DNA of 64,000 bases from Geminicoccaceae bacterium (GTDB lineage: Bacteria > Pseudomonadota > Alphaproteobacteria > Geminicoccales > Geminicoccaceae), in NCBI GenBank assembly GCA_025999455.1, contig AP024683.1, positions 69,501-133,500 of the forward strand. The letters are read 5' to 3'. Both the position numbers and the translations under genes were made by a program. Shown piece after piece: positions 1 through 64,000 of the stretch (positions are counted from its first letter, which is position 1; every line of letters starts with the position of its first letter). The notes beneath the pieces are model-generated. The model had not been told where the DNA came from. It saw nothing but the letters and a program-made list of their open reading frames with translations, and did no database searches.

Positions 1-109
1 GCATCGGCCGGATGTCCTGACGCAGCGCCTCGTCCTCGCGGATGACGTGGACGCCCTCCTCGCGCAATTTCTCGGCGGCCGGCAAATCGTTGGGAATCTT
101 GATCGGCAT
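1..109 (-). CDS. metA: Homoserine O-acyltransferase MetA, N-terminal fragment
   Basis: The first 36 codons of a gene running off the left edge of the window. The start [15 protein letters not shown] is the conserved N-terminus of MetA, which acylates homoserine in the first committed step of methionine synthesis in the cytoplasm. The ATG is at 109 and the long leader upstream carries a SAM-II riboswitch, which independently supports a methionine gene. Whether the acyl donor is succinyl-CoA or acetyl-CoA cannot be judged, because the specificity residues lie outside the window. It is divergent from the aromatic amino-acid operon that starts at 365. Confidence 0.9.
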
Positions 110-156
110 CGCTTTCCCGCCCCTCGCGCGCGAGCACCCGGCACCGCGCGGGCAAC

Positions 157-180
157 GAAAAACCCGGCCGTTCGGCCGGG
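157..180 (-). terminator. Intrinsic terminator in the metA leader
   Basis: Read on the minus strand, an 8-bp perfect GC stem (173-180 with 163-170, two-base loop) is followed at once by five T residues (162-158). It lies between the riboswitch and the metA start, so it would act as an attenuator. The aptamer segment around 231-240 carries a similar GGCCGG run that could compete for the 5' arm of the stem. That pairing is inferred. Confidence 0.8.
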
Positions 181-195
181 TCGAAACGATGCCCG

Positions 196-252
196 ACCTT
201 TTAGCGGCTTCTTTAACGTGGCCCGCAAGCCGGCCGGCCCAAATCACCACGC
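196..252 (-). promoter_or_regulatory. SAM-II riboswitch (metA leader)
   Basis: The minus-strand RNA matches the SAM-II (metA motif) consensus, including the conserved segments GTGGTGATTTGG and CGCTAAAA. Both pairings are present: P1 is CGTGG (251-247) with CCACG (221-217), and the pseudoknot stem is CGGCTT (232-227) with AAGCCG (210-205). SAM-II is an alphaproteobacterial class that represses methionine genes when S-adenosylmethionine is bound. Here it sits just 5' of an intrinsic terminator and about 90 nt before the metA start, so control could be at transcription as well as translation. Confidence 0.94.
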
Positions 253-259
253 ACCGTTA

Positions 260-288
260 CCAATGTGGTCGGGTCGCCCCCCTGTCAA
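260..288 (-). promoter_or_regulatory. Putative sigma-70 promoter of metA
   Basis: On the minus strand a perfect TTGACA (288-283) is followed after 17 bases by CATTGG (265-260), a weak -10 hexamer. Transcription would start near 252, exactly at the 5' edge of the riboswitch, which is the expected geometry for SAM-II leaders. Confidence 0.6.
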
Positions 289-364
289 GGCCACGACACC
301 CTCCGCCTTTACGGGCGTCGCGCCGGCGGCTACCTCGACCGCGCCCCGCCGCCGATCGACCAGG

Positions 365-1246
365 ATGCCACCCGAACCCGACCTCGCGAGCCTGCGGGCC
401 GAGATCGACCGGATCGACGATCGCCTCGTCGACCTCCTGATCGACCGCCTCGCGGTGGTCGAGCGGATCGCCGCGGCCAAGGGCGACCGGGCCAAAGGCG
501 GCCTCGCGATCCGCCCCGGTCGCGAAGCGGCGATTTTGCGCCGGCTCGTGGCGCGCGCCGAGGGGAGGCTGCCGGCCGCGACGCTCGTGCGGATGTGGCG
601 CGAGCTCTTGGCCGCCACGACCCGGCTGCAGACACCCTTCGCCGTGGCGGTCTGGGCACCACCGGAAGCGGCGGCGGTGTGGGATCTGGCGCGCGACCAG
701 TTCGGCTCGACCACGCCCTTCGAGCGCACGGCGAGTGCGTCCCAGGCCTTGCGGCGGGCGAGCGAGGGGCCGGCCCGGATCGCCGTCCTGCCGATGCCCG
801 AAGACGGCTCGGACTGGTGGCCCGCGCTCCTCGAGCCTCCCCATCGGCGGCTCGCGGCGATCGCCCGACTACCCTTCGTCGAGGCCGGGCCCCCGGACGC
901 TGCACTGGCGCTGGCTCCGCTCGAGCCCGAGCCGTCGGCGGACGACCTTTCGCTCGTGATCTTCGAGACCCCGGCCTCGACGAGCCGGGGACGGCTCACC
1001 GAAGCGCTCGAGCGCGCCCGGCTCGCACCCCGATGGCGAGGAACCGTGCGGCGCGAGACGCACGTCCTCCATCTCGTCGAGGTCGAAGGGTTCCACTCGC
1101 GCGGGACACCCTTCCTTCCCTCGCTCCTGGGCGGTCTCGGCGAGCAGCTCCGGGCCGCCACGGTCATCGGCGCCTATCCCCGACCGATCGCGGCGCCGGC
1201 GGCGGCCCCCGCCGCGCCGGTCGGGCCCCAGCACGAGAAGGCTTGA
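365..1246 (+). CDS. Chorismate mutase (AroQ type) with long C-terminal region
   Basis: The first ~95 of 293 residues form an AroQ helical chorismate mutase: LRAEIDRIDDRLVDLL, the Arg-rich second helix and the REAAILRRL segment are visible. It converts chorismate to prephenate for Phe/Tyr synthesis. Residues ~95-290 are a much less conserved region ending in a Pro/Ala-rich tail. It lacks any obvious prephenate dehydratase motif, though its position recalls the dehydratase/ACT part of P-proteins. I chose the ATG at 365 because the homology begins a few codons later and the frame upstream is non-conserved. The next gene, hisC, begins 4 bases after the stop, so these are co-transcribed. Confidence 0.85.
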   Translation: MPPEPDLASLRAEIDRIDDRLVDLLIDRLAVVERIAAAKGDRAKGGLAIRPGREAAILRRLVARAEGRLPAATLVRMWRELLAATTRLQTPFAVAVWAPPEAAAVWDLARDQFGSTTPFERTASASQALRRASEGPARIAVLPMPEDGSDWWPALLEPPHRRLAAIARLPFVEAGPPDAALALAPLEPEPSADDLSLVIFETPASTSRGRLTEALERARLAPRWRGTVRRETHVLHLVEVEGFHSRGTPFLPSLLGGLGEQLRAATVIGAYPRPIAAPAAAPAAPVGPQHEKA

Positions 1247-1250
1247 GCCC

Positions 1251-2369
1251 ATGCCCACGATCGGACCGCGGCCTCGCCCGGGAATCCTGGAGATCAGCCC
1301 CTATGTCGGCGGCAAGGCCGAAGCCGCGGGCGGCGTGCCCGCGGTCAAGCTCAGCGCCAACGAGAGCGCGATCGGCCCGAGCCCCAAGGCGATGGCCGCT
1401 TATCGCGCCGAGGCCGAACGGCTGCACCGCTATCCGGACGGCAGTTGCACCGCGCTGCGCGAGGCGATCGGCCGCCGCTTCAACCTCGATCCCGAACGGA
1501 TCGTCTGCGGTGCCGGCTCCGACGAGCTCTTGGCCCTCCTGGTCCGGGCCTATGCCGGACCCGGCGAAGAAGTGCTGCACACCGCGCACGGCTTCCTCAT
1601 GTACAAGCTCGCGGCCCTCGCCGCCGGTGCGCACCCGGTCGCCGCGCCGGAGCGCGACCTCAAGGCCGACGTCGACGCGCTGCTCGCCCGGGTGACGAGC
1701 CGCACCCGCATCCTCTTCCTCGCCAACCCCAACAACCCGACCGGCTCGTATCTGAGCGGCGAGGAGCTGCGGCGCCTGCACGCCGGCCTGCCCGAGGACG
1801 TCCTCCTCGTGATCGACGCGGCCTATGCCGAGTTCGTCTCCGCGCCGGATTACGAGAGCGGTCTCGCACTCGCCCGCGAGCACCCGAACGTCGTCACGAC
1901 CCGGACCTTCTCGAAGCTCTTCGGCCTCGCCGCCCTGCGCGTGGGCTGGATGTACGGCCCCCCCACCGTGGTCGACGTCGTCAACCGCATCCGCGGGCCC
2001 TTCAACGTGAGCCAGCCGGGCCAGGCGGCGGCGATCGCCGCCCTCGAGGACCTCGACCACCAAGCCGCCGCCAAGGCCCACAACGATCGCTGGCTGCCCT
2101 GGCTGCGCGAGCAGATCCTGGGCCTCGGCCTCGTCGTCCACCCCTCGGTCGGCAATTTCCTCCTGGTCGACTTCCCCCGCGAGCCCGGTCGGGACGCCCG
2201 CGCCGCCGAAGCCTATCTCGAACGGCACGGCCTCATCCCGCGCAACATGGCGGCCTACGGCCTGCCGCACGCGCTCCGGATCTCGGTCGGGCTCGAGGCC
2301 GACAACCACCGGCTCGTCGAGGTTCTGCGCGACTTCCTGCGGGGCCCGGCGCACGCGGGTGCCCTTTGA
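1251..2369 (+). CDS. hisC: Histidinol-phosphate / aromatic aminotransferase
   Basis: A 372-residue class I/II PLP aminotransferase of the HisC family. The N-terminal KLSANESAIGPSPKA segment, the NPNNPTG motif and the PLP-lysine motif TRTFSKLFGLAALRVGW are visible. HisC enzymes transfer amino groups to imidazole-acetol phosphate, and paralogues also accept prephenate or aryl-pyruvates. Between chorismate mutase and prephenate dehydrogenase, an aromatic aminotransferase role is the likelier one here (inferred from context). Its TGA overlaps the ATG of the next gene (TGATG), indicating translational coupling. Confidence 0.92.
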   Translation: MPTIGPRPRPGILEISPYVGGKAEAAGGVPAVKLSANESAIGPSPKAMAAYRAEAERLHRYPDGSCTALREAIGRRFNLDPERIVCGAGSDELLALLVRAYAGPGEEVLHTAHGFLMYKLAALAAGAHPVAAPERDLKADVDALLARVTSRTRILFLANPNNPTGSYLSGEELRRLHAGLPEDVLLVIDAAYAEFVSAPDYESGLALAREHPNVVTTRTFSKLFGLAALRVGWMYGPPTVVDVVNRIRGPFNVSQPGQAAAIAALEDLDHQAAAKAHNDRWLPWLREQILGLGLVVHPSVGNFLLVDFPREPGRDARAAEAYLERHGLIPRNMAAYGLPHALRISVGLEADNHRLVEVLRDFLRGPAHAGAL

Positions 2370-3136
2370 TGGCGAAGACGCTCGGGATCGTCGGTTGTGG
2401 GGCCTTCGGCGAGTTCATGCTCCGCCACCTCACGCCCTATTTCCGGACCCGCGTCCACGACCCCTACCGTGATCTCGGCGAGGTGACCGCGGTCTACGAC
2501 GTCGAGCCCGCGAGCCTCGAGGAGGCGGCGGCCTGCGACGTGGTCGTCCCGGCGGTCCCGGTCCAGAAGTTCGAGCAGGTGATCGCGGCCATGGGGCCGC
2601 ACCTCGAGCCCGGAGCGCTCCTGGTCGACGTCTGCTCGGTCAAGCTCAAGCCCTATCGGATCTTGGACCGGCTCCTGCCGGCCTCGGTCGATTTCGTGTG
2701 CACTCATCCGCTCTTCGGCCCGCAGAGCGGCAAGGACGGCATCGCCGGGCTCAAGATCGCCGTCTGTCCCGGCCGCGGCGGGCGGGAGGAGTGCGTCGCC
2801 CGCTTCCTCGAGGAGCGGTTGCGCCTCAAGGTCGTCCGCACGACCCCGGAACGGCACGACCGCGAGCTCGCCTACGTCCAAGGGCTCACCCATCTGATCG
2901 CCAAGATCATGGTCGAGATCGAGCCCCGGGACGTGCTGCAGACGACCCGGACCTGGGAACTCTTGATGCAGAGTGTCGAGCTCGTGCGCTACGATTCCGA
3001 CGAGCTCTTCTTGGCGATCGAGAGCGAGAACCCGTTCGTGGCCGAAGCCAAAGCGCGCTTCTTCGACACCGCCCGGGCCCTAGAGGCGCGGCTCGCCGCG
3101 GCCGCCGAGGCGCGCCGCAACGGCGGGGCGGGCTGA
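2369..3136 (+). CDS. tyrA: Prephenate/arogenate dehydrogenase
   Basis: A 255-residue NAD(P)-dependent dehydrogenase of the TyrA family that oxidatively decarboxylates prephenate or arogenate on the way to tyrosine. The Rossmann motif GCGAFG is near the N-terminus (IVGCGAFGEFM), and the family signatures DVCSVKLKP, THPLFGPQSG and GLTHLIAK follow in order. It lacks an ACT domain, so tyrosine feedback would have to come from elsewhere. It overlaps hisC and is followed 4 bases later by a DUF3422 gene with a TTG start. Confidence 0.9.
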   Translation: MAKTLGIVGCGAFGEFMLRHLTPYFRTRVHDPYRDLGEVTAVYDVEPASLEEAAACDVVVPAVPVQKFEQVIAAMGPHLEPGALLVDVCSVKLKPYRILDRLLPASVDFVCTHPLFGPQSGKDGIAGLKIAVCPGRGGREECVARFLEERLRLKVVRTTPERHDRELAYVQGLTHLIAKIMVEIEPRDVLQTTRTWELLMQSVELVRYDSDELFLAIESENPFVAEAKARFFDTARALEARLAAAAEARRNGGAG

Positions 3137-3140
3137 ACCC

Positions 3141-4406
3141 TTGGCCGACCACCCGCTCCGCCAACGGCTCAACGAGGAGCTCCATTCCCGCCCCTCGATC
3201 CCGGTCCGACCGCCGGCGCGGATCCTGCACCTCGCCCTCCTCGATCCGGGCTCTCGGCGGCTCAAGGAGGCGTTCGCGGCATTCTGCGAACGCCACGCCT
3301 TGCCGGTCCCCTCGGCCGAGGCCCGCCAGGCGATCGTCGAGCTCGGCACGCAGCGGCTCAAATGGGAGCGGCACGGCGAGTTCGGGACCCTCACGCTCGT
3401 CGGATCCTGGCCCGAGGATCTCCTGGCACCCTCGCTTCCGCTCCCGCCGCTCCTCGACGAGATCACGGGCGGGCTCGGCGACATCCGGATCGCAGCGGCC
3501 GACATCCGGCTCGTGCGCGACGAGGAGGAGCCGGCGCCCACGCTCGTCGAGCGCTTCTTCGGCCACGACGACGTGGCGGGCGGGTTCGTGGCCGGCGGTA
3601 CCGCCCGGCTGTTCACCGATTTCCGGATCGGGCCGGACGGCTTCACCCGCTACCTCCTCTTGGACCGGGCGCTGACCCCGGCGCGGGCCGGGCGGACCGT
3701 GCGCCGGCTGTGCGAGATCGACACCTACCGGATGCTCGCGCTCATGGCCTACCCGGTGGCGCAGGGCCACGCGCCCGTCTTGGGTGGGCTCGAGCAGCGG
3801 CTGCACGAGATCCTGGACGAGATGGCGAAGGCGAGCGGGGCGGCGGCCGAGCGCGCCGTGCTCGAGCGGATGACCGCGCTGTCGCGCGAGGTCGAACGGC
3901 TCATCGACACGCACGCCTTCCGGTTCGCCGCGGGCAAGGCCTACCACCGGATCGTCCAACAGCGTCTGGCCGAGCTCCACGAGGGCTCGATCTCGGGTTA
4001 CCAGCGCCTGACGCCTTTCCTCGAGCGCCGGCTCGGGCCCGCCATGGCGACCTGCGCGGCGACCGAGGAGCGGGTCGAGAGCCTCGCCCGCCGGCTCGCC
4101 CGGGCGATCGATCTGTTGCGCACCCGGATCGACGTCGCCCTCGAGGCGCAGAACCAAGAGATCCTCGAAGGCATGGCCGAGCGCACCAAGGCCCAGCTCC
4201 GCCTCCAGGAGACGGTCGAAGGCCTCTCGGTCGTAGCGATCAGCTATTACGCACTCTCGGTGCTCGCCAAGGTCGTCGAGCCCGTGGCCTCGCACCTCTT
4301 CGGGATGGACGAGGCGGTGGTGGTCGCGATCCTCGCCCCGCTCGTCGTGATCCTGGTCTGGCTCGGGCTGCGCCGGATCCGCGCCCGGATCGCGCGCGGC
4401 GCATGA
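3141..4406 (+). CDS. DUF3422 family membrane-anchored protein
   Basis: A 421-residue protein matching the DUF3422 family, typified by the N-terminal HPLRQRLNEELHSRP motif. The body is soluble and partly coiled-coil (about 230-350), and the C-terminus has two hydrophobic segments (about 352-375 and 385-410), suggesting inner-membrane anchoring with the bulk in the cytoplasm. The start is a TTG 4 bases after tyrA. Its TGA overlaps the ATG of the ChaC gene. The family is common in alpha- and betaproteobacteria, and I know of no established biochemical function. Confidence 0.85.
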   Translation: MADHPLRQRLNEELHSRPSIPVRPPARILHLALLDPGSRRLKEAFAAFCERHALPVPSAEARQAIVELGTQRLKWERHGEFGTLTLVGSWPEDLLAPSLPLPPLLDEITGGLGDIRIAAADIRLVRDEEEPAPTLVERFFGHDDVAGGFVAGGTARLFTDFRIGPDGFTRYLLLDRALTPARAGRTVRRLCEIDTYRMLALMAYPVAQGHAPVLGGLEQRLHEILDEMAKASGAAAERAVLERMTALSREVERLIDTHAFRFAAGKAYHRIVQQRLAELHEGSISGYQRLTPFLERRLGPAMATCAATEERVESLARRLARAIDLLRTRIDVALEAQNQEILEGMAERTKAQLRLQETVEGLSVVAISYYALSVLAKVVEPVASHLFGMDEAVVVAILAPLVVILVWLGLRRIRARIARGA

Positions 4407-4996
4407 GCCGAGGTGCCTTGCCCGGAGCCGAAGACCCGCCGCCCGCCGAGCTCGTCTGGATCTTCGGCTACGGCTCGCTCATGTGGCGGCCCGATTTCCC
4501 GTTCCTGCGCTCCGCACCGGCCCGGCTCGAGGGCTGGCACCGGGCCCTCTGCATCCGCTCCGAGCATTGGCGCGGCACGCCCGAACGGCCCGGCTGCGTG
4601 CTGGGCCTCGCCCCGGGCGGCTCCTGTGTCGGCCGTGCCTTCGCCGTGGCACCCGAGGCGGAAGCGGCCATCCTCGAAGCGCTCGACGCCCGCGAGAACG
4701 TACGCGGCTATCTCTACGAGCGCCGCAGGTTGCCGATCGTCCTGCTCGACACGGGCGCGGCCGTTCCGGCCTGGACCTACCTCGCCCGGACGGCCGATCC
4801 ACGCTCCGAGCGCGACCTGCCGCGTGCCGAACTCGTGCGTCGTCTGCGCACGGCACACGGCCGGGGCGGCTCGAACCTCGACTATCTGCGTGAGACGGTC
4901 GCGCATCTGCTCGAGCTCGGCATCCGCGAAGCCGAACTCGAGGAGCTCCTGGCCGAAGCGCTCGGCGAGGTCGGAACGACGACGCCCGCGCGCTGA
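4403..4996 (+). CDS. chaC: ChaC-like gamma-glutamylcyclotransferase
   Basis: A 197-residue protein of the ChaC family, with the signature FGYGSLMWRPDFPF near the N-terminus and the DARENVRGYLYERR segment in the middle. ChaC enzymes cleave glutathione to 5-oxoproline and Cys-Gly in the cytoplasm. The ATGA overlap at 4403 fixes the start and couples it to the DUF3422 gene. It converges with the SDR gene ending at 5006, and 9 bases separate the stops. Confidence 0.88.
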   Translation: MSRGALPGAEDPPPAELVWIFGYGSLMWRPDFPFLRSAPARLEGWHRALCIRSEHWRGTPERPGCVLGLAPGGSCVGRAFAVAPEAEAAILEALDARENVRGYLYERRRLPIVLLDTGAAVPAWTYLARTADPRSERDLPRAELVRRLRTAHGRGGSNLDYLRETVAHLLELGIREAELEELLAEALGEVGTTTPAR

Positions 4997-5005
4997 GCCG
5001 CGCCC

Positions 5006-5818
5006 TCAGACGAGCTTCGTCTTCGGCACGGGCGGTTCGTCCCAGCACCCCAGCACGGTCTGGTCGAAATCGACCAGCGCGCCCGTCATCATCCCGCTCT
5101 CCGCCGAGCAGAGGAAAGCCACGGCGCGCGCCACTTCGGCGGGATCGAGGAGCCGGCCGAAGGGCCGGCCCGCCGCCGCCTTCTCGAGCCAGTCGTCGGG
5201 CGCGTCGTGCGCCTTCTTCTGGATCGCGTGCTCGCCCGGCGTGTTCATCCAGCCGATGTTGAGGCCGTTGACCCGGATCCGGTGCGGCAGGACCGAGAAG
5301 GCGACGTTCTTGGTCAAGGCACCCAGCATCGTCTTGGTCGCCGAATAGACGGTCAAGAAGGATTGGCCGCCGTGCGCGGAGGTCGAGAGGATGTTGACGA
5401 TCGTCCCCTGGATCCCGCGTTCCAGCATCAGCCGGATCGCGTCCTGCATCAAGAAGAAGGGGGCCCGGACGTTGACCGCGACGAGCCGGTCGAAGAGCTC
5501 GAGGCTCGTGTTCAGGACCGTGCCGCGATCGGTGAGCGCCGCCGCGTTCACGAGACAATCGACGCGGCCGAACGCCCCCTCGCAAGCCGGTACGATCCGC
5601 CGGACGGCATCCGGATCGGCGAGATCGGCCTGGACGAAGAGTGCTCTGGCACCCGCGCCCTCGAGCGAGGCCGCCACGTTGCGCCCCCGCTCGCGATCGC
5701 GGCCGACGAGTAGGATCCCCTCGGCACCGCGCGCGACGAACAGCCGGGCGATCGCCTCGCCCAGCCCTTGCGTGCCACCCGTGACGATCGCGACCTTGCC
5801 TTCGAGCTGTCGATCCAT
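5006..5818 (-). CDS. SDR family oxidoreductase
   Basis: A 270-residue classical short-chain dehydrogenase/reductase. The TGGTQGLG cofactor motif, NAAAL segment, catalytic Ser in STSAHG and YSATK catalytic Tyr/Lys motif are all present. The acidic/Arg residues after strand 2 (LLVGRDRER) suggest NADP(H). I chose the ATG at 5818 because GGAGGTGAC lies just upstream; an earlier in-frame start would add 26 non-conserved residues. The substrate is not predictable. It is divergent from the 3-hydroxybutyrate dehydrogenase gene, with a 119-base intergenic region. Confidence 0.88.
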   Translation of the reverse strand: MDRQLEGKVAIVTGGTQGLGEAIARLFVARGAEGILLVGRDRERGRNVAASLEGAGARALFVQADLADPDAVRRIVPACEGAFGRVDCLVNAAALTDRGTVLNTSLELFDRLVAVNVRAPFFLMQDAIRLMLERGIQGTIVNILSTSAHGGQSFLTVYSATKTMLGALTKNVAFSVLPHRIRVNGLNIGWMNTPGEHAIQKKAHDAPDDWLEKAAAGRPFGRLLDPAEVARAVAFLCSAESGMMTGALVDFDQTVLGCWDEPPVPKTKLV

Positions 5819-5937
5819 GCCGTCACCTCCCCGATCCGGAGCGGGGAGGCTAGCAGCGGACGGAGCGGCTCTCCAGCGGTCGACAAGGGGGAGCACCCCA
5901 CCTAGAGGAAGGCATGCGTGGAGAAGGGGAGGAGCGG

Positions 5938-6726
5938 ATGCGGGCCCTGGACGGGAAGGTCGCGATCGTCACCGGCTCGACGAGCGGCATCGGGCTCGGG
6001 ATCGCCCGGGCACTCGCCGCGCAGGGCTGCGCCATCGTCTTGAACGGGTTCGGCGAGGCGCCGACGATCGCCCGGCTGCGCGACGAACTCGCGACCGAGT
6101 ACGGCGTGCGGGTGGTCTACGACGGCGCCGACATGGCCCGCCCCGAGCAGATCGCGGCCATGGTCGCGCACGCCACGGCCGAGCTCGGCCGGGTCGACGT
6201 CCTCGTCAACAATGCCGGCATCCAGCACGTCGCTCCCGTCCACGAATTTCCGGTCGAGCGCTGGGACGCGATCTTGGCGATCAATCTTTCGGCCGCCTTC
6301 CACGCGATCCGGGCGGTGCTGCCGCAAATGCTCGAGCGGAACTGGGGACGGATCGTCAACATCGCCTCCGCCCACGGGCTCGTCGCGAGCGTCCACAAAG
6401 CCGCCTACGTCGCGGCCAAGCACGGCCTTTTGGGCCTCACCAAGGTCGTCGCCCTCGAGACCGCGACGACCGGCGTCACCTGCAACGCGATCTGCCCGGG
6501 TTGGGTGCTCACGCCTCTGGTCCAGAAGCAGATCGACGACCGGGCGGCACGCGAGGGGATCCCGCTCGCCGAGGCCAAGCGCGCGCTCTTGGCCGAGAAA
6601 CAGCCGAGCCAGGAGTTCGTCACCCCCGACCAGATCGGCGCGCTCACGGTCTTCCTCTGCAGCGAAGCGGCCGCCCAGATCCGCGGTGCCACCCTCCCGG
6701 TCGACGGCGGCTGGACGGCGCAGTGA
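5938..6726 (+). CDS. bdhA: 3-hydroxybutyrate dehydrogenase
   Basis: A 262-residue SDR closely resembling D-3-hydroxybutyrate dehydrogenase: TGSTSGIGLGIA cofactor motif, NNAGIQHVAPVHEFP, ASAHGLVASVHKAAY(VAA)KHG with catalytic Ser, Tyr and Lys, and the family's CNAICPGWVLTPLVQKQI segment. It interconverts 3-hydroxybutyrate and acetoacetate, the last step of polyhydroxybutyrate use. The ATG at 5938 has an AGGAG ribosome site; an upstream ATG at 5914 would add 8 residues. The next gene, a patatin, starts by GTGA overlap, a pairing often seen with PHB metabolism genes. Confidence 0.93.
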   Translation: MRALDGKVAIVTGSTSGIGLGIARALAAQGCAIVLNGFGEAPTIARLRDELATEYGVRVVYDGADMARPEQIAAMVAHATAELGRVDVLVNNAGIQHVAPVHEFPVERWDAILAINLSAAFHAIRAVLPQMLERNWGRIVNIASAHGLVASVHKAAYVAAKHGLLGLTKVVALETATTGVTCNAICPGWVLTPLVQKQIDDRAAREGIPLAEAKRALLAEKQPSQEFVTPDQIGALTVFLCSEAAAQIRGATLPVDGGWTAQ

Positions 6727-7742
6727 GCGCGGGCGCGTCGACCGCGCGGGTCAACCTCGCGCTCCAAGGTGGCGGCTCGCACGGTGCCTTCACCTGGGGC
6801 GTGCTCGACCGTCTGCTCGAAGAGGACGCGATCGAGATCGCGGGCGTGGTGGGCACGAGCGCGGGGGCGATGAACGCGGTCGTCCTCGCCTCGGGCCTGC
6901 TCGCGGGCGGTCGGTCGGGCGCGCGGGAAGCCCTCGACCGGTTCCGGGAGGCCCTCACCGAACCAGGTCTCCGAGCCCGTCGAGCCGAGCCCCTTCGACC
7001 GGCTCGTCTCCGAGGGCGACATGGACACCTCGCCCGCTTGGATCTGGGCCGACGCCCTCTCGCGCCTGCTCTCCCCCTATCAGCTCAACCCTTGGGGTTA
7101 CCATCCGCTGCGGCCGATCCTCGAAGACCAGGTCGATTTCGCGGCCCTGCGCGCGCAGGACCGGATCGCGGTCTTCGTGGCCGCGACCGACGTCCGGGCG
7201 TGCAAGCTCGAGGTCTTCGACAAGAGCCGGCTCACCGTCGATGCGGTCCTCGCCTCGGCATGTCTGCCCTTCCTTTTCCAGGCGGTCGAGATCGAGGGAC
7301 GCGCTCATTGGGACGGTGGCTACATGGGGAACCCGCCGCTCGACCCCCTGATCGACCACACCGACTGCGACGACTTCCTGATCGTCCAGATCAACCCGCT
7401 GCAGATGGAGACGGTGCCGACCACCGCCGCGGCGATCCTCGACCGAATGAACGAGGTGGCGTTCAACAGCTCGCTCGTGCGCGAGTTGCGGACGATCGCC
7501 CGGATCAACGAGTTCCTCGCCGCCGGCACTTGCCGCCCGAGCGCTACCGCACGCTCCGGCTGCACATGATCGGGCCGGAACCGGCCATGGCCCGGCTCGG
7601 CTACTCCTCCAAGCTCAACACCGAACGCGATTTCCTCCGACGACTCCGAGACCTCGGACGGGCCCGCGCCGATTCGTTCCTGCGCGCCCACCGGGTCGAG
7701 CTCGGCCGGCGCGGGACCCTCGACCTCCGGAGCTTCGTTTGA
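6723..7742 (+). pseudogene. Patatin-like phospholipase with two compensating frameshifts
   Basis: The 5' part (from GTG 6723) encodes the patatin oxyanion motif LQGGGSHGAF and the nucleophile elbow GTSAGAM. Coding then moves to the +1 frame near 6955-6975, where NQVSEPVEPSPFDRL, the ASACLPF segment and the catalytic DGG motif (HWDGGYMGNPP) are read. It returns to the original frame near 7529-7531 for the C-terminus (ERYRTLRLHMIGPEP). All conserved blocks exist in order, so the gene is complete apart from one apparent extra base and one missing base about 570 bp apart. These could be assembly errors or real mutations. An intact protein would be about 340 residues, a lipid acyl hydrolase coupled to bdhA. 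Confidence 0.8.
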
Positions 7743-7759
7743 GGGAGCGACGCGTGCCC

Positions 7760-9280
7760 TCAGCTGCCGGCCTTGGTGAAGAGGTCGGCCCAGCGCTCGC
7801 GCAGCAGGTTCTTTTGGACCTTGCCCATCGTGTTGCGCGGCAGTTCGGGGACGAGGAACACCCGCTTCGGCCGCTTGAAGGCCGCGAGCTTGTCGGCGAG
7901 CGCCGCCAGGATCTCGGCTTCGCCGATCGACGCGCCGGGTTCGGGGACGACGACGGCCACGACGGCCTCGCCGAAATCGGGGTGCGGCACGCCGATCACG
8001 GCACTTTCGACCACGCCGGGTAGGGCGTCGATCGCCTCCTCGACCTCCTTGGGATAGACGTTGAGCCCACCCGAGATCACGAGATCCTTGCCGCGGCCGA
8101 CGATCGAAAGGTAGCCACGCTCGTCGAACCGGCCGAGGTCGCCCGTGACGAAGAAGCCGTCGGGGCGGAACTCGGCCGCGGTCTTCTCCGGGTTCTTCCA
8201 ATATCCCTTGAAGACGTTCGGGCCCCGGACCTCGATCATGCCGATCTCACCGGTCGGCAGAGGTCGGCCGGTCTCGGGGTCGGTGATGCGGATCTCGACA
8301 CCCGGAAGGGGGAAGCCGACCGTGCCCGGACGCCGCTCGCCCTCGTAGGGGTTCGAGGCGTTCATGCCGGTCTCGGTCATCCCGTAGCGCTCGAGGATCG
8401 CGTGCCCGGTGCGCTCCCGGAACGCCCGGTGCGTCTCGGCCAGGAGCGGTGCGGAGCCGGAGACGAAGAGCCGCATGTGGGCGACCGCCTCGCGCGTCAG
8501 CCGCGGGTCGGCGAGCATCCGCGTGTAGAAGGTCGGCACGCCCATCATCAAGGTCGCGCGCGGCAGGAGCCGAAAGACCTCGTCGAGATCGAATTTCGGC
8601 AAGAAGAGCATCGACCCGCCGGCCGCGAGCAGGGTGTTGCAGGCGGTGAAGAGGCCGTGGACGTGGTAGATCGGCAGCGCGTGCAGCAGCACGTCGTCGG
8701 CCGTGATCCTCCAATAGTCCTTCAAGACGAGGGCGTTCGAGGCGAGGTTGCGGTGGGTGAGCATCGCACCCTTGGAGCGCCCCGTGGTCCCCGAGGTGTA
8801 GAGGATGGCGGCCAGATCGTCGGGCCCGCGCGGCACCGTCTCGAAGGGTCCGGCCGCGGCGTCGGCCGCTTCGGCGGCGCTGCCGCGACCCTCGCCGTCG
8901 AGGGCGAGGACCGTGGCGCGCGGCGCACGCTTCCCCACCTCCTCGACCAGGCCGGGCCGCACGACCACGACTTTCGGCTCGGCGTCGGCCAGGAAATAGT
9001 CGAGCTCGGCGAGCGTGTAGGCGGTGTTGAGCGGAAGGTGGACGCCGCCCGCGCGGATGCAGCCCAGATAGAGCGCCAGGACTTCCGGAGACTTCTCGAC
9101 CTGGACCGCCACCCGATCGCCGGGCTCGAGGCCGAAGCCGCGGAGCATCCGGGCGTAGGCGGCCGAACGGTCCAACAGATCCCGGAAGCGCCACACCCGC
9201 CCGTCGGGGGTCTCGAGGCACCTGGCCTCCTCACGGCCGGCGAAGCCCTCGCAAAGGGTTTCGAAGAGCGCCTCGGCCAT
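7760..9280 (-). CDS. matB: Malonyl-CoA synthetase (acyl-CoA ligase)
   Basis: A 506-residue adenylate-forming enzyme. The AMP-binding P-loop YTSGTTGRSKGAM, the YGMTETGM motif, TGDLGRFD and the C-terminal lysine motif PRNTMGKVQKN are in order. The overall sequence (e.g. LPIYHVHGLF, RAGGVHLPLNTAYT) matches MatB-type malonyl-CoA synthetases better than general fatty acyl-CoA ligases. It would make malonyl-CoA from malonate, ATP and CoA. The ATG at 9280 has a GGAGAAGAG ribosome site; the ATG 39 bases upstream is less likely. No matA (malonyl-CoA decarboxylase) lies alongside. Confidence 0.85.
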   Translation of the reverse strand: MAEALFETLCEGFAGREEARCLETPDGRVWRFRDLLDRSAAYARMLRGFGLEPGDRVAVQVEKSPEVLALYLGCIRAGGVHLPLNTAYTLAELDYFLADAEPKVVVVRPGLVEEVGKRAPRATVLALDGEGRGSAAEAADAAAGPFETVPRGPDDLAAILYTSGTTGRSKGAMLTHRNLASNALVLKDYWRITADDVLLHALPIYHVHGLFTACNTLLAAGGSMLFLPKFDLDEVFRLLPRATLMMGVPTFYTRMLADPRLTREAVAHMRLFVSGSAPLLAETHRAFRERTGHAILERYGMTETGMNASNPYEGERRPGTVGFPLPGVEIRITDPETGRPLPTGEIGMIEVRGPNVFKGYWKNPEKTAAEFRPDGFFVTGDLGRFDERGYLSIVGRGKDLVISGGLNVYPKEVEEAIDALPGVVESAVIGVPHPDFGEAVVAVVVPEPGASIGEAEILAALADKLAAFKRPKRVFLVPELPRNTMGKVQKNLLRERWADLFTKAGS

Positions 9281-9387
9281 ATCTCTTCTCCCGCGGAACC
9301 GCGCGGTCGTCACGCCCACGACCGGCCGCGGCGCTTTCTAGCCGGCCCGCGGGGCGCTCTGAAGCGGGCGACGCGCGCGGAAGCTCC

Positions 9388-10512
9388 TCAACGGCGGTAG
9401 GCGTCGCGCAGCCGGGCCATGTCCTGCGGCAAGATCGGCCGTTCGGGCAGCACGATCTCGGCCTCGCGGATCGTCCCCTCCTTCCAGAAGTGGAAGCGGA
9501 CCGGGCGGCCGACCTCGAGGCCGGCCACGATCCGCCGGGCGGTGGCGAGGTCGGTGACCGGCACCCCGTCGACCTCGATGACGATCTCGCCGCCCACGAG
9601 GATCTCGCGTTCGCCGATCTTGACCGGGAGCAACCCGCCTTCGAGGCCGATCGCCTCGGCCGGACTGCCGGGCTCGACCGTCTCGACGAGGAAACCCTGG
9701 ACGTCGGGCCCACCGAGCAGGGCCTCGAGCCGGGCGTCGTAGAGCTGGCCGTAGAGCCCGTGCCAAGGGCGGATCACGCGACCGTGCTCGCGCAAGGAGG
9801 GAAGTGCGCGGCATACCGCGTCGATCGGCACGGCGAAGCCGATGTTCTCGGCCTCCCCGAGCATGCCGGTCGCGATGCCGACGACCTCGCCGCAGACGTC
9901 GACGAGGGGCCCGCCCGAGCTCCCGGGATTGACCGCGGCGTCGGTCTGCAAGAAGGGCGAGAGCCAGCTCGTCGTCGTGATCGGGACGATCCGCTCGAGC
10001 GCCGAGACGATCCCGCGCGAGGCGGTGCGCCCGAGGCCGAACGGGTTGCCGAGCGCCAGCACCTCGTCGCCCACCTCGGCCGCCGCGGAGGAGCCGAGCG
10101 GGGCGGCCACGAGCCCCGGCGGCGGGTCGGCCAGGCGGAGGAGTGCGAGGTCGAGCACCGGATCCAACGCGACCCGCTCGGCCGGCAGCGTCCGCTCGTC
10201 CTCGAGGGTGACGATCACGAGCTTGGCCTCGGCCACGAGGTGCGCGTTGGTGAGGACCTCACCTCCCGGATCGAGCACGACACCCGAGCCGTGGCCGAAG
10301 GTCACGCGCTCGCGCGTGGCGAACGGGTCGACCAGGACCGCCGTGACCGAAACCACCGCCGGGCCGATCGCCTTGACGATCTCCGGCCAAGGCTTGGCGC
10401 AGGGCTCGCCGCGGCGGGCTTCGGCGGTTCCGGTCGCGAACGCCGCGGCCAGGAGCGCTGCCGCCAGGGTCCGCGCGAAGAACGCAGCCGGCCGCCCGCC
10501 CACCATCGTCAC
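9388..10512 (-). CDS. HtrA/DegP-like periplasmic serine protease with one PDZ domain
   Basis: A 374-residue trypsin-fold protease. A signal peptide covers residues ~1-32 (hydrophobic AAALLAAAFA, cleavage near AEA). Catalytic His is in TNAHLV, Asp in DPVLDLALL, and Ser in NPGSSGGPL. One PDZ domain follows at about 255-350, compared with two in DegP, so it resembles DegS-like single-PDZ members but without an obvious retained membrane anchor. The start is either the GTG at 10512, overlapping the upstream TGA (GTGA), or the ATG at 10506. It probably works in periplasmic protein quality control. Confidence 0.88.
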   Translation of the reverse strand: MTMVGGRPAAFFARTLAAALLAAAFATGTAEARRGEPCAKPWPEIVKAIGPAVVSVTAVLVDPFATRERVTFGHGSGVVLDPGGEVLTNAHLVAEAKLVIVTLEDERTLPAERVALDPVLDLALLRLADPPPGLVAAPLGSSAAAEVGDEVLALGNPFGLGRTASRGIVSALERIVPITTTSWLSPFLQTDAAVNPGSSGGPLVDVCGEVVGIATGMLGEAENIGFAVPIDAVCRALPSLREHGRVIRPWHGLYGQLYDARLEALLGGPDVQGFLVETVEPGSPAEAIGLEGGLLPVKIGEREILVGGEIVIEVDGVPVTDLATARRIVAGLEVGRPVRFHFWKEGTIREAEIVLPERPILPQDMARLRDAYRR

Positions 10513-10748
10513 GGCCGAGCCAGCGCCCCGATCCGGGTCGTCAGGGCGTCGAGCCTCGCGGTGAAGGCCTGGACGGCTTCCTCGGAGAGATCCGCCCCCT
10601 GCAGCCGGAGCGCCTTCAACCGTTCCCGCACGGCCTCGAGCTCGGCGCGCGCATCCGCGACCCCGGCCCGCTCGCCCATACCGACCAGGCTCCGCTCGAG
10701 GTCGACGAGCTTCCGCTGGGCGCGATCGAGATAGCTCGCCTGTCGCAT
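10509..10748 (-). CDS. Small coiled-coil protein of unknown function
   Basis: A 79-residue, highly charged helical protein (heptad-rich from about 8 to 75, e.g. RAELEAVRERLKALRLQ). It has no signal peptide, cysteine or membrane segment. The ATG at 10748 follows a GAGGGGAGG purine run. Its stop overlaps the start of the HtrA-like protease, so the two are translationally coupled and may be functionally linked. I recognise no family. Confidence 0.6.
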   Translation of the reverse strand: MRQASYLDRAQRKLVDLERSLVGMGERAGVADARAELEAVRERLKALRLQGADLSEEAVQAFTARLDALTTRIGALARP

Positions 10749-10824
10749 CCTCCCCTCCCTCGTCTCGTTCCGGGAAGTTCCATCTAACCCGATCGCCGCG
10801 GCGGGTGAACCCCGAAGGTGCGGA

Positions 10825-12051
10825 TCAGGTTCGGCCGAGCTCCGAGCGACGGCGCGAGAGATCCGACCGGGCGAGGAAGCCGGGCGCGAGCCGGACACCG
10901 AGCCCGGGGCCGTCCGGGAAGCCGATCGTGCCATTTTTGGGCTCGGGCAGGCCCTCGACCACCTCGCGGTACCAGCCGCGCGCATAGGCACGCACCGTCT
11001 CGCACCAGAGCCCGTGCGGTTCGGCCGCCAGGAGCTGAAGGTTGGCCGCGAGCATCACGGGCCCCACGCAGTCGTGCGGGGCGATCGGCCGGTCGAAGGC
11101 GCGGGCGAGGGCCGCCACCTCGCGCGCCTCTGAGAGCCCGCCGATCCAGCCCACGTCGAAATGCGCATAGTCGACGACCCCGAGCGCGAACGCCTCGCGG
11201 TACCAGTGGGCGGTGCCGTGGTTCTCGGAACCGGCGATCGGGATCCCGGTCGCCTCCTTCAAGCGGCGCAGATCGTCGAGCCGGTGCATGGCGATCGGAT
11301 CCTCGAGCCAGAAGATCCCGTAGGGCTCGAGGGCACGGGCGATCCGGACCGCGGCCGGGAGCCGCCAGAGCCCGTGGCACTCGATCAGGATCTCCATGGC
11401 CGGGCCGACCGCCTCGCGGATCGCCCGGACCGGCGCGAGCCCCGCCTCGAGCTCGGCCGGGCCGATCTCGTTGCCGCCCGTCGCTTTGGCGAAGCGGTCG
11501 AACGGCCAGATCTTCAGGGCCGTCACACCCTCGGCCAGGAGCGAGCGGGCGAGGCGCGCGGGATCGTCGAGCTGGGCCTGGAGATCGTCGAGCGGGCCCA
11601 CCGCCGCGGCTCCGGGCTCGGCCAGCCGGCTCGCCCAGCCGAGGGTGGGCGCGGTGTTGTAGGCCGGGCCCGCGCAGGTGTTGTAGACGCGGATGCGCTC
11701 GCGCACGGGTCCGCCCCAGAGGCGGTGGAGCGGCACGCCGAGACTCTGCGCGAGGAGGTCCCAGAGTCCCACGTCGACCGCCGCGTCGCCCCTGAGCTCG
11801 ATCGAGCGCGAGGGCGTGCCCATGAAGCGGTTGGCGATCACTCGACCGATCCGCTCGCGGTGCTCGGCCACGGGCCGCGGATCGCGGCCGAGGAGCTCGG
11901 GCGCGAGCGTTTCGTGCAGATAGGCTTCGGTCGCTTCCGCGTTGCGGAAGGCCTCGCCCAATCCCACGAACCCGGCGTCGGTCTCGACCCGGAGCCAGAG
12001 GAGATTGGCGAAGGCCGGGCTTCGGATCGTCTCGAGGGCGGTGATGCGCAT
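10825..12051 (-). CDS. Mandelate racemase / muconate lactonizing family enzyme (sugar-acid dehydratase candidate)
   Basis: A 408-residue enolase-superfamily protein. The N-terminal capping domain is followed by the barrel with the ALKIWPFD lysine motif, metal ligands in ILIECHGLW, WLEDPI and GSENHG, and the late HDCVGPV histidine. That pattern fits acid-sugar dehydratases. The ATG at 12051 is 8 bases downstream of the DapA-family gene's stop. With that gene and an idonate-type dehydrogenase upstream, a role in degrading an aldonic or uronic acid is likely (inferred); the exact substrate is not deducible. Confidence 0.85.
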   Translation of the reverse strand: MRITALETIRSPAFANLLWLRVETDAGFVGLGEAFRNAEATEAYLHETLAPELLGRDPRPVAEHRERIGRVIANRFMGTPSRSIELRGDAAVDVGLWDLLAQSLGVPLHRLWGGPVRERIRVYNTCAGPAYNTAPTLGWASRLAEPGAAAVGPLDDLQAQLDDPARLARSLLAEGVTALKIWPFDRFAKATGGNEIGPAELEAGLAPVRAIREAVGPAMEILIECHGLWRLPAAVRIARALEPYGIFWLEDPIAMHRLDDLRRLKEATGIPIAGSENHGTAHWYREAFALGVVDYAHFDVGWIGGLSEAREVAALARAFDRPIAPHDCVGPVMLAANLQLLAAEPHGLWCETVRAYARGWYREVVEGLPEPKNGTIGFPDGPGLGVRLAPGFLARSDLSRRRSELGRT

Positions 12052-12059
12052 GCCGGGCC

Positions 12060-13001
12060 TCAGGCCACGCGGTCGAGCTCGCCGAGCCCCACCTCGGCCT
12101 CGACCAGCCGCCGCGCGGCGGCCGAGATCACAGGCAGGAGCTCCGGCTCGCAGTTGGAGAGCATGGGCAGGATCGGCCCGGTCTCGGCGATCCCGGCGAG
12201 ACGGACCGCATCGTGCAGGACGCGCACGAGCCCGTACCGTTCGCGCAGGGCCTCGAGCTCGCGGATCGGCGGCAGGAGGCGGTCGAGTGCCGCCCGGTCG
12301 CCCCGCCGCAGCGCCTCGAGCACCAGGCTGGAGAGCCTCGGGGCGAGGCACACGCAGCCCGAGGTGAAGCCCGCGAGCCCGTGCTCGAGGAGGTGCGGGA
12401 CCGCCAGGAGCTCGCCCGAGCCCGAGAGGATCCGCTCGGCGCCGATCGCGGCCACGAGCGCGTCGAGATGGGCGTCGCGGCCGCGCTCGGGCATCGCGAC
12501 ACCGTACTTGACGGCCAGGACCGCGCCCTCGGCGACGAGCCGGGCGAGCCCGTCGGGGTCGAGATATCCCCGCTGGCGGATGTAGGCGACGAGCGGCCGT
12601 CCGGCGCGCCCGGCCGCCTCGGCGAGGGCGCGCGCGACACCTTCGGGCGTGGTGTGCGCCGGCGCGGGCAGCGCCATGGCGGTCGGGAAGCGGTGCCGGG
12701 CCAGGATCGCCGCCTGGTCCTGGAGCTTGCCGAAGTCGGGCCCGAGCGAGGGGACGACGAGCGTGTCCGTGCCGGCCGTGGCCTCGGCCATGGCGAGGAG
12801 CTCGTCGTAGCGCGAGACCGGCCAGTGCTGGAGCTGGGCGTTGCCGCCCCAGAGGATGGTGCGGATCCCCCCGGCCTCCAGGCGCGCCACGATCTTCCGC
12901 GCTTCCTCGACCCGAATCCCGAACCGATCGTCGAGGGGCAGCGGCGGTACCGCCACGACCGTGGCGGCGAGGTCGGCGGGGCCGACGGCGTCGGTCCGCA
13001 C
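12060..13001 (-). CDS. DapA (dihydrodipicolinate synthase) family protein
   Basis: A 313-residue class I aldolase-fold protein. The Schiff-base lysine is visible in VLAVKYG, preceded by the AYIRQRGYLD segment where the catalytic Tyr is expected; GGNAQLQHW replaces the usual GTTGE. Members in sugar-acid operons act as 2-keto-3-deoxy-acid aldolases or dehydratases, not in lysine synthesis, and that is favoured here by the neighbours. I used the GTG at 13001; a CTG at 13022 overlapping the preceding TGA is the alternative. It lies between the idonate-type dehydrogenase and the enolase-superfamily gene on the same strand. Confidence 0.82.
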   Translation of the reverse strand: MRTDAVGPADLAATVVAVPPLPLDDRFGIRVEEARKIVARLEAGGIRTILWGGNAQLQHWPVSRYDELLAMAEATAGTDTLVVPSLGPDFGKLQDQAAILARHRFPTAMALPAPAHTTPEGVARALAEAAGRAGRPLVAYIRQRGYLDPDGLARLVAEGAVLAVKYGVAMPERGRDAHLDALVAAIGAERILSGSGELLAVPHLLEHGLAGFTSGCVCLAPRLSSLVLEALRRGDRAALDRLLPPIRELEALRERYGLVRVLHDAVRLAGIAETGPILPMLSNCEPELLPVISAAARRLVEAEVGLGELDRVA

Positions 13002-13018
13002 GGCGCCGGGGGTCCCGC

Positions 13019-14059
13019 TCAGCCCGGCACGAGCTGGACCTTCATGGCCCGACGTCGATCGGAAGCGAGCTCGAAGGCCTCTTTGGCGCGGGAAAGGGGC
13101 AGGACCTCGGTGAGCAGCGGCCGCACGTCGAGCCGCCGGGCGGCGATCGCCTCGACCGCCCAGTCGAACTCCTCCCAGAACCGGAAGGTGCCGATCATGT
13201 CGAGCTCTTTGGCGACGATCTGGTCGAAGGGGATCGGGTGCATGCCCCGCGGCAGGACGCCGAACTGCACGTAGGTGCCGCCGCGGCGGGTGGCCTCGAG
13301 CCCGTCGACCGCGGCCTTGGGCGAGCCCGCCGCCTCGACCACCACGTCGACCGTGCCGCCGCCCTTCTTGAGCCGGTCGAGCGGCGCGCGGTCGGCGCTC
13401 AGATCGATCACCTCGTCGGCCCCCATGGCCTTCGCTTTCGCGAGCGTGGCGGGCACGAGATCGCAGGCGGTGATCCGGCCGGCACCGGCGAGCCGCGCCG
13501 CGGCGATCGTGAGGCAGCCGATCGGCCCGCAGCCGAGCACGAGCACGTGGCGGCCCAAGACCTCGCGGGCCCGGCGGATCGCGTGCAGGCAACAGGCGAG
13601 CGGCTCGGCCATGGCCGCCTCCTCGACCGGCAGGGCCGCCGGCACGGGCCGACACTGTTCGGCCCGCACGGTCACGAGCTCCTGGAAGAAGCCTTGGACG
13701 TGCGGGAAAGTGCGGGAGCTGCCGGCGAAGCGGATCTGCGGGTCGAGATGCGCACGGGCACCGAGATCGAAGCGCACGCCGGGGCAGGGCCAGGTCGGGT
13801 TGACGGCGACCTTGGTGCCGGGGGCGAGGCCTTCGACCGCGGGGCCGAGCTCGACCACGGTCCCGGCCATCTCGTGCCCCAGCACGAGCGGCTCGCGGAT
13901 CGGGAAGTCGCCGATCCCGCCCTCGTGATAATAATGCAGGTCGCTGCCGCAGATGCCGCCCGCACCCAGCCGGACGCGGACCTCGTGCGGGCCGAGCGGC
14001 GGCGGCTCGCGCTCCTCGACGCGGAGATCCTTGGCGGCGTGGACGACGACGGCGTGCAT
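13019..14059 (-). CDS. L-idonate 5-dehydrogenase-like zinc alcohol dehydrogenase
   Basis: A 346-residue medium-chain dehydrogenase. The catalytic zinc motifs GGICGSDLHYYHEGG and GHEMAG, the FPHVQGFFQE segment typical of L-idonate dehydrogenases, and the NAD-binding VLGCGPIG are present. The structural-zinc lobe is degenerate: only the first of four cysteines remains (PCPGVRFD...HLDP), with Val, Asp and Asp at the other three expected positions. It would oxidise a polyol or sugar acid at C5. The ATG at 14059 starts the conserved MHAVVVHAAKDLRVEE. It heads a three-gene catabolic set. Confidence 0.87.
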   Translation of the reverse strand: MHAVVVHAAKDLRVEEREPPPLGPHEVRVRLGAGGICGSDLHYYHEGGIGDFPIREPLVLGHEMAGTVVELGPAVEGLAPGTKVAVNPTWPCPGVRFDLGARAHLDPQIRFAGSSRTFPHVQGFFQELVTVRAEQCRPVPAALPVEEAAMAEPLACCLHAIRRAREVLGRHVLVLGCGPIGCLTIAAARLAGAGRITACDLVPATLAKAKAMGADEVIDLSADRAPLDRLKKGGGTVDVVVEAAGSPKAAVDGLEATRRGGTYVQFGVLPRGMHPIPFDQIVAKELDMIGTFRFWEEFDWAVEAIAARRLDVRPLLTEVLPLSRAKEAFELASDRRRAMKVQLVPG

Positions 14060-14143
14060 GGCCTCTCCCCCGTGCGAAGGCTTCCCAGATAGCGCGCGGC
14101 CGGGCGCGCGGGAACGCACGGCCGGGCGGAGCGGCCCTGCGGA

Positions 14144-15040
14144 TCAGCTGCTCGGCAGCGTGAACTCGGCGGCGATGTCGGCGGGTGCGAGTGCGGCGAT
14201 CTCCGAGAGCAGGACCTCGACCTCGCCCGCGGGCCCGCCCGCGGCCGCGCCGAGGTCGATTCGAAGCCCGCCGGCCGAACGCGTCACGAACGGATCGCCC
14301 GCGTCGATCCGCCCGTCGCCGTCGCCGTCGAGCCGGGCGAAGTCGAGGCCGATCAGGGCGAGATCCAGACGGTCGGCGCCGGGTTCGAAATCGAGGATGC
14401 GGGTGAGCCCCTCGGCCGGGCCGACCACGAAGAGATCGGCGCCGGCCCCGCCGATCAGATCGTCGCCGCCGCCTCCGCCCCAGAGCCGATCCGCTCCGTC
14501 GCCACCGTCGAGCACGTCGCGACCGGGCCGGGCGCTGGGATCGACGAAAAGCCCGTCGCCCGCGAGCAGATCGTCACCCGCGCCACCCAGGAGCCGATCG
14601 GCACCACCCCGCGCCTGGTCGCGGAGTTCTCGACCGTCACCGAAGATCGTGTCGCCGCCGTCCCCCCCGATCAACAGATCGCCCCCGCCACGCGCCCGCT
14701 CGCGCAGGACCGACGCATCGCCCAGGATCGTGTCGGCACCGTCGCCGCCGTCGAGGAGGTCGCGGCCGCCGCGCACGGCGCCGCGGAGGATCTCGGCGTC
14801 GCCGAACAGGACGTCGTCGCCCGCCTCGCCGAAGATCACGTCGTTGGCGGGCCGACCGGAGGCGAGCGACCCGGAGCGGTCCGCCCACACCCAATCGGCG
14901 CCGTCGCCCGCTTCGATCCGATCGTTGCCGAGACGGCCGGTGACGAAATCCTCCTCGTCGGTCGCCGTGCCCAGCACCCCGCGCGAGGCGGCCCCGACGC
15001 CGATCCGATCGCGCTTTTCGGTCCCCTCGACCTCCGCCAT
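14144..15040 (-). CDS. RTX (hemolysin-type calcium-binding repeat) protein
   Basis: A 298-residue, very acidic, Gly/Asp-rich protein with no N-terminal signal peptide. Several blocks of GGxGxDxL/I nonapeptide repeats occupy about residues 45-215 (e.g. GGDGADTILGD, GGAGDDLLAGD), and an EF-hand-like DGDGDGRID lies near 238. Such beta-roll proteins bind calcium and leave the cell by type I secretion using a C-terminal signal. No catalytic domain is evident and no secretion genes are nearby. It sits between the ABC importer and the sugar-acid enzymes on the same strand; its link to them is unclear. Confidence 0.85.
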   Translation of the reverse strand: MAEVEGTEKRDRIGVGAASRGVLGTATDEEDFVTGRLGNDRIEAGDGADWVWADRSGSLASGRPANDVIFGEAGDDVLFGDAEILRGAVRGGRDLLDGGDGADTILGDASVLRERARGGGDLLIGGDGGDTIFGDGRELRDQARGGADRLLGGAGDDLLAGDGLFVDPSARPGRDVLDGGDGADRLWGGGGGDDLIGGAGADLFVVGPAEGLTRILDFEPGADRLDLALIGLDFARLDGDGDGRIDAGDPFVTRSAGGLRIDLGAAAGGPAGEVEVLLSEIAALAPADIAAEFTLPSS

Positions 15041-15088
15041 CCGCCGTTTCCTCCCGCGTACGGGTTTTCGACCTGCCGCCGGCCGCCC

Positions 15089-15904
15089 TCACGTCCCGAC
15101 CTTGGCCAGGACCTCGGCCTTCAAGAACCGCTCGATCACGGCCATGAACAGAAGCGAAGGCACGAGGAGGATCAAGGCGGTGATCGCGGCGATCTGGTAG
15201 TTGCCGCCCATCGCGGCGTTGAACATCAACAAGGGCAGCGTCGTGACGTCCGGCACGCCCACGAAATAGGTGCCGGTGAACTCGTCGAGGGATTCGAGGA
15301 AGACGAAGATCGAAGCCGCGAGGATCCCCGGGCCGGCGAGCGGCAGGGTGACCGTGAAGAAGGTGCGCAGTGGCCCTGCCCCCATGTTGCGCGCCGCCTC
15401 TTCGAGGTCGCGGTCGACGGCCGCGAAGGCGGCGGTCGTGATCCAGACCGCGAAGACGAGACCGTGGAGGGTGTGGACGAGGACGACGCCCGCGATCGTC
15501 CCGTTCAATCCCCACCAGTAGAAGATCCGGGCGATGTTGATGTAGACCGGCAGGTTCGGGAAAGCCTGCGGCAAGAGGAAGATCAAGAGGACGAGGGCGC
15601 GGCCGGGCATCCGCAGACGCGCGAGCGCCCAGCCCGCCGGCAAGGCCACGGCGAGCGAGAGGAGCACGGTCGCGAGCGCGATCAGGACGCTCGTGCCGAG
15701 CGCGTTCCAGGCCCCACCGCGTGGCGAGAAGACGCGCGCCCAGAACGCGAAGCCGTACTGGCTCGGCAGACGGTTGGGGAAATACCAGCGCTCGGCCACC
15801 GCCCAGAGCGCGAGATTGACGAGGGGCCCCAGGATCACGAACGCCAGGAGCCCGAGCACGAGGCCGGCCAGGAGCCCGCGGAGCGGACGGGCGAGGCTCG
15901 TCAT
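15089..15904 (-). CDS. ABC importer permease, second subunit
   Basis: A 271-residue inner-membrane protein with about six transmembrane helices and the EAA loop (EEAARNMGAGPLRTFF) that contacts the ATPase. It belongs to the spermidine/putrescine - iron(III) - phosphonate type of BPD_transp_1 permeases. The ATG at 15904 overlaps the TGA of the other permease (ATGA). Its partners are the upstream permease, binding protein and ATPase genes. Confidence 0.92.
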   Translation of the reverse strand: MTSLARPLRGLLAGLVLGLLAFVILGPLVNLALWAVAERWYFPNRLPSQYGFAFWARVFSPRGGAWNALGTSVLIALATVLLSLAVALPAGWALARLRMPGRALVLLIFLLPQAFPNLPVYINIARIFYWWGLNGTIAGVVLVHTLHGLVFAVWITTAAFAAVDRDLEEAARNMGAGPLRTFFTVTLPLAGPGILAASIFVFLESLDEFTGTYFVGVPDVTTLPLLMFNAAMGGNYQIAAITALILLVPSLLFMAVIERFLKAEVLAKVGT

Positions 15905-16773
15905 GCCGAGGCCCGGGCCCGCAGACTGGTGCGCAGATAGAGCCAGGCCGCGAGCGATGCCATGAGGCAGGAAAAGAGCCCGAGCGCGTTGGCCACGCCG
16001 TAATCGCCGTGGGCGGTGATGCGGTAGGCCATGTCGACGGTGATCAAGGTGGGCGAGCCGGCATTGACCATGACCGGGACGGAGAGCACCGAGAGCATCG
16101 TCACGAAGGAAAGGACGAGGCCCACGAGGAGCGTCGGCCGGACGAGCGGCAGAAGGATTTGGAAGAGGATGCGGATCCGGCCGGCACCCATGTTGCGCGC
16201 CGCCTCGATCAAGGAGCGGTCGAGGGCCGCCATCGCACCGGCGACCATGAGCGTCACGAACGGGGTCTGCTTCCAGACGAAGGTCACGAGCACGCCACGC
16301 CAATCGAGGAAGCTCTGCGCTTGCGCAGGTCCGATGAGCCCGGCGGCGATCAGGGCGTGGTTCATGAGCCCGTTCTTGGCGAGGAAGCTGCTCATCGTCT
16401 GGGCCGCGACCACGAACGGGACGAAGAGCGGCAGCCGATAGAGCCAGCGCAGGATCGCGACGAGCTGCGGGTTCTCGCCGAGCACGAGCCAGCCGCCGAT
16501 CGAGACGGCGAGAAGGCCCGAAAGGAACGTGGCCGCGCTCACGAGGACGAGCGTGAAGAGGATGTCGGTGCGGTAGAGCTCGATCGCTTTCTCGAGGTTG
16601 GCGAGCGAGAGGGCACCCTCCCGGTCGGTCAGCGCCCAGAGGACCGAGAGCCCGAGCGGGACGACGAAGAACGCGGCGACGACCGCGAGGGCGGGGGCCA
16701 CGAGCAGGAGGCCGATCCGGTCCTCCCTCGCGGCCCCGCGCGGGATGCCGTCAGTTGGCGACGACGCGCTCAT
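15901..16773 (-). CDS. ABC importer permease, first subunit
   Basis: A 290-residue inner-membrane permease with six predicted helices, starting after a short cytoplasmic tail, and with the EAA motif IEAARNMGAGRIRILF. It pairs with the 271-residue permease as the heterodimeric channel. Its start lies 23 bases inside the end of the binding-protein coding sequence, indicating tight coupling. The family is the polyamine/iron/2-aminoethylphosphonate-like class; the substrate is unknown. Confidence 0.92.
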   Translation of the reverse strand: MSASSPTDGIPRGAAREDRIGLLLVAPALAVVAAFFVVPLGLSVLWALTDREGALSLANLEKAIELYRTDILFTLVLVSAATFLSGLLAVSIGGWLVLGENPQLVAILRWLYRLPLFVPFVVAAQTMSSFLAKNGLMNHALIAAGLIGPAQAQSFLDWRGVLVTFVWKQTPFVTLMVAGAMAALDRSLIEAARNMGAGRIRILFQILLPLVRPTLLVGLVLSFVTMLSVLSVPVMVNAGSPTLITVDMAYRITAHGDYGVANALGLFSCLMASLAAWLYLRTSLRARASA

Positions 16774-17896
16774 AGGCCTCGAGGATGTCGCTGAAATATT
16801 GCGTGAGCGGGAAGGGCCGCCCCTTGCTCGCGAGCTCCTCGGGTGCGATGTCGGTGAAGAGCTTGTTCCAGCTCGCCTCGTCGAGCTTCGCCCGGACGTG
16901 CTGGGCGTCGATGCCGGGATACCAGTTGAAGCGCTTGACGATGCCCTCGGCCTGCACCTCGGGGCTCGTCGCGAACTCGATGAACTTCTTGGCGAGGTCG
17001 GCGTTGGCCGCCTTGGCCGGCAGGACGTAGTACATGGGCTGGCCCGGGAGCCCCGGACCCAGGAGCGCGAGCTTGAGGTCGGGGTTCAGGCGGCCGTCGG
17101 CCTGCCAGGTGTAGAACATGTCGACCCAAACCGGGCCCATCGCGATCTCGCCGCGGTTGAGGGCATCGAGCGTACCGGCGTTGCCGGGCGTCAAGGTCAC
17201 GAATTTGTTGAACTCCTTGAGGCCGGCGAGCGCCTTTTCGAGCTCGGCTTTGAGGGCGGGATCGTAGGGCCCCTTTTCGAGCTTCTCACCGAGCCCGGAC
17301 ATGGCGGCGGCCCAGCCCATGACGAAGCCGACGCCGGACATGCCGCCCTTGATGCCGTTGTAGCCGAACTGCTTGGGGTTCTTCTTCACCCAGTCGGCGA
17401 GTTCCGCGTAGGTCCGGGGCGGGTTCGGGACGAGGGCCGGGTTGTAGGCGAGCGCGATCTGGCTGTGGAACATCGGCAGGACGTAGCCGCCGACCGGCTG
17501 GCCGAGGGCGTTCTCGGCCGTGTCGCGCGAGACGAGCTTGCCGGTCGCCACCTCGTCGCGGTAGCGGGCGAGCAGACCCTCTTTGACCATCTGGCCGGCC
17601 ATCCGCTGGTGGACGACCGCGACGTCGACGTCCCAGGCCGCGACGCCGGCCTGGGCTTGCGCCGCGAGCTTCTCGTAGATCTTCTGCGAGCCGGCGTCAC
17701 CCGGGCCGGTTCCGGCCGCCCGCACCCGCACGCCCGGGTGGAGCTTCTCGAAGCGCGGGCCCAAAAAGTCGTTGACGTAGTCGACCATGTTCTGGTCGCC
17801 CGCGGTCACGACGTTCAACACCGTCTCGGCCGAAGCCGGTGAGCTCGCGCCGATCAGGATCGCGGCACCGGCCGCGAGTACGCTGCGTCGCTTCAT
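16751..17896 (-). CDS. ABC importer substrate-binding protein (in frame with the ATPase)
   Basis: A 381-residue family 1 solute-binding protein. The N-terminus MKRRSVLAAGAAILIG...ASA is a clear signal peptide (twin-Arg-like), followed by the mature start ETVLNVVTAGDQNM. Homology to YnjB-like or spermidine/putrescine-type binding proteins is general. The reading frame is continuous with the upstream ATPase, with no stop between them, but a strong GAGGAGGAGAGG ribosome site precedes the ATG at 17896. An export signal would be useless in the middle of a fused protein, so separate translation from 17896 is the best reading. Confidence 0.85.
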   Translation of the reverse strand: MKRRSVLAAGAAILIGASSPASAETVLNVVTAGDQNMVDYVNDFLGPRFEKLHPGVRVRAAGTGPGDAGSQKIYEKLAAQAQAGVAAWDVDVAVVHQRMAGQMVKEGLLARYRDEVATGKLVSRDTAENALGQPVGGYVLPMFHSQIALAYNPALVPNPPRTYAELADWVKKNPKQFGYNGIKGGMSGVGFVMGWAAAMSGLGEKLEKGPYDPALKAELEKALAGLKEFNKFVTLTPGNAGTLDALNRGEIAMGPVWVDMFYTWQADGRLNPDLKLALLGPGLPGQPMYYVLPAKAANADLAKKFIEFATSPEVQAEGIVKRFNWYPGIDAQHVRAKLDEASWNKLFTDIAPEELASKGRPFPLTQYFSDILEAYERVVAN

Positions 17897-19003
17897 GGTC
17901 CTCTCCTCCTCGTCGTCGGGTCCGGCCGAAGACCCCGCGTCCTCGGCCGGGAAGAGATGCAGGGCCGAAGCCGGCACGCCCACGACGACCGCGGCGCCGG
18001 GCTCGACGCGCTGGGGATGGTCGACCAGGAGGCTCCGGCCCTCGATCCGCACCGTGTGCCGCCAGAGATCGCCCAGATAAGCCGTCTGCTCGACCGTGCC
18101 CGACAAGAGGAGCGTCGCGGCCGGCATCGTCCCGGGTTCAAGCAGGCGCGCCGCGGCACTCCGGAAATGGGCGACCATCCGCCTGGCCGGCGGGCCGGCC
18201 AGGTGCGGTCCATCGGGTCCGCGGGGCAAGAGGACCGGTTCGCCTTCGCGAGGACGCACCCGAAGCGCCCGCTCGCTCGGCTCGACCGCGAGCTCGACCC
18301 GGTTGTCGGCCCCCATGAAGGCCGCGACGAAGGGGCTCGCCGGCCGGTGCCACAGGCCTTCGGGGGTGTCGAGCTGGACGATCCGGCCCGCCTCCATGAC
18401 CGCGATCCGGTCGGCCATGACCATGGCCTCCTCGCGGTCGTGGGTGACGTGCAGCGCGGTGATGCCGAGCCGGCGCTGGATGGCGCGGATCTCGTGGCGG
18501 AGCTCGTGGCGGATGCGGGCGTCCAGGTTCGAGAGCGGCTCGTCCAGGAGCAGGAGACGCGGCTCGATCGCGAGCGCCCGGCCGAGTGCCACCCGTTGCC
18601 GCTGGCCGCCCGAAAGCTGCGTGACGTTGCGCTCGCCGAGACCCTCGAGGCCCAACAGCCGAAGCATCTCGGCGACGCGGGCGGCGATCTCGGCGCGCGG
18701 CCGCCGCCGGACCTCGAGGCCGAAGCCGATGTTGCGGGCCGCCGTCATGTGCGGCCAGAGTGCGTAGGATTGGAAGACGAGCGCCGCCTCGCGCCGTTCG
18801 GGCGAGAGATGGTGGATCTCCTGCCCGCCGACCGCGATGCGCCCGGCCGCCACGGGCGCGAAGCCGGCGATCGCCCGCAACAAGGTGGTCTTGCCGCAGC
18901 CCGAGGAACCGAGCAGGGCGACGAGCTCGCCCTCGGCCACCTGCAGATCCAAGCCGTCGAGGATCGTCGTCCGCCCCAAGCGGACGACCAGCCCCTCGAT
19001 CAC
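17897..19003 (-). CDS. ABC importer ATP-binding protein (no stop before the binding protein)
   Basis: About 369 residues before the binding-protein start. Walker A GSSGCGKTT, Q-loop FQSYALWPHM, signature LSGGQRQRVALGRAL, Walker B LLLLDEPLSNLD and the H-loop HVTHDREEAM are all present, followed by a TOBE-like C-terminal domain. It energises the neighbouring permeases. The start is the GTG at 19003. Unusually, the frame runs through a polar DDEEER stretch directly into the binding-protein signal peptide with no stop codon, giving an uninterrupted 750-codon reading frame (16751-19003). Confidence 0.88.
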
Positions 19004-19112
19004 GAGATCGTTCGGAATGAGGCCTCCCGCGCCCGATCGTCCCGCGCCGGGCTACGGGGCGAAGATGACGCGATCGTGACCGGAGAGGAAGCGTGGGCCG
19101 CGCCCGCCACCC

Positions 19113-20264
19113 CTAGCGAGCGCGATCGAGCGCCCGTTCGAGATCTGCCAGGAGATCGCTCGGGTCCTCGAGCCCGACCGAGAGCCGCAAGAGGCCGGGT
19201 GGGGCCGGGCTGTCCGGGCCTTCGATCGAGGCGCGGTGCTCGATCAGGCTCTCCACACCACCGAGCGAGGTCGCCCGCTTCCAGAGGTCGACCCGGGCGG
19301 CGGTGGCGATCGCGGCCTCGGCTCCGCCGCGGACCAGGATCGAGAGCATGCCCCCGAAACCGCCCCGCATCTGGCGGGCGGCGAGGGTGTGGCCCCGGTG
19401 GGTCGGCAGGCCCGGATAGAGCACCCGCTCGATCCGCGGATGGCGCTCGAGCGCGGCGGCAAGGTGCATGGCGGAGCCACATTGACGCTGCAGCCGAACC
19501 TCGAGGGTCCGCATCCCGCGCAAAAGGAGCCAGGCTTCGAACGCACCCAGGATCGCGCCTTCGTCGTGCCGGAGCGTACGCAGCCGCTCCCAGAGCTCGC
19601 CCTCACCGGGGCCGACGACCAGCCCGGCCAAGAGATCGCTGTGGCCGTTCAGGTATTTGGTGGCACTGTGGACGACCAGATCGGCACCGAGCTCGAGCGG
19701 CCGGGTCAAAAGCGGCGTGGGCACCGTGTTGTCGACGGCGAGGATCGCTCCGGCCGCCCGGGCGAGTTCGGCGAGTGCCGAAAGATCGGCCACGACCCAG
19801 GTCGGGTTGGCCGGCGTTTCGGCCCAGAGGAGCTTCGTCGTTCCGGGTCGTAGCGCGGCCCGGACCGCGTCGAGATCGTCGAGGGCGACGAAGTCGACCG
19901 CCACGAGGCCGCGCGCCGCCGCCTCGCGCAGCCATTTGCGCAAGCCCCAATACATGACCTTCGGGGCGAGCAGGTGCGAACCCGGGGGAAGGCTGCGCAA
20001 GACCGCGGTCGCAGCCGCCATGCCGGAGGCGAAAGCCAGGGCCGCGCGGCCACCCTCGAGGGCCGCCACCACGGCCTCGACCTCCCGCACCACGGGGTTG
20101 GCGTCGCGCCCGTAATCGAACCCTCGGCGGTAGTGATTGTCCGGGTCGCGCAGGAAGGTCGTCGAGGGCTGGAGGGAGGGAACGAGCCCGCCCGTCGCCT
20201 CGTCGATCGTACCGTCGGCCTGGGCGAGGATCGTGGCCGGCCGCACGCCCGCGGGAAGGCTCAC
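19113..20264 (-). CDS. Cystathionine gamma-synthase/lyase family PLP enzyme
   Basis: A 383-residue trans-sulfuration enzyme. The PLP-lysine motif HSATKYLNGHSDLLAG, the FASGMAA segment, the AETPANPT motif and the C-terminal LSVGLEDP(S)DLLADLE are diagnostic of the Cys/Met metabolism PLP family. It could act as cystathionine gamma-synthase, gamma-lyase or O-acylhomoserine sulfhydrylase; sequence inspection alone does not separate these. The GTG at 20264 overlaps the stop of the cyclophilin-like gene (GTGA), so the two are coupled. Confidence 0.87.
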   Translation of the reverse strand: MSLPAGVRPATILAQADGTIDEATGGLVPSLQPSTTFLRDPDNHYRRGFDYGRDANPVVREVEAVVAALEGGRAALAFASGMAAATAVLRSLPPGSHLLAPKVMYWGLRKWLREAAARGLVAVDFVALDDLDAVRAALRPGTTKLLWAETPANPTWVVADLSALAELARAAGAILAVDNTVPTPLLTRPLELGADLVVHSATKYLNGHSDLLAGLVVGPGEGELWERLRTLRHDEGAILGAFEAWLLLRGMRTLEVRLQRQCGSAMHLAAALERHPRIERVLYPGLPTHRGHTLAARQMRGGFGGMLSILVRGGAEAAIATAARVDLWKRATSLGGVESLIEHRASIEGPDSPAPPGLLRLSVGLEDPSDLLADLERALDRAR

Positions 20265-20653
20265 CGGTCGGGCTCGTCGACGGGCTCGACGCGGATCGGA
20301 TCGCCCGGCTTCACGACCTTCAGGGCGCGGACGTCCTGCCGTGCCCGGCCCCAGACGTTCACGGGGGCGACGAGCCGACATTCGTCGCCGCGCGAGGCCG
20401 GCGTGCGGCCGAAGGCGATCGCGATCGCCCGGCCCTCGACCCAGAAGGCGATCTCGCCCGGCTCGACCATGTCGCGGGCGTCGGGCTCGAGCGCCACCTT
20501 CACCGGCGTGTCGAAATAGACCTCCTCACCCCAGGTCCGGGCGCGCGACCCGAACGGCAGGGCGGCCAGCACGGCGCGGGCGGTGGGCGTGTCGAACGGC
20601 TCGACCTCGAGGGTCACGGAGCCGATCCGGAAGCGGAGAAGTCGCCTCGTCAT
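20261..20653 (-). CDS. Cyclophilin-like fold protein
   Basis: A 130-residue protein resembling the cyclophilin-like family PF04126 (TM1367 type): a beta-rich small domain with WGEEVYFDTPV, GEIAFWVEGRAIAIAFG and PVNVWGRARQD. Members keep the cyclophilin barrel but lack the prolyl-isomerase active site, and their function is not settled. It has no signal peptide. It is translationally coupled to the trans-sulfuration enzyme downstream. Confidence 0.75.
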   Translation of the reverse strand: MTRRLLRFRIGSVTLEVEPFDTPTARAVLAALPFGSRARTWGEEVYFDTPVKVALEPDARDMVEPGEIAFWVEGRAIAIAFGRTPASRGDECRLVAPVNVWGRARQDVRALKVVKPGDPIRVEPVDEPDR

Positions 20654-20755
20654 GCGGTGTCGGGTAGCACCGCCTCGCGCGCCCGGCCAGCCCCGAGCGG
20701 TCCCGGCTCGACGGGAGCCGACGCGGCCCGGTGAAAGCGGATCCGTCGCGAGCGC

Positions 20756-21172
20756 TCAGCCGCCGGGACCGGTCCCGGCGCTGCCCTCGGCCGCGGCCTC
20801 GGGACAGGGAAAGACGCGGGCGAGGGCGGTGAGGCTCACCGTGCCGACGGTGACGATCCGCGCGTAGCGCTCGAAATCACGCTGTCGTTCGACCGCTTCG
20901 GCGAGCAGGCGGTCGAGCGCCGGCTTCAAGTCGAGCACGGTCGGCGTGCGCTCTTCGGGCGGGCAATAATAGGCGCGGCCGCGGGCCCGCGCGGCGGCAT
21001 TGGCCGCCTCGAGCCCATCCAGGGTCCCCGCGAGATAGACGACCGCGAAGTCGGGGCGGACCGCCGCCTCCCCTTTCACGATCGTCAGATAATCGGCGAT
21101 CGCCATGTCGGCCTGCGCGGGCACGACGCTCACCGCGAACAGAAAGCTCGCCGCGCCGATCGCCCGCCTCAT
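20756..21172 (-). CDS. Small exported protein of unknown function
   Basis: A 138-residue protein with a signal peptide (MRRAIGAASFLFAVSVVPAQA, cleavage about residue 21). The mature part has two cysteines (YYCPPEE and FPCPEAA) that could form a disulfide, and resembles Rap1a/Tai-type small periplasmic proteins in shape (helical, TPTVLDLKPALDRLL), without a confident match. It overlaps the upstream TPR-like gene by ATGA, so it forms an operon with it and probably with the exported protein at 21924. Confidence 0.6.
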   Translation of the reverse strand: MRRAIGAASFLFAVSVVPAQADMAIADYLTIVKGEAAVRPDFAVVYLAGTLDGLEAANAAARARGRAYYCPPEERTPTVLDLKPALDRLLAEAVERQRDFERYARIVTVGTVSLTALARVFPCPEAAAEGSAGTGPGG

Positions 21173-21915
21173 CCCGCACCTCCGCTTCCGGCACCGGCCC
21201 GGGCGAGGGCCGCGAGCTCGCGCTCGAGGGCGGCGAGCGCCGGCGGATTGCCTTCGAGCCGTGCCCGGACGACCCCGACCGTTCCGGTGGCGCGCGCGAT
21301 CCGCGTAAGCGTCCCCGGATCGGTGAGGAAGCTCGCTACGAGCTCGGCGCTCGCGCGTTCGCGCACGGGCTCGGCGAGCCAGCCCCAGAGGCCGAGGGCG
21401 AGCCCCGTGCGGACCACCGCGATCTCGGGCGCCACCGCGCCAACCGCGTGCGAGGCCCGCAGCGCCGCCGCGGCGCCCGCGAGGTTCAGGAGCGCGTAGT
21501 CGAGTTGGGCGAGCTGCAGCCAAGCGATCGGATCGGCGGGGGCCTCCTCCAACCCCTCGACGAGCGCCTCGCGGGCTTCGGCGAGCAGGGCCGCCGGGCC
21601 GGCCGCGGTCTCGACCTCGCGGGTCGCGATGGCGTGCAGGGTGACCCCGAGATCCTTGAGCAGACGCGGCTCGGCGAGCCAGGACCGCGCCCGATCGTTG
21701 GCGGCGAGAAGCCTTCGATAGCCTTCTTCGGTGAGCGGCCCGCCGGCGGCCAGCCGCTCGGCCGCGGCACGCCCGCCGAGCTCGGCGAGCCGCGCCCCGG
21801 TCGCCGGCAGTGCGAGCGCGCACAGGAGCGCCCCCGCGAGCCCGACGAGGAAGGTAAGGCCGCGCCGTGGCCGGTCCGTCGGAGCCGGTCGGGCGCGGCC
21901 TTCGGCGAGCCGCAT
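21169..21915 (-). CDS. Membrane-anchored helical-repeat protein of unknown function
   Basis: A 248-residue protein with one N-terminal transmembrane segment (about 20-40, TFLVGLAGALLCALALPA) and an alpha-helical, Ala/Leu-rich body with TPR-like spacing (e.g. DPIAWLQLAQLDYALLNLAG). It is probably anchored in the inner membrane and faces the periplasm. It is coupled to the small exported protein downstream and lies 8 bases after the stop of the exported 334-residue protein. The family is not recognised. Confidence 0.6.
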   Translation of the reverse strand: MRLAEGRARPAPTDRPRRGLTFLVGLAGALLCALALPATGARLAELGGRAAAERLAAGGPLTEEGYRRLLAANDRARSWLAEPRLLKDLGVTLHAIATREVETAAGPAALLAEAREALVEGLEEAPADPIAWLQLAQLDYALLNLAGAAAALRASHAVGAVAPEIAVVRTGLALGLWGWLAEPVRERASAELVASFLTDPGTLTRIARATGTVGVVRARLEGNPPALAALERELAALARAGAGSGGAG

Positions 21916-21923
21916 GGGAGCCT

Positions 21924-22928
21924 TCAGCTCGGGCTCGCCACCTGCACGGCCACGTTGAACCGGTTGAACAGCACGCCGTTGGTCACGATCGCGGTGTAGT
22001 TGGTGTTGTTGTCGGTCACGATGCCGGTGTCGAGATTGATTCCGCCACTCGGGCCCACGTTCTGGACCGCCGCGACGAAGTGGCGATTGTTGGGCCGATC
22101 CGCGCCGACCTGCTCTTCGATGTCCGACGCCTGCGAGGTGACGACACCGCCCGAGCTCGTGCCGGCGACCTCGATCGGTTCGTCGGCGATCGGCAGCGTC
22201 ATGTTCGCAATCGTGATCTGGAACGATGGGACCTTGTTCTTGCCGCGCTTCTTGCCCTTGGCCGGGCTCGAGCCGTCCTCGAGCTTCAAGACGAGATTGA
22301 CGAATTGCTTGTCGGCGAAGGGTTTCTTGAGTGTGACCTGGAGCTCACCGGTAGTCGTGTTGTAAGAGATCCCGTTCTTCGCGATCTTGGCGCCACCCTT
22401 GCCCTTGCGCACGCCCGCGATCGAGTAGACCTCGTCGAGCGTGCCGTAGTCCACGACACCGCCGTCCGAGACCGTCGGAACGAGCAGGGTCTGCAGGAAG
22501 TTGTCGCCGAGCCGGACCCGGAAGCTCGTCGCCTCGGCGTCGTCGACACCTACCCCGATCATGCGATCCAGGCCGGCGTAAGCGAAGGGCCCCGTACCCG
22601 CGAGGTCGTCGGGCGTGAGATCGCGGTCGGTCACGCTGAGGTTGGAGAAGCTCAGGATCCGGCCGAGTTCGCTCCGCGTGAGCGCGTTGAAATCCTTTCG
22701 GGTGAGCGCCCGTTGGACCTTCTTGAAGATCGCGTCCTCGGCCTGCCGCTCGCTCTGAACCGATTGCTTGTTCGAGGCGTTCAGCTGGGCGAACACCTCG
22801 GGGAGCCAGAGGACGTTGTCGGCGACGAACGTGCCCCCCTTCTTCTGGGCCAGGGCACCATCCGGCATCGCCAGGAGCCCGACCGCAGCCACCGCGGCCA
22901 GCAGCGCCACCCGAGTCCGCATCGCCAT
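21924..22928 (-). CDS. Exported protein of unknown function, Lys/Asn-rich
   Basis: A 334-residue protein with a signal peptide (MAMRTRVALLAAVAAVGLLA, cleavage near GALAQ). The mature chain is rich in Lys, Asn and Thr and in short beta-like segments, unlike its Ala/Arg-rich neighbours, and includes the basic run PAKGKKRGKNK. No known domain is recognised. I chose the ATG at 22928 because it has a GGGAGA ribosome site and starts the signal peptide; an ATG at 22979 would add 17 residues. It leads a three-gene set of envelope unknowns. Confidence 0.65.
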   Translation of the reverse strand: MAMRTRVALLAAVAAVGLLAMPDGALAQKKGGTFVADNVLWLPEVFAQLNASNKQSVQSERQAEDAIFKKVQRALTRKDFNALTRSELGRILSFSNLSVTDRDLTPDDLAGTGPFAYAGLDRMIGVGVDDAEATSFRVRLGDNFLQTLLVPTVSDGGVVDYGTLDEVYSIAGVRKGKGGAKIAKNGISYNTTTGELQVTLKKPFADKQFVNLVLKLEDGSSPAKGKKRGKNKVPSFQITIANMTLPIADEPIEVAGTSSGGVVTSQASDIEEQVGADRPNNRHFVAAVQNVGPSGGINLDTGIVTDNNTNYTAIVTNGVLFNRFNVAVQVASPS

Positions 22929-23072
22929 TCTCCCGCTACGCGCCAACCCGCACCACGCGATCGCGCAAAGGTTACTCAACTGAGCGTTGTGCGCAAGACC
23001 CTATCAGCAAAATCCTACCGTTTGGTTAACGGGTGGCCGCCTACGGAACGTCGGCGTGAGTCGGCGCGGAGC

Positions 23073-23774
23073 TCAGCGCCCGTCGGCCGCGATCTGTTCG
23101 AGCGCCGGCCGGTCGAGGAGCACGAGCCGCCGGCCGTCTTGGCGGACGAGCCCGGCCTCGCGCCAGAGCGAGAGTTGACGGTTCACGTTCTCCCGTGCGA
23201 GCCCGCAATAGGCGCCGAGCTCGCGCTGGGAGAGATCGAGCTCGATCCGCACGCCCCCGGGCACCGGGCGGCCATGGTCCGCGGCGAGCCGCAACAGCGC
23301 TCGCGCGACCCGCGGCGCCATCGCCCTGAGCCCGGCGTCTTCGACCATCTCGGTCGTCCGTCGCAGCCGCTGACAGAGCACGCCGATGACCCGAAGGGCC
23401 ACGTCGGGATGCTGCTCGAGGAAGGCCAGGACGTCGCGCCGTTTCAAGCAGAAGAGCACGCTGCGTTCGAGCGCGGTCGCATCGGCGCTCCGCGGCTTGC
23501 CGTCGAGGATCGCCATCTCGCCGAAGGTCTGGCCGGGATCGACGAAGTTGAGGACCGCTTCGCGACCTTCCGGCGTGACGGTGCCGATCCGCACCCGGCC
23601 GCTCACCACGACGGCGAGGCTGTCACCCGGATCACCTTTTTGAAAGATGAGCTTGCCGGCCGGCACCTCGACCATCGTGCCGAAAGCGACGAGCCGGTCG
23701 ATCTCTTCGTCGGTCAAGCAACCGAAGAAGTCGCTGTCGGCGAGTGCCTCGCGGACGCGCTCGAGCTTTTCCAC
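23073..23774 (-). CDS. Crp/Fnr family transcriptional regulator
   Basis: A 233-residue regulator: an N-terminal cyclic-nucleotide-binding fold (about 15-130, GDPGDSLAVVVSGRVRIG, FGEMAILDGKPRSADATA) and a C-terminal winged helix (about 175-225, LSQRELGAYCGLARENVNRQL). The FGEMA...PRSADA segment resembles the phosphate-binding cassette of cAMP binders. It lacks an N-terminal Cys cluster, so it is not an oxygen-sensing Fnr. The start is the GTG at 23774. Targets are unknown; the exported-protein operon 144 bases downstream is a candidate. Confidence 0.9.
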   Translation of the reverse strand: MEKLERVREALADSDFFGCLTDEEIDRLVAFGTMVEVPAGKLIFQKGDPGDSLAVVVSGRVRIGTVTPEGREAVLNFVDPGQTFGEMAILDGKPRSADATALERSVLFCLKRRDVLAFLEQHPDVALRVIGVLCQRLRRTTEMVEDAGLRAMAPRVARALLRLAADHGRPVPGGVRIELDLSQRELGAYCGLARENVNRQLSLWREAGLVRQDGRRLVLLDRPALEQIAADGR

Positions 23775-23833
23775 GGCGCGGTTCCCCCCTTCTCGCTCAC
23801 CCGTCTGCTGCGGGCTTCACCTGGCACGCCCGA

Positions 23834-24823
23834 TCAAGGTACCAAGACGGCAGCGCCCTGCAACCGCCCCTCGCGCAGCGCCGCGAGGGCATCGTTCGCT
23901 GCTTCGAGCGGGAACCGCACCGTCTCCGTCGTCACGGGCGTGCGGGCGAGCTTTTCGAAGAAGCCGAGCCCGTCGGCCCGCGTGAGGTTGGCGACCGAGC
24001 GGACGACGCGCTCTTCCCAGAGGATCCGGTAGGGGAAGGCCGGGATGTCGCTCATGTGGATGCCGCCCAGCACCACGACCCCGCCTTTGTCGACCGCCCG
24101 CAGAGCTGCCGGCACGAGCGCGCCCACGGGCGCGAAGACGATCGCCGCATCGAGCGGGACCGGCGGTCGCTCGTCCGAGCCACCGACCCACACGGCGCCC
24201 AGCCGGCGCGCGAAATCCTGCGCCGCGCGATCACCGGGGCGCGTGAAGACGTAAAGCTGCCTTCCCTCCGCGGTCGCGATCTGGGCCAGGATGTGGGCCG
24301 CGGCACCGAAGCCGTAGATGCCGAGCCGCTCCGCCTGCCCGGCGAACCGGTAGGCACGGTAGCCGATCAACCCGGCGCAGAGGAACGGCGCCTGGGCCAC
24401 CGGGTCGGCTTCGGGCAAGGGAAAACAGTACCGGGCATCGGCCACCGTGTACTCGGCGTAGCCACCGTCACGGGTGTAACCCGTGAAGAGCGGCGCGTCG
24501 CAGAGGTTCTCGCGGGCGCTGCGGCAGAAGCGACACGTCCCGCAGGTCCGCCCGAGCCAGGGCACGCCCACCCGCCGGCCGATCTCGATCCCGTCGACGC
24601 CGGCACCGACCGCGGCCACCTCGCCCACGATCTCGTGACCGGGGACGACGGGCAGCTTCGGGTCCGGGAGCTCGCCGTCGACCAGATGGAGGTCGGTGCG
24701 GCACACCCCGCAGGCGAGCACCCGCACGAGCACCTCGCCCGGGCCCGGGTCGGGGACGGCGAGTTCGGCCGCCCGCAGCGGCCGCCCGGGCGCATCCAGG
24801 AGCATCGCCCGCATCCGTGCCAT
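23834..24823 (-). CDS. Zinc-dependent alcohol dehydrogenase
   Basis: A 329-residue medium-chain dehydrogenase. Catalytic zinc motifs ACGVCRTDLH and GHEIVG and an intact structural-zinc lobe (CGTCRFCRSARENLC) are present, then GIYGFGAAAH as nucleotide-binding loop. It resembles the AdhA/AdhP-like group of NAD(P)-dependent alcohol dehydrogenases that act on short aliphatic alcohols or aldehydes. The ATG at 24823 has a GGAGGGGAGGAGG run upstream. It is divergent from the small membrane-protein gene at 24895. Confidence 0.87.
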   Translation of the reverse strand: MARMRAMLLDAPGRPLRAAELAVPDPGPGEVLVRVLACGVCRTDLHLVDGELPDPKLPVVPGHEIVGEVAAVGAGVDGIEIGRRVGVPWLGRTCGTCRFCRSARENLCDAPLFTGYTRDGGYAEYTVADARYCFPLPEADPVAQAPFLCAGLIGYRAYRFAGQAERLGIYGFGAAAHILAQIATAEGRQLYVFTRPGDRAAQDFARRLGAVWVGGSDERPPVPLDAAIVFAPVGALVPAALRAVDKGGVVVLGGIHMSDIPAFPYRILWEERVVRSVANLTRADGLGFFEKLARTPVTTETVRFPLEAANDALAALREGRLQGAAVLVP

Positions 24824-24894
24824 CGCGGCCTCCTCCCCTCCGCTCTCCCGCATCTTATATGCGGGGCCGATCCGCGATCCGCGAGGCTACGCCC

Positions 24895-25113
24895 TTGACC
24901 TTGCCCTGGACGCTTCTCCTGCTCGCGGCCGGCCTCGGCCTCTCCGGTTTCTGCCTCTGGCACCAGCGCCGGCCGCGCGAGCTCGGCGAGGTCTCGCTCT
25001 TCCCGTCGACCTTCCTCCTGGGCGTGGGACTCGTCCTCGTGATCCTGGCCCTCGCCCATCTCGTGACGCTCGCGACCGGCCACGTCCCGCCCGGCCGCGG
25101 CCCGCGCTTCTGA
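24895..25113 (+). CDS. Small two-helix membrane protein
   Basis: A 72-residue protein with two transmembrane segments (about 4-20 and 38-60) joined by a polar RRPRELGEVSLFP loop. I chose the TTG at 24895 as start because it directly precedes the first helix; an ATG at 24817 would add 26 non-conserved residues overlapping the divergent gene. The gene ends 18 bases before the convergent dehydrogenase gene. Function unknown. Confidence 0.55.
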   Translation: MTLPWTLLLLAAGLGLSGFCLWHQRRPRELGEVSLFPSTFLLGVGLVLVILALAHLVTLATGHVPPGRGPRF

Positions 25114-25131
25114 GCGGCGGACGGCCGCGGC

Positions 25132-26286
25132 TCAGGCCGCGCAGAGCTCGGGAGCGGGAACGATCGTCGCCTTGACGGCCTGCATCCGGTCGGCCGCGTC
25201 GATCGCCGCCTGAACGCCCGCCTCGTCGAACGGGAAGAGCGTCTGCATCCGCCCCCAAGGATAGCGGTCGCGGGCCTTGTCGAGCATCTTAATGCCGAGC
25301 GGGATGTCGTTGGCGGTGAAGGCCCAGGAACCCAGGATCGTCACGTCCTTGGTGCAGATCCGGTGCCAGTTCGTGAGGATCGGGCCGGCATCGGTGAACT
25401 GGCCCATCTCGACGTAGCAACCGCCGTCGCGCAGGAACTCGAGCCCCTCGGGCCCGGCCGTGGGGTGGCCGGAGCAGTCCATGACGAGATCGGCCCCGTA
25501 GCCGCCCGCGAGCTCGCGGACCCGCCGGATCCGCTCTTCGGGGCTCGTCACTTCCTCGATGTTCACGGTCGCGACCGCACCGAAGGCACGGGCGAGCTCG
25601 AGCCGCGGCTTCTCGGGGGCGCCCACGGCGATGACCTTGCCGGCACCCATCTCGTAAGCCGCGGCGATCGCGAGGATGCCGATCGGCCCCGTGCCCTGGA
25701 TCACGACCGTGGCGCCCCAGGGGAAGCCGCCCGCTTTCTTGGCCCGCTCGAAGCCGCGGATGCAGGAGGTCAAGGGCTCCGAGAGCGAGCCCAGCAAGAG
25801 CGGCATGTCGTCCGGCAGCTTGTAGATCTTGGTGCCGGGCAGCATGTCGAGGTCGACATAGACCATTTCGGCCCAGCCGCCCCACAGATGCGGCGGCTTC
25901 TCGAAGCCCAGATACCGCCCGTAATAGACCGGGGTGAGGCACTTGTTGGCCTGCTCGGGATAGCGCCGGCACCAGTCGCACTGGCCGCAGGGCATCAAGG
26001 GCGGCAGCATGACCTTCGAGCCGACCTCGAGCTTCTGCCCGGTCCAGTCGGTCTCGAGCGCCGGACCCTTCTCGACGATCACGCCCGCGAGCTCGTGGCC
26101 GAGGGTGAAGGGCCAGGGCAGGGGCTTGGGCCAATGGCCCTTCAAGATGTGCAGATCGGTGCCGCAGACGCCGCAGCAGCCGATCCGGATCAAGGCCGCC
26201 TTCTCGGGCACCCGCGGCCTGGGCACGCGGCGGATGACGGGCTTCGCCCCCGGCCCGTCGAAGGTCGCCACCCGGATCTCGCTCAT
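25132..26286 (-). CDS. Zinc-binding alcohol dehydrogenase family protein
   Basis: A 384-residue medium-chain dehydrogenase, longer than usual because of insertions around the structural lobe. Catalytic zinc motifs CCGVCGTDLHILKGHW and GHELAG, a structural Cys set CGQCDWCRRYPEQANKC, and the NAD-binding loop IQGTGPIG are visible. Substrate unknown. The ATG at 26286 has GGGGAGCGGAG just upstream. It lies 97 bases downstream of the ethylmalonyl-CoA mutase gene on the same strand, so it could be co-transcribed with that pathway. Confidence 0.86.
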   Translation of the reverse strand: MSEIRVATFDGPGAKPVIRRVPRPRVPEKAALIRIGCCGVCGTDLHILKGHWPKPLPWPFTLGHELAGVIVEKGPALETDWTGQKLEVGSKVMLPPLMPCGQCDWCRRYPEQANKCLTPVYYGRYLGFEKPPHLWGGWAEMVYVDLDMLPGTKIYKLPDDMPLLLGSLSEPLTSCIRGFERAKKAGGFPWGATVVIQGTGPIGILAIAAAYEMGAGKVIAVGAPEKPRLELARAFGAVATVNIEEVTSPEERIRRVRELAGGYGADLVMDCSGHPTAGPEGLEFLRDGGCYVEMGQFTDAGPILTNWHRICTKDVTILGSWAFTANDIPLGIKMLDKARDRYPWGRMQTLFPFDEAGVQAAIDAADRMQAVKATIVPAPELCAA

Positions 26287-26383
26287 CTCCGCTCCCCGAG
26301 CTCGTTGCGCGGGGGATCCTGCGGGCGCGCGCCGCCTCCGGCAAGCGTCGCCCGGCCGGCGGGAGATGCGTTCGGGCGAGGCC

Positions 26384-28384
26384 TCAAGCCGCCCGGCGGT
26401 GGGCGGCGAGGGCCAGTTCGACGATGTCGGCCATGATCCGGTCGACCCGGTAGTCCTTGGGTGTGTAGACGCGCGCCACCCCGGCGGCGAGCAGCCTTCG
26501 CTCGTCCTCGGGCGGGACGATGCCGCCCACCACGACCGGCACCTCGCCGATGCCGAGCTTGCGCATCCGCTCGAGCACCTCGCGCACGAGCGGCTCGTGC
26601 GAGCCCGAGAGGATCGAGAGGCCCACAAGGTGGACCCCCTCCTCGAGGGCGGTCGCCGCGATCCGGGCAGGGGTCAGGCGGATCCCGTCGTAGACCACCT
26701 CCATGCCGCAATCGCGGGCGGCGACCGCGATCTGCTCGGCACCGTTCGAATGGCCGTCGAGGCCCGGCTTGCCGACCAGGATCTTGAGCCGGCGGCCGAG
26801 CCGCCGGCTCGCCTCCTCGACCCGGGCGCGGACCGGCGCCAAGAGATCGCTGCCGGTGCCGGCGACCGCCCCGACACCGGTGGGTGCCCGGTATTCGCCG
26901 AACACCTCGCGTAACAGCTGAGCCCACTCGCCGGTCGTGACACCGGCCCGGGCGCAGTCGATCGACGGCGGCACGATGTTGCGGCCTTCCTGCGCCGCCT
27001 CGCGCAAGGCGGCCAACGCGGTTGCCACGGCCTCGCCGTCGCGGGCGGCGCGATGGGCCTGCAATCGCGCGATCTGTTCGGCTTCGGCGGCCGGGTCGAC
27101 GGCGAGGAAGCCGCCCCCGCCGGCGGTCAAAGGCGAGGGCTCGCTCTCGGTGAAACAGTTCACGCCCACCACCGGCAGCTCACCCGAGGCGATCGCCGCG
27201 ACACGTTTCGTGTTGCTCTCGACCAGCCGCGCCTTCATGTAGCCGCTCTCGACGGCGGCCATGGCACCGCCCATCGCCTCGACGCGGCCGAGCTCCTCGA
27301 GCGCCGCCTCCTCGAGCTCGCGGACTTTGGCTTCGATCACCGGCGAGCCGTCGAACAGGTCGTCGAACTCCAACAGATCGGTCTCGTAGGCCAAAATCTG
27401 TTGAAGCCGCAGCGACCATTGTTGGTCCCAGGGCCGGGGCAGGCCCAACGCCTCGTTCCAGGCCGGCAGCTGCAGGGCCCGGCAGCGGGCCCGCTTGGAA
27501 AGGGTTACACCGAGGGCTTCGAGAAGGATCCGATAGACGTTGTTCTCGGGCTGTTGTTCGGTGAGGCCCAGCGAATTCACCTGCACGCCGTAGCGGAAGC
27601 GCCGGAGCTCGGGGTCCTCGACACCGTAGCGCTCGCGGGTGATGCGGTCCCAGAGCCGGGTGAAGGCGCGCATCTTGCAGAGTTCGGTGACGAAGCGGAT
27701 GCCGGCGTTCACGAAGAACGAGATCCGGCCCACGACCTCGGGCAGCTCGTCGGGCCGCACCTGGCCCGAGGCCTTGACCGCGTCCAACACGCAGACCGCG
27801 GTCGCGAGGGCGTAGGCGATCTCCTGGACCGGGGTCGCCCCCGCCTCCTGCAAGTGGTAGGAACAGACGTTGATGGGGTTCCAGCGCGGCATCTCCCGCG
27901 CCGTGAAGGTGACGAGATCGGTCGTGAGCTTGAGCGACGGCCCGGGCGGGAAGATGTAGGTCCCGCGGGCGAGATATTCTTTGACGATGTCGTTCTGGGT
28001 GGTGCCGGCGAGCTTCTTGCGGTCCGCCCCCTGGCGTTCGGCGACCGCGACGTAGAGCGCCAACAGCCAGGCCGCGGTCGCGTTGATCGTCATCGAGGTG
28101 TTCATCTTCTCGAGGGGAATACCCTCGAACAACACCTCCATGTCGGCGATCGAGCCGATCGGCACGCCGACCTTGCCGACCTCGCCCTTGGCCAAGGGGT
28201 GATCGGCGTCGTAGCCGGTCTGGGTCGGCAGGTCGAAGGCCACCGACAGCCCGGTCTGGCCCTTGGCGAGATTTTTGCGGAACAAGGCGTTGGAGGCGGC
28301 GGCCGAGCTGTGGCCCGCGTAAGTCCGGAACAGCCAGGGCCGATCCTTGCGCGGTCCGCGTGGCTCGTGCGCCTCGTTCGCCAT
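26384..28384 (-). CDS. ecm: Ethylmalonyl-CoA mutase (B12-dependent)
   Basis: A 666-residue single-chain mutase: the substrate barrel (about 10-500) with [18 protein letters not shown] and [14 protein letters not shown], and the C-terminal cobalamin domain with the base-off motif DGHSNG in [13 protein letters not shown]. The sequence matches MeaA/ethylmalonyl-CoA mutase more closely than methylmalonyl-CoA mutase. It converts (2R)-ethylmalonyl-CoA to methylsuccinyl-CoA in the ethylmalonyl-CoA pathway of acetyl-CoA assimilation. Its role is confirmed by the divergent ccr and nearby mcd genes. The ATG at 28384 starts the conserved protein; an earlier in-frame ATG adds 23 unrelated residues. Confidence 0.93.
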
Positions 28385-28443
28385 GGCCCGTTCCCCGATC
28401 GTCCGCGGTCGCCCGACGGGCGCCGGCACGGTTTCGATCCCTC

Positions 28444-28514
28444 GCCTTAACACCCTTGCTGCGCCGCGTCAAACACGATTCGTCGTTGACGGCCATCACC
28501 TCGCGTGTCACGCT
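28444..28514. promoter_or_regulatory. Divergent ecm/ccr control region with CGTCAA-N13-TTGACG dyad
   Basis: Two TTGACG hexamers point away from each other: 28486-28491 toward ccr and, on the minus strand, 28472-28467 toward ecm. Together they form a perfect 6-bp dyad spaced by 13 bases. Each is placed as a -35 element. The candidate -10 sites 17 bases on (CACGCT toward ccr, TAAGGC toward ecm) are weak. The symmetry could let one regulator control both genes. This is inference from sequence layout only. Confidence 0.4.
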
Positions 28515-28541
28515 GCACCGCAAGGCCAGCGGGGAACGGTC

Positions 28542-30128
28542 ATGAGCAGGCAGAACGTCGAACGGATCATCGCCAAGTTCGGCTCGCAGCAGCGGGTCGC
28601 CGAGCTCCTCGGCATCTGGCAGACGGCGATCTCGGGCTGGGTGCGGCGCGGTGCGATCCCGGCCCGCCGGCAAGAGGAGCTCTTGGCGATCGCCCGCCGC
28701 GAGGGCATCCCGCTCGAGCCTTCGGACTTCTTCGCCGAGACGGTCGCGGCGAACGGCACGACGGGCGGCCCCGGCCCGGCCGCCGCGGGCTCGTCGGCCC
28801 CCGCTCCCGCCCCGGCCACACCGCAAACGGGCGGCGCCCAGGTGATCCCGATCCACCGTGAGGGCGCCCCCATGGTCAATCGGATCGCGACCAAAGACCT
28901 CTACGAGGTGGGCGAGATCCCGCCGCTCGGGCACGTGCCGCGCAACATGTGGGCCTGGGTCGTGCGCAAGGAGCGGCACGGCGAGCCGATCACGGCGATG
29001 CAGCAGGAGGTCGTGCCGACCCACGAGATCGGCGAGGACGAGTGCCTCGTCATGGTGATGGCGAGCGGGGTCAACTACAACGCGGTCTGGGCGGCGCTCG
29101 GCATCCCGATCTCGCCCTTGGACATCCACAAACAACCCTTCCACATCGCCGGCTCGGACGCCGCCGGCATCGTCTGGGCGGTGGGCTCGAAGGTGAAGCG
29201 CTGGAAGGTCGGCGACGAGGTCGTCGTGCACTGCAACCAGGACGACGGCGACGACGAGGAGTGCAACGGCGGCGATCCGATGCTCTCGCCCTCGCAGCGG
29301 ATCTGGGGGTTCGACACGGCGGACGGCGGTCTCGCCCAGTTCTGCCGGGTCCAGTCCCGCCAGCTCATGCCGCGGCCCAAGCACCTCACCTGGGAGGAAT
29401 CGGGCTGCTACGTGCTCACCCTCGCGACCGCCTACCGGATGCTGTTCGGTCATCCGCCCCACACCTTGAAGCCCGGCGACAACGTGCTCGTCTGGGGTGC
29501 CGCGGGCGGCGTCGGCTCGATGGCGATCCAGATCATCGCCGCCTCGGGGGCGAACGCGATCGGCGTGATCTCGGACGAGGACAAGCGCGACTTCGTCCTC
29601 TCGCTCGGTGCCAAGGCGGTCATCAACCGGCGACAGTTCGATTGCTGGGGCGAGATGCCCGATCCCATGGACAAGGAGGCCTACGGCCGCTGGCTCGCCG
29701 AGGTCCGCAAGTTCGGCAAGGCGATCTGGGACGTCACCGGCAAAGGCAACGACGTCGATCTCGTCATCGAACATCCCGGGGCCGCGACCTTCCCGGTCTC
29801 GGCCTTCGTCGTCAAACGCGGCGGGATGGTCGTGATCTGCGGCGGCACGAGCGGCTACAAGCTCACCCTCGACGCCCGCTACCTCTGGCAACGCCAGAAG
29901 CGGATGCAGGGCAGCCACTTCGCCAATCTGAAGCAGGCCATGGCGGCCAACCGGTTCGTCATCAACCGGCAGGTCGACCCCTGCATGAGCGAGGTCTTCC
30001 CCTGGGCCGACATTCCGCGCGCCCACATGAAGATGTGGAAGAATCAGCACAAGCCCGGCAACATGGCGGTCCTCGTCCAGGCCCGCCGGCCGGGCATGCG
30101 CACCTTCGAAGAAGCGATCGAAGAGTGA
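28542..30128 (+). CDS. ccr: HTH domain fused to crotonyl-CoA carboxylase/reductase
   Basis: A 528-codon uninterrupted frame. Residues 1-66 form a Cro/carph-isopro-like helix-turn-helix (NVERIIAKFGSQQRVAELLG, then a WVRRGAIPARRQ recognition-helix region and PSDFFAE). Residues ~67-110 are a Gly/Ala/Pro linker. From residue 111 (ATG 28872) follows an essentially complete Ccr: KDLYEVGEIPPLGHVP, HCNQDDGDDEECNGGDP, WGAAGGVGS nucleotide-binding loop, EHPGAATFPVS. Ccr reductively carboxylates crotonyl-CoA to ethylmalonyl-CoA with NADPH and CO2. A GAGGG site 7 bases before ATG 28872 could also give an unfused 418-residue enzyme. Known Ccr proteins are about 430 residues and, to my knowledge, lack this domain. 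Confidence 0.88.
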   Translation: MSRQNVERIIAKFGSQQRVAELLGIWQTAISGWVRRGAIPARRQEELLAIARREGIPLEPSDFFAETVAANGTTGGPGPAAAGSSAPAPAPATPQTGGAQVIPIHREGAPMVNRIATKDLYEVGEIPPLGHVPRNMWAWVVRKERHGEPITAMQQEVVPTHEIGEDECLVMVMASGVNYNAVWAALGIPISPLDIHKQPFHIAGSDAAGIVWAVGSKVKRWKVGDEVVVHCNQDDGDDEECNGGDPMLSPSQRIWGFDTADGGLAQFCRVQSRQLMPRPKHLTWEESGCYVLTLATAYRMLFGHPPHTLKPGDNVLVWGAAGGVGSMAIQIIAASGANAIGVISDEDKRDFVLSLGAKAVINRRQFDCWGEMPDPMDKEAYGRWLAEVRKFGKAIWDVTGKGNDVDLVIEHPGAATFPVSAFVVKRGGMVVICGGTSGYKLTLDARYLWQRQKRMQGSHFANLKQAMAANRFVINRQVDPCMSEVFPWADIPRAHMKMWKNQHKPGNMAVLVQARRPGMRTFEEAIEE

Positions 30129-30138
30129 GCCGCCGCGA

Positions 30139-30168
30139 CCGAGCGCCCGCGCCGCGGCGGGCGCTCGG
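30139..30168 (+). terminator. Strong hairpin after ccr
   Basis: A perfect 12-bp inverted repeat (30139-30150 with 30157-30168, six-base loop) lies 10 bases after the ccr stop. There is no immediate T run; a looser T-rich stretch follows at 30183-30192. It may be a partial terminator or an mRNA-stabilising stem between ccr and mcd. Confidence 0.5.
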
Positions 30169-30208
30169 CCCGCCTCTCGGGATGTCTTCTTAATACAGGA
30201 CGAAAATC

Positions 30209-31873
30209 ATGGCAACGGCCGTCGCCGAGCTCCGCCGCCCCGAGCCCGACCTGCTGGCCGCCTGTCGAACCGCGCTCGCCGCCGCGGCGCAGCTCCGCGA
30301 CCGCGCCCGCGACCGACTCGCCGCCCGTCTCGCGCCGGGCGGCCGGCTCGACGCCGAGCTCCTCGAGCGCGAGCAGCACGCCGCGCACGGCCTCGCCTGG
30401 CTCGAGGTCCACGTCCGCGCCCTCGAAGCCCTCGCGGACTGGGCTGAGCGGCTGCGCGCGGCGGACCGGCTCGGCGAGCGCGAACGGCTCACCCTCGCCT
30501 GGGGTTTCTCCGAATATCTCGCCCGGCTGTCGGGCGGCTGGCCGATGGCGCAGGGCGAGCTCGTGCGGCCGCACGAGCTCGGCCTCGCCGAGGCCGATCT
30601 CCGGCCGCTGCGCGCCGCCGAGCTCGACACGCTCCTGCGCGAGGGCGGCAGGCCCGAGGCGCGACGTCGGCTCGCCGAGCTCCTGGCGCCGGGCGAGCTC
30701 GGCGATCCGGGCATCCTCGAGGACGAGCTCGAGCTCGTCCGCCACCAGTTCCGCCGCTTCGCCGAGGAGCGGATCCGGCCCTTCGCCCACCGCTGGCACC
30801 TCGAGGATGCGCTCGTCCCCGACGAGGTCCTGCGCGAGCTCGCCGAGCTCGGCGTGTTCGGCCTCACGGTCCCCGAAGCGCACGGCGGGCTCGGCATGAA
30901 CAAGCTCGCCATGTGCCTCGTGACCGAGGAGCTCTCGCGCGGCTACATCGGCGTGGGTTCCCTGCCGACCCGCAACGAGATCGCGGGCGAACTCGTGGCC
31001 TCGGCCGGCACGCCCGAACAGAAAGCGCGATTCCTGCCGCGCCTCGCCTCGGGCGAGCTCGTGCCGACCGCGGTCTTCACCGAGCCCAACGTGGGCTCCG
31101 ACCTCGCCAACCTCGAAACCCGCGCCGTGCTCGAGGACGGGGTCTGGCGCGTGACCGGCCAGAAGACCTGGATCACGCACGCCGCCCGAGCGGATTTCAT
31201 GACCATCCTCTGCCGGACCCGGCCCGAGCGCGGCCATCGCGGACTCTCGATCCTGTTGGCCGAGAAGCCGCGCGGCACGGATGCGAACCCGTTCCCGGTC
31301 GAGGGGCTCACGGGCGGCGAGATCCCGGTCCTGGGCTATCGCGGGATGAAGGAATACACGCTCTCCTTCGACCGCTTCCCCGTCCCGGCCGAGAACCTCT
31401 TGGGCGGGGTCGAGGGTCAGGGCTTCAAGCAGCTCATGGCGACCTTCGAGAGTGCTCGGATCCAGACCGCCGCGCGGGCGGTCGGTGTCGCGGTCGCGGC
31501 GATCGAGGAGGGGCTCGCCTACGCCCGCGAGCGCAAGCAGTTCGGCAAGCCGCTCCTCGCCTTCCCGCGGGTCCACCAGAAGCTCGCCTGGGCGGCGGTC
31601 GAGACCCAGCTCGCCCGCCAGCTCACCTTCTTCGCGGCGCGCGCCAAGGACGAGGGCCGGCGCTGCGACCTGGAGGCCGGGCTCGCCAAGCTCCTCGCCG
31701 CCCAGGTCGCCTGGATGGCGGCCGACCAGGCCCTCCAGGTCCACGGCGGCAACGGCTACGCGCTCGAATATCCGATCTCGCGGATCCTCTGCGACGCCCG
31801 GATCCTCAACATCTTCGAGGGTGCCGCCGAGATCCAGGCGCAGGTCGTGGCGCGCCGCCTGCTCGAGGGCTGA
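30209..31873 (+). CDS. mcd: Methylsuccinyl-CoA dehydrogenase
   Basis: A 554-residue acyl-CoA dehydrogenase with the extra N-terminal helical domain (about 1-160) that distinguishes Mcd from ordinary ~380-residue family members. FAD/substrate motifs include TVPEAHGGLGMNKLAM, VFTEPNVGSDLANLETRA, TGQKTWITHAARADF and the C-terminal QVHGGNGYALEYPISRI. It oxidises (2S)-methylsuccinyl-CoA to mesaconyl-CoA, the step after Ecm in the ethylmalonyl-CoA pathway. It follows ccr on the same strand after a hairpin. The ATG at 30209 has an AGGA ribosome site 6 bases upstream. Confidence 0.93.
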   Translation: MATAVAELRRPEPDLLAACRTALAAAAQLRDRARDRLAARLAPGGRLDAELLEREQHAAHGLAWLEVHVRALEALADWAERLRAADRLGERERLTLAWGFSEYLARLSGGWPMAQGELVRPHELGLAEADLRPLRAAELDTLLREGGRPEARRRLAELLAPGELGDPGILEDELELVRHQFRRFAEERIRPFAHRWHLEDALVPDEVLRELAELGVFGLTVPEAHGGLGMNKLAMCLVTEELSRGYIGVGSLPTRNEIAGELVASAGTPEQKARFLPRLASGELVPTAVFTEPNVGSDLANLETRAVLEDGVWRVTGQKTWITHAARADFMTILCRTRPERGHRGLSILLAEKPRGTDANPFPVEGLTGGEIPVLGYRGMKEYTLSFDRFPVPAENLLGGVEGQGFKQLMATFESARIQTAARAVGVAVAAIEEGLAYARERKQFGKPLLAFPRVHQKLAWAAVETQLARQLTFFAARAKDEGRRCDLEAGLAKLLAAQVAWMAADQALQVHGGNGYALEYPISRILCDARILNIFEGAAEIQAQVVARRLLEG

Positions 31874-31879
31874 CGGCGC

Positions 31880-32134
31880 TCAGCCGAACCGCGGCCGCTC
31901 GGGAGCCGCGTGCTCCGAGGAAGGGCCGGCGGGCGGTTCCGCGGCCCGGCGCAGATTGCCGAGATGGGCCGGGAGACAGCGGGCGCTCTTGACCTCCCAC
32001 CCCTCGGGCGTGAGCGCGCGGACCACGTTGGCGCCGCCGTAGAAGCAGGCCTGCGCGTCGACCGTGTGGTCGCGCACCTCGCAACGATCCGGCGCGCCGG
32101 CGAGGCAGAGCACCAAGGTCAAGGTCGCGTTCAT
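31880..32134 (-). CDS. Small cysteine-containing protein of unknown function
   Basis: An 84-residue protein starting MNATLTLVLCLAGAPDRCEV, with four cysteines (LVLC, DRC, QACFYGG, ARCLPAH) and a variable Pro/Glu-rich tail. The pattern resembles short conserved hypothetical proteins of alphaproteobacteria whose N-terminal strand looks like a signal peptide but may be part of the fold. I chose the ATG at 32134 because similarity to such proteins begins there. It converges with mcd, with 6 bases between stops. Confidence 0.55.
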   Translation of the reverse strand: MNATLTLVLCLAGAPDRCEVRDHTVDAQACFYGGANVVRALTPEGWEVKSARCLPAHLGNLRRAAEPPAGPSSEHAAPERPRFG

Positions 32135-32342
32135 CCCCGTCTCCGACCTGGTCACGTGGCGGCCTACGGCGGCGGTCGGGTTCCGGATCACCCGGCGATT
32201 CGGCTCGTGGTCGGGACCGCCCCCCACCGCGGCGACCGCGGCCGCGAAAGGGTTGGGGTCCAAGCGCTCGGGAGGCTCGTGCCCCGGCGCGGTTGCGCCC
32301 CGCCGGCACGAGCATCGGGCCTCCGCCGCGGCGTTCCTGCTC

Positions 32343-32370
32343 TTGACATCTATCCTATTCTAGGGAAAAT
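32343..32370 (+). promoter_or_regulatory. Sigma-70-like promoter in an AT-rich patch
   Basis: A perfect TTGACA (32343-32348) is followed after 16 bases by GAAAAT (32365-32370, four of six matches to TATAAT). The surrounding 50 bases are strikingly AT-rich for this genome. Transcription would start about 20 bases before the ATG at 32399. Confidence 0.6.
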
Positions 32371-32398
32371 ACCAAAAGCAACCGCGGGAATTCCACCG

Positions 32399-33064
32399 AT
32401 GCCCGACGAACCGAGCCTCCCCGGCCTCGCCTGCGGTGTCGACCCGGCCCGCCGGCCGGCGCTCGAGCGGCTGCGTGCGGCCTGGTGGGTCCGGCTACGG
32501 CCGGCCGATGCCGCCGAGGAGCACGCGGTCGACGCGATCGTCGCTCAACAATGGCGGGCCGCCCGGCTCGACGCGCTCGAGGAGCGGGTGCTCGTGGCAC
32601 TCATCGAGGATCGCGACCTCGGCAAGCTGCCGCCGCTCACGACCCTGTTGCGCTGCCGCGCCCGCCTCCAGAAAGAGCGGGCGCAGATCGAGGCCGAGCT
32701 CGAGCGGCTGCGCGCGACCCGTCCCGAGATCGCCGCCGCCGACGCCCCCGCCGAGGAGCCGGAGGCGCCGGCGAGCGAGGAAAGCCGCCCGCCGGAGACC
32801 GCCGCCACACCACCCGCGCCGTCGACGGAAACCGAGCCCGCCGGGGCCGTCGCGAGCGAAGCGCCGCCCGTGCAGCGCAAGTCCGACGAGAGGCCGCCGC
32901 TCGGCGCCTTCTACGCGGAGGTGGTCGAACGGGCGCTCGCGAGCGCGGAGATGCTGTGGTCGATCGGAACCGTCGAGGGCGAGCTCGACGACCCGGCCGC
33001 GGCGGCGTGGCTTTCGGAGGAGGAGAGGCGCGCACTTTCTCGACGTCGCGCGGCGATGGGATAG
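32399..33064 (+). CDS. Charged coiled-coil protein of unknown function
   Basis: A 221-residue protein. Residues ~20-110 are Arg/Glu/Ala-rich and helical (QWRAARLDALEERVLVALIEDRDL, here split across heptads), ~115-165 is a Pro/Glu/Ala-rich low-complexity linker, and ~170-221 is a second helical segment (AFYAEVVERALASAEMLW). It has no signal peptide, membrane helix or known motif. It stands alone between an AT-rich promoter and the cytochrome c gene. Family not recognised. Confidence 0.6.
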   Translation: MPDEPSLPGLACGVDPARRPALERLRAAWWVRLRPADAAEEHAVDAIVAQQWRAARLDALEERVLVALIEDRDLGKLPPLTTLLRCRARLQKERAQIEAELERLRATRPEIAAADAPAEEPEAPASEESRPPETAATPPAPSTETEPAGAVASEAPPVQRKSDERPPLGAFYAEVVERALASAEMLWSIGTVEGELDDPAAAAWLSEEERRALSRRRAAMG

Positions 33065-33209
33065 GCCGCCGGGGCCGAGCCGCTCCCGACACGGTCTCGG
33101 GGGTGCGCGGTTCGCCGCAGGGCGAGCGAAGAGCATTGGCCCCGCCTTCACGGCGCGCTAGGGAGCGGCGACACGGGGGAGATTTCGGACCCCTCAAGGA
33201 GGCGCTCGG

Positions 33210-33608
33210 ATGAAGATGTTGGCTTGGGTCGGAGCGGGCCTGCTCGCGGTCGGTATGGCTTCGGAGGCGTGGGCCCAGGGGCGCGGTACGGGCGGCGATC
33301 CCGAGGCCGGCAAGACGGTCGCCCGTCAGTGCGTCGCTTGCCACAATCTCGACAAGCCGGATGCCAAGCCGACCGGGCCGAGCCTCTTGGGCGTCTGGGG
33401 TCGCCAGGCGGGAACCGATCCGCAGTACGCTGCCAAGTACGGTCCGGGGATCAAGGAGTCGGGGGTCGTCTGGGACAACGAGGAAGTCCTCGACAAGTAC
33501 CTCGAGAACCCGCAGAGCGTGATCAAGGGCTCGCGCATGGCGTTCCGCCTCTCCGATCCCAAGAAGCGGGCGGACGTGATCGCCTATCTCAAGACCTTGA
33601 AGCCCTGA
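33210..33608 (+). CDS. Class I periplasmic cytochrome c
   Basis: A 132-residue exported cytochrome. The signal peptide is about residues 1-22 (cleavage AWAQ). The haem-binding CVACH is at 41-45 and the likely sixth ligand is Met110 (KGSRMAF). Length and motifs match the mitochondrial-like cytochrome c2/c552 family, an electron carrier between the bc1 complex and terminal oxidases or dehydrogenases. The ATG at 33210 follows an AAGGAGG ribosome site. It is monocistronic and followed by a terminator. Confidence 0.92.
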   Translation: MKMLAWVGAGLLAVGMASEAWAQGRGTGGDPEAGKTVARQCVACHNLDKPDAKPTGPSLLGVWGRQAGTDPQYAAKYGPGIKESGVVWDNEEVLDKYLENPQSVIKGSRMAFRLSDPKKRADVIAYLKTLKP

Positions 33609-33657
33609 GGCGAGGACGGTTCCCGGGCCGCGACGCCCGGGAGGTCGGTCTCGCGAC

Positions 33658-33696
33658 GCGGCCGGATGTCGGCAGGCATCCGGCCGCGACGCTTTT
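33658..33696 (+). terminator. Intrinsic terminator after cytochrome c
   Basis: An 11-bp perfect stem (33658-33668 with 33677-33687, eight-base loop) is followed by GACGC and four T residues at 33693-33696. It separates the cytochrome gene from the acoABC operon. Confidence 0.75.
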
Positions 33697-33768
33697 CGGG
33701 TGCTTGCCACGGCCCGCACCGAGGCTATGTCTGGGCGGCGACGTGCACGACGAAACAGGGAGGCGCCC

Positions 33769-34737
33769 ATGCAGCTCAGCCGCGAGGAGCTGATCCACGC
33801 CTATCGGCAGATGCGGACGATTCGGGCCTTCGAGGACCGGGTCCACGAGGAGTTCGCGGCCGGCAACATCCCGGGCTTCGTCCATCTCTACGCCGGCGAG
33901 GAGGCCTCCGCGGTCGGCTTCTGCATGCACCTGACCGACGTCGACCGGATCGCCTCGACCCATCGCGGCCACGGCCATTGCATCGCCAAGGGCTGCGACG
34001 TGAAGGCGATGATGGCCGAGATCTTCGGCAAGAAGGACGGCTTGTGCGGCGGCAAGGGCGGCTCGATGCACATCGCCGACCTCGAGAAGGGCATGATGGG
34101 CGCCAACGGCATCGTGGGCGGCGGACCGCCCTTGATCTGCGGGGCCGCCCTCACCGCCAAGACGCTCGGGACCGGCGGGGTGGCGATCGCCTTCGTGGGC
34201 GACGGTGGCTCGAACCAGGGCACCACGCTCGAATCCTACAATCTCGCCAAGGTCTGGAACCTGCCGGCGATCTTCGTGATCGAGGACAACGGCTACGCCG
34301 AATCGACCGCGTCCTCCTGGTCGGTCGCCGGAAGCCAGGTCGGCCGGGCCGCGGGCTTCGGCATGCCCGGTTACGAGGTCGACGGCCACGACTTCTTCGC
34401 GGTCCACGAGGTCGCCCGCGAGGTCATCGACCGGGCGCGCAAGGGCGGCGGGCCGTCCTTGGTCCACGTCCGCTTCACCCGCTATTACGGCCACTTCGAG
34501 GGTGACGCGATGACCTACCGCGGCAAGGACGAGGTGCCGCGGATCGCCGCCGAGCGCGACTGCTTGAAGCTCTTCCGCCAGCGCGTCGTCGAGGCGGCAC
34601 TCCTCGAACCCGAGACGCTCGACGCGATCGACCGCGAGGTCGTGGCCTACATCGACCGGGTCACGAACGAAGCGAAGGCGGCGCCGATGCCGACCGAGGC
34701 CGATCTCCTCACCGACGTCTACGTCTCCTACCACTGA
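33769..34737 (+). CDS. acoA: Acetoin/pyruvate dehydrogenase E1 alpha subunit
   Basis: A 322-residue thiamine-diphosphate enzyme subunit. The TPP motif begins GDGGSNQG and ends with the NGYAESTASSW segment; STHRGHGHCIAKG and GGKGGSMHIAD are typical of E1 alpha. It pairs with AcoB for oxidative cleavage of acetoin (or decarboxylation of a 2-oxo acid), passing the acetyl group to lipoyl-AcoC. The ATG at 33769 has a GGAGG ribosome site; an upstream ATG at 33700 would add 23 unrelated residues. First gene of a three-gene operon. Confidence 0.9.
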   Translation: MQLSREELIHAYRQMRTIRAFEDRVHEEFAAGNIPGFVHLYAGEEASAVGFCMHLTDVDRIASTHRGHGHCIAKGCDVKAMMAEIFGKKDGLCGGKGGSMHIADLEKGMMGANGIVGGGPPLICGAALTAKTLGTGGVAIAFVGDGGSNQGTTLESYNLAKVWNLPAIFVIEDNGYAESTASSWSVAGSQVGRAAGFGMPGYEVDGHDFFAVHEVAREVIDRARKGGGPSLVHVRFTRYYGHFEGDAMTYRGKDEVPRIAAERDCLKLFRQRVVEAALLEPETLDAIDREVVAYIDRVTNEAKAAPMPTEADLLTDVYVSYH

Positions 34738-34765
34738 GCCCGGGCGCCATCGAGGGAGGCGAACG

Positions 34766-35779
34766 ATGCCCAAGAAGACCTATCGACAGGCGATCAACGA
34801 GGCGCTCCGGCAGGAGATGGAGCGCGACCCGCGCGTGATCCTCATGGGTGAGGACGTGGCGGGCGGCATGGGCTCCCCGGGCGAAGACGATGCCTGGGGC
34901 GGCCCGTTGGGTGTCACCAAGGGGCTCATGCCGCGCTTCGGCCGCGAGCGGGTCTTGGATACGCCGATCACCGAGAGCGCCTTCATCGGCGCCGCGGTGG
35001 GCGCGGCCGCGACCGGGCTCCGGCCGGTGGCCGAGCTCATGTTCGTCGATTTCTTCGGCGTCTGCTTCGACCAGATCTTCAACCAGGCGGCCAAGTTCCG
35101 CTACATGTTCGGCGGCAAGGCCAAGACACCGGTCGTGATCCGGACGATGTACGGCGCGGGCTTCCGCGCCGCCTCCCAACACAGCCAGTGTCTCTATCCG
35201 ATCTTCACCCACATCCCCGGGCTCAAGGTCGCGTTGCCGAGCAACGCCTACGAGGCCAAGGGTCTGTTGATCCAGGCGATCCGCGACGACGACCCGGTCA
35301 TCTTCTTCGAGCACAAGGCGATGTACGACGAGGAGGCGGAGGTGCCCGACGAGCCCTACGTCATCCCGTTCGGCGAGGCCAACCTCACGCGCGAGGGCGA
35401 CGACGTCACCGTCGTCGCGATGGGGCGGATGGTCAATTTCGCCAACCAGGTCGCCGACAAGCTCGCCAAGGAAAAGATCGGGGTCACGGTCGTCGACATC
35501 CGCACGACGTCGCCGCTCGACACCGAGACGATCCTCGAGACCGCCTCGGAGACCGGGCGCGTGGTGGTCGTCGACGAGTCGCACCCGCGCTGCAGCATGG
35601 CGAGCGACATCGCCGCGCTCGTGGCGCAGGAGTGCTTCTCGGATCTGAAGGCGCCGGTGAAGATGGTGACGGCACCGCACGCGCCCGTGCCTTTCTCGCC
35701 GGCCCTCGAGGATCTCTACATCCCCTCGCCCGCCAAGATCGAAGCGGCGGTGCGCGAAGTTTTGGCCTTCAAGGGCTGA
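34766..35779 (+). CDS. acoB: Acetoin/pyruvate dehydrogenase E1 beta subunit
   Basis: A 337-residue E1 beta subunit: the conserved MGEDVAGG start, DTPITESAFIGAAVGAA, FEHKAMYD, and DIRTTSPLDTETI near the C-terminal transketolase domain. It forms the alpha2beta2 core with AcoA, 28 bases upstream. A GGGAGG ribosome site precedes the ATG at 34766. The absence of a nearby lipoamide dehydrogenase gene implies that E3 is supplied from elsewhere. Confidence 0.92.
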   Translation: MPKKTYRQAINEALRQEMERDPRVILMGEDVAGGMGSPGEDDAWGGPLGVTKGLMPRFGRERVLDTPITESAFIGAAVGAAATGLRPVAELMFVDFFGVCFDQIFNQAAKFRYMFGGKAKTPVVIRTMYGAGFRAASQHSQCLYPIFTHIPGLKVALPSNAYEAKGLLIQAIRDDDPVIFFEHKAMYDEEAEVPDEPYVIPFGEANLTREGDDVTVVAMGRMVNFANQVADKLAKEKIGVTVVDIRTTSPLDTETILETASETGRVVVVDESHPRCSMASDIAALVAQECFSDLKAPVKMVTAPHAPVPFSPALEDLYIPSPAKIEAAVREVLAFKG

Positions 35780-35803
35780 GCGGCGAGGCGGGAGGGAGGG
35801 CGC

Positions 35804-36916
35804 GTGGCCGAGATCACGCCGATCGTCATGCCGAAATGGGGCCTCGCCATGCAAGAGGGGCTCCTGGCTGCCTGGCACGTCGCCGCGGGCGAGCGGGTCG
35901 AGAAGGGCCGCGAGCTCTGCGACATCGAGACCTCGAAGATCGCCAACGTCTTCGAGAGCCCGGCCGCCGGTCTCGTGCGCCGGATCCTGGTCGAGCCCGG
36001 GACCACGGTGCCGGTCGGCAAGCTCTTGGCCGTGCTCGCCGAGCCTCAGGTGGACGAGGCGGCGATCGACGCCTTCGTGGCCGAGTTCGAGGCGCGTTTC
36101 GCGGCCGACGCGGCGGCCGCCGCGCAGGCCGCCCCGCAGCCGCGAGTCCTGGACGTGGGCGGGCGGCGGATCCGGGTCCTCGAGATCGGCGAGGGCGAGC
36201 TGCCGCTCGTCTTCGTCCACGGCTTCGGTGGGGATCTCGAGAACTGGATGTTCAACCAGGCCGAGCTCGCGGCCGGTCGGCGGACCGTGGCCCTCGACCT
36301 GCCCGGCCACGGCGGCTCGAGCAAGGATCCGGGTGCCGGAACCGTGTCCGCGCTCGCCGAGGCCGTCGCCGCGACGCTCGACGCCCTCGGGATCGCGAAG
36401 GCGCATCTCGTCGGCCACTCGCTCGGCGGTGCGGTGGCCCTCGCCCTCGCCCTCGACCGGCCCGAGCGCGTCGCTTCGGCGACGCTCGTGGCGCCGGCCG
36501 GGCTCGGGGCCGAGATCGCGATGGACTACATCGAGGGTTTCCTCGCCACGAGCCGGGCGCGCAAGCTCCGCCCGATCCTCGAGATGCTGGTCCACGACCC
36601 GAAGCTCGTGACCGCGGAGATGGTCGAGAACGTGCTCCGGGCCAAGCGGATGGACGGCGCACAGGAGGCCCTCGAGACGATCGCCCGGGCCTGCTTCGCC
36701 GACGGCCGGCAGTCTTGGCGGGCGCGCGAGCGGCTCGCGGATCTTTCCGTGCCCGTCCAGGTGATCTGGGGCGAGGAGGATCGGATCCTGCCGGTCACCC
36801 ACGCCGAGGGTTTGCCGGCCGCGATCCCGGTGCTCCGGCTCGCCGCGACGGGCCATCTCGCGCACATGGAGAAGGCCGCCGAGGTCAACGCCGCGATCGC
36901 CCGCTTCCTCGGCTGA
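35804..36916 (+). CDS. acoC: Acetoin dehydrogenase E2 component, lipoyl domain plus alpha/beta hydrolase
   Basis: A 370-residue protein. Residues 1-78 form a biotinyl/lipoyl domain with the lipoylated Lys in DIETSKIANVFE. After a short linker, residues ~115-370 form an alpha/beta hydrolase with nucleophile elbow GHSLGG and the late GHLAHMEK histidine. This architecture and length match AcoC-type acetoin dehydrogenase E2 subunits, which have a hydrolase fold in place of the usual acyltransferase domain. It distinguishes the operon from a standard pyruvate dehydrogenase. GTG start at 35804 after a GGAGGG ribosome site. Confidence 0.9.
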   Translation: MAEITPIVMPKWGLAMQEGLLAAWHVAAGERVEKGRELCDIETSKIANVFESPAAGLVRRILVEPGTTVPVGKLLAVLAEPQVDEAAIDAFVAEFEARFAADAAAAAQAAPQPRVLDVGGRRIRVLEIGEGELPLVFVHGFGGDLENWMFNQAELAAGRRTVALDLPGHGGSSKDPGAGTVSALAEAVAATLDALGIAKAHLVGHSLGGAVALALALDRPERVASATLVAPAGLGAEIAMDYIEGFLATSRARKLRPILEMLVHDPKLVTAEMVENVLRAKRMDGAQEALETIARACFADGRQSWRARERLADLSVPVQVIWGEEDRILPVTHAEGLPAAIPVLRLAATGHLAHMEKAAEVNAAIARFLG

Positions 36917-36938
36917 GCGGGCGCTCCCGGAACGCTCA
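36912..36938. terminator. Shared hairpin between convergent genes
   Basis: Arms CTGAGCG (36912-36918) and CGCTCAG (36932-36938) overlap the stop codons of acoC and the convergent anti-sigma-like gene, with a 13-base loop. There is no T run, so it may only slow transcription from either side. Confidence 0.35.
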
Positions 36939-37805
36939 GCGGGCGGGGACGACCGGGCGGCCGAGGGCCACGAGGTCGGCGGCCGGCAGCGTGCTCACGA
37001 CCGCGTAGGAGAAGTCGCCGTCCTGCCAGGCGAGTCGGGCGCCGCCGTCGAGCTTCGCCAAGAGGTCGGTGCCGACCTCGCCGGCCTTCGACCCACCGCG
37101 GGGCTGCAGGTAGAGGAGCGCGGTCTCGCCTTCGCGCCGGTAAACCAGGACCCCGCTCGGCGAGCCGCCGAGATCGTCGATCCGCCCGCCCAGGAGCTCG
37201 AAACCGGCGGGCACCGGCAGGGCCGGGACGGGGGCCGAGAGGCGCGCCTGGAGCCAGCCCCGGACGGCGGCCGGGTCGGTGCTGCGGAATTCGAGCGGCG
37301 GCTCGCCCTTGAGCTGGTCGAGCCAGGCGATCGCGCCGCCGTTCGAGCCGCGCGGCTCGAGCAGCCAGATGCCGAGCTGGACCGTCGCCCCGGCGGTCAC
37401 CGCGGCGATCGCGAGGCCGATGAGCCGCGCCCTGAGCCGGCTCGGCCGCGGCGGGGCGATCGGCTTCGGCGCCACCGTTCGGCCCGGTGCGGGGGGCGGG
37501 ACGGCGGCCGGCGGCGGCGCGCTCGCCCGCGGCGGCGGCAGGGCACGCAAGGGTGCGACGAAGCCGGGCAACGCTCCTTCGCCGCTCCGCACGAGGTCGA
37601 GCTCGAGGTCGCGCCAGAGCGATTCGCAGCGTTCGAGGTTGCGCAGCCGGCCGGCCAGGTCCCGTTCGAATTGGCGGAGCCGCTCGAAGCGCGCGCGGCA
37701 GGCGAGACAACCGGCCAGGTGCCGCCGCAGCATCACCGAGCGCGAGCGACCGAGCCGTCCGTCGAGGAACGCCTCGAGGTACCGATCGAGGTCCGCGCAC
37801 TGCAT
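36936..37805 (-). CDS. Transmembrane zf-HC2 anti-sigma-factor-like protein
   Basis: A 289-residue protein. The N-terminal zinc-finger-like segment (about 1-40, HLAGCLACRARF with the preceding Cys/His residues) is typical of anti-sigma factors. A Pro/Ala-rich linker (about 85-115), one transmembrane helix (about 120-143, LIGLAIAAVTAGATVQLGIW) and a periplasmic domain follow. Such proteins sequester ECF sigma factors. No sigma factor gene lies next to it, so its partner must be encoded elsewhere. It is divergent from the EF-G paralogue. Confidence 0.78.
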   Translation of the reverse strand: MQCADLDRYLEAFLDGRLGRSRSVMLRRHLAGCLACRARFERLRQFERDLAGRLRNLERCESLWRDLELDLVRSGEGALPGFVAPLRALPPPRASAPPPAAVPPPAPGRTVAPKPIAPPRPSRLRARLIGLAIAAVTAGATVQLGIWLLEPRGSNGGAIAWLDQLKGEPPLEFRSTDPAAVRGWLQARLSAPVPALPVPAGFELLGGRIDDLGGSPSGVLVYRREGETALLYLQPRGGSKAGEVGTDLLAKLDGGARLAWQDGDFSYAVVSTLPAADLVALGRPVVPAR

Positions 37806-38001
37806 GTCCGCCCCCTCCCCATCCGACTTTCCCTCATTCCGGGCCGGCGCGCAATCACCGAACGATCGGCTCGTGCATGCCCCGGTGCCGCGGCGGGCGC
37901 GGCACGGGCCGGCGGTGGACAAGTCACGCGCTTGCCACGAACATGCCACCGATCGGCAGCCCCGCGGCGGCGGTCGGCGGGGCGAGCAGGCGGGAGGCGG
38001 C

Positions 38002-40032
38002 ATGGACGCGACCAAGAAGCGGAACGTAGCCCTGGTCGGCCCGAACGGGGCCGGCAAGACGACGCTCCTCGAGAGCATCCTGTTCGTGACCGGCACGATC
38101 GCCCGCAAAGGCCGGGTGATGGACAAGAACACGGTCGGCGACGCGAGCCCCGAGGCACGCGAGCGGCAGATGAGCACCGAGGTGACGGCCGCTTGGTTCC
38201 GGACCGGTGGACTCGACTTCACGATCCTCGACTGTCCCGGTTCGGTCGAGTTCGCCCAAGAGACCCGGGCCGCGCTCATGGGCGTGGATCTCGCCGTCGT
38301 GGTGGTCGAGCCGGTGCTCGAGCGGATGATCGCGGTCGCCCCGCTGTTCCATTTCCTGGACCAACAGGGCATCCCGCATCTCGTCTTCATCAACAAGATG
38401 GACCGGAGCGAGGTCCGCTACCGCGACCTCCTGGAGGCGCTCCGCAAGGTGAGCGCCCGCCCGGTGATCCCCCACCAATACGCGATCGGCCGCGGTGATT
38501 CGCTGGTCGGCTACATCGATCTCGTGACCGAGCAGGCCTACGCCTACAAGAAAGGCGGTCCTTCCGACCGCATCCCGCTGCCCGACGACTATCGCGAGCG
38601 CGAGCAGGCGGCGCGTCGGGCGATGCTCGAAACACTCGCCGATTTCGACGACGACCTGCTCGAGAAGCTCCTCGAAGACCAGGAGCCGCCGACCGAGCAG
38701 ATCCTCCGCGACCTGCAGAAGACGCTGGGCGCCGATCAGATCGTCCCGGTCTTCATGGGCGTGGCCGAACAGGACATGGGCGTGCGCCGCTTCCTCGAAG
38801 CGCTCGCCGCCGAGACGCCGGAGCCCTCGGTGCGCGCCGCGGCCCTCGGCATCCCGGAGACCGGCCCGACGCTCGTGCAAATCCTCAAGACCTACCACCT
38901 GCCGCACGCCGGCAAGCTGTCCCTCGCCCGGATCTGGCGGGGCCAGGTCAAGGACGGCATGCAGCTCGGCGGCATGCGGGTGGGTGGCGTCTACCGGCTG
39001 CTCGGCCAGCAACAGGAGCCGATCGGCGAGGCCGGCGCGGGCAGCATCGTGGCGCTCGCCCGCATGGAAGAGGCGCGCACCGGCCAGGTGTTGAGCAACG
39101 GCACGGGCCCGCTCGACGTCACGCTGCCGACGGCACCGCCCCTGCCGCCGCTCTTCGCCTACGCGCTCACCGCCACCAACCGCAACGACGAGGTCAAGCT
39201 CTCGGCCGCACTCGCCAAGCTCGTCGACGAGGATCCCTCGCTCAAGGTCGAGCCCGACCCCGAGATGCACCAGACCTTGCTCTGGGGTCAGGGCGAGATG
39301 CACCTCAAGGTGGCGCTCGACCGGATGCGCTCGAAGTACCACATCCCGGTCGAACCGCACCCGCCGCGCACGCCCTATCGCGAGACGATCCGCAAAGGCG
39401 CCGACGCCCACGGCCGGCACAAGAAACAGACGGGCGGCCACGGCCAGTTCGGCGACGTCAAGATCCACATCGAGCCCTTGCCGCGCGGCACCGGCTTCCG
39501 CTTCGAGAACAAGGTCGTGGGTGGTGCGGTGCCGAAGCAGTTCATCCCGGCCGTGGAAGAGGGGGCCAAAGAATATCTCGCCAAAGGACCGCTCGGCTTC
39601 CCGGTCGTCGACGTCCAGGTCACGCTCTACGACGGCCAGTTCCACAGCGTCGACAGTAACGAAGTCAGTTTCAAGATGGCGACGGCCCTGGCCCTCAAAG
39701 ACGGGCTGCCCAGGTGCCAGCCGGTCCTGCTCGAGCCGATCCTCGCGGTCACGATCTCGGTCCCGGCCGACTACACCTCCAAAGCCCTCCAGCTCGTGAC
39801 GCAACGGCGCGGCCAGATCCTGGGCTACGAGGGCAAGGAGGGCTGGCCGGGCTGGGACGAGATCCGCGCCCAGATCCCGCAGAACGAGATGCACGATCTG
39901 ATCGTTTCGCTGCGTTCGCTCTCGCAGGGCACGGGCTTCTTCGAGTGGGTCTTCGACCATCTGCAGGAGGTGCCGGAGCGGCTCGCCCAGACGATCGTCG
40001 AGAAGCACCGCGAGGAGGCGGCGGCGCACTGA
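38002..40032 (+). CDS. Elongation factor G-like translational GTPase (paralogue)
   Basis: A 676-residue EF-G-family protein with the full domain order: G domain, domain II (about 280-360), III, IV and V. P-loop GPNGAGKT is at 13-20 and NKMD at 131-134. The switch II motif is DCPGS (77-81) where EF-G has DTPGH, so the catalytic His is Ser, and switch I lacks the canonical RGITI. It is therefore a divergent paralogue, not the house-keeping EF-G; bacterial EF-G2-type proteins can act in recycling or stress, but its role is unknown. The ATG at 38002 follows a GGGAGG ribosome site. Confidence 0.88.
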   Translation: MDATKKRNVALVGPNGAGKTTLLESILFVTGTIARKGRVMDKNTVGDASPEARERQMSTEVTAAWFRTGGLDFTILDCPGSVEFAQETRAALMGVDLAVVVVEPVLERMIAVAPLFHFLDQQGIPHLVFINKMDRSEVRYRDLLEALRKVSARPVIPHQYAIGRGDSLVGYIDLVTEQAYAYKKGGPSDRIPLPDDYREREQAARRAMLETLADFDDDLLEKLLEDQEPPTEQILRDLQKTLGADQIVPVFMGVAEQDMGVRRFLEALAAETPEPSVRAAALGIPETGPTLVQILKTYHLPHAGKLSLARIWRGQVKDGMQLGGMRVGGVYRLLGQQQEPIGEAGAGSIVALARMEEARTGQVLSNGTGPLDVTLPTAPPLPPLFAYALTATNRNDEVKLSAALAKLVDEDPSLKVEPDPEMHQTLLWGQGEMHLKVALDRMRSKYHIPVEPHPPRTPYRETIRKGADAHGRHKKQTGGHGQFGDVKIHIEPLPRGTGFRFENKVVGGAVPKQFIPAVEEGAKEYLAKGPLGFPVVDVQVTLYDGQFHSVDSNEVSFKMATALALKDGLPRCQPVLLEPILAVTISVPADYTSKALQLVTQRRGQILGYEGKEGWPGWDEIRAQIPQNEMHDLIVSLRSLSQGTGFFEWVFDHLQEVPERLAQTIVEKHREEAAAH

Positions 40033-40056
40033 GGCGGCCGCCGTCCCGCCCGCCTT

Positions 40057-41271
40057 TCAGCCGGCCGGGGTCGGGCTCCGGCCGGCCGTGCCGGCAACCG
40101 TCGCCACGGTGACGATGCTCACCACCGCCACGGCGAGGAAGACGAGCTCGGGCCGGCCGGCGTCGACCAGGAAGCCGTAGGCCGGCGGCGCGACGAGCCC
40201 GCCCAGGTTGAAGCCGACCATGACGAAGCCGAACACCCGGCCCGACGCGCCGGGTGGGGTCACGGCCTTCACGAGCATGTCGCGCGAGGGCGCGACGATC
40301 CCCGCGGCGAGACCCCCGAGGGCGAAGAGGAGGACGAGGAGCGAGAGCGGCGGGCTCGCGAGGGCGGCGATCGCTGCCACGCCGGCGATCACGAGCGAGC
40401 AGGTGGCGACGACGAACCCGTGGCGGCCGAAACGGTCGGCGAGCCAGCCACCCAAGAGGACGCCGGGCGTGCTCGCGACGAGGAAGGCGGCGAGCGGCAG
40501 GTTGGCGGCCGCGAGCTCGAGGCCACGGCTGCGCTCGAGCACGACGGGGGTGAAGCCCGTGATCCCGCCGTGCCCGAGCGCGAGCAGGACGAAGAAGAGC
40601 AGCGCCAAGAGGACGGGCCCGCTCGTCAACAAGCGGCGGTCGGCGGGGCCGGCCTCGCCCTTCGCGCGCTTCGCACCGGGCGGGGTCGCGAGCGCGCCGC
40701 GGAAGAGCAGGAGGGCGAGGCCGACGAGGAGCCCGGCGCCGCCCACGAGCAGGAGCGCCGCCCGCCAGCCGAACAGGGCCGTGAGCCCGACCATCACGAT
40801 CGGGGCCGCGGCGAAGCCCAGATAGCCGCCGAAGGTGTGGACCGCGAAGGCGCGTCCGACCCGATCGGGACGGACCCGGGCTCCGAGGATCGCGTAGTCG
40901 GCCGGATGGTAGACGGCGTTGCCGAGCCCGGCTGCGACCGCGCAAGCGAGGAGGGCCGGAAGGCCCGGGGCGAGGCCGATCGCGGCGATCGCGCCGGCCA
41001 TCAGGAAATGGCCCGCGACGAGGACCGGTGCGGCACCGACCCGATCGACCAGGAAGCCGAGCGGTGGTTGGCAGAGGATCGTCGTGAGGTTGAGGGCGGC
41101 GAGCGCGAGCCCCAAGGCCGCGACGCCGACCCCGAGCTCGTCCGACAGCACCGGGAAGATCGGCGGCAAGGCCAGGATGTAGAGGTGGCTGAAGAAATGG
41201 GCGAGCGAGACGAGGCCGATGACGGCGCCGTCGCCGACCGGCGGGGCGAGGGAGAGGGTGGCCCGCGCCAA
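40057..41271 (-). CDS. MFS transporter
   Basis: About 404 residues with 12 predicted transmembrane helices in two halves joined by a basic loop (GAKRAKGEAGPADRR). The loop 2-3 motif GFLVDRVGAAP and the loop 8-9 motif GGWLADRFGRHG are typical of the major facilitator family, with resemblance to fosmidomycin-resistance-type members (LAHFFSHLYILALPPIFP). The start is uncertain: a TTG at 41271 or a CTG at 41280 overlapping the preceding stop. It is coupled to the Ldh2-family gene upstream, suggesting uptake of that enzyme's substrate. Confidence 0.85.
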   Translation of the reverse strand: MARATLSLAPPVGDGAVIGLVSLAHFFSHLYILALPPIFPVLSDELGVGVAALGLALAALNLTTILCQPPLGFLVDRVGAAPVLVAGHFLMAGAIAAIGLAPGLPALLACAVAAGLGNAVYHPADYAILGARVRPDRVGRAFAVHTFGGYLGFAAAPIVMVGLTALFGWRAALLLVGGAGLLVGLALLLFRGALATPPGAKRAKGEAGPADRRLLTSGPVLLALLFFVLLALGHGGITGFTPVVLERSRGLELAAANLPLAAFLVASTPGVLLGGWLADRFGRHGFVVATCSLVIAGVAAIAALASPPLSLLVLLFALGGLAAGIVAPSRDMLVKAVTPPGASGRVFGFVMVGFNLGGLVAPPAYGFLVDAGRPELVFLAVAVVSIVTVATVAGTAGRSPTPAG

Positions 41272-41276
41272 CGCCG

Positions 41277-42344
41277 TCAGCCGGGCAGCGGCTCGGGCAG
41301 CGGCAGCCCGGCGGCCCGGGCCTCGCGCTCGAGCGCTTCCAGGATGCCGGGTGCCAAGGTGAGGCCGTGCTCGAGCGCGGCCCGCCGCCGGGCGGCAGCC
41401 TGATCGCCCGGGACCCGCACCGCCTCGACTCCCGGCCGCGCCGGCGTGGCACGGACCCGCTCGACGAGCCAGCCGGTCTGGCGGGTGAAGGCATCGAGCC
41501 CGGCGAAGAGCGCCGGATCCCAGGCCTGGACGAGGACCGCCGCGCCCCAATGCGTCGGCGCGTCGGCCCGGCCGAAGCCGCCGAGCCCCTGGGTGAGCCC
41601 CTCGATGACGAGAGCGAGGCCCGTACCCTTGTGGCCGTGGTCGAGCCCACCCACGGGCAGGATGGCCCCGGGCGGGTCGGCCTCGAGCACGCGCGGATCG
41701 TCGGTCGGCCGGCCCTCGGCGTCGATCCACCAGGCGGCGGGACCCTTGCGACCCTCGCGGGCGAGCCGGGCGCTCATGGCGTTCGTCGTGATCGACGCGC
41801 TGATGTCGACGAGCACGGGATCGGCCGGGGTCGGGAGCCCCGCGGCGATCGGGTCGGGGGTGAAGACGGCACGCCGGCCGCCGTGCGGGGCGACGGTCGC
41901 GACCGAGGGGTCGGAGGAGGCGACGAGGACCACCCGGCCGCGCTCGGTCGCGCGGCGCAAGAAGACGGCGAGACAGCCGATGTGGCCGGAGCGGCGGATC
42001 GCGATCGCCGCCGTGCCGAACCGCGCCGCCTTCTCGCAGGTCGCGTCGACCGCTTTGGCGGTGAGCCAGAGACCGGGGAGCCACCGGCCGTCCCAGACCG
42101 CCACGGCCGGCGCTTCGGCCAGGACCTCGGGTTCGCCCGTGCACGCGAGATGCCCGGCGCGGATCTCGGCGAGATAGGGTGCCAAGAGGGCGAGGCCGTG
42201 GGTCGTGTGGCCCATGAGATCGGCCTCGACCAGAAGTTCGGCCGTGACGGCCGCCTTCTCGGCATCGAGGCCGGCGGCGAGCAACAGCCGCTCGGCGAGC
42301 GCTTCGAGCTCGGCCGGACGGAAACGCGGCACTCCCGAGACCAT
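41277..42344 (-). CDS. Ldh2/malate-type (ureidoglycolate) dehydrogenase family oxidoreductase
   Basis: A 355-residue protein of the YbiC/YlbC/malate dehydrogenase family with its own NAD(P)-binding fold. Diagnostic segments are AEADLMGHTTHGLALLAPY-like (here VEADLMGHTTHGLALL), IRRSGHIGCLAVF, GGRRAVFTPDPIAAGLPT and GGLDHGHKGTGLAL with the catalytic His. Members reduce 2-oxo acids such as pyruvate, malate/oxaloacetate or ureidoglycolate. The ATG at 42344 starts the homology. It is flanked by alanine dehydrogenase upstream and an MFS transporter downstream, both on the same strand. Confidence 0.87.
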   Translation of the reverse strand: MVSGVPRFRPAELEALAERLLLAAGLDAEKAAVTAELLVEADLMGHTTHGLALLAPYLAEIRAGHLACTGEPEVLAEAPAVAVWDGRWLPGLWLTAKAVDATCEKAARFGTAAIAIRRSGHIGCLAVFLRRATERGRVVLVASSDPSVATVAPHGGRRAVFTPDPIAAGLPTPADPVLVDISASITTNAMSARLAREGRKGPAAWWIDAEGRPTDDPRVLEADPPGAILPVGGLDHGHKGTGLALVIEGLTQGLGGFGRADAPTHWGAAVLVQAWDPALFAGLDAFTRQTGWLVERVRATPARPGVEAVRVPGDQAAARRRAALEHGLTLAPGILEALEREARAAGLPLPEPLPG

Positions 42345-42374
42345 CGGCTCCCCTCTCCGACCGCGTCCAAAACG

Positions 42375-43493
42375 TCAGCCGCCGAGCACTTTCGCGGGTG
42401 GCGTGAAGGGCAGGCCGAGGTCGCGGGCGACCGCTTCGTAGACCAGAGCACCTTCGACCACGTTCAAGCCCTGGGCGAGGTACGGATCGTCCTGGCAGGC
42501 CCGCTTCCACCCCTTGCCGGCGAGTGCCAGGACGAAGGGCAGCGTGGCGTTGTTGAGGGCGAAGGTCGAGGTCCGCGGCACGGCCCCCGGCATGTTCGTG
42601 ACGCAATAATGGATCACGCCCTCTTCCACGTAGACCGGGTCGGCATGGGTCGTGGGGCGCGAGGTCTCGGCGCAGCCGCCCTGGTCGATCGCGATGTCGA
42701 CGAACACCGAGCCGCGCCGCATCGCCTTGATCATCGCGCGCGTCACGAGCTTGGGAGCGGCCGCCCCGGGGATCAGCACGGCACCGATGACGAGGTCGGC
42801 GGTCGTGACGTGGCGCTCGATCGCGTCGACCGTGGAGAACTCGGTGTTGAGCATGGGGCCGAACTGGAGGTCGAGCTCGTAGAGCCGGTCGAGCGAGCGA
42901 TCGATCACGTAGACCTGCGCTTCGAGCCCCATCGCCATGCGGATGGCGTTGGTCCCGGCGACACCGCCACCGAGCACGACCACCTTCGCCGCGTGCACAC
43001 CCGGCACCCCGCCCAACAGGATGCCCGCCCCGCCCTGCATCTTCTCGAGGTGATGGGCGCCCACCTGGATGCTCATCCGGCCCGCGACCTCGGACATGGG
43101 CGCCAAGAGCGGCAAGCGGCCGCGCCGGTCGGTCACGGTCTCGTAGGCGATCGCGACGCAGCCCGAGGCCAAGAGCCCCTCGGCCTGCGGCTTGTCGGCG
43201 GCGAGGTGGAGGTAGGTGAAGAGGACCTGGCCCGGGCGCAACCATTTCCACTCGGTGGGTTGCGGCTCCTTGACCTTCACGATCATCTCGGCGCGGGCGA
43301 AGACTTCTTCCGCGGTCGCGACGATTTCGGCGCCGGCGGCACGGTAGGCGGCATCGTCGCAACCGATCCCGGCCCCCGCACCGGTTTCGACGAGCACGCG
43401 GTGCCCGTGGTGGACGAGCTCGCGCACGCTCGAGGGCACGAGGCCCACCCGATATTCGTGGGTCTTGATCTCCTTCGGCACGCCGACGAGCAT
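42375..43493 (-). CDS. ald: Alanine dehydrogenase
   Basis: A 372-residue NAD-dependent L-alanine dehydrogenase, the family's usual length. [20 protein letters not shown], the [10 protein letters not shown] substrate loop, [10 protein letters not shown], the nucleotide-binding [13 protein letters not shown] and [15 protein letters not shown] are all conserved. It interconverts L-alanine and pyruvate plus ammonia. The ATG at 43493 follows a GGAGAG ribosome site; an earlier ATG at 43529 adds 12 residues. It is divergent from the exported-protein gene at 43646. Confidence 0.95.
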
Positions 43494-43645
43494 CGCGAGC
43501 TCTCCTCGAGGATCGGCCAGGACGGGCACGGGTCGAAGCTAGCCCGCCGACCCCGGCGAGGCCAGGGCGGGTTCGGCTTGCTCTCGCTCGGGGCGGGAGC
43601 TATGTCCTAGGAACGGCGGGCTTCTGCCCCGTCGGCGGAGCTGCC

Positions 43646-44140
43646 ATGCGCGGCCTTCTCGCTCTCCTCCTCGTCCTCGCCGGGTCGTCGCTCGGCGCGC
43701 CGTCCGGGCGCGCCGAACTCGCGGGATGGGCCGGCCGCTGGGCGGCGGAGCCGACGGGCGGGACGATCGAGCTGCGGATCGAGCCGGCCGGGCGTGGTGC
43801 GGCGTTCCGCCTCGCCCGCGGCGGGCGCGTCCTGTTCGATTCGAGCTTCGCGCCGACCGACCGGCCGGGGGTGTTCGAGGCCACCGCGACGGGGCTCTTC
43901 GCGATCCTCGGCAGCGGCCGCACGGCCGCCAACCCGCTCGAAGGCGAGGAGCTGGTCTGGGCGCGCGAGGCGGGCGAGACGCTCGTCGTGAGCCGGCTCG
44001 CGATCGCGGCCGGCAAGCCCGCGATCGAACGGGCCCGGATCGAGCGCGCGGGCGAACGGTTGCGGCTGCGGCTCGAACGGCTCGAAGGCGAGCACATGGC
44101 GGTCGAGCTCGAGGCCGAGCTCGATCGGGCGGGGCGCTGA
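43646..44140 (+). CDS. Exported protein of unknown function
   Basis: A 164-residue protein with a signal peptide (about 1-23, LLALLLVLAGSSLGAPSGRA). The mature part is beta-rich with repeating polar/charged strands (GGTIELRIEPAGRGAAFRLA), resembling a lipocalin-like or barrel fold without a confident match. It lies 1 base before the next exported gene, forming the start of a plus-strand operon that leads into the TAXI protein and the transport genes. Confidence 0.65.
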   Translation: MRGLLALLLVLAGSSLGAPSGRAELAGWAGRWAAEPTGGTIELRIEPAGRGAAFRLARGGRVLFDSSFAPTDRPGVFEATATGLFAILGSGRTAANPLEGEELVWAREAGETLVVSRLAIAAGKPAIERARIERAGERLRLRLERLEGEHMAVELEAELDRAGR

Positions 44141-44141
44141 G

Positions 44142-44696
44142 ATGGACCGCCGCGGGCTCCTCGCCACGGCCGCTTGTGCCCTGCTCGCCCGGCCGGCCGC
44201 GGCGCGCAGCCCGCTCGAGGAGCTCTTGGGCGTCTACGTGGGCACGGCCCGGGTCGAGGACGGCGAGGGCCGGCTCGTCGAAGAACGCGACCTCGACTTC
44301 ACGATCGAGCTCTTCCGTCGCACGGGCTTCCGCTTGCGGACGATCAGCGTGAGCCTCGTCGACGGTCGGCGCGACGTGCCGGGCGTGGCCCGGCGCGAGG
44401 GCGAGGTCGTGTTCGTCCCGGCCCGTGGACGCCCCTACTTCGTCGAGTTCCGCGATCCGAGCCTGTTCCGCCCGCGCGAAGAGCTCCAGCCGATGGCGGG
44501 CGATCCCGTGCGCTGGGCCGTGGTCGACGGCGAGGGGCTGCACACCTACGCTTTCGTGCTGCTCGAGGACGGCCGCTTCGAGCTCCAGGAGGCCCACCGG
44601 GCGCCGATCGCCGAAGGCCTCGCACTGCGCTTCCTGCGCAATCTCGACGGGGTGGTCGTGCGCCGTGTGATCGGGCGCGCGGTCCGGGTACGCTGA
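44142..44696 (+). CDS. Exported protein of unknown function
   Basis: A 184-residue protein. MDRRGLLATAACALLARPAAA is a signal peptide with a weak twin-arginine look. The mature part (LEELLGVYVGTARVEDGEG ... RRTGFRLRTISVSL) looks like a beta-barrel ligand-binding fold and resembles its 164-residue neighbour in style, though not obviously by descent. Its TGA overlaps the ATG of the TAXI-protein gene (TGATG). Confidence 0.65.
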   Translation: MDRRGLLATAACALLARPAAARSPLEELLGVYVGTARVEDGEGRLVEERDLDFTIELFRRTGFRLRTISVSLVDGRRDVPGVARREGEVVFVPARGRPYFVEFRDPSLFRPREELQPMAGDPVRWAVVDGEGLHTYAFVLLEDGRFELQEAHRAPIAEGLALRFLRNLDGVVVRRVIGRAVRVR

Positions 44697-45724
44697 TGGC
44701 GAAGCGCGCGGGTGCGAGCCGCCGAACCTGGCTCGGCCGCTCGCTGGCGGTGCTCGCCCTCGGCCCCTGGGGCCACGGGACGGCGCAGGAGGCGCGCTTC
44801 TTCCGGATCGCCACGGGCCCGGTCGGCGGCAGCGCCTACGCGCTCGGCGGGCTCCTCGCCGAGACCGTCTCGAGCCCGCCCGGGACCCCGCCCTGCGAGG
44901 AGGGCGGGAGCTGTGGTGTGCCGGGGCTCGTGGCGCTCGCCCGATCCTCCGCGGGCTCGCTCGCCAATCTCGAGCTCCTGGCCGCCGGGCGGGTCGAGAG
45001 CGCGATCGTCCACGCCGATCTCGCCGAGGCGGCCGACCGCGGCGAGGCGGAGATCGTGGGTGGGGCGCTCGCCGGCCGACTGCGGGCGCTCGCCGCCCTC
45101 CTCTCGGCCGTCGTCCACCTCTTGGTGCGCGCCGACGTGCCGATCGCCGCGGTTCCCGACCTCGCCGGGAAGCGGGTAGGTTTCGAGGAGCCGGGCTCCG
45201 GCAACGGCCGGCTCGCCCGTCGGCTGCTCGAAGCCTTCGGCCTCGACGAGAGCCGCTTCGAGCCGGTTTTTTTGGCCCGGACCCCGATGGTCGAAGGGAT
45301 CGCCACGGGCCAGCTCGACGCCCTCTTGCTCGTGGGTGCTTGGCCTCTGCCCGCCGTCGAGGAGCTCGTTCGCGACCGGGGCGCGCGCCTCGTGCCCGTC
45401 ACCGGCCCGCCGGTCGACGCCCTGGTCCGCGACGTTCCCTATCTCGACTACCAGCTCGTGCCGTTCGGCGCCTATCCCGGTCAGCCGGCGGTCGAGACCG
45501 TGGGCCTGCCGCTCTTGTGGCTCGTCGAGGCCGAGCTCGCGGACGAGCTCGCCCATGCGATCGTCGCCTCGCTCTGGCGGCCGGAGAACCGGCCGCGACT
45601 GCGGGCCGGGCATCCGCAAGGCTTCGAGCTCGTCCCGGAGCAGGCGCTCCAGAACTTGCCCGTGCCGCTCCACCCCGGTGCTGCGCGCTGGTACCGCGAG
45701 CAGGGGTTCACGGGTGACCGCTGA
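44696..45724 (+). CDS. TAXI-family TRAP-type substrate-binding protein
   Basis: A 342-residue exported binding protein. A signal peptide with a twin-Arg-like SRRTWLGRSLAVLAL core is followed by the TAXI family hallmarks FRIATGPVGGSAYALGGLLA, CEEGGSCGVPGLVALARSS and a GVGFEEPGSGN-like KRVGFEEPGSGNG. TAXI proteins bind organic acids or amino acids in the periplasm and normally serve a fused DctQM TRAP permease. None is present here; the following gene is an ABC ATPase whose GTG start lies within the last codons of this gene. Its transport partner is uncertain. Confidence 0.87.
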   Translation: MAKRAGASRRTWLGRSLAVLALGPWGHGTAQEARFFRIATGPVGGSAYALGGLLAETVSSPPGTPPCEEGGSCGVPGLVALARSSAGSLANLELLAAGRVESAIVHADLAEAADRGEAEIVGGALAGRLRALAALLSAVVHLLVRADVPIAAVPDLAGKRVGFEEPGSGNGRLARRLLEAFGLDESRFEPVFLARTPMVEGIATGQLDALLLVGAWPLPAVEELVRDRGARLVPVTGPPVDALVRDVPYLDYQLVPFGAYPGQPAVETVGLPLLWLVEAELADELAHAIVASLWRPENRPRLRAGHPQGFELVPEQALQNLPVPLHPGAARWYREQGFTGDR

Positions 45725-46463
45725 GCCGGCGATCCGCGTCGAAGGGCTCGTCAAGCGCTTCGGCACCGTCGAAGCGGTGGCCGGGCTCGACCTCGATGTC
45801 CCGGCCGGCCGGATCGTGGCGCTGCTCGGCCCCAACGGCGCCGGCAAGACGACGACGATCGCCATGCTCTTGGGCCTCCTGGAGCCGACCGCCGGCCGCA
45901 TCCGCGTTTTGGGCCGGCCGATGCCCGAGGCCCGCTTCGAGGTCTTGCCGCGGCTCAATTTCTCGAGCCCCTACGTGGATCTGCCGCTGCGGCTCACGGT
46001 CCGGCAGAACCTGCTCGTCTACGCCGACCTCTACGGCCTCGCCGACCCCACCGGTCGGATCGCCGAGCTCGCGCGGACCCTCGAGCTCGAGCCCCTGCTC
46101 GACCGGCCGACGGGCAAGCTCTCGGCCGGCCAGAAGACCCGGCTGCATCTGGCCAAGGCCTTGATCAACGATCCCGACCTCCTGCTCCTCGACGAGCCCA
46201 CGGCCTCGCTCGACCCGGACAGCGCCGATCGGCTCAGGACGCATCTTTCGCGCTGGCAGCGCGCGCGGGGTGCCACGATCCTGCTCGCCTCGCACAACAT
46301 GGGCGAGGTCGAGCGGCTCGCCGACCTCGTCCTCTTGATGAAGGCGGGCCGGCTCGTCGATCGTGGCACGCCACGGGAGCTCCTCGCCCGCTACGGCCGG
46401 CGGACGCTCGAAGAGGTGTTCTTGGACGTGGCCCGCGATCGCCGCGCGGCGGATGCGGCCTGA
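45714..46463 (+). CDS. ABC-2 type transporter ATP-binding protein
   Basis: A 249-residue ABC ATPase of the drug/antibiotic (DrrA/CcmA-like) class. Walker A GPNGAGKTTT, signature LSAGQKTRLHLAKAL, Walker B LLLLDEPTASLD, and SHNMGEVERLADLV as H-loop region. The start is the GTG at 45714, overlapping the TAXI gene by 11 bases. Its natural partner is the ABC-2 permease at 51111, which is separated from it by an RND pump pair and a small gene. Confidence 0.9.
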   Translation: MTAEPAIRVEGLVKRFGTVEAVAGLDLDVPAGRIVALLGPNGAGKTTTIAMLLGLLEPTAGRIRVLGRPMPEARFEVLPRLNFSSPYVDLPLRLTVRQNLLVYADLYGLADPTGRIAELARTLELEPLLDRPTGKLSAGQKTRLHLAKALINDPDLLLLDEPTASLDPDSADRLRTHLSRWQRARGATILLASHNMGEVERLADLVLLMKAGRLVDRGTPRELLARYGRRTLEEVFLDVARDRRAADAA

Positions 46464-46546
46464 CCGGGCGGGGCAGCGGCGCACCGATCGGCGGTGGGAT
46501 CGAAGACCGGGGGAAACGGGGTCGGACGGGAAACGGAGCGATTGCC

Positions 46547-46759
46547 TTGGCCAAATGGATCGTCGTCGACATGGAGCCGAACACGGTACTCGTCGTGCGC
46601 TCGCAATGGGGTACGGTGACCTTCCGAGGGACGGACTCCTTCGAATTCGAGACACCGCGCGAGCGGCTCTACACCCCCCACGCCGTGACGAGCTCGGAGC
46701 TCATGCGGCTCCTGCCGGCGCGGCGACGGCGCGCGGAGACCTCCGAGGCGCCTCGTTGA
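46547..46759 (+). CDS. Small protein of unknown function
   Basis: A 70-residue protein from a TTG start at 46547 (AKWIVVDMEPNTVLVVRSQW), with a beta-rich N-terminal half and a basic C-terminus (LLPARRRRAETSE). It has no signal peptide or membrane segment. Lower GC at wobble positions and a non-ATG start make it less certain than its neighbours. It lies between the ABC ATPase and the membrane-fusion protein on the same strand. Confidence 0.45.
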   Translation: MAKWIVVDMEPNTVLVVRSQWGTVTFRGTDSFEFETPRERLYTPHAVTSSELMRLLPARRRRAETSEAPR

Positions 46760-46831
46760 CGGCACCGCAACTGGTCGCCGCAGCCGAGCCGTGCGTAGAA
46801 TGACGCGGCGCGGTGCGCGATCGGGAAGGAC

Positions 46832-47944
46832 ATGCGCTCGTCGATCGTCGCAGCGGTCGCCTTGTCGGCCGGGCTGGCGCTCTGGCTCGGCTCGCGGCCG
46901 CTCCAGGATCTGCTCGGACTCGGTGCGCGACGGGTGGAGCCCGACACCGTCGCCCCGCCCGCCGCGGCGGAGCGGCCGCCCTTTTCGGTCCGGGTCCGCG
47001 AGAGCGTGGCCCGGCCGGTCGCCCCGGAGATCGTCGTCAACGGCGTGACCGAGCCGGCCCGGGCGGTCGAACTGCGCGCCGAGGTCGCGGGGCGCGTGAT
47101 CGCCACACCCGTGGCGCAGGGGGCCCGGGTCGAGGCGGGCACGCCGATCCTCCTCCTCGACCCGCGCGATCGTCCGGCCCGGATCCGCGAGCTCGAGGCC
47201 CGGCTCGCGCAACGCGAGCTCGAATGGGAGGCGGCGCGGCGGCTCGGCGCCCGCGGCTTCCAGGCCGAAACCCGGGTCGCCGAAGCGCTCGCCGAGCTCG
47301 AGCAGGTCCGTGCCCGGCTCGCGGCCGAGCGGCTCGAGCTCGAGCGGACGATCCTCAGAGCCCCCTTCACCGGCCGTTTGGAACGCCGCCGGGTCGAACT
47401 CGGCGATTTCGTCGAGATCGGCCAGGAGGTCGCACTCCTCGTCGAGCCGCGGCCGTTCCTCGTGGTGGGCCGCGCCCCCGAGACCGTGATCGGCAAACTC
47501 GCGGTCGGGCTCGAGGGCAGTGCCCGGCTGGCCGACGGCCGCACGCTCGAGGGTCGGCTGCGCTACGTCGCGCGCCGCGCCGAAGGGGCGACGCGGACCT
47601 TCCGGATCGAGCTCGAGATCACCGATCCTCCCGAGGATCTACCCGCCAACATGACCGCGCGGATCGCCGTTCGGCTGCCGCCCGTGCCCGGCCACCGGTT
47701 GCCGGCCGGTGTGCTCGTGCTCGACGAAAGCGGGCGGATGGGCCTGCGCCACGTCGATGCCGAGGAGCGGGTGCGCTTCGCCCCGGTCGAGATCGTGCGC
47801 AGCGAAGGGGGCTGGCTCTGGCTCGCGGGCCTGCCCGAACGGATCCGCGTGATCACCGTGGGGCAGGGCTTCGTGGCCGAGGGTGAGCGGGTCCGGCCGG
47901 TGGCGGCGCCGGACGAGCCCGGCGACGGCGGGCCGGCCGCGTGA
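46832..47944 (+). CDS. RND efflux periplasmic adaptor (membrane fusion protein)
   Basis: A 370-residue HlyD/AcrA-type adaptor. N-terminal membrane/signal helix (about 5-25), then the barrel-sandwich/lipoyl half-motifs (RAEVAGRVIATPVAQGARVEAGTP and ILRAPFTGRLERR, both shortened here) flanking a coiled hairpin (about 105-160, IRELEARLAQRELEWEAARR). It links the RND pump to an outer-membrane channel, which is not encoded nearby. The ATG at 46832 has a GGGAAGGA ribosome site and the stop overlaps the pump gene (GTGA). Confidence 0.9.
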   Translation: MRSSIVAAVALSAGLALWLGSRPLQDLLGLGARRVEPDTVAPPAAAERPPFSVRVRESVARPVAPEIVVNGVTEPARAVELRAEVAGRVIATPVAQGARVEAGTPILLLDPRDRPARIRELEARLAQRELEWEAARRLGARGFQAETRVAEALAELEQVRARLAAERLELERTILRAPFTGRLERRRVELGDFVEIGQEVALLVEPRPFLVVGRAPETVIGKLAVGLEGSARLADGRTLEGRLRYVARRAEGATRTFRIELEITDPPEDLPANMTARIAVRLPPVPGHRLPAGVLVLDESGRMGLRHVDAEERVRFAPVEIVRSEGGWLWLAGLPERIRVITVGQGFVAEGERVRPVAAPDEPGDGGPAA

Positions 47945-50900
47945 GGGCGATCGTCGATGCCGCGATGGCGCGCTCGCGGAGCGTGCTCGCGGCCCTTCTC
48001 CTCCTGGTCGTCTGGGGCGCGATCGTCGCGGTCGAAATCCCCAAGGAAGCCGAGCCCGACGTCCAGCTGCCGATCGTCTACGTCACCGTCACCCACGAGG
48101 GCATTTCGGCCGAAGACGCGGAACGATTGATCGTCCTGCCGCTCGAGCGCGAGTTCAAGAGCCTCGAAGGGCTCAAGCAGATGCGCGCGGTGGCGAGCGA
48201 AGGCCGCGCCTCGGTGATCTTGACCTTCGAAGCCGAGGTCGACATCGACCGGGCGCTCGCGGACGTGCGCGAGCGGACCGACCGGGCGAGGGCGGAGCTG
48301 CCGCCGGACAGTGACGAGCCCCAGGTCGACGAGGTCAATCTCTCGCTCTTCCCTGTGCTCGTCGTGACGCTTTCGGGCGAGGTGCCGGAGCGCACGCTGC
48401 TCCGGCTCGCGCGCGAGCTCGAGGACCGGATCGAGCAGCTCCCGGACGTGCTCGACGTCGAGATCGCGGGCGATCGCGACGAGCTCGTCGAGATCTTGAT
48501 CCATCCCGAGCGGCTCGAGGGCTACGGGCTCGCGGTCGAGGAGGTGCTCGCCCTCGTCCGCCGCAACAACCAGCTCGTGGCGGCGGGGGCTTGGGACGTC
48601 GGGCGCGGCCGCTTCGCGGTGAAGGTGCCGGGCCTCGTCGAGACCGTCCAGGATCTGGCCGGGATGCCGATCAAGGTCGAAAACGGCACCGTCCTCACGC
48701 TCGGCCAGATCGCGACGATCCGCCGGACCTTCCGCGATCCGACCGGCTTCGCCCGGGTCGACGGCCGTCCGGCGCTCGCCCTCAAGGTCAAGAAGCGGAT
48801 CGGCCGCAACATCATCCGCACGACCGAAGCGGTCCGCGCTTTGGTCGAGGCCGAACGAGCGCGTTGGCCGGCCGGGATCGAGGTCGGTTATTCGCAGGAT
48901 AAGTCGCGCGAGATCGCGACGATGTTGAACGATCTCGGCAACAACGTCGTCACGGCCGTGCTGCTCACCATGATCGTGACCGTGGCGGCTCTGGGACTGC
49001 GCTCCTCGGCGCTCGTGGGGCTCGCCGTGCCGGTCGCCTTCCTCGCGAGCTTCGTCGTGCTCCAGGCGATGGGGCTCACGCTCAACATCGTCGTGCTCTT
49101 TTCGCTGATCCTCGCGGTCGGCATGTTGGTCGACGGGGCCACGGTCGTCGTCGAGTACGCCGATCGCAAGATGGCCGAGGGCCTCTCGCCACAGGCCGCC
49201 TATCGGCGTGCCGCGATCCGCATGGCCTGGCCCGTGATCGCCTCGACCGCGACCGTGCTCGCGGCCTTCCTGCCGCTCCTCTTCTGGCCGGGGATCATCG
49301 GCGAGTTCATGCGCTATCTGCCGATCACCCTCGTCGCCACGCTCTCCGCCGCCCTCCTCGTGGCGCTCGTCTTCGTGCCGGTCCTGGGCGCGAAGCTCGG
49401 CCGGCCGCCGGCCGACGAGGTCGCGGCCAAGCGCAACGTGGCGGCGACCGAAAGCGGCGATCTCTCGACGGTCGGGGGCGTGATCGGCGCCTATGTCCGG
49501 CTCTTGCGACGAGCGCTCGCCCGACCCGTCACGGTCACCCTTTCGGCCGCACTCCTGCTCGTCGCGAGCTGGACGGCCTACGCGGTCTGGGGCCGTGGCG
49601 TCGAGCTCTTCCCCGACGTCGAGCCGGACCGCGCCCAGATCCTGGTCCACACCCGCGGCGATCTCTCGATCGTCGAGCGCGACCGGCTCGTGCGCGAGGT
49701 CGAGGCGCGGATCGCGGACGTGGCGGGGATCGAGCGGATCTACGCCCGCACCGCCCTCGAATGGCGCAGCGGCGAGCAGGTCGACGACGACGTCACGGGG
49801 CTCCTCCTCCTTGAGCTCGCCGATTGGCGGACGCGCCGGCCGGCACGCGAGATCGTGGCCGAACTGCGCGCGCGGGTCGCCGATCTGCCCGGGATCCGGG
49901 TCGAGGTCCGGGTCCCGCGGGCCGGGCCGCCCGTGGGCAAGCCGGTCCAGCTCGAGATCGCCCATCGCGACGAGGAGCGCCTCTTCGCGGCGACCGCCGC
50001 GGCCCGGGCCGCCTTCGAGCGACTGCCGGGCCTGGTCGAGATCGGTGACAGCCGGCCCGTGCCGAGCCTCGAATGGCGGATCGTGGTCGACCGCGAGCAG
50101 GCGGCCCGGTTCGGTGCCGACGTCGCCACGATCGGCTCGACCGTCCGGCTCGTCACGAACGGACTCGAGGTCGCTTCCTTCCGCCCCGACGACAGCGACG
50201 AGGAGGTCGACATCGTGGCCCGCCTGCCGCTCGGGGCGCGCGGCCTCGACGAGCTCGACCGCCTCGTCGTCGTCACGCCGGCCGGTGCCGTCCCCCTCGG
50301 CCACGTGGTCCGCCGCGAGCCGGCGCCACGCACGGCCGAGATCGAGCGGGTCGACGGTGCTCGCGCCTTCACGGTCGCGGCCGACGTCGCCCCCGGCGTC
50401 CTGCCCGACCGCAAGGTCACCGAGCTCCGCGCCTGGCTCGCGACCGAAGGCGACGCGGAAGCGCGCTACGTCTTCCGTGGCGAGGACGAAGAGCAGGCCG
50501 AGGCCTCGGCCTTCCTCGGCAAGGCTTTCGCCGTCGCCCTGTTCTTGATCGCGATGATCCTCCTCGCCCAGTTCGACAGCGTCTACCAGACGCTCTTGAT
50601 CCTCTCGGCCGTGCTGTTCTCGACCGTGGGCGTGCTGTTGGGTCTCCTGATCGTCGACCAGCCGTTCGGGATCGTCATGAGCGGGATCGGCGTGATCGCC
50701 CTCGCCGGCATCGTGGTCTCCAACAACATCGTCTTGATCGACACGTACAACGAACTGCGGGCCCGTGGTCTGGAACCGGAAGAGGCGATCCTGCGGACCG
50801 GTGCGCAGCGGCTGCGGCCCGTGCTGCTCACCACCTTCAACGGCGTGCTCGGCCTCCTGCCACTCGTGTTCAAGCTCAACGTCGACGTGATCGGCCGCGA

Positions 50901-51114
50901 GATCAGCTGGGGTGGGCCCTCGGCCGATTGGTGGCAGCAGCTCTCGCTCGCGATCGCCTGGGGCCTGACCTTCGCCACGTCGATCACGCTCGTGCTCACC
51001 CCTTGTCTCTTGCTGATCGGCGCTCGGGTGGGCCGCTGGTGGCGTGGCCGCGGTGCCGGCGCCGAGGCCGAACCGGCGGCCGAGATCCTCCCCTTGCCGC
51101 GCGCCGCCGAGTGA
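47941..51114 (+). CDS. RND efflux pump permease
   Basis: A 1057-residue AcrB/MdtB-type inner-membrane transporter with 12 transmembrane helices and two large periplasmic loops. In TM4 the proton-relay motif reads LVDGATVVVEYADR, keeping the first Asp but with Gly at the second position of the usual DD pair. The TM10 Lys region reads VVSNNIVLIDTYNE, with Asn in place of Lys. Many RND subfamilies share this pattern, so proton coupling may differ from AcrB. GTG start at 47941 by overlap. It ends in GTGA overlap with an ABC-2 permease, an unusual pairing. Confidence 0.92.
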   Translation: MRAIVDAAMARSRSVLAALLLLVVWGAIVAVEIPKEAEPDVQLPIVYVTVTHEGISAEDAERLIVLPLEREFKSLEGLKQMRAVASEGRASVILTFEAEVDIDRALADVRERTDRARAELPPDSDEPQVDEVNLSLFPVLVVTLSGEVPERTLLRLARELEDRIEQLPDVLDVEIAGDRDELVEILIHPERLEGYGLAVEEVLALVRRNNQLVAAGAWDVGRGRFAVKVPGLVETVQDLAGMPIKVENGTVLTLGQIATIRRTFRDPTGFARVDGRPALALKVKKRIGRNIIRTTEAVRALVEAERARWPAGIEVGYSQDKSREIATMLNDLGNNVVTAVLLTMIVTVAALGLRSSALVGLAVPVAFLASFVVLQAMGLTLNIVVLFSLILAVGMLVDGATVVVEYADRKMAEGLSPQAAYRRAAIRMAWPVIASTATVLAAFLPLLFWPGIIGEFMRYLPITLVATLSAALLVALVFVPVLGAKLGRPPADEVAAKRNVAATESGDLSTVGGVIGAYVRLLRRALARPVTVTLSAALLLVASWTAYAVWGRGVELFPDVEPDRAQILVHTRGDLSIVERDRLVREVEARIADVAGIERIYARTALEWRSGEQVDDDVTGLLLLELADWRTRRPAREIVAELRARVADLPGIRVEVRVPRAGPPVGKPVQLEIAHRDEERLFAATAAARAAFERLPGLVEIGDSRPVPSLEWRIVVDREQAARFGADVATIGSTVRLVTNGLEVASFRPDDSDEEVDIVARLPLGARGLDELDRLVVVTPAGAVPLGHVVRREPAPRTAEIERVDGARAFTVAADVAPGVLPDRKVTELRAWLATEGDAEARYVFRGEDEEQAEASAFLGKAFAVALFLIAMILLAQFDSVYQTLLILSAVLFSTVGVLLGLLIVDQPFGIVMSGIGVIALAGIVVSNNIVLIDTYNELRARGLEPEEAILRTGAQRLRPVLLTTFNGVLGLLPLVFKLNVDVIGREISWGGPSADWWQQLSLAIAWGLTFATSITLVLTPCLLLIGARVGRWWRGRGAGAEAEPAAEILPLPRAAE

Positions 51115-51929
51115 GCCCGACCTCGCCCCTCGCGCTTTCGGCGCGGCGGATCCGGGCGATCTTCCGCCGCCACGCCTACCTCCTGCTCGCCTCCTGGCCG
51201 CGGCTCCTGGAGCTCGTCTACTGGCCCGCGGTGCAGATGCTCTTGTGGGGCTATCTCACGCTCTTCTTGCAGGAGCAGAGCGGGCTCGTGGCGCGCGCGG
51301 GCGGCCTCTTCCTGTCCGCGGTGCTCCTCTGGGACACGCTCTTCCGCGGCCAGCTCGGTGTCGCGATCTGCTTCCTCGAGGAGATGTACGCCCGCCATCT
51401 CGGCCATCTCTTCGTGAGCCCCTTGCGACCCTGGGAGCTCGTCGTCGCGATCTTCGCGATCAGCCTGATGCGTGTCCTGATCGGGGTCGGCGGGGCGGCA
51501 CTCCTCGCCGTGCCGATCTTCGCCTTCTCTTTGCCGCACGCCTTGGGCTGGGCCCTTCTGCCGTTCTTCGCGATTCTCTTGGCGTTCGGCTGGGCGATCG
51601 GGCTCGTGATCGTGGGGCTCGTGCTCCGTCTCGGCCTCGCCGCCGAGAACCTGGCTTGGGGTGCCATCTTCCTGTTGCAGCCGATCAGCGGGGTCTATTA
51701 CCCGGTCGAGGTCCTGCCCGAGCCCCTCGAGGCGATCGCCTGGTGCCTGCCGTCCGCGGCGGTCTTCGAGGGCATGCGCGCGGTTCTGATCGAGGGCCGC
51801 TTCGACACGGGCCTCTTGGGCCAGGCCCTCGCCACGCTGGCGCTTTGGCTCGCGATCGGGGCGGCGAGCTTCTCGGCCCTCTTCCGCGCCGCCCGCCGCC
51901 GGGGTCTTCTCCTCCAAGTGGGGGAATGA
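51111..51929 (+). CDS. ABC-2 type transporter permease
   Basis: A 272-residue inner-membrane protein with six predicted helices of the ABC-2 exporter class (LLELVYWPAVQMLLWGYLTL, then the SPLRPWELVVA and QPISGVYYPVEVLPE segments near TM5). It should dimerise and be driven by the ATPase encoded at 45714. GTG start overlaps the RND stop. Last gene of the run. Confidence 0.9.
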   Translation: MSPTSPLALSARRIRAIFRRHAYLLLASWPRLLELVYWPAVQMLLWGYLTLFLQEQSGLVARAGGLFLSAVLLWDTLFRGQLGVAICFLEEMYARHLGHLFVSPLRPWELVVAIFAISLMRVLIGVGGAALLAVPIFAFSLPHALGWALLPFFAILLAFGWAIGLVIVGLVLRLGLAAENLAWGAIFLLQPISGVYYPVEVLPEPLEAIAWCLPSAAVFEGMRAVLIEGRFDTGLLGQALATLALWLAIGAASFSALFRAARRRGLLLQVGE

Positions 51930-52136
51930 GCCGCGACGCCGGCCGGTCGGCCCACCGCGTCAACCTTTTCGCAACCTTTTCCTGCCAGAAACGAAGCCGA
52001 ACGAGCGGAGGGCCGACCGATGCGGCTTCTCTCTGGCGTGCTCGGCTTCCTCGGCCGGATCGCCCACATCTTGCGGGTTCTCGGTGGGGCAGGGGCGGCG
52101 CGGCCTCCGGCCTCGGCCACAGCGGCGCGCTCGTGC

Positions 52137-52904
52137 TCAGCCTTCGAGACGGATCGCGCTCAATTGCAGGCCGAAGGGCCCACCGCCCGCGAGCGTCGTC
52201 CGCCGATAGCTGAAGAAGAGGTCGGATTCGGCGCAGGTGTCGCGGCCGACGGCTTGAACGCGCGCCACGCCCGCCCGCGCGAGGCGGGCGCAGCAATAGC
52301 CTTCGAGATCGAAGCGCGGCCGCCCCCCCTCGCCCGGATCGAGGAAGAAGGGCTCGGAGGCCGGGTCCCGCTCGAGGAAGCGGTCGCGGAACTCGAGGCC
52401 GACCTCGTAAGAGCGTCGGCCGATGCAGGGACCGACGACCGCGCGGATCCGGCCCGGCTCGGCGCCGGCCGCGCTCATCCCCTCGACGACCGCCTCGAGC
52501 ACGCCATCGAGCGCGCCCCGCCAGCCGGCATGGGCCGCCCCCACCACACCGGCCTCGACGTCGGCCAACAGCACGGGCGCGCAGTCGGCACTCGTCACCC
52601 CGAGCAGGAGGTCGGGTCGCGTCGTGACGAGCGCGTCGGCTTCGGGCGGTCGATCGGCCGGCCACGGCTCGTCGACCTCGAGGCAGCGCGTGCCGTGGAC
52701 CTGACGGGCGACGCACAAGCGCTCGAGCGGGCTGCCGAGGGCGGCCGCGGCGCGGGCACGGTTCTCGAGCACCCGCTCGCGCGCGTCCCCCGAGCGCAAA
52801 CCCACGTTCAACGACGCCCAGACCCCTTCGCTCACCCCACCGGGCCGGCCGAAGAAGCCGTGACGGATCCCGGGAACGGCGAGGAGCGCCGCCTCGAGCC
52901 TCAT
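52137..52904 (-). CDS. pgeF: Peptidoglycan editing factor PgeF / YfiH-type laccase-domain protein
   Basis: A 255-residue Cu-oxidase_4 (YfiH/LACC1-like) protein. The metal-site residues are in TSADCAPVLL, AHAGWRGAL and GPCIGRRSYEVG, and RHGFFGRPGGVSEG starts the homology. Family members act as purine nucleoside phosphorylases/deaminases or edit peptidoglycan precursors. The ATG at 52904 overlaps the upstream stop (ATGA) and sits 10 bases after an AGGAGG; the ATG at 52913 is too close to that site. It forms an lgt - midA - pgeF operon, a common alphaproteobacterial order. Confidence 0.92.
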   Translation of the reverse strand: MRLEAALLAVPGIRHGFFGRPGGVSEGVWASLNVGLRSGDARERVLENRARAAAALGSPLERLCVARQVHGTRCLEVDEPWPADRPPEADALVTTRPDLLLGVTSADCAPVLLADVEAGVVGAAHAGWRGALDGVLEAVVEGMSAAGAEPGRIRAVVGPCIGRRSYEVGLEFRDRFLERDPASEPFFLDPGEGGRPRFDLEGYCCARLARAGVARVQAVGRDTCAESDLFFSYRRTTLAGGGPFGLQLSAIRLEG

Positions 52905-53995
52905 CCGCGCCATGCCTCCTCGGCGAGGAACCCGGCCGGGGGCGGTGCGCCGGGTGTGGTGAACGCGAGCACCTTGAACCGTTCGCCCATCGCCTCGGGA
53001 TCGACGAGCCGGCGTACGCCCGCCTCGAGCTTCGCCCGCTCCGCGGCCGACCGGCCGGCCGCGAGCCGCTCGAGCCGGAGCCCGATCCCGAGCCGTCCGA
53101 GGAACGTCCCCTGGCCGAGCGGGCCGTACACGGACGCACCCGCCGCGCGCGCCACCTTTCGCAGCGCGGCGAAATCGACGTCGGCCGCGAGATCGACCGT
53201 GCCCGGCTCGTCGAGCGGATCGGTGGGCGCGTGGGCACGGACGGCCCGGAGGCTGTCGCCGACGTTTCCGAGCCGACCGAAATCGACGAGGAGCGCGAGC
53301 CCCCCGTCGGCCGAGACCCGACGGGCGATCTCGGCGACCAGCGCCTCCCGCGCGGGGCCGAGCTCGACGACCGTCCCCGCCGGCGGATCCCGTTCCGGCT
53401 CGGGAAGGTCCGCCCGGATCGGGACGGGCCCGAGAACGAAGGCGAACCGGCCGCTGCCGTCGAGCCCCACGACACGTTCCCGCCAGCCACCTTCGACACG
53501 GATCAGCTGCCGGATGGGCAAGGCGTCGAGCACCTCGTTGGCGACGAGGAGGAGGGGTGCGCCGGTCGGCACGGTCGCGAGCGTTTCGTGGAAGCGCGGT
53601 GCGTACGAAGCGAGCCGCTCCGCTTGGACGGCGCGGAGGCTCGAACTCGGCTCGACCAGGTGGAGCTCCAGCGCCGAAGCGAGCCCCGGCACGCTGCGCG
53701 CCGCGCGCAACAGATCGAGCATGAGCGTGCCGCGCCCGGGCCCGAGCTCGACCAGGATCACCCGAGCCGGCCGGCCGAGATCGAGCCAGGTGCGGGCGAG
53801 CGCCACACCCACGAGCTCGCCGAAACATTGCGAGATCTCGGGGGCGGTCGTGAAATCCCCCGCCGCCCCGATCGGGCTCCGGGTGGCGTAGTAGCCGCCG
53901 CGACGGTCGAGGAGGGCCAGAGCCATGAAGCGATCGAGCGGGATCGGCCCCTCGCGGGCGAGGCTCGCGCGGAGCCGCTCGGCGAGCTCGCTCAA
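52901..53995 (-). CDS. MidA/NDUFAF7-type SAM-dependent methyltransferase
   Basis: A 364-residue class I methyltransferase (DUF185). The SAM-binding loop is VELGPGRGTLMLDLL, preceded by the family signature GGYYATRSPIGAAGDFTTAPE. Mitochondrial NDUFAF7 methylates an arginine of complex I subunit NDUFS2, and bacterial members likely act similarly. The TTG start at 53995 overlaps the lgt stop (TTGA). It lies between lgt and pgeF on the minus strand. Confidence 0.9.
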   Translation of the reverse strand: MSELAERLRASLAREGPIPLDRFMALALLDRRGGYYATRSPIGAAGDFTTAPEISQCFGELVGVALARTWLDLGRPARVILVELGPGRGTLMLDLLRAARSVPGLASALELHLVEPSSSLRAVQAERLASYAPRFHETLATVPTGAPLLLVANEVLDALPIRQLIRVEGGWRERVVGLDGSGRFAFVLGPVPIRADLPEPERDPPAGTVVELGPAREALVAEIARRVSADGGLALLVDFGRLGNVGDSLRAVRAHAPTDPLDEPGTVDLAADVDFAALRKVARAAGASVYGPLGQGTFLGRLGIGLRLERLAAGRSAAERAKLEAGVRRLVDPEAMGERFKVLAFTTPGAPPPAGFLAEEAWRG

Positions 53996-54807
53996 GGCGT
54001 CGCCCGCGCCGCTGCGGCGCGGCTGTGGAGCAAGAGCGCGAGGCCGAGACCGATCATCGGCAACGAGAGGAGCTGGCCCATGGTGAGACCACCCAGGAGG
54101 AAGCCGAGCTGCGCGTCCGGCTCGCGCACGAGCTCGACCGTGAAACGGGCGAGCCCGTATCCCACGAGGAAGACGCCCGCGAGACGTCCCGCTTGCTCGG
54201 GACGGCGCGGGCGCCGCGCGAGCCACAGCATGACGAGCCCGAGCAGCACGCCCTCGAGGGCGGCCTCGTAGAGCTGGCTCGGATGCCGCGGCACCCCACC
54301 GGCCCGCGGGTCGGGAAAGACGACCCCCCAGGGGAGATCGGTCGGCCGGCCCCAGAGCTCGCCGTTGACGAAATTGGCGAGCCGGCCGAGCAGGAGGCCC
54401 GGGGGTGTCGCGACCGCGAGCGCATCGCCCACCTCGAGCGGGCTCAGCCGATGTTTGCGGGCGAAGAGGAGGATCGCGGCGACGACGCCCGCGAGCCCGC
54501 CGTGGAACGACATGCCACCCTGCCAGATGGCGAACGCCTCGAGCGGGTGGGCGAGATAATGGGCGGGGTTGTAGAAGAGGACGTAGCCGAGCCGGCCACC
54601 CAGGATGATCCCGAGGACGACGAAGAAGAGGAGATCGTCGAGGCTCTCGCGGGTCATCCGCCAGCCGGGTCGGGCGAGGAGGCGGTGCAAGATCGCGAGG
54701 CCGATCAGGATGCCGGCCAGGTAGGCGAGTGCGTACCAGCGGATGGCGAGCGGCCCGATGGCGATCGCGACGGGGTCGATCGAGGGGAACGGGAGAGCCA
54801 GGGCCAT
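53992..54807 (-). CDS. lgt: Prolipoprotein diacylglyceryl transferase
   Basis: A 271-residue integral membrane enzyme that transfers diacylglycerol from phosphatidylglycerol to the lipobox Cys of prolipoproteins. Signature segments: LGGRLGYVLFY, MSFHGGLAGV, the Lgt motif GRLANFVNGELWGRPTDLPW and RHPSQLYEA. About seven membrane helices. I chose the ATG at 54807, directly before the conserved start ALALPFPSIDPVAIAIGP; an earlier ATG adds 23 residues. First gene of the lgt-midA-pgeF operon, divergent from ubiK. Confidence 0.95.
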   Translation of the reverse strand: MALALPFPSIDPVAIAIGPLAIRWYALAYLAGILIGLAILHRLLARPGWRMTRESLDDLLFFVVLGIILGGRLGYVLFYNPAHYLAHPLEAFAIWQGGMSFHGGLAGVVAAILLFARKHRLSPLEVGDALAVATPPGLLLGRLANFVNGELWGRPTDLPWGVVFPDPRAGGVPRHPSQLYEAALEGVLLGLVMLWLARRPRRPEQAGRLAGVFLVGYGLARFTVELVREPDAQLGFLLGGLTMGQLLSLPMIGLGLALLLHSRAAAARATP

Positions 54808-54980
54808 GGAACGGGCCACCTCGCGCGCGGGCCACGAGCGAACCCGGCACATAAGGACCGACCCCTGCGGCGGCAAGCGCCCGCCGCGTGTGTTGCAGGG
54901 CGGCAGCGGCTGTGCTTTGCAGCGGAGCGGAGGGCGTCGATCGGGCGCCCGGCTCGCCCGCGGGTGAGCAGGAGGGCAAG

Positions 54981-55292
54981 ATGCAGATGGAGAACCGGCT
55001 GTTCGACGACCTGGCGCGGGTCGCGAGCGGCGCGCTCAACACGCTGAGCGGGATCAAGGACGAGGTCGAAACCCGGATCCGCGAGCGGCTCGAGCGCTGG
55101 GCCAACGAGATGGACCTCGTCACCCGCGAAGAGTTCGAGGCGGTCCGGGCGATGGCGGCCAAGGCGCGGGCCGAGCAGGAGCGGCTCGAGCTCAAGGTGG
55201 CCGAGCTCGAGCGGCGGCTCGAGGAGCTGGCCGCGGCCGAACCCCGCCGTGCCGCCGGGGCGCGGCGCGACGACGCGGGCCAAGAGGGCTGA
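54981..55292 (+). CDS. ubiK: UbiK-family accessory protein (BMFP/YqiC)
   Basis: A 103-residue helical protein. RLFDDLARVASGALNTLSGI and the coiled-coil VTREEFEAVRAMAAKARAEQ match the UbiK/BMFP family, membrane-associated trimeric coiled coils assisting ubiquinone biosynthesis. The tail is Ala/Arg-rich and variable. The ATG at 54981 follows a GCAGGAGGG ribosome site; a second ATG at 54987 is possible. It precedes the YbjN-domain gene and proC on the same strand. Confidence 0.85.
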   Translation: MQMENRLFDDLARVASGALNTLSGIKDEVETRIRERLERWANEMDLVTREEFEAVRAMAAKARAEQERLELKVAELERRLEELAAAEPRRAAGARRDDAGQEG

Positions 55293-55362
55293 GCGGCCGC
55301 GGGCCGAGCCCGAACGGCCGGCCCTGCGACCCGTGGGTCCTGGGCTTCGGGAGAGCGCAGCC

Positions 55363-55866
55363 GTGAACGACATCCATTCCGAACTGCACGGCCACGTGCT
55401 GAACCCGCTCGACCTCGTCGAGCGGCTGGCGGCCGGCAACGACTGGGCTTTCGAACGCCACTCGGAGGACGAGCTCGCCCTCGAGCTCAAAGGGCAATGG
55501 TGCCGCTACGAGGTCTGGATGTCCTGGCACGCCGATCTCGGCGTGCTGCAGCTCGCCTGCGCCCTCGACCTCGAGATCCCGGCACGCCGCGTTCCGCAAG
55601 TGATCATCTTGCTGGCGCTCGCCAACGAGCGGCTCTTGCTCGGTCATTTCGAGCTGAGCGCGGAGGAGCGGCGGCCTGCCTTCCGCTACGCCCTCCTCTT
55701 CCGCGACGGGGTCTTGCCCGGGCCCGAGCTCCTCGAAGAGGTCATCGACATCGCGGTGAGCGAGTGCGAGCGCTTCTATCCGGCGTTCGGCTTCGTCGGC
55801 CGCGGGCTCAAATCGCCGCGCGAGGCGCTCCAGGCGGCGATGCTCGAAACCGAGGGCGAGGCGTGA
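55363..55866 (+). CDS. YbjN domain-containing protein
   Basis: A 167-residue cytoplasmic protein with a YbjN (type III chaperone-like) fold: NPLDLVERLAAGNDWAFER, WCRYEVWMSWHADLGVLQ and the ANERLLLGHFELS segment. It is widespread in alphaproteobacteria next to proC, with no firmly assigned function. The GTG at 55363 is preceded by a GGGAGAG site. It overlaps proC by GTGA. Confidence 0.85.
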   Translation: MNDIHSELHGHVLNPLDLVERLAAGNDWAFERHSEDELALELKGQWCRYEVWMSWHADLGVLQLACALDLEIPARRVPQVIILLALANERLLLGHFELSAEERRPAFRYALLFRDGVLPGPELLEEVIDIAVSECERFYPAFGFVGRGLKSPREALQAAMLETEGEA

Positions 55867-56729
55867 GCGGAACGCTCGGCGGCCCGATCTGGCTCGTGGG
55901 CGGCGGCAAGATGGGCGGCGCCCTCGCCCGCGGCTGGCTCGCCGCCGGCCTGCCGCCCCCCGAGCTCGCGATCGTCGAGCCCGATGCCGAGCGGCGGGCC
56001 GAGCTCGCGCAGCTCGGCCCCGTGACCTTCGCCGCATCGGCCGCCGAGCTCCGCGCACCCGTCCCGCCGCGCGCCCTCGTGCTCGCGGTCAAGCCCCAGA
56101 CCATGCGAGCGGTCCTCCCGGCCTGGACCGCTCGGATCGGCTGCGAGACGCTGGTTCTTTCGATCGCTGCCGGCATCCGCATCGCGACCCTCGAAGCGGC
56201 CTTCCCGCCGGGTACGGGCGTGGTTCGGGCGATGCCGAACACCCCGGCGGCGATCGGTCGCGGTGCCACCGTGTTGGTCGCCGGGCCGAACGCCACCGCC
56301 GAGCAGCGGGCGCTGGCCGAGGCCCTGCTCGCGGCCGTGGGCGAGGTCCATTGGATCGCCGACGAGGAGCTCATGCACCTCGTCACCGCCTTGTCGGGCG
56401 GCGGGCCGGCCTATGTCTTCTACCTGATCGAGGCCTTGGCCGAGGCCGGGACGGCGCTCGGCTTGCCGGCCGAACTCGCCGAGCGGCTGGCCCGGGCGAC
56501 GGTCGCCGGCGCCGGGGAGCTCGCCCGATCGAGCCCGGCGCCCGCCGCTCGGCTGCGCGCCGACGTGACGAGCCCGGGCGGCACGACGGCGGAGGCGCTC
56601 CGGGTCTTGATGGCACCCGAGGCCTGGCCACGGCTCCTGCGCGAGGCTCTGGCCGCAGCGGCGCGTCGGTCGCGCGAGCTCGGCGGCGAGGTGCCGGGCC
56701 GGGCAGCGTCCGGAGGTGGCGCGGGATGA
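55863..56729 (+). CDS. proC: Pyrroline-5-carboxylate reductase
   Basis: A 288-residue NAD(P)H-dependent reductase making proline from pyrroline-5-carboxylate. N-terminal Rossmann motif VGGGKMGGALARG, AVKPQTM, the conserved VRAMPNTPAAIGRGAT, and the C-terminal ALSGGGPAYVFYLIEAL and DVTSPGGTTAEAL are intact. GTG start by overlap with the YbjN gene. It overlaps the TetR gene by ATGA at its end. Confidence 0.95.
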   Translation: MSGTLGGPIWLVGGGKMGGALARGWLAAGLPPPELAIVEPDAERRAELAQLGPVTFAASAAELRAPVPPRALVLAVKPQTMRAVLPAWTARIGCETLVLSIAAGIRIATLEAAFPPGTGVVRAMPNTPAAIGRGATVLVAGPNATAEQRALAEALLAAVGEVHWIADEELMHLVTALSGGGPAYVFYLIEALAEAGTALGLPAELAERLARATVAGAGELARSSPAPAARLRADVTSPGGTTAEALRVLMAPEAWPRLLREALAAAARRSRELGGEVPGRAASGGGAG

Positions 56730-57346
56730 CGAGTGCGGAGCGCGGTGAGAAACGCGAGACGGATCTCCTCGAAGCGGCGTGGCAGCTCGTCGCGGAGCGC
56801 GGGTGGCGGGGCTTCTCGCCGAGCGAGCTCGCGCGCCGGACGACCACGCCGCTGCCGACGATCTACGCGCTGTTCCCCGACCGTCGGTCACTCGTCACCG
56901 CCCTCGGCCGGCGGCTCGACGCCGCCATGCTCGACGTCCCGCTCGCCGAGCTCGACGGCATGAGCCCGCGCGAGCGGCTCTTCGAGCTTTCGATGCGCCG
57001 CTTCGAGGCGATGCGCCCGTTCCGCGAGGGGCTGCGGGCGGCCGGCCGCGAGGTGGCTCTCGACCCGTGCCTCGCGATCGCCTCCCTCGCCAATCTCGAG
57101 CGCGCGGCCGATTGGCTTTTGGATACGAGCGGGATCCGCCTCCACGGGCTTGCCGCCTGCCTCGCTCGGCGCGCCCTCCAGCTCGCCTATCTCCGGGCCT
57201 TCCGGGTCTTCCTTCGCGACGACAGCGCCGACCTCGCGCGCACCATGGCCGAGCTCGACCGGCGGCTCGGTGAGCTCGAGGCCTGGGCGCGCTTTTTCGG
57301 CGGAGGTCGCGGCGAGACGGGCGCAGCCGCTGCACCCGCGGCCTGA
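56726..57346 (+). CDS. TetR family transcriptional regulator
   Basis: A 206-residue regulator with an N-terminal TetR helix-turn-helix (about 12-55: LLEAAWQLVAERGWRGFSPS then TTTPLPTIYALFPDRRSLV) and an all-helical effector domain. The ligand is unknown. The ATG overlaps the proC stop. Its TGA abuts the TCA of the convergent M23 peptidase gene, leaving no intergenic base (palindrome TGATCA at 57344-57349). Confidence 0.88.
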   Translation: MTSAERGEKRETDLLEAAWQLVAERGWRGFSPSELARRTTTPLPTIYALFPDRRSLVTALGRRLDAAMLDVPLAELDGMSPRERLFELSMRRFEAMRPFREGLRAAGREVALDPCLAIASLANLERAADWLLDTSGIRLHGLAACLARRALQLAYLRAFRVFLRDDSADLARTMAELDRRLGELEAWARFFGGGRGETGAAAAPAA

Positions 57347-58360
57347 TCAGCCGCGCGGCGGGCCGATCTCGATCGGGCGGTCGAGCATGAACCGCTCCGA
57401 GCCACGGCGCACTTCGACCTCCGCCCACCACCGACCGACGGGCCAGCCCGTCTCCGGACGTCGCCTTCCGGCCCAACGGATGGCGAAGGCCTGGTCCCGG
57501 TCCTGCTCCATGACCTGGTCGACGACCGCACGGCCCATCGGATCGACCAGGCGCAGCCGCCAGCGGTCGCCCTTGCGCAAGCCGAAGCCGCGCGCCCAGA
57601 CGACGAGGGCCGGCGCGTCGGCGCCGAGCCGCTCCGCGCGATGCTCGCCGCGGTCGAGCTCGGCCCGCTCCGGCGCGCGCTCGGCGACACCGAGACCCGT
57701 GAGCGGCACGGCCCGATAGGCGAGCGCCGCGGCGGTCGCCGGGCGCCAGAGGCCGGGTCCTCCGGCCCCGCAGGCCCCCTCGCCGATCGGCCGACCGGTG
57801 AAGGGGTCGATCTCGCGCCCCGCCCGACGCACTTCGAAGTGGAGGTGCGGGAAGCTCGTGAGGCCGGAGAGGCCCACGAGGCCGAGGCGCGTGCCGGCCG
57901 CGACCCGATCGCCGGGCCGGACGGCCACGCTGCCGCGCCGCAGGTGACAATATTGCGTCTGCCAGCCCTCGCCGTGGTCGAGGAGCACGCCGTTGCCGCA
58001 TTCGCGCCCGGCGACCGCTTGCCGGCCCCGCTCTTCCACGCGCTGGTCGAGCTCGCCGTCGCGGGTGGCGAGCACCACGCCGCGTGCGGCGGCGACGACC
58101 TCGACGCCGGCTTCCATCGCCGCGAGGTCGGCCACCGCGAAGTCGACGCCGTCGTGGCCGTCGTAGGTGAGCGTGCCGCAGGCGTGGTCGCGCAGACCCG
58201 GCCCGGTTTCGTGGTCGACGTGATGGGCGATCCAGCAATCGCGCTCGGGCGCGCAGGCGAGCGGCAGGTCGAGCTCGAGCGCCCGCGAGGGCGCGGCGAA
58301 GAGGAGGAGCAGCACGGCGAGCAGGAGCTGCCCGGCCCGACCCGGCAGCTTCTGCCGCAC
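57347..58360 (-). CDS. M23 family metallopeptidase (exported)
   Basis: A 337-residue exported protein. The signal peptide is at residues ~1-28 (QLLLAVLLLLFAAPSRALE). A LytM/M23 domain follows with zinc ligands in YDGHDGVDFAV and in the HLHFEV motif, plus GNGVLLDHGEGWQTQYCHL. A C-terminal beta domain of about 110 residues is of unknown role. It probably cleaves peptidoglycan cross-links or acts on envelope peptides. I chose the GTG at 58360, preceded by AGGAAAGAG; its leader region overlaps candidate control sites of the divergent flagellin gene. Confidence 0.85.
   Translation of the reverse strand: MRQKLPGRAGQLLLAVLLLLFAAPSRALELDLPLACAPERDCWIAHHVDHETGPGLRDHACGTLTYDGHDGVDFAVADLAAMEAGVEVVAAARGVVLATRDGELDQRVEERGRQAVAGRECGNGVLLDHGEGWQTQYCHLRRGSVAVRPGDRVAAGTRLGLVGLSGLTSFPHLHFEVRRAGREIDPFTGRPIGEGACGAGGPGLWRPATAAALAYRAVPLTGLGVAERAPERAELDRGEHRAERLGADAPALVVWARGFGLRKGDRWRLRLVDPMGRAVVDQVMEQDRDQAFAIRWAGRRRPETGWPVGRWWAEVEVRRGSERFMLDRPIEIGPPRG
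58344..58356. promoter_or_regulatory. GGCAG-CTT-CTGCC dyad upstream of flagellin 1
   Basis: A perfect 5-bp dyad with a 3-bp spacer lies 65-77 bp upstream of the sigma-54-like element of the first flagellin gene. It has the same layout (GGCAR-N3-YTGCC) as the two dyads ahead of flagellin 2. It falls inside the start of the M23 peptidase coding region, so chance or coding constraint is possible. Confidence 0.35.
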
Positions 58361-58420
58361 GCGGCAACTCTTTCCTAACCAATCGGGCGTAAAGCCCTGG
58401 TCGTGACTGCTCGGCGACGC

Positions 58421-58436
58421 TGGCACGAGTTTTGGG
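58421..58436 (+). promoter_or_regulatory. Degenerate sigma-54-like promoter of flagellin 1
   Basis: TGGCACG is a perfect -24 element. At the correct spacing the -12 element reads TTTGGG, with GG where sigma-54 promoters need GC. It is 92 bases before the flagellin ATG. It may be weak, or another promoter may be used. Confidence 0.4.
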
Positions 58437-58527
58437 AGCGGGTCGGCAGCCGGGTACGACGGGCCGGTCACAGCCAGGTACGCCGATGGGCCGTCGCCGT
58501 CGGCACCAGCACGGTTCTGGAGGAACG

Positions 58528-59343
58528 ATGTCACTTTCGGTCGCAACCAACACCTCCGCCGCCACGGCGCATCGCTACCTCAAGGCCAACGACGTGGAGG
58601 CGACCCGTTCCCTCGCCAAGCTGTCCTCGGGTTCGCGGATCGTCCGGGCCTCCGACGACGCCGCCTCGCTCGCGGTCGGCACCAAGCTCAAAGCGGACGT
58701 GGGTGCACTCCGCCAAGCCCAAGTCAACGCGAGCCACGCCTCGAGCGTGCTGCAGGTGGCCGATGGCGCCCTGCAGCAGCTCTCCGACGTCTTGATCCGA
58801 ATGAAGGCGCTCGCCACCCAATCGGTCAACGGTGCCCTTTCCGATACCGAGCGCGGCTATCTCGACGCCGAGTACCGGCAGCTGATCCTTCAAATCGATC
58901 AGATCGCGGAAAACACAAAATTCAATGGCGATCCGTTGTTGGACGGCACCTACAACAAGGATTTCCTGGTCGGTCTCGACGCGACCAACGATGCGATCAA
59001 CGTGACCATCGCCGACGTGACCTCGGCCGGCCTCGGTCTGACCACCGGCGTCGACACGTCGGCCAATGCCGTGACCGCACTCGGCGAGATCGACGCGGCA
59101 ATCGAAACGCTGCTGACCGAACGCGCCACCATGGGCGCGATGATGTCGCGCTTCGATTACGCGAGCGCCAACGTCGCGACCACGATCGAGAACTTGGACG
59201 CGGCCCGCTCGGTGTTGATGGACGTCGACCTCGCAGCCGAGATGGCGAACTTCTCGTCCAAACAGGTCGTCATGCAGGCGAGCGTGGCGATGCTCGCGCA
59301 GGCCAACCAGATGCCGCAGAACCTTTTGAAGCTCCTGCAGTGA
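58528..59343 (+). CDS. Flagellin (copy 1)
   Basis: A 271-residue flagellin containing only the conserved D0/D1 regions: N-terminal VATNTSAATAHRYL, SGSRIVRASDDAASLAVG, and C-terminal FSSKQVVMQASVAMLAQANQ ending in a terminal coiled coil. The central variable region is very short. It has nine lysines (19, 31, 53, 55, 93, 131, 144, 245, 268) and none between 145 and 244. It is secreted by the flagellar export apparatus and polymerises into the filament. GGAGGAACG precedes the ATG at 58528. It is followed by a fliB-type methylase gene and a close paralogue. Confidence 0.95.
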   Translation: MSLSVATNTSAATAHRYLKANDVEATRSLAKLSSGSRIVRASDDAASLAVGTKLKADVGALRQAQVNASHASSVLQVADGALQQLSDVLIRMKALATQSVNGALSDTERGYLDAEYRQLILQIDQIAENTKFNGDPLLDGTYNKDFLVGLDATNDAINVTIADVTSAGLGLTTGVDTSANAVTALGEIDAAIETLLTERATMGAMMSRFDYASANVATTIENLDAARSVLMDVDLAAEMANFSSKQVVMQASVAMLAQANQMPQNLLKLLQ

Positions 59344-59407
59344 CGAGGAAACCGAAACACGCGCGGCGCGCCGGCGAGAGGCCCACGAACAGCCGGAGGG
59401 CGGGCCC

Positions 59408-60688
59408 GTGAACGCGCACGCTGCGGGCGTTCGGACGCACGGCGGCGTTCGCCGGCCGGGGCCGGCGGCACCGACCTGGATCCAGCCGCGCTACATGGCC
59501 GATTTCGCCTGCCTCGCCGACGCTTGCCCGAACACTTGCTGCAAAGGGTGGACGATCGAGGTCGATCCGGGGACCGCCGAGCGTTGGCGCAGGCACGCCG
59601 ATCCGGCTCACCGCGCTCGGCTGACCACAGCGCTCGTCGAGCGGCGCGATCCGGGCGCGCCGGTTCGCACGGTCATGCGGCTCGGCTCGAACGGTTGCTG
59701 CACGCTCCTCCGTGAGGATGGCCTCTGCTCGGTGCATGCCGAGTTCGGTGAAGACTGGCTGGCCGAGTCCTGCCGCAACTATCCTCGGCTCGAGACCGGC
59801 ACCGGCTCCTTGCGGCATCGAGCGGGCTCGATCGGTTGTGTGGAGGTCGCGCGCCGGGTGCTCGGCGAGCCCGACGCCCTCACGGAAGCGAGCGAGGGTG
59901 ATCCGCTCGTGATGCTGGCGCCGGTCGGCATCGACGGCATACCCGCGAGGGGCCCGGCGATCGGGGACCAGGAAGCGGCCTGGCTGCGCAGCGTCGTCCT
60001 ACGTCTGTTCGGCCGACACGACCTGCCCTGGTCGGCGCGAGTGGCGCTGTTCACGATCACGATCGAGGATCTGGGCCGGATCGACCTGGTCCGCAGCCGT
60101 CGCCGCCTCCTCGATCTCGTCCTTCGGACCGAATCGGTTCTTCGCAGACCCGAACTCGCTGGCTTCGACGGCATCTTTCCGGCCGAACCGGAGCGGGTGG
60201 TTCCCACCCTCGTGCCGATCGTGCGCGTCCTTCTCGAGGTCGGCCGCAGCGACGCACCGATCGCCGAGACCGCGCGCGCTTTGACGGTGTCGTTCGAATC
60301 GGCGGGTGACGCGACGTCGCTCGGATCCCTCGTCGAAAACTTGGCCTCGGCTTCGCGCAAGGGGCTCGAGCCCGAGCTCGACGCTCGCCCACACCTTCGC
60401 GGCAATCTCGTGGCAGCGGCGCTGCTCCACGAACGGTTCCCGGTCGGCCGACCATCCACAGCCGTCGATGCGGCCTGGAACGCCGCCCTCTTCTGGGCAC
60501 TTTGGAAACTTTTGGTGTGCGGCGTGGTGTTCCTGTCGGACAAGCCGTTCGAGACGGCCGCGGTCGAGGTGGCCTATCGCCTCGGGCGGATCTTCGCGCA
60601 TTGGCCCGCCGCCCAGAGCGCTCTGCGCCGCGACCTCGACCGGCGCGGTGTGCGCACGTCCGCATTGCTCGCCGCGCTCCTCCGATGA
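59408..60688 (+). CDS. fliB: Flagellin lysine-N-methylase (FliB-like)
   Basis: A 426-residue protein. The N-terminal cysteine cluster (FACLADACPNTCCKGW, preceded by PRYM) and the second group NGCCTLLREDGLCSVH...SCRNYPR match FliB, which methylates lysines of flagellin and carries a YkgJ-like metal or iron-sulfur-type Cys cluster. The remainder is helical and less conserved. GTG start at 59408, 64 bases after flagellin 1; the later ATG at 59495 would remove conserved residues. Lying between two flagellin genes, its substrate is very likely their products. Confidence 0.9.
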   Translation: MNAHAAGVRTHGGVRRPGPAAPTWIQPRYMADFACLADACPNTCCKGWTIEVDPGTAERWRRHADPAHRARLTTALVERRDPGAPVRTVMRLGSNGCCTLLREDGLCSVHAEFGEDWLAESCRNYPRLETGTGSLRHRAGSIGCVEVARRVLGEPDALTEASEGDPLVMLAPVGIDGIPARGPAIGDQEAAWLRSVVLRLFGRHDLPWSARVALFTITIEDLGRIDLVRSRRRLLDLVLRTESVLRRPELAGFDGIFPAEPERVVPTLVPIVRVLLEVGRSDAPIAETARALTVSFESAGDATSLGSLVENLASASRKGLEPELDARPHLRGNLVAAALLHERFPVGRPSTAVDAAWNAALFWALWKLLVCGVVFLSDKPFETAAVEVAYRLGRIFAHWPAAQSALRRDLDRRGVRTSALLAALLR

Positions 60689-60701
60689 ACGAACGTTGCC
60701 G

Positions 60702-60746
60702 GGCAAAATTTGCCGGATCGGCAGCATTTACTGGGCAAGGGTTGCC
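60702..60746. promoter_or_regulatory. Paired GGCAA-N3-TTGCC dyads (putative activator sites)
   Basis: Two copies of the same 13-bp dyad, GGCAA-AAT-TTGCC (60702-60714) and GGCAA-GGG-TTGCC (60734-60746), start exactly 32 bp apart, about three helical turns. They lie 77-121 bp upstream of the sigma-54 promoter of flagellin 2. Arms are conserved and spacers are not, as expected for a dimeric activator. The sequence recalls the ftr elements bound by FlbD in Caulobacter (from memory, not verified). Confidence 0.65.
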
Positions 60747-60822
60747 GATACCTGGCTCGTGGGCGGTCTCGGTCCCGACCGTCGGCCGGCTCCACGCGGC
60801 GTTGGCGTTCGGTCGGCTCGCT

Positions 60823-60838
60823 TGGCACGGGAGGTGCA
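60823..60838 (+). promoter_or_regulatory. Sigma-54 promoter of flagellin 2
   Basis: TTGGCACGGGAGGTGCA matches the sigma-54 consensus with TGGCAC at -24 and TGC at -12. The invariant GG (60824-60825) and GC (60836-60837) are 12 bases apart. It lies about 95 bases before the ATG of the second flagellin gene. Confidence 0.85.
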
Positions 60839-60932
60839 AGAGACGGATCGCATCGGCTCATCGAGCAGGCGGCAGGTAGCCGCCCGGTCCCGCCCGGTGG
60901 CGGGTCCGCGCTTCACGTAGAAGGAGTTCACG

Positions 60933-61748
60933 ATGGCCCTTTCGGTCGCCACCAACACCTCGGCCGCCACGGCGCATCGCTACCTCAAGACCAACGACAT
61001 GGAGGCGACGCGTTCGCTCGCCAAGCTCTCGTCGGGCTCGCGCATCGTCCGCGCTTCCGACGACGCGGCCTCCATGGCGGTCGGCACCAAGCTCAAGGCC
61101 GACGTCGCCGGCCTCAAGCAGGCCCAGGTCAACGCAACCCATGCGACGAGCCTTCTGCAGCTCGTCGACGGCGCGCTTCAGCAGATCGCCGACGTGCTCA
61201 CCCGGATGAAGTCGCTCGCCACGCAATCGGTGAACGGTGCGCTCTCCGACACCGAGCGCGGGTATCTCGACGCCGAATATCAGCAGCTGATCGATCAAAT
61301 CGACCAGATCGCCAAGTACACGACCTTCAACGGCGATCCCGTCATCGATGGATCCTACAACAAAGACTTCCTGGTCGGTCTCAATCCGACGAACGACGTG
61401 ATCAACGTCACGCTCAATGACATGACCGCGACGACGCTCGGCGTGTCCACGGCGATCACCACCTCGGCCACCGCGCAGACCGCGATCGGGGAGGTCGACG
61501 CGGCGATCGAAACGCTTCTCACCGAACGCGCCACGGTGGGCTCACTGATGTCGCGATTCGATTATGCCAGTGCCAACATCGCGACGATGGTCGAGAACAT
61601 GGACGCTGCTCGGTCGGTGCTCATGGACGTCGACGTGGCGGGTGAGATGGCCAACTTCTCCGCCAAGCAGGTCGTGATGCAGGCGAGCGTGGCGATGCTC
61701 GCCCAGGCCAACCAGATGCCGCAGAACCTGTTGCGGCTGTTGAGCTGA
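60933..61748 (+). CDS. Flagellin (copy 2)
   Basis: A 271-residue flagellin of identical length to copy 1 and nearly identical in the D0/D1 regions (residues 1-59, 92-115 and 207-266 differ at few positions). Differences cluster at about 60-90 and 150-190. Lysines again avoid residues 145-244. GTAGAAGGAG precedes the ATG at 60933. It has its own sigma-54 promoter with paired upstream dyads, so it can be expressed separately from copy 1. It is followed by a hairpin, then FlaG-like, FliD and FliS genes. Confidence 0.95.
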   Translation: MALSVATNTSAATAHRYLKTNDMEATRSLAKLSSGSRIVRASDDAASMAVGTKLKADVAGLKQAQVNATHATSLLQLVDGALQQIADVLTRMKSLATQSVNGALSDTERGYLDAEYQQLIDQIDQIAKYTTFNGDPVIDGSYNKDFLVGLNPTNDVINVTLNDMTATTLGVSTAITTSATAQTAIGEVDAAIETLLTERATVGSLMSRFDYASANIATMVENMDAARSVLMDVDVAGEMANFSAKQVVMQASVAMLAQANQMPQNLLRLLS

Positions 61749-61761
61749 CGGCCGAAGGGGG

Positions 61762-61780
61762 GCGGGCCGCGAGCCCGCCC
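61762..61780 (+). terminator. Hairpin after flagellin 2
   Basis: A 7-bp perfect GC stem (61762-61768 with 61774-61780, five-base loop) lies 13 bases after the stop, with no T run. It may attenuate expression of the downstream flaG-fliD-fliS genes relative to flagellin or stabilise the flagellin mRNA. Confidence 0.4.
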
Positions 61781-61806
61781 GCCGCCGGACGCTGGAGTCA
61801 ACGTCG

Positions 61807-62169
61807 ATGTTGCGCGAGCTCACGGCCGCCGCCGCTCCGCACCTTCCGGCCCCGCGGCCGGCCCAGGCACCGCCCCCCGGCCAGCCCTCACCGACGCTGC
61901 GCGACGGGCCGGTGGAGAGCGCGGCACCCGATCTGCGCGAGCCGGTCCGCCCGGTGGAGGAGGCGATCCAGCTCGCGGCGAGCGCGCTGTTCCGCGATCG
62001 CCCGGTCGAAGTCCAGGGCTTCCGGGACGAGGCGAGCGGGCGGTTCGTCTATCGCGTGGCCGACCGTCGAAGTGGCGAGGTCCTTTTGCAGTCGCCGCCC
62101 GACGCGCTCTTGCGCTTCTTCGCGAGCGTTCGCGAGGCGCTCGGCCCGCTCGTCGAGATCGAGGCCTGA
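61807..62169 (+). CDS. FlaG-like flagellar protein
   Basis: A 120-residue protein with a Pro/Ala-rich N-terminal half (1-60) and a C-terminal FlaG-like domain (about 65-118: GRFVYRVADRRSGEVLLQSP, a strand-turn-strand followed by PDALLRFFASV). FlaG proteins are filament-length or assembly-related factors commonly encoded next to fliD. The ATG at 61807 is the first good start. It lies 15 bases before fliD. Confidence 0.75.
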   Translation: MLRELTAAAAPHLPAPRPAQAPPPGQPSPTLRDGPVESAAPDLREPVRPVEEAIQLAASALFRDRPVEVQGFRDEASGRFVYRVADRRSGEVLLQSPPDALLRFFASVREALGPLVEIEA

Positions 62170-62184
62170 TCGGGGGAGGGTGTC

Positions 62185-63888
62185 GTGGCGGACAGCATCA
62201 ATTTCGGCACCTTGACCACGAGCGGCAGCGGCGTGCGGCTCACCGGCACGAGCTCGAAGCTCGACACCGAGAGCCTCGTACGCGCCGCCTACGAAGCCAA
62301 ACGCCTTCCGGCCGTCCGCCTCGAGGCGAAGATCGCCGAGAACGACGCCAGGCTCGCCGCCTTCGGCGAACTGCGGGGGCTGCTCGAGGATCTACGCAGC
62401 GCCGTGAACGGTCTGCGCAACCCGCCCGGCCTCCTCGGCCGCGGCGAAAACCTGTTCGAAGCCAAGCGTGCCTACCTCGCCGGTGGTGGCGGCATCGATC
62501 CGGCCTCGATCCTGGGCGTGAGCCTCGACAACTCGGCGGCCACCGGTGGGTTCGAGGTCGAGGTCGAGCGGCTCGCCACGGCCCACAAGATCCGCGCACG
62601 CAGCGCCGCCTCGGTCACGCAGACACTGGCCGATGCTTGGAACGGTGGGACGGGCTTCACCGGTACGGTCGAGCTCGGGCTCGCGGGCGGGGCCAAAGCC
62701 TCGATCGACGTCGACGGCGACATGACCCTCGCCGACCTCGCGGCGGCGATCAACGCTCGGAGCAGCGAAACGGGTGTCGCCGCGAACCTCGTTCGAGTGG
62801 CGGATGGCGACGTCCGCTTGGTCCTGTCCGCGCGCGAGGCGGGGAAGGCGATCGAGCTCGCCGACACGGGCATCGACCCCGTGGTCCCCCTCCTCGACCC
62901 GACCGAGCTCGTCGCCGCGCAGACCGCCCGGATCCGGATCGACGGGATCACCGTCGAGCGGACCGGCAATCGGATCGACGACGTTCTCCCGGGCGTGGTC
63001 CTCGACCTCTACGAGGCGCGGCCGGGCGCGACCGTTTCGGTCACCATCGAGAACGACCTCGCCCGGATCAAGGAACGGATCGGTGCGTTCGTCGACGCGT
63101 GGAACGCGCTGCGCGATTTCCTCGGCAAGCATTCGCAGGTCAGCGCCGAGGGCGAGGTCGGAAGCGACGCCGTCCTGTTCGGCGACCGGACCTTGCGCGA
63201 GATCATGCGAGCACTCGCCGCCGAAGTGAGCGGCCGCGCCTTCGGGCTCGACGACGGTGCGCTCGGGACCTTGCGCGAGGTGGGTGTCACCATGGTGGAG
63301 GGCGGGCGGCTGCGGATCGACGAGGCGAAGCTCGACCGGATGCTGCTCACCCGGCTCGAGGAGGTGCGCCGGGTCTTCGAGTTCCGCGCCGTGACGAGCT
63401 CGACCGAACTCGCCGTGCTCGGCCGGAGCAACAGCTTCGCGGGCTCCTCCTTCGAGGTCGCGATCGTCGATTCCGACAACGATGGAGTCCCGGAGTCCGC
63501 GACGATCGGCGGGGTCGCGGCGACGATCGCCGGCCGGCGGATCATCGGCCCGGCGGGCAGCGCCTTCGCCGGGTTGGAGTTCGCCTGGGTCGGCACCGGC
63601 ACGACGACGATCACGGTCGAGGTGAGCCAGGGCATCGCCGACCGGCTCCACAACCTGCTCGGCGACGCGCTCGCGCCGGGCAACGGCCCGCTCGCCCGTG
63701 CCGTAGGCGAGCTCGGCCAGACCAACACGAACTACCGAGAGGAGATCGAGAAGATCAACGAGCGGGCGGAAAAGGCGCGGGCTGCACTGGTGGAAAAATT
63801 AACCCGGATGGAGACAGCACTCAGCCTCGCGAACACGCTGCTGAGCCAAGTCCGGGCGCAGATGGACGCGATGGCCGGCAGCCGCTGA
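62185..63888 (+). CDS. fliD: Flagellar hook-associated protein 2 (filament cap)
   Basis: A 567-residue FliD. The N-terminal FliD domain includes SKLDTESLVRAAYEAKRLPA. The central region has the DNSAATGGFEVEVERLATAH and IRIDGITVERTGN segments. The C-terminal domain has VDAWNALRDFLGKHS and a terminal coiled coil (about 500-560, EIEKINERAEKARAALVEKL). It forms the cap under which flagellin subunits fold. GTG start at 62185 with a GGGGGAGGG ribosome site. It is followed 15 bases later by fliS. Confidence 0.93.
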   Translation: MADSINFGTLTTSGSGVRLTGTSSKLDTESLVRAAYEAKRLPAVRLEAKIAENDARLAAFGELRGLLEDLRSAVNGLRNPPGLLGRGENLFEAKRAYLAGGGGIDPASILGVSLDNSAATGGFEVEVERLATAHKIRARSAASVTQTLADAWNGGTGFTGTVELGLAGGAKASIDVDGDMTLADLAAAINARSSETGVAANLVRVADGDVRLVLSAREAGKAIELADTGIDPVVPLLDPTELVAAQTARIRIDGITVERTGNRIDDVLPGVVLDLYEARPGATVSVTIENDLARIKERIGAFVDAWNALRDFLGKHSQVSAEGEVGSDAVLFGDRTLREIMRALAAEVSGRAFGLDDGALGTLREVGVTMVEGGRLRIDEAKLDRMLLTRLEEVRRVFEFRAVTSSTELAVLGRSNSFAGSSFEVAIVDSDNDGVPESATIGGVAATIAGRRIIGPAGSAFAGLEFAWVGTGTTTITVEVSQGIADRLHNLLGDALAPGNGPLARAVGELGQTNTNYREEIEKINERAEKARAALVEKLTRMETALSLANTLLSQVRAQMDAMAGSR

Positions 63889-63903
63889 GGACCGGAGCTC
63901 TCG

Positions 63904-64000
63904 ATGAACGCCCATCTCCGCCACCGCGCCTCGGCCGCCTATCGGGACGCCGCCGAGACCATCGCGCCCGCGCAACAGATCGTGATGCTCTACGACGGCG
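63904..64000 (+). CDS. fliS: Flagellar export chaperone FliS, N-terminal fragment
   Basis: The first 32 codons of a gene cut by the right edge. ASAAYRDAAETIAPAQQIVM followed by LYDG is the conserved FliS start (AYR...ETASP..LLLMLYDG in relatives). FliS binds the flagellin C-terminus in the cytoplasm to prevent early polymerisation. Its position after fliD is the usual order. Confidence 0.9.
   Translation, partial: MNAHLRHRASAAYRDAAETIAPAQQIVMLYDG

Follow-up and report, generated by a model that had tools for sequence, protein, structure and literature searches.

The locus examined here raises the question of whether an enzyme of carbon assimilation can carry a DNA-binding domain and use it to control its own gene. 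In the 64,000-nucleotide stretch of DNA analysed (the window), a single open frame of 528 codons on the plus strand (28542-30128) leads from a helix-turn-helix (HTH) head through to crotonyl-CoA carboxylase/reductase (Ccr). Both ends are recognised by NCBIfam models: carph-isopro (NF046037) matches residues 6-58 with 58.4 bits, passing its domain cut-off of 38, and the crotonyl-CoA carboxylase/reductase model TIGR01751 matches residues 131-522 with 604.6 bits, passing its equivalog cut-off of 378.55. The open frame and these matches confirm the reading of the first-pass annotation, which had described an HTH head fused to a complete Ccr in one 528-codon frame. The features of the locus are collected in Table 1; for the acyl-CoA dehydrogenase gene at 30209-31873, no equivalog model scored over its cut-off.

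Table 1. Features of the HTH-Ccr locus, in positions of the window.
Feature	Positions	Strand	Basis or remark
HTH-Ccr fused gene (head, linker and Ccr)	28542..30128	+	528 aa and stop
Cro-like HTH head, residues 1-64	28542..28733	+	carph-isopro match at residues 6-58
Hypervariable Pro/Ala/Gly linker of HTH-Ccr, residues 65-117	28734..28892	+	24% mean pairwise identity (67-110)
Ccr part of HTH-Ccr, residues 118-528	28893..30125	+	NCBIfam match, alignment
Divergent gene, methylmalonyl-CoA-mutase type, probably ecm (ethylmalonyl-CoA mutase)	26384..28384	-	substrate from neighbourhood
Gene after ccr, acyl-CoA dehydrogenase, 554 aa, probably mcd (methylsuccinyl-CoA dehydrogenase)	30209..31873	+	neighbourhood, length
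Degenerate 17-bp repeat GTGTTGACNNCCAACAC, 3 mismatches, candidate operator	28483..28499	+	sole hit in 64 kb at 3 or fewer mismatches
TTGAC, -35-like box of the putative ccr promoter, within the 17-bp repeat	28486..28490	+	TTGAC position in headed loci
AACAC half-site, offset -93	28449..28453	+	word search
AACAC half-site, offset -70	28472..28476	+	word search
Internal ATG in linker	28872..28874	+	GAGG 8 bases before

The enzyme part encoded in the window keeps the GVNYN and GSHFAN stretches and has WGFDT in place of the WGYET stretch; we take these three stretches to hold the CO2-pocket residues of carboxylating Ccr, the WGFDT/WGYET one presumably adjoining the pocket. Two local variants were observed among the headed proteins described below. 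WGFDT.DGGLAQF (29310-29333, residues 257-264) is shared by the window, G004 and G001 (L002, L004), the other 19 of the 22 having WGYET.DG..AQF, and the headed Ccr of Arboricoccus pini (L021, genome G018, on the same contig as L079) shows GVDQN against GVNYN in the others.

The Geminicoccales sample comprised 31 genomes, those of the family being the same 31 as those of the order. At a threshold of E<=1e-60, Ccr is present in 26 of them, and the remaining five, among them both genomes of genus g16, gave no Ccr match at that threshold. The same domain order, sought in other genomes, recurs in 22 Geminicoccales genomes, window included, with head and enzyme in one stop-free frame; a stop codon between HTH and Ccr in relatives, set beforehand as the sign of a false fusion, occurs in none of these full-length genes. 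In G024 the head and the N-terminal part of Ccr are followed by the contig end, and in G012, G013 and G028 ccr is cut by contig ends within the gene, so that wherever the 5' end of a Geminicoccales ccr is readable the head is present (23 of 23). Carriers with names include Arboricoccus pini and several Geminicoccaceae metagenome-assembled genomes.

Outside the order, Ccr appears without this head. A class-wide sample of 385 genomes contains 118 with a Ccr match at E<=1e-120, and only the four Geminicoccales among them align through the head from residue 1; for the other 114, the query start is at least residue 57 among the matches listed. Of these 114, 23 also have a carph-isopro match (E<=1e-8), which in every case is either on a different contig or separated by more than 0.8 Mb. 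An HMM scan of the 400 bp upstream of 40 headless ccr loci gave no head, and headlessness of the remaining ccr loci was taken from the carph-isopro genome search, in which up to 16 candidates were scored per genome.

Among the headed proteins (n = 22), the head (residues 5-60) averages 84% pairwise identity, the enzyme 83% and the linker (67-110) 24%; invariant columns number 30 of 56, 189 of 412 and 0 of 44, respectively. Linker length ranges from 46 to 65 residues. A conserved head and a conserved enzyme joined by a drifting linker are what one would expect of two functional domains, each folded and connected by a flexible tether. The HTH-Ccr fusion is real and selectively kept.

The head modelled alone with AF2 reaches a pLDDT of 92.5 and shows helices at residues 3-13, 16-23, 27-36 and 41-54; a model of full-length HTH-Ccr (21 sequences) had a pLDDT of 46.6, and nothing is inferred from it. 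By Foldseek, the solved structures nearest to the head belong to phage Cro proteins, N15 Cro bound to operator DNA among them, with E values of 0.05-0.24 against the Xfaso 1 and N15 crystal chains, weak in themselves, and TM scores of 0.59-0.66. Xfaso 1 Cro is also closest by sequence (E 1.2e-4), and the modelled head has the Cro fold. In Pfam, P22_Cro (PF14549) scored 29.2 bits on the head, below its gathering score of 30.2, making the head fold-related and not a member, and the YdaS model scored 25.7 bits, just below its cut-off of 30. The recognition-helix residues 26-29 (W Q T A) and 31-33 (S G W) are invariant across 21 sequences. Since carph-isopro is already catalogued (its name, at a guess, from carbamoyl-phosphate and isopropylmalate), the head as such is not new.

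A DNA-binding head would call for sites at the genes it serves, and the first-pass annotation had proposed that the enzyme controls its own regulon, naming the ecm-ccr intergenic region (28385-28541). That region holds an operator-like motif conserved in headed loci, which lends weight to the proposal. In the 180 bp before the 22 headed ccr starts, AACAC/GTGTT is found 65 times against 9.0 expected (200 dinucleotide shuffles, sd 2.6, highest 16), a count inflated by the relatedness of the headed loci; its density there is 16.4 per kb, and within and downstream of the genes it is 1.0 per kb (66 in 63,370 bp). The word was initially picked by eye, and a later unbiased ranking of all 5- and 6-mers placed AACAC first among 5-mers, with occurrences in 22 of 22 loci, or 12 of 12 when each genus contributes one locus. 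The half-site consensus is YAACACYT. Measured over 400 bp, AACAC amounts to 8.3 per kb at headed ccr and 1.5 per kb in the 40 headless loci, while TGCAA, which we take to be an ScfR-type motif, follows the reverse trend (1.8 per kb in 180 bp at headed ccr against 8.0 per kb in 250 bp at headless ccr). These opposite trends suggest a change of regulator along with the head. The association of head and motif is thus observed, and since both are clade-wide it lies mostly between clades. On their own account, the headless ccr promoters (L175-L214), which come from across the alphaproteobacteria, are rich in TGCAA/GTTGCA, with 80 TGCAA against 34.9 expected and 33 of 40 loci containing it.

In some loci, two half-sites are joined. 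G020 has a perfect 17-bp inverted repeat, GTGTTGACGGCCAACAC (of the form GTGTTG-N5-CAACAC), and the copies in G006, G011, G017 and G026, located at -56 to -59, differ by a single mismatch. When up to three mismatches are allowed, the repeat is found in 9 of 22 headed loci, the corresponding figures being 7 among 880 shuffles and 1 among 120 slices taken from headless loci; in the other 13 headed loci it is poor (4-6 mismatches) and half-sites stand alone. TTGAC occurs at -75 to -40 in 16 of the 22, and the best repeats cover this box. Chance alone would give 0.45 matches per 64 kb at up to three mismatches, so the repeat in the window would not convince from this genome alone. Searching GTGTTGACNNCCAACAC at up to one mismatch through the 31 genomes gave 17 rows, corresponding to 16 places in 12 genomes, none of them in the window's own genome, against 4 matches for the reversed 17-mer; five of the 16 places (six rows) are ccr-ecm intergenic regions, and the other 11 appear to lie within open frames. 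When all inverted repeats with 5-bp arms are counted at headed ccr, 14 are found at N7 against 7.0 expected, and N0 (16) and N13 (20) stand out as additional peaks, a spacing preference weaker than that for CarA reported below. In 21 of the 22 headed loci ecm is divergent from ccr; the exception is Arboricoccus pini (L021), where no divergent ecm was seen and one AACAC occurs in 260 bp. Operator-like sites at the enzyme's own gene, as a self-regulating enzyme should have, are accordingly present across headed loci and weak in the window alone.

The same head also occurs on other proteins, which the first-pass annotation could not see: heads are widespread on other enzymes, and Ccr as a partner was found in Geminicoccales only. 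Carph-isopro scores over its cut-off in 72 of the 385 class genomes. In 52 of the 72 loci read, the head precedes a coiled-coil protein with a membrane anchor, assigned by eye and exclusion; all six tested gave a Pfam Mitofilin match, and these proteins are hence called Mic60-like. The other partners are CarA, NnrDE, SerA, PyrB, HisZ and ArgB. Individual head-bearing loci comprise HisZ (L150, L151, L158, L154), PyrB (L152), ArgB (L155, L156), SerA (L130) and NnrDE (L109, L136), which extends the head to enzymes of amino-acid, pyrimidine and NAD(P)HX metabolism, headed HisZ occurring in two separate families. Run on the proteins, NCBIfam placed the head over cut-off in the CarA, both NnrDE, SerA, PyrB and L151 HisZ tested, and found no head at E<=1e-8 in the L155 ArgB and L154 HisZ proteins; the genome search had scored the heads of these last two over cut-off, that of ArgB only with frame neighbours included.

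CarA provides the clearest case. Headed carA is found throughout the family of G056, which we guess to be Acetobacteraceae (L042, L127, L135, L139, L215-L244, L265-L267, L269-L272, L274-L284). With heads called by HMM, which places the head behind a longer linker in seven loci of this family, the 15-bp repeat GGGAA-N5-TTCCC lies within 320 bp of 43 of 48 headed carA and of 0 of 31 headless carA, the latter comprising 29 loci from other families together with L273 and with L268, which is indeterminate because it ends at a contig end. The spacing is strict: 62 sites have a spacing of 5, and the remaining spacings between 2 and 10 yield 1 site in total. The repeats cluster near -45 and -85 from the head, often as two about 40 bp apart. 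Among the five headed carA without the repeat is L267, which has 76 bp upstream only; the upstream stretch is shorter than 200 bp for seven headed carA loci. A preferred spacing of 5-bp-arm inverted repeats is clear for CarA, and not for the ten single loci or the Mic60-like genes.

Upstream of headed Mic60-like genes, whose start codons were assigned mechanically, CGTACG occurs 37 times against 2.9 expected (sd 1.65), in 26 of 52 stretches, at 3.2 per kb compared with 0.05 per kb in coding sequence. The headed Mic60-like loci, which include L031-L034, L088-L108, L110-L112, L119-L126, L128 and L129, belong to many alphaproteobacteria. Single palindromes, without statistics and partly read by eye, precede HisZ (L150), PyrB, both ArgB and NnrDE (L109), and no such upstream repeat was found at L136, L130 and L151, the last having one elsewhere only. 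The top enriched promoter word thus differs among the three head groups (Ccr, CarA and Mic60-like) and is specific to each, even if at carA and Mic60-like genes head and repeat are both nearly clade-wide and their association lies mostly between clades. The idea of self-regulation is strengthened by this sequence evidence from three head groups. The carph-isopro HTH may well be a portable autoregulation module, joined repeatedly in alphaproteobacteria to the N-termini of unrelated enzymes (Ccr, CarA, PyrB, ArgB, HisZ, SerA, NnrDE) and to Mic60-like proteins, and paired with a matching repeat at their own promoters, often of 6-N5-6 form, so that the state of an enzyme would set its own expression through no separate regulator.

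For the locus under study, catalytic and predicted DNA-binding domains stand in one chain, as in trigger enzymes, and HTH-Ccr is quite probably bifunctional, a crotonyl-CoA carboxylase/reductase that would also regulate its own locus (ccr and the divergent ecm) through its head. The Cro-like head, flexibly linked to an oligomeric enzyme core, would itself bind the YAACAC half-sites of the ecm-ccr intergenic region, which in some species are joined as the 17-bp repeat. Solved Ccr enzymes are oligomers; with flexible linkers, an oligomer would present several heads together, which fits half-sites of varied spacing and orientation. Bound HTH-Ccr would cover the TTGAC box and most likely repress ccr, the next gene (probably mcd) and probably ecm. 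The position of the repeat over the -35-like TTGAC box, which is usual for repressors, points to repression. What is sensed is probably a ligand of the enzyme, and repression would be relieved once the core engages substrate or cofactor. In this way, one of the products of ecm, ccr and the following gene would control all three.

The sense of control might be the opposite, with the head binding the same sites and activating ccr and ecm, or acting on one promoter only. Half-sites also lie upstream of the TTGAC box (-93 and -70 in the window), but the best repeats include the box itself, in the position typical of a repressor, and this reading is unlikely. It is less likely again that the head has lost its DNA binding and has a role in assembly, localisation or contact with a partner, a separate Geminicoccales regulator then being the user of the YAACAC sites. 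Such a role would suit the occurrence of the same head on Mic60-like proteins of the membrane, for which a regulatory function is not obvious; it sits poorly with the invariant recognition helix and with the group-specific promoter words of three head groups, which a shared non-DNA role does not predict.

The first-pass annotation had further raised the option of two products, the fused regulator-enzyme and a plain Ccr started inside the linker. The internal ATG at 28872 with its GAGG does exist, in-frame ATGs are present in 18 of 22 headed linkers (in 9 of 22 preceded, at 5-12 bases, by at least 4 bases that match a ribosome-binding site), and several linkers resemble an old ccr start (MNATADNVVSL..). 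Nonetheless, the site is not conserved over the 22 loci: the position of the ATG differs between genera, and the linkers of G004, G011, G025 and G018 contain no in-frame ATG, the headed Ccr of G004 being 94% identical to the window protein. Two products are therefore not supported as a conserved feature and improbable as a general explanation, though conceivable in single species. Finally, an artefact of sequencing, assembly or gene calling has a negligible chance, because the frame is open in 22 genomes and the linker drifts yet stays in frame.

To our knowledge, few enzymes double as their own transcription factor, and most of the known cases are isolated. Across an entire order, the enzyme described here, which is the key one of the ethylmalonyl-CoA pathway, carries a Cro-type head, together with a matching candidate operator between pathway genes, and comparable pairs of head and repeat occur at carA and Mic60-like genes. 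Such pairs could provide a testable code relating recognition helix to repeat, a possible answer to how acetyl-CoA assimilation is controlled in Geminicoccales, as well as naturally occurring instances of a module for enzymes sensing the state they are in. In the open-access literature searched, which leaves subscription journals mostly outside, no headed Ccr was found by title, no paper names carph-isopro, and neither a headed carbamoyl phosphate synthase (Acetobacter) nor a headed mitofilin (alphaproteobacteria) was encountered; for ethylmalonyl-CoA in Geminicoccaceae, only a Defluviicoccus genome paper appeared, by title.

Among known systems, ordinary alphaproteobacterial Ccr (TIGR01751; solved example 4gi2) aligns with the whole enzyme part at 62-75% identity for the closer matches, and is headless, unlike HTH-Ccr. 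Carph-isopro proteins (NF046037) share the head domain, their partners being CarA, PyrB, ArgB, HisZ, SerA, NnrDE and Mic60-like proteins, with Ccr as partner in Geminicoccales only. Phage Cro proteins (Xfaso 1, N15, P22) are similar to the head in sequence and fold, but are free small dimers, whereas the head of HTH-Ccr is one domain of an enzyme chain. PutA, BirA and NadR are self-regulating enzymes with a catalytic and a DNA-binding domain; HTH-Ccr shares this architecture and has a candidate operator at its own gene, yet differs from them in enzyme and in head type, and its DNA binding is predicted. RamB/ScfR-type regulators have the same task as that proposed for HTH-Ccr, the control of acetyl-CoA assimilation. 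In Paracoccus denitrificans, RamB is reported to bind CoA esters of the pathway as well as two boxes close to the promoter that it targets (PMC10370305); unlike HTH-Ccr, it is a separate protein and controls the glyoxylate cycle.
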